DNA of 7,003 bases from an uncultured Oscillospiraceae bacterium (GTDB taxonomy: Bacteria; Bacillota; Clostridia; Oscillospirales; Ruminococcaceae). The stretch is from the NCBI GenBank assembly GCA_934456315.1, contig CAKSHG010000109.1, positions 1-7,003 of the forward strand, in the 5' to 3' direction. Positions 1-7,003 of the stretch are shown in pieces; the stretch's first letter is position 1, and every line of letters starts with the position of its first letter. The notes below the pieces were generated by a model. It ran no database searches, was not told the DNA's origin, and was given only the letters and a program-made list of their open reading frames with translations. The translations under genes and the position numbers were made by a program.

Positions 1-593
1 CGGTCCATTGTGATCTTCATACGTCCGCCGCCGCTTGCGATCTTGCCGTCAAATGTGCTGTCGTTCAGCTCCTTGAACAGATCCTCGAGCTGCTCGAGGT
101 AGATCTGAGCAGTCTGCGGAGGTACGTCACGGCCGTCCAGCAGAGCGTGTACTCTTACCTTGGAGATACCCTCGGACTTTGCCTTCTTTATCATGTTGAA
201 CAGGTGCTTGATGTTGGAATGTACGTTGCCATCGGACAGCAGACCGATGAAATGCATGGTGGAATTCTTGCTCTTTACGTTAGCAACCAGTTCCTTCCAT
301 GCGTCGGATTCGTACATCTTGCCGCTCTCGATGCTCTCGTTAACAAGCTTTGCGCCCTGAGAATAGATCTGACCGCAGCCAATTGCATTGTGACCTACCT
401 CGGAGTTACCCATGTCGTCGTCGGAGGGCAGACCTACTGCGTCGCCGTGAGCCTTGAGACGGGTGTTCGGGCAGTTAGCCAGCATCCAATCGAGAGTGGG
501 AGTGTTAGCCTCGCCCACTGCGTCGCCCAAGTGGGTCTTGGAGAAGCCAACGCCGTCCATTACTACTAATAAAATCGGTTTCTTTGCCTTCAT
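1..593 (-). CDS. gpmI: 2,3-bisphosphoglycerate-independent phosphoglycerate mutase, N-terminal 197 codons (3' end outside window)
   Basis: Interconverts 3- and 2-phosphoglycerate in glycolysis without a 2,3-BPG cofactor, using two metal ions (alkaline phosphatase superfamily). Seen: ATG at 593-591 with AAGGAG (603-608) nine bases upstream; metal-ligand Asp13 in VVMDGVGF; MGNSEVGH at residues 61-68 with nucleophile Ser64; SDGNVHS at 120-126 with His125; LDGRDVPP at 152-159. All are family signatures. The frame stays open to base 1, so roughly the last 60% of the protein lies beyond the left edge. The block around the nucleophile (GLPSDDDMGNSEVGHNAIG) and the ASGGGRMKITMD stretch at 186-197 resemble, from memory, the plant/kinetoplastid-type long iPGM rather than the usual bacterial form (GLPEGQMGNSEVGH). 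It is third in the order pgk-tpiA-gpmI, 83 nt after tpiA, with a hairpin between them. Lys codons are nearly all AAG, fitting high expression. Confidence 0.95.
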   Translation of the reverse strand, partial: MKAKKPILLVVMDGVGFSKTHLGDAVGEANTPTLDWMLANCPNTRLKAHGDAVGLPSDDDMGNSEVGHNAIGCGQIYSQGAKLVNESIESGKMYESDAWKELVANVKSKNSTMHFIGLLSDGNVHSNIKHLFNMIKKAKSEGISKVRVHALLDGRDVPPQTAQIYLEQLEDLFKELNDSTFDGKIASGGGRMKITMD

Positions 594-623
594 AGTTTGT
601 TTCTCCTTACTGTTTTAGAGATG

Positions 624-653
624 AAAACGGAGCAGCGGTGAGCGCCGCTCCGT
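624..653 (-). terminator. Intercistronic hairpin with short U run after tpiA
   Basis: Reading the minus strand after the tpiA stop, an 11-bp stem can form with arms ACGGAGCGGCG and CGCTGCTCCGT (one G-U pair), a 5-nt loop CTCAC, and TTTT at the base. The U run is short (four bases, one of them in the stem). It ends about 15 nt before the gpmI ribosome binding site, so it more likely causes partial termination or protects the pgk-tpiA mRNA end than fully separates gpmI. Confidence 0.5.
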
Positions 654-676
654 GTGTATTTTTCTGCAAGTGCAGT

Positions 677-1450
677 TTAGCCGTTAACTGCTGCGGTGAT
701 GATGGTGGTGAAGTCAGCAGCCTTCAGGGAAGCGCCGCCGATAAGACCGCCGTCAACGTTGGTCTTGGAAAGCAGCTCTGCAGCGTTCTTTGCGTTCATG
801 GAACCGCCGTACTGAACTGTGATGGTTTCAGCAACGTCAGCGCCGTAGAGCTTAGCGAGGGTTGCACGGATAAATGCGCAAACTTCCTCTGCCTGGTCAG
901 CGGTAGCGGTCTTGCCGGTGCCGATAGCCCAAACAGGCTCGTAAGCGATAACGCACTTCTTGAGGTCGTCAGCGGAAATGCCGAAGAAATCAAGCTTGAT
1001 CTGGCGAGCGATAACTTCCTCGGTGATGTTGCACTCGCGCTCCCACAGAAGCTCGCCTACGCATACGATGGGCTTCAGACCAGCAGCGAGGGCAGCCTTT
1101 GTTCTCTTGTTAACGGTTTCGTCGGTTTCAGCGAAGTACTGACGGCGCTCGGAGTGACCGAGTACAACGTACTCAACGCCCATCTCTGCCAGCATGTCAG
1201 CAGAGATCTCGCCGGTGAACGCGCCGCTCTTCTCGAAGTGGCAGTTCTCTGCGCCGATCTTGATGTTAGTGCCTGCTGTTGCAGCAAGTGCGGTTTCAAG
1301 GTTGGTGAAAGGTACGCATGCTACGATCTCAACGTCCTTAACGTCAGCTACCATCGGCTTGAGCTCCTCGAGCAGTGCCTTAGCCTCGGGACGGGTCTTG
1401 TTCATCTTCCAGTTGCCGGCGATAATAGCCTTTCTTACATTCTTCTTCAT
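677..1450 (-). CDS. tpiA: Triosephosphate isomerase
   Basis: Interconverts dihydroxyacetone phosphate and glyceraldehyde 3-phosphate; cytosolic, normally a homodimeric TIM barrel. Seen in the 257-aa protein: GNWKMN with catalytic Lys15, VLGHSERR with electrophile His99, AYEPVWAIGTGK with general base Glu171 and flexible loop 6 just after it, YGGS at 214-217 and the phosphate-binding DGGLIGGA at 233-240. Length is normal and no key residue is missing. The start is supported by AGGAGG (1459-1464) eight bases upstream of the ATG. It lies 79 nt downstream of pgk and 83 nt upstream of gpmI on the same strand, and is very probably co-transcribed with pgk. Long open frames on the opposite strand here are codon-bias shadows. 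Confidence 0.98.
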   Translation of the reverse strand: MKKNVRKAIIAGNWKMNKTRPEAKALLEELKPMVADVKDVEIVACVPFTNLETALAATAGTNIKIGAENCHFEKSGAFTGEISADMLAEMGVEYVVLGHSERRQYFAETDETVNKRTKAALAAGLKPIVCVGELLWERECNITEEVIARQIKLDFFGISADDLKKCVIAYEPVWAIGTGKTATADQAEEVCAFIRATLAKLYGADVAETITVQYGGSMNAKNAAELLSKTNVDGGLIGGASLKAADFTTIITAAVNG

Positions 1451-1490
1451 GATTTATTCCTCCTAGTACGGATTTATGTTGTCAGCACAA

Positions 1491-1519
1491 TATAAGGCGG
1501 AGTGTTCCCCCGCCTTATA
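1491..1519 (-). other. Perfect inverted repeat (stem-loop) between pgk and tpiA
   Basis: Two 10-bp arms, TATAAGGCGG and CCGCCTTATA, pair perfectly around a 9-nt loop, starting 11 nt after the pgk stop codon. On the transcribed strand it is followed by TTGTGCTGAC with no U tract, so it is not a standard intrinsic terminator. Such intercistronic stems often mark RNA processing or block 3' exonucleases and so set relative transcript levels; that role is inferred here. Confidence 0.55.
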
Positions 1520-1529
1520 GCGTTGTAAA

Positions 1530-2747
1530 TTACTTGTCCTGGATAGCGTCGATTCCGGGCAGACCCTTGCCTTCGAGGTACTCGAGGGAAGCGCCGCCGC
1601 CGGTGGAGATGTGGCTCATCTTGTCAGCGTAGCCGAGGTTGATGGCTGCGGTAGCGGAGTCACCGCCGCCGATGATGGTGGTAGCGTCAGCAGCTGCGAG
1701 AGCCTCGCAAACAGCAACAGTACCCTTCTTGAGAACAGGGTTCTCAAATACGCCCATCGGGCCGTTCCATACAACGGTCTTAGCAGACTTAGCAGCCTCT
1801 GCGAAGAGCTCCATGGTCTTGGGACCGATATCCAGACCCATCATGTCAGCCGGGATCTTGTCGGAATCAACAACGGAAACCTCGATCGGAGCGTCGATAG
1901 GATCAGGGAATGCCTTAGCGATAGTGGTATCAACAGGGAGGAGGAGCTTCTTGCCGAGCTTCTCTGCCTTCTCGATCATCTGCTTGCAGTAGTCGATCTT
2001 CTCGTCGTCAACGAGGGAAGTACCTACCTCATAGCCCTTAGCCTTGAGGAAGGTGTAAGCCATACCGCCGCCGATGATGAGGGTGTCGCACTTCTCGAGC
2101 AGGTTGGAGATAACGTTCAGCTTATCAGCAACTTTAGCGCCGCCGAGGATAGCAACGAACGGACGAACGGGGTTCTCAACAGCGTTGCCGAGGAACTCGA
2201 TCTCCTTGTTCATCAGGTAGCCGACAGCGGTTTCCTTAACGAACTTGGTAACGCCAACGGTGGAAGCGTGAGCTCTGTGGGAAGAACCGAAAGCGTCCAT
2301 TACGAAGATACCATCGGTCAGGTCAGCCAGCTCCTTGCTGAACTCCTCGCCGTTCTTGGTTTCTTCTGCGCCGCGGAAACGAGTGTTCTCGAGAACAACG
2401 ATCTCGCCGTCCTTCATCTCTGCAACAGCCTTCTTTGCGATATCGCCGGTAACCTTGTCGTCCTTGGCGAAAACTACCTTTGTATTTACAAGCTCAGCCA
2501 GTCTGTCAGCGGCAGCCTTCAGGGAGAACTTCTCCTCCGGACCGTTCTTCGGCTTGCCGAGGTGAGAGCAGAGGATAACCTTTGCGCCGTTCTCTACCAG
2601 CTTGTTGATGGTGGGGAGAGCTGCGGTGATACGGTTGTCGTTGGTGATCTTGCCGTCCTTCATGGGAACGTTGAAATCAACGCGGACAAGAACCTTCTTG
2701 CCCTTGACATTCAGGTCTTCTACGTTCTTCTTGTTCAGTTTGCTCAT
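1530..2747 (-). CDS. pgk: Phosphoglycerate kinase
   Basis: Makes ATP by moving phosphate from 1,3-bisphosphoglycerate to ADP; cytosolic monomer with two Rossmann-like lobes. Seen in the 405-aa protein: RVDFNVP at 22-28 and Arg39 (substrate binding), SHLGKP at 61-66, ENTRF at 120-124, [12 protein letters not shown] at 151-162, GGAKVADK at 202-209 (start of the nucleotide lobe), GLDIGPKT at 304-311, WNGPMGVFE at 327-335, GGGDS at 360-364 and STGGGASLE at 381-389. Length is typical and all substrate-site blocks are present. The usual GGGDT of the nucleotide loop reads GGGDS, a mild substitution. The ATG is preceded by AAAGGAAA (2756-2763). It is first gene of the pgk-tpiA-gpmI cluster. gap is not adjacent; the gene upstream encodes an HPt protein instead. 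Codon use is strongly biased (Lys almost only AAG), as expected for an abundant enzyme. Confidence 0.98.
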
Positions 2748-2829
2748 GGTTATTATTTCCTTTCATAGTGAAATATTGAACATACTACGGTACATTGCAT
2801 TTATCATGCTAAAATACCCTACAGATATT

Positions 2830-2858
2830 ATTTTACTATATTTCCGTAAAATTTGCAA
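2830..2858 (-). promoter_or_regulatory. Candidate sigma-A promoter for pgk (proximal)
   Basis: On the minus strand, TTGCAA (2853-2858; 4/6 match to TTGACA) and TAAAAT (2830-2835; 5/6 match to TATAAT) are separated by exactly 17 bp. Transcription would start near 2823, giving a leader of about 75 nt before the pgk start codon. The region is AT-rich, so some chance match is possible. Confidence 0.5.
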
Positions 2859-2865
2859 GCCCTTT

Positions 2866-2893
2866 TTTATATAATTTCTGCAATTTTCGTGAA
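2866..2893 (-). promoter_or_regulatory. Second, weaker candidate promoter for pgk (distal)
   Basis: On the minus strand, TTCACG (2888-2893; 4/6) and TATAAA (2866-2871; 5/6) are 16 bp apart. The -35 box overlaps the left arm of the inverted repeat at 2889-2910, so a protein bound there could block it. It competes with the proximal candidate, and sequence alone does not decide between them. Confidence 0.3.
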
Positions 2894-2910
2894 CTTATTG
2901 TGTTCACAAT
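2889..2910. promoter_or_regulatory. Overlapping inverted repeats, operator-like, upstream of pgk
   Basis: Two overlapping dyads share the same bases: GTGAAC-7nt-GTTCAC (2889-2907) and ATTGTG-TT-CACAAT (2897-2910). The half site TTCACAA (2903-2909) equals the half site of the redox repressor Rex (TTGTGAA-N4-TTCACAA), and Rex controls energy-metabolism genes in many Firmicutes. The spacing here is not canonical for Rex (9 nt between GTGAA and TTCAC, or a 2-nt centre), so Rex is only a suggestion. The dyad lies 14 nt after the HPt stop and upstream of pgk. As a terminator it would be poor: a 6-bp stem with no U tract. Confidence 0.45.
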
Positions 2911-2924
2911 GCTGATTTTAGGGT

Positions 2925-3278
2925 TTAGACGTCCAGGGAGCCTGCGGCTGTGCGGAGTTTTTGCTCCATCAGCTGCGCGGCAGGGAGCATTTCCACTGCC
3001 TTTGCGGACTCACCCGCGCGGAAAAGCTCGGTCATTGTGCAGTAATGCTCAAATAGCCCGTCGAGCGCAAGGTTTCCGGTGGAGCCTTTCATCATGTGGA
3101 CGCACTCCATCGCCTTTGGCCAGTTCTGTTCCCTGCACAGCTCCGTCAGCCTTTCGATATCGTTGGAGCGGAGATACATCTTCATGCAGGAGAAGTAGAA
3201 CTCCTTGCTGTTCAGAAACCGCTCCCTTGCGCTCTCCGAGTCAAATCCGAGAGCGTCAAGCTGTCTGAAATCCACCAT
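2925..3278 (-). CDS. Orphan histidine phosphotransfer (HPt) domain protein
   Basis: A 117-aa, apparently all-helical cytosolic protein consisting of little more than one HPt domain (about residues 10-112). The key motif is VHMMKGSTGNLALDGL at 60-75, with His61 the likely phosphorylated residue; H-x-x-K-G followed by GN and a conserved Leu is the HPt signature. HPt proteins pass phosphate between response-regulator receiver domains and hybrid kinases. No kinase or receiver gene lies in this window, so its partners are unknown. There is no signal peptide or membrane segment. The ATG is 10 nt after the stop of the large LOTUS/DUF3825 gene; the likely ribosome site GAGGG (3286-3290) overlaps that gene's stop codon, so translation is probably coupled. 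It is the last gene of its operon, and I see no convincing terminator before pgk. The family call is fairly sure from the motif; the role in this operon is inference. Confidence 0.8.
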   Translation of the reverse strand: MVDFRQLDALGFDSESARERFLNSKEFYFSCMKMYLRSNDIERLTELCREQNWPKAMECVHMMKGSTGNLALDGLFEHYCTMTELFRAGESAKAVEMLPAAQLMEQKLRTAAGSLDV

Positions 3279-3288
3279 CGCGCCGCCC

Positions 3289-5532
3289 TCAGTCTGCCGC
3301 GTCGGCGGATTCCTCTCCGTCGTCGGAATCGTCCGAGGTGCTGATATCCGTGGTGAGCCACTCGCTGTTCAGCCGACACAGCAGGCGCGCGTCGATGTAC
3401 GCCTGCGCTAGTGTCAGTATCGTCTGACCCTGGTAGTTTCCGGCGGGGGTCTGCTCCACAACGAGAGCCACGTCCGGCTTTTCCTCGTCCATGAGGCACA
3501 GCGGGAGCATCAGCGACATGGAATTGCGCTTGGGGAAGTACGACGGTATCGCCGTCTTGTAGTTGCGGCTCACGCGCTTCTTCGCAAGCTCAATGGAATC
3601 CTTGATTCGGTTCTGTATGCGCATGAAGAGCCTGTCATTGTCGTTCACGATCTCCCGAAGCTGCTCATAGAGCGCACGCTTCCCGTAGCCGTCGGCGGAA
3701 CGTATGCGCGAAGCAAGTTCCCTTGCCTCGGGGCAGTCGGTGAACTGCTCCTCCAGGAACGCCAGCGGCAGACGGCTGATATTGTCCAGGATTATGTGGT
3801 CGAAATCCGTCAGCAGCTGCTTGGTGACGTCGAAGAACAGCTGCTCGCCGCGGTCGAAGTAGACCGGCGGCTGCGGAAGCGGGCTGAAATAATTCACGAT
3901 CTGCTTGCCGAGGTTACGGTTCGCCGCAGTGCAGAAACCTGCGAATTTCCATTCGGTTTCGCTGCCGGGTTCGTTCGGTATGAAGCACGCGTAGATATCG
4001 TCGTAATGCCTGTCGACCAGTCCGGTATTGAAGCACGCGAACTTTCTGTCCGAGGAAATGCACACCTTATTCTCGCGGGTCAGGCGGTAGAATGTATACT
4101 TGATGTACTGGATAAGAATGAAATGATCGCTGCGGCGCGCGCCCTCAAAATCCCAGCTCTCGCTGATGGACTTTTCAGCAAGCTCCGACAGGAACGAATT
4201 CCAGGAGCCGAGGTACGCGAAATTCTCAAGCTGCTTTCCGGGCTGGACCGGGCGCTGTGAGCCGTCCCGGCTCATGGTGTCGACAAAGCTTAGGAACCAC
4301 GGTCTGCCCTCGTATGCGGAGGGCTTCAGCGTTAGCTCCACGCTGGTGCCATCGGAGCGCTTCCAGCGGGTCGGGAAGATCATCTTTCCCTCGTAGAAGC
4401 GGATATTCCCGCCCTGCTTCGCCTGCTCGAAATCCTCGGAGATATCACCGCGCAGGTCGGGGATCTCGCGGCTTATCCCGGTGCGTTCGAGGAACTGCGC
4501 CAGTATCATCAGAGGCTTCGGCGGAAGGTTGCAGAAATCCTCAAGCGCTCCCTCCGGGATCTCGACCGCTTCGGTCGACGCCGGCTGCGCCTGCGCTGAC
4601 TGCGCCGTGCGGAATGCGGGGCGTATCGAAGCGGGCGGCTCCGCGCGCTGCACGCTGACGCGCGCAGCAGGTCTGCCCGGCTGATACTTGTCGGAATGGC
4701 GCAGGGTCACCATGACCTGCGGCACTCCGCCGAGTACGACGTCCTCAAGGTCGAGGTACTCCATCTGCGACAGCAGGTCCTTCATCTTGAAGAATCCGAA
4801 CCGGCTGCGGTCGATGTTGTTATCCGACAGGAACTTGCTGACCGCCGCCATATGCTGCGGTATGTCAAACGGAAAATTGGAGGTCAGTAGGCGGTATATC
4901 TCCGCCTTGTCCTCGCTGCTGACCACTGCCTGCTGTACCGCCGGACGGTGATACGACATCGGCTGAACGCTGCTGTATATCTGCGTTTTCTCGAACGAGA
5001 AATACAGACTCTTTCCGCGCGGGCTGATGTTCTTGGTGATGATACCGTTTACGAGGTAGCCGTCCGTGCAGTAGCCGATCGGGAAAATGTACCTGTCGAA
5101 CAGGAAATCCAGCTTTCCCTCCTCCTTGGCGCGGGCAAAGCTGTCGTAGATCTCCTGCTTCATCTCCTGGACGGTCAGACCGCTTCCAAGCACCTTTGTG
5201 AGCGCGTACAGCGACTGCTGCGACATTTCGATGATGTCGTCGTTTAAAATAATGCTCTTGTTGCCGAAAAAGCTGTCTGCGGGGTGACCGTTCTCACCGG
5301 AGCCATTCCAGCGTTTTACGATAACGTAGGAATCCTGGTTGTACCTGGGAGTTCCGAAAAGCTCCGGCGCAGCCTCGATAAGTTCGTGGAAATCACTGAA
5401 CCCGAGCTTTTCCATTGTGTAGCCGTTGGTAGCGAGCCACTCCTCTACCCTGGATATGCGATAAACTCCCTCGTCAGGGAACTGCCTGAAAATGCAGTTG
5501 CCCAGTTCTTCTGTCATTTCTTTGCTAAGCAT
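3289..5532 (-). CDS. LOTUS/OST-HTH-like and DUF3825 domain protein with a duplicated module
   Basis: A 747-aa soluble protein, probably RNA-binding. Parts in order: LOTUS-like winged helix about 8-75 (YRISRVEEWLATNGY ... LGFSDFHELIEAAPELFG); unrecognised module X1 about 104-182; second LOTUS-like segment about 208-280 (LGF replaced by FGFFKMKDLL); Ala/Pro/Gln-rich linker 281-330; module X2 about 336-419; DUF3825 about 435-726; acidic Ser/Asp tail 727-747. DUF3825 is the firmest call: FNTGL at 501-505, NYKTAIPSYF at 657-666, LMLPLCL at 674-680, and YQGQTILTLAQAYIDARL at 700-717 then EWL. LOTUS domains bind RNA (G-rich or G4 RNA in some studies), and DUF3825 commonly follows them in bacteria; its activity is unknown to me. 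The start has AAAGGA (5538-5543) five bases upstream. It lies 17 nt after the membrane-protein gene and 10 nt before the HPt gene. Its codon use looks less biased and richer in GCG/CGC than the glycolytic genes. Confidence 0.85.
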   Translation of the reverse strand: MLSKEMTEELGNCIFRQFPDEGVYRISRVEEWLATNGYTMEKLGFSDFHELIEAAPELFGTPRYNQDSYVIVKRWNGSGENGHPADSFFGNKSIILNDDIIEMSQQSLYALTKVLGSGLTVQEMKQEIYDSFARAKEEGKLDFLFDRYIFPIGYCTDGYLVNGIITKNISPRGKSLYFSFEKTQIYSSVQPMSYHRPAVQQAVVSSEDKAEIYRLLTSNFPFDIPQHMAAVSKFLSDNNIDRSRFGFFKMKDLLSQMEYLDLEDVVLGGVPQVMVTLRHSDKYQPGRPAARVSVQRAEPPASIRPAFRTAQSAQAQPASTEAVEIPEGALEDFCNLPPKPLMILAQFLERTGISREIPDLRGDISEDFEQAKQGGNIRFYEGKMIFPTRWKRSDGTSVELTLKPSAYEGRPWFLSFVDTMSRDGSQRPVQPGKQLENFAYLGSWNSFLSELAEKSISESWDFEGARRSDHFILIQYIKYTFYRLTRENKVCISSDRKFACFNTGLVDRHYDDIYACFIPNEPGSETEWKFAGFCTAANRNLGKQIVNYFSPLPQPPVYFDRGEQLFFDVTKQLLTDFDHIILDNISRLPLAFLEEQFTDCPEARELASRIRSADGYGKRALYEQLREIVNDNDRLFMRIQNRIKDSIELAKKRVSRNYKTAIPSYFPKRNSMSLMLPLCLMDEEKPDVALVVEQTPAGNYQGQTILTLAQAYIDARLLCRLNSEWLTTDISTSDDSDDGEESADAAD

Positions 5533-5549
5533 TTTAGTCCTTTCTCAAA

Positions 5550-6581
5550 TCACGCTTCTGCGGTATCCTCCGTGATATCCTCCAGATCCTCAATATAATC
5601 GTAATCCTCGTAATAAATGTAGTTCACCATGTCGGCAAGCTCTTCAACGTCCATATCCTGCTGGAACATTCCATCTATCTCAAGGCGGAAGCTGGTCAGC
5701 CTGCTTTCAGATACAAAGCTGAAATGCGACACCGGTATCCCCATGTTTTTATATGCGGCTATGACCGTGCGGCATTCCTGCGCAAATTCCCTGGTGCTGG
5801 AATATGTTCCGCTGAACTCCACGGAAATATCAACGATATCTCCTGCGGACAGCGTGTCCCATGTCTTTCCCGAGCCGCTGGAAAGGTCAGCCTCAACTGA
5901 CAGCGTTGAGATATCCACGGTGCGGCACAGCTCCTTGTAGCTCTGCTCGTAGATCCGGGCGGCGATGATCCTGCCGCTCTGCACCTCGCGGATCTGTGTT
6001 TCCTCGCGGTTCAGCGACGCTGAAAGTATGCATGACGCAACAACTATCGCGGCGGTTATGCAGATACACGGAACATGTATCCTAAGCCGCTTTCCTGAAA
6101 CGAACCAGCTTAGCAGCAGCTCCGCTCCCACGAAAACCGCCGCCAGCGGCGCAAGCTTCGCGATGAGAAGATAGTCAGAGCTTCCCGAGATCAGCACGCA
6201 CAACGTGACGATCCCAAGGAATATCAGCGTCAGCGCCAGACTCACAAGTCCAGCTCCGCTTTTCACGGTGCCCATGGTGAATTTCAGAACATTCCGGCGG
6301 GGCGGTTTCTGCTTTCTGACATTCTGCGGGCGTGCTCCGGTCTGCTGAAGCACCTTATCAAGCGCGTCAAGTATCTCCTGGTCGCGGCGCGCAGTTTCCT
6401 GCTGCGCAAGCTCCGCCTGTTCAAGGATATCCTCTCCGGAAGCGGGGGTGTCTGTGCTTTCAGGCTCTGCTGCTTCTTCGGTTATCTGCTCCGTGAACTG
6501 CGCCGAAAACTGCATTGACGACAGTTCAGGGATCTCGCTTTTCAGTTCCTCTTTTGATTCTTCTTTAGTCGGGACAGCCAT
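5550..6581 (-). CDS. Three-TM membrane protein of unknown function, first gene of the LOTUS/DUF3825-HPt operon
   Basis: I recognise no family. The 343-aa protein has an acidic, Glu/Gln-rich, probably helical N-terminus (1-82, possible coiled coil about 50-80), a basic Arg/Lys/Pro stretch (84-100), three hydrophobic segments (about 109-131, 137-161, 169-190), then a soluble C-terminal part (191-343) ending in a Tyr/Asp/Glu-rich tail (321-343). Basic residues before TM1 and between TM2 and TM3 (GKRLR) suggest the N-terminus is inside and the C-terminal domain outside, where it could sense or bind something; that is inference from the positive-inside rule. I chose the ATG at 6581, not an in-frame ATG 60 nt upstream, because AAAGGAGG (6587-6594) sits five bases before it and the upstream ATG has no ribosome site and falls in the leader. 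A near-perfect promoter drives it. The next gene starts 17 nt after its stop. Confidence 0.85.
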   Translation of the reverse strand: MAVPTKEESKEELKSEIPELSSMQFSAQFTEQITEEAAEPESTDTPASGEDILEQAELAQQETARRDQEILDALDKVLQQTGARPQNVRKQKPPRRNVLKFTMGTVKSGAGLVSLALTLIFLGIVTLCVLISGSSDYLLIAKLAPLAAVFVGAELLLSWFVSGKRLRIHVPCICITAAIVVASCILSASLNREETQIREVQSGRIIAARIYEQSYKELCRTVDISTLSVEADLSSGSGKTWDTLSAGDIVDISVEFSGTYSSTREFAQECRTVIAAYKNMGIPVSHFSFVSESRLTSFRLEIDGMFQQDMDVEELADMVNYIYYEDYDYIEDLEDITEDTAEA

Positions 6582-6586
6582 TTCGT

Positions 6587-6594
6587 CCTCCTTT
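6587..6594 (-). promoter_or_regulatory. Ribosome binding site fixing the start of the three-TM protein
   Basis: AAAGGAGG on the minus strand, five bases before the ATG at 6581-6579. It lies inside the longer open frame that begins at 6641, so it decides in favour of the shorter 343-aa product. Confidence 0.85.
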
Positions 6595-6613
6595 CTGTAA
6601 ATATAGGGATTCG

Positions 6614-6675
6614 CTGAATAAATCGTCAGACGCGTGATCATGTTCGTCCGGACGGGTCTATCTTGTTTTATTCAG
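6614..6675 (-). other. Possible structured mRNA leader of the three-gene operon
   Basis: Perfect 9-bp arms CTGAATAAA (minus strand, first) and TTTATTCAG enclose 44 nt. Inside are a 4-bp AGAC/GTCT pair and the 10-bp palindrome CGTCCGGACG (6645-6654). The element lies within the roughly 130-nt leader between the predicted start of transcription (about 6715) and the ribosome site (6587-6594), and ends about 20 nt before that site. I match it to no known riboswitch. The outer stem is AT-rich and may be weak. Confidence 0.35.
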
Positions 6676-6721
6676 TTTTTCCCTGCAATTATGCGAAATT
6701 TAAAAATATCACACTGATTTA

Positions 6722-6750
6722 ATTATAGCAAAATAAGATTCCTCTGTCAA
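6722..6750 (-). promoter_or_regulatory. Perfect-consensus sigma-A promoter of the three-gene operon
   Basis: On the minus strand, TTGACA (6745-6750) and TATAAT (6722-6727) are both exact matches with the ideal 17-bp spacing, and TGC directly before the -10 adds an extended -10 element. Transcription should begin near 6715. No operator-like dyad overlaps it. Confidence 0.88.
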
Positions 6751-6805
6751 TGGAAATAAGCCCGAAACACTGCGCAATCAGGCGAATGCCGGAACATACA
6801 GATAT

Positions 6806-6828
6806 CCCCCTTCCGTAACGAAAGGGGG
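6806..6828 (-). terminator. Strong hairpin after the right-edge gene, no U tract
   Basis: Minus-strand arms CCCCCTTTCG and CGGAAGGGGG form a 10-bp stem (one G-U pair) with a TTA loop, starting 10 nt after the stop codon of the right-edge gene. The position fits a terminator or mRNA 3' end, but the bases after it (ATATCTG) are not a U run, so termination may need a factor or the stem may only stabilise the 3' end. Confidence 0.5.
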
Positions 6829-6838
6829 ACGATGTTCA

Positions 6839-7003
6839 TTACAGGGACTTGATGATTGTACCCATCAGACCAGGAACAGCGCTGATGGCGTTGGATTCGT
6901 CGGTATCGATGTGCATTGCATCTGCAAACTTGTCGCTGACTCTGATGACAACATCGCCGAGGATCGCGTTTCTGCCCTCTGTGTTGGTCTTTACCCATAC
7001 GAT
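6839..7003 (-). CDS. C-terminal 54 codons of an unrecognised protein (5' end outside window)
   Basis: One minus-strand frame stays open from the right edge to TAA at 6841-6839, in phase with clean Clostridia-like codons. The visible end begins IVWVKTNTEGRNAILGD and closes with AVPGLMGTIIKSL. It alternates beta-like (VVIRVSD) and short helical stretches and has no membrane segment. I cannot assign a family from this fragment. Codon bias (AAG for Lys, ATC for Ile) resembles the glycolytic genes and may mean good expression. It is followed by a hairpin and then a separate promoter, so it belongs to a different transcription unit from the three-gene operon. A longer open frame overlapping it in another phase is Arg/His-rich and looks like a shadow. 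Confidence 0.75.
   Translation of the reverse strand: MVWVKTNTEGRNAILGDVVIRVSDKFADAMHIDTDESNAISAVPGLMGTIIKSL

Follow-up and report, generated by a model that had tools for sequence, protein, structure and literature searches.

A conserved membrane and LOTUS-DUF3825 gene pair in a genus of Ruminococcaceae, with an HPt gene beside it in one clade

Introduction

Can a predicted RNA-binding protein of bacteria have a fixed partner in the membrane? The question is raised by a stretch of 7,003 nucleotides from an uncultured Oscillospiraceae bacterium (the whole stretch analyzed here, which we call the window), where a gene for a membrane protein, a large gene for a protein with two LOTUS-X repeats and a DUF3825 domain, and a gene for an orphan HPt protein follow one another. 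A first-pass annotation had read the three as one operon that may link an envelope signal or a phosphorelay to RNA control. Among the matches listed in a literature search, no paper joins a bacterial LOTUS protein with a membrane or HPt partner, and nothing was found under the name DUF3825.

Results

Genes, gaps and promoter

The coordinates in Table 1 confirm three genes on the same strand, with gaps of 17 nt (membrane/large) and 10 nt (large/HPt). We place the start of the membrane gene at 6581 and not at 6641, because of the GGAGG site listed there and because the window shares the protein start MAVPTK with the related loci L001, L002 and L004.

Table 1. Features of the operon in the window (residues are those of the encoded protein).
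Feature	Position	Strand	Detail
Membrane gene	5550-6581	-	343 aa
Large gene, [LOTUS-X]x2-DUF3825 protein	3289-5532	-	747 aa
Orphan HPt gene	2925-3278	-	117 aa
Sigma-A-type promoter, TTGACA-N17-TATAAT, extended -10 TG	6722-6750	-	12/12 consensus matches
GGAGG ribosome-binding site of membrane gene	6587-6591	-	sequence
Membrane protein, N-tail motif ELSSMQFSA	6501-6527	-	only in HPt-bearing loci and close kin
Membrane protein, predicted cytoplasmic helix, residues 49-82	6336-6437	-	LLxALDEVLE-type motif
Membrane protein, three transmembrane helices, residues 111-131, 138-162, 170-192	6006-6251	-	
Membrane protein, predicted extracytoplasmic alpha/beta domain, residues 200-323	5613-5984	-	YfjL_C-like, weak matches
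Large protein, LOTUS-like domain 1, residues 3-72	5317-5526	-	homologous to domain 2, hhalign E 3.2e-6
Large protein, X1 domain, residues 86-190	4963-5277	-	
Large protein, LOTUS domain 2, residues 203-280	4693-4926	-	
Large protein, X2 domain, residues 328-424	4261-4551	-	tentative ParE/RelE-like fold
Large protein, DUF3825, residues 451-725	3358-4182	-	Pfam E 3.5e-66

The single consensus promoter that had been claimed over the operon is also there, TG included, and it is perfect in 36 of the 37 membrane-gene loci (the window among them), the sole exception being L002 with 11 of 12 matches. Is such a promoter a special mark of this operon? It is not, as each of the 43 genomes of the genus holds 98-285 perfect sites of the pattern, compared with 0-2 sites for the reversed pattern used as a control.

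Between the window and L001, dN/dS is 0.113 for the large gene, 0.105 for the membrane gene and 0.191 for the HPt gene, which indicates purifying selection and makes all three appear to be genuine genes. Protein identity in the same comparison is 82%, 78% and 68%, respectively, and 98.4-99.5% for pgk/tpi/gpm. We do not claim positive selection (a fast adaptive evolution of the operon) given these dN/dS values, and given that dS itself is unequal (0.21-0.31 against 1.04-1.47). Recombination or codon bias may be the cause of the lower identity of the operon proteins.

Conservation across the genus

How much of the three-gene order is conserved? The membrane gene lies directly upstream of the large gene in 36 of the 36 loci where the contig permits it (36 of 39 overall, the three misses being contig starts), but the HPt gene adjoins the large gene in only 4 of the 37 judgeable loci. 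The annotation had held that the grouping would be accidental if homologues of the large gene mostly lacked these neighbors; that is what we observe for the HPt gene, and the opposite of what we observe for the membrane gene. The "operon" is two units of unequal age.

The large gene belongs to the core of the genus: it is present in 40 of 43 genomes, at one locus per genome and with no patchiness. Both genes are found in 37 of the 43 genomes, neither in 3, and in the remaining 3 the large gene sits at a contig edge. DUF3825 occurs in 11 of 148 genomes of the family and in 12 of 249 of the phylum. In the 9 DUF3825-bearing family genomes outside the genus, there is no membrane homologue within 1.5 kb of DUF3825 (G158 has one 77 kb away). 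L054, L055, L058 and L071, from outside the genus, encode LOTUS-DUF3825 proteins but lack the membrane gene.

One could argue that the neighbors share a strong promoter and nothing else, the envelope and RNA proteins doing separate jobs. The conserved perfect promoter would fit such an arrangement, and so would the existence elsewhere of standalone DUF3825 and of membrane homologues without DUF3825. The adjacency, however, holds at every permitting locus while the other neighbors, among those listed, vary from locus to locus, and the two genes strictly co-occur, which makes separate jobs distinctly unlikely.

The membrane protein and its relatives in sister genera

Three transmembrane windows are recovered in the membrane protein, as had been annotated, and by the positive-inside rule the predicted topology is N-in/C-out. 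The LLxALDEVLE-type motif is largely kept across the genus. The YfjL_C match of the outer domain is weak in the window and better in distant relatives, and the transmembrane part gives unspecific profile matches (17 of 29 match DUF2417, best 2e-5). Neither Foldseek nor a search of a viral library gave a match at E ≤ 0.001. The N-tail sequence ELSSMQFSA is a possible docking motif. Among 120 metagenome homologues, 21 have ELSxxQF; each of these is at least 44% identical to the window, and other homologues in that range do not have it; given this pattern and its presence in HPt-bearing loci, a role as HPt dock is inseparable from common descent, and we do not propose it.

Distant homologues of the membrane protein are found in 29 further genomes of the family (best E per genome from 5.5e-8 to 4.3e-32), and the homology spans the transmembrane region and the outer domain (E 4.3e-32, profile positions 97-316). 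In all 29 genomes, a gene for another transmembrane protein (the TM-protein gene) lies within 601 nt of a membrane-homologue match; one extra match, in G141, does not have it. In the loci read, a sigma-70 region-4 gene (Pfam E 1.7e-8 in L183 and 1e-12 in L179) and a zinc-finger-like gene precede the TM-protein gene, and the membrane homologue is the last gene of this sigma-factor operon. The TM-protein gene was found in 0 of the 43 genomes of the genus, by a search that finds it in 41 of the 148 family genomes, and among the open reading frames of the window no sigma, zinc-finger-like or TM-protein gene stands beside the membrane gene. The membrane gene has, then, unlike partners in unlike genera. 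In one locus of the genus (L018), we also observe a sigma-70-type gene that lies upstream of the membrane gene but is encoded on the other strand.

The large protein

The DUF3825 assignment of the large protein was right, with a full-length match (PF12873, profile positions 1-238 of 238). For the LOTUS assignment, the sequence match to OST-HTH (PF12872) is weak in the window (E 0.063, 13.6 bits against a cut-off of 23.8); of 60 relatives, 17 reach E ≤ 0.01, the best 3.5e-6, and structure supports domain 2, whose modeled winged-helix fold appears close to solved LOTUS domains. The four best matches of the model are TDRD7, TDRD5, Tejas and again TDRD7. The top VIA Z, 7.9, falls slightly short of the value of 8 that the tool takes as its line, and the next matches (Z 6.2-6.6) are other winged helices and unrelated chains.

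Could the LOTUS domains bind DNA instead? The large protein would then be a membrane-tethered transcription regulator that replaces the sigma-factor output, and indeed the place next to the membrane gene, occupied in sister genera by a sigma-factor operon, is here that of the large gene. The model is matched, at lower Z, by further winged-helix proteins: MCM8 (6.5), TA0346 (6.3), SarS (5.8), PadR-type proteins (5.0-5.5) and TubR (5.1). On the other hand, the four best structural matches are all LOTUS proteins, and the literature points to RNA: LOTUS domains, including bacterial ones, are reported to bind G4 RNA, as cited in PMC12247748, and PMC13186709 places LOTUS-like Egl domains in a dsRNA-binding region. 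A transcription regulator thus seems unlikely to us. Against RNA binding, the LOTUS domains of the window are acidic (6 K+R and 13 D+E in domain 1, 8 and 11 in domain 2), a composition that does not readily suggest a surface for RNA.

The X and DUF3825 domains have many conserved polar residues, and in X1 42 of 105 columns are at least 98% identical among 50 long relatives. Profile comparison of the N-terminal half of DUF3825 with X2 (hhalign 48%, E 1.9e-4; reversed controls 0.39-0.57) is suggestive of a third X unit related to X2; with X1, E is 0.02 only. A sequence search of solved structures gave no meaningful relative of DUF3825 (the best, E 0.023, is a designed protein), and no Foldseek match reached E ≤ 0.001. 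For residues 436-726, nothing stood out in Foldseek or VIA, and since one domain can fill a match list and the structure run was on a longer protein, we make no claim of a new fold.

DUF3825 also travels. It matches 7 of 50,697 phage records and 9 of 72,556 plasmid records, without LOTUS: in Listeria phage A006 it lies between lysin and integrase, beside AcrIIA1; on a Geobacillus plasmid it has an abortive-infection gene nearby; and in a 3.1-kb Enterobacter plasmid it is one of four listed genes. Such cargo is a separate lead to a new effector domain. It also favors a different explanation, in which the operon would serve defense or abortive infection: DUF3825 would be its effector, either toxic or directed against phages, and the membrane protein its sensor or restraint; the tentatively ParE/RelE-like model of X2 would point the same way. 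But the large gene is genus-core, single-locus and not patchy, no PADLOC family is matched by the large protein or the HPt, and the membrane protein's one match, CARF_HEPN (E 9.4e-4, 16.5 bits, residues 32-118), covers only its N-terminal tail and the beginning of TM1. Immunity, which had been listed among the possible functions, becomes less likely as the main job, and we hold the defense reading to be rather unlikely.

The HPt gene

The HxxKG motif is a mark of the HPt family. The Pfam match (PF01627) of the annotated HPt protein has E 9.2e-5 with 23.0 bits, below the cut-off of 24.6, and His61, K64, G65 and S66 are identical in 5 of 5 operon HPt sequences. The codon of the candidate phospho-acceptor His61 is at 3096-3098.

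The four loci where HPt adjoins the large gene are all of one clade, that of the window. (The count leaves out L027 and L036, where the sequence stops within the matched part of the large gene or exactly where that part finishes.) A profile of the genus HPts finds no further HPt within 3 kb downstream of the large gene, and none in 33 of the 37 judgeable loci. The HPt-bearing loci form one clade with support 100/100, and so do the operon HPts (98/95), in a tree that warns of long branches (L003). Being confined to a single clade, HPt is ruled out as a core member of the operon.

Related orphan HPts adjoin REC-HD regulators in other members of the genus, and the operon HPts group with them in the tree. 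Did HPt move from such a locus? We do not claim this: the tree gives no clear branching order between the two kinds, which may be orthologues or paralogues, and the four genomes with an HPt operon lack the closest REC-HD regulator type (their best E is 6.5e-55 or weaker), a lack that they share with several further genomes of the genus.

A last alternative makes HPt the functional center, with a kinase passing phosphate through HPt to a response regulator and the LOTUS protein controlled directly. It would account for the tight coupling to the large gene in all five loci (10 nt in the window; 13, 19, -4 and 9 nt in L001 to L004), which persists while the HPt proteins drop to 29% identity, and for the conserved His61; the REC-HD neighbors of related HPts are in its favor too, as is, in L009, a CheY-like gene that follows the large gene after 128 nt. 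Against it, HPt was not found at most judgeable loci, and no kinase or REC gene is among the open reading frames of the window. We consider it very unlikely.

Proposed mechanism

From the observed gene order, conservation, co-occurrence and homologies, and the confinement of HPt to one clade, we put forward, as a real possibility though short of an even chance, that the membrane/LOTUS-DUF3825 pair is a membrane-anchored RNA-control module. The extracytoplasmic YfjL_C-like domain would read the envelope state, and the cytoplasmic tail would use its LLxALDEVLE-type helix to keep the LOTUS protein at the membrane and to change how active that protein is. Structured or G-rich RNA would be captured by the two LOTUS domains, and the X and DUF3825 domains would act on it, probably as an enzyme. 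Of the link first annotated, we retain the envelope-to-RNA part given the adjacency and co-occurrence of the membrane and large genes; given the few HPt loci in a single clade, the phosphorelay is at most a one-lineage add-on.

More tentatively, a sensor that sister genera pair with a sigma factor may have been rewired in this genus to a LOTUS effector, the LOTUS gene having taken the place of the TM-protein partner, so that the signal would go to RNAs at the membrane and not to transcription. In one clade, HPt would have joined the operon and added a phosphorelay input. If true, this would be a rare natural rewiring from transcription to RNA. With a membrane partner fixed across the genus, a bacterial LOTUS protein can be tested for its location, the membrane, and for its input, the envelope.

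Comparison with known systems

Animal LOTUS proteins organize RNA granules. LOTUS proteins such as TDRD5, TDRD7, Oskar and Tejas are eukaryotic, unlike the protein described here, and we know of neither DUF3825 nor such an operon among them. Animal LOTUS domains also bind the helicase Vasa, according to PMC5458760.

The closest bacterial comparison is with the OST-HTH/LOTUS proteins that carry a DUF88 (LK/NYN-type) nuclease. As described in PMC2848206, these combine LOTUS and a further globular domain in a single polypeptide, and they share the LOTUS winged helices, single or duplicated. The protein of this genus has DUF3825 and X domains in place of DUF88, and DUF88/NYN is absent among the Pfam families at E ≤ 0.01 in the 60 proteins scanned. 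The same source reports no conserved neighborhood of bacterial LOTUS with known RNA-processing systems, whereas the LOTUS gene of this genus has a conserved membrane-gene neighbor.

The membrane protein has a weak likeness in its transmembrane region to LiaF/LiaI-type envelope-stress proteins (PF18917 at E 9e-4 in L182, below cut-off; LiaF-TM in 3 of 29, best 0.026). It differs from them by its extra YfjL_C-like outer domain, and the window copy has no kinase or regulator gene beside it. The orphan HPts beside REC-HD have the size and motif of the operon HPt, which stands behind a LOTUS gene and not beside a regulator. Finally, the sister-genus operon has a homologous membrane protein, but its partners there are the sigma and zinc-finger-like genes together with the TM-protein gene, and here the partner is LOTUS-DUF3825.

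The membrane gene and the large gene as a pair

Relatives of the large [LOTUS-X]x2-DUF3825 protein (the LOTUS protein) turned up at 39 loci when a single genome of each species was scanned, and the membrane gene lies directly upstream of the large gene in 36 of them. At the three other loci (L007, L010, L016) the large gene starts 73-377 bases from the contig start. The first-pass annotation had described three same-strand genes under one promoter, which is what we find, on the (-) strand and spaced 17 and 10 nt apart. It had suggested a check of whether the three-gene order is conserved; the membrane gene and the large gene do stay together, but the HPt belongs to one lineage only.

Features of the window operon and, at other loci, genes next to DUF3825 genes
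Feature	Position	Strand	Length	Remarks
Promoter	6750-6722	(-)		12/12 consensus positions matched
Membrane protein	start 6581	(-)	343 aa	GGAGG 6591-6587
Large protein		(-)	747 aa	middle gene of three
HPt		(-)	117 aa	last gene of three
Small membrane- or lipoprotein-like neighbours	L040, L042		162-170 aa
Small membrane- or lipoprotein-like neighbours	L041, L043		340-360 aa
Small membrane- or lipoprotein-like neighbour	L054:3685-4398

Because the window is near-identical to the relative L001 (pgk 99.5%), we assign it to that genus, for which a set of 43 genomes was reached via the genome of L001. The large gene is present in 40/43 and the membrane gene in 37/43, counts that rest on assemblies without stated completeness. 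Among the six genomes that miss the membrane gene, G407, G409 and G412 have neither gene, and G419, G422 and G425 have the large gene at a contig edge.

Upstream, the operon is flanked by the end of a gene for phosphate propanoyltransferase (PTAC; Pfam E 4.6e-10), and downstream, on the same strand, by genes that appear from their sequence to be pgk, tpi and part of gpmI. Relative to L001, dS is 1.04-1.47 for the operon vs. 0.21-0.31 for these glycolysis genes (window 1-2747); recombination, codon bias or rate differences are candidate causes. Consensus promoters are common in the genus, with 98-285 perfect TTGACA-N17-TATAAT sites per genome in the 43 genomes and 0-2 in a reversed control.

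The HPt and the third place in the operon

The HPt adjoins the large gene only in the window and in L001-L004, which form one clade (100/100) in a tree of 40 large proteins. When open reading frames up to 3 kb downstream were searched at 37 loci with a profile of genus HPts, L001-L004 matched and none further; this count leaves out L027 and L036, whose contigs stop within the matched part of the large gene or right where it ends. Gaps between the two genes are 10, 13, 19, -4 and 9 nt. Residues H61-K64-G65-S66 are identical in all five HPts, with identity to the window as low as 29% (L003).

The operon HPts are one clade (98/95), which falls, with no supported branching order, into one group with HPts that neighbour REC-HD regulators in other members of the genus. 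Such orphan HPts of ~120 aa adjoin REC-HD regulators in many genus members (L138-L143, L144-L167). The regulator in L139 matches Response_reg (E 3.2e-21) and HD_5 (E 1e-27), the HD part being presumably HD-GYP. Some Hpt match exists in 43/43 genus genomes, so phosphorelay parts are at hand.

It looks as if the third operon place were exchangeable between clades. In other clades the large gene is closely followed by other, unnamed third genes, of about 330-350 aa and of 151 aa, in L011, L012, L016, L037, L038 and in L006, L007. L009, a locus without HPt, has a CheY-like response regulator (8285-8710, E 7.8e-26) 128 nt behind the large gene.

The membrane protein and its relatives in sister genera

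The membrane protein has three hydrophobic windows (113-131, 139-157 and 172-190). Over 29 such proteins, K+R averages 6.5 ahead of TM1, against 0.1 in the first loop (1-2) and 2.3 in the second (2-3), a distribution that predicts an N-tail inside and a C-domain outside. In the structural model (mean pLDDT 73.4), residues 49-82 form a helix that bears an LLxALDEVLE-type motif, and an alpha/beta domain, mostly of high confidence, spans roughly residues 200-323. Profile matches to the TM part are mostly unspecific in the genus (DUF2417 in 17/29).

When 148 family genomes were searched with a profile, distant homologues turned up in 29, not counting G001 and G105, with the best E value of each genome between 5.5e-8 and 4.3e-32. 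All 29 have a specific TM-protein gene no more than 601 nt from a match; G141 has a second match without that gene nearby. Counting neighbours within the locus ends of eight sister-genus loci, we find the TM-protein gene in seven (for the eighth, L180, the distance search places it at 52 nt). Six of the eight show a zinc-finger-like gene, and in five a sigma-70-like gene ends within the locus. The sigma ends that were profiled match Sigma70_r4_2 (L183, E 1.7e-8; L179, 1e-12). Zinc-finger-like genes have below-cut-off matches in L182 (E 0.049) and L176 (E 0.038), and a profile search with that of L183 gave no match. We infer ECF sigma and anti-sigma genes. The outer domain matches YfjL_C just under the cut-off in L183 (E 4e-6), and L182 has a below-cut-off LiaI/LiaF-type TM match (E 9e-4).

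The TM-protein gene occurs in 0/43 genus genomes, by the same search that as a positive control finds it in 41/148 family genomes. Thus, the membrane protein of the genus lacks this TM-protein neighbour, and the LOTUS gene is its partner in the locus instead. One genus locus, L018, has a sigma-70-type gene upstream on the opposite strand (Sigma70_r2 E 4.8e-8).

The main rival to a role in RNA control is that the LOTUS protein is a membrane-tethered DNA-binding regulator, since in sister genera this family of membrane proteins belongs to a sigma-factor operon.

DUF3825 outside the genus

DUF3825 of any kind is found in 11/148 family genomes (genus members G001 and G105 included) and 12/249 phylum genomes (G001 included), and 12/14 phylum matches are in reading frames of 255-296 aa, which leaves no room for the LOTUS part. 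Beyond the genus, DUF3825 genes, whether standalone or with LOTUS, also have small genes of membrane-protein or lipoprotein type next to them. Perhaps DUF3825 has a wider link with membrane proteins.

DUF3825 without LOTUS is also cargo, in 7/50,697 phage and 9/72,556 plasmid records (H1-H16; loci L184-L220). In Listeria phage A006 it is gp21, which adjoins AcrIIA1, and an Enterobacter plasmid of 3.1 kb with four listed genes carries it. In such settings it is a candidate phage-exclusion effector. Since this form travels on phages and plasmids, it is possible that the operon serves defence, but the genus keeps the membrane and LOTUS pair as a core unit.

Proposed function

Our preference, a tentative one to which we give somewhat less than an even chance, is that the membrane and LOTUS proteins form a putative membrane-anchored RNA-control module. 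We prefer it because LOTUS and LOTUS-like domains are reported to bind RNA or to be part of an RNA-binding region: G4 RNA binding for LOTUS domains, bacterial ones included (Ding 2020, cited in PMC12247748), and, for Egl, LOTUS-like domains that belong to its dsRNA-binding region (PMC13186709). As for known systems, bacterial OST-HTH genes are described in PMC2848206 as without conserved neighbourhood with known RNA-processing systems, and their proteins as almost all fused to DUF88.
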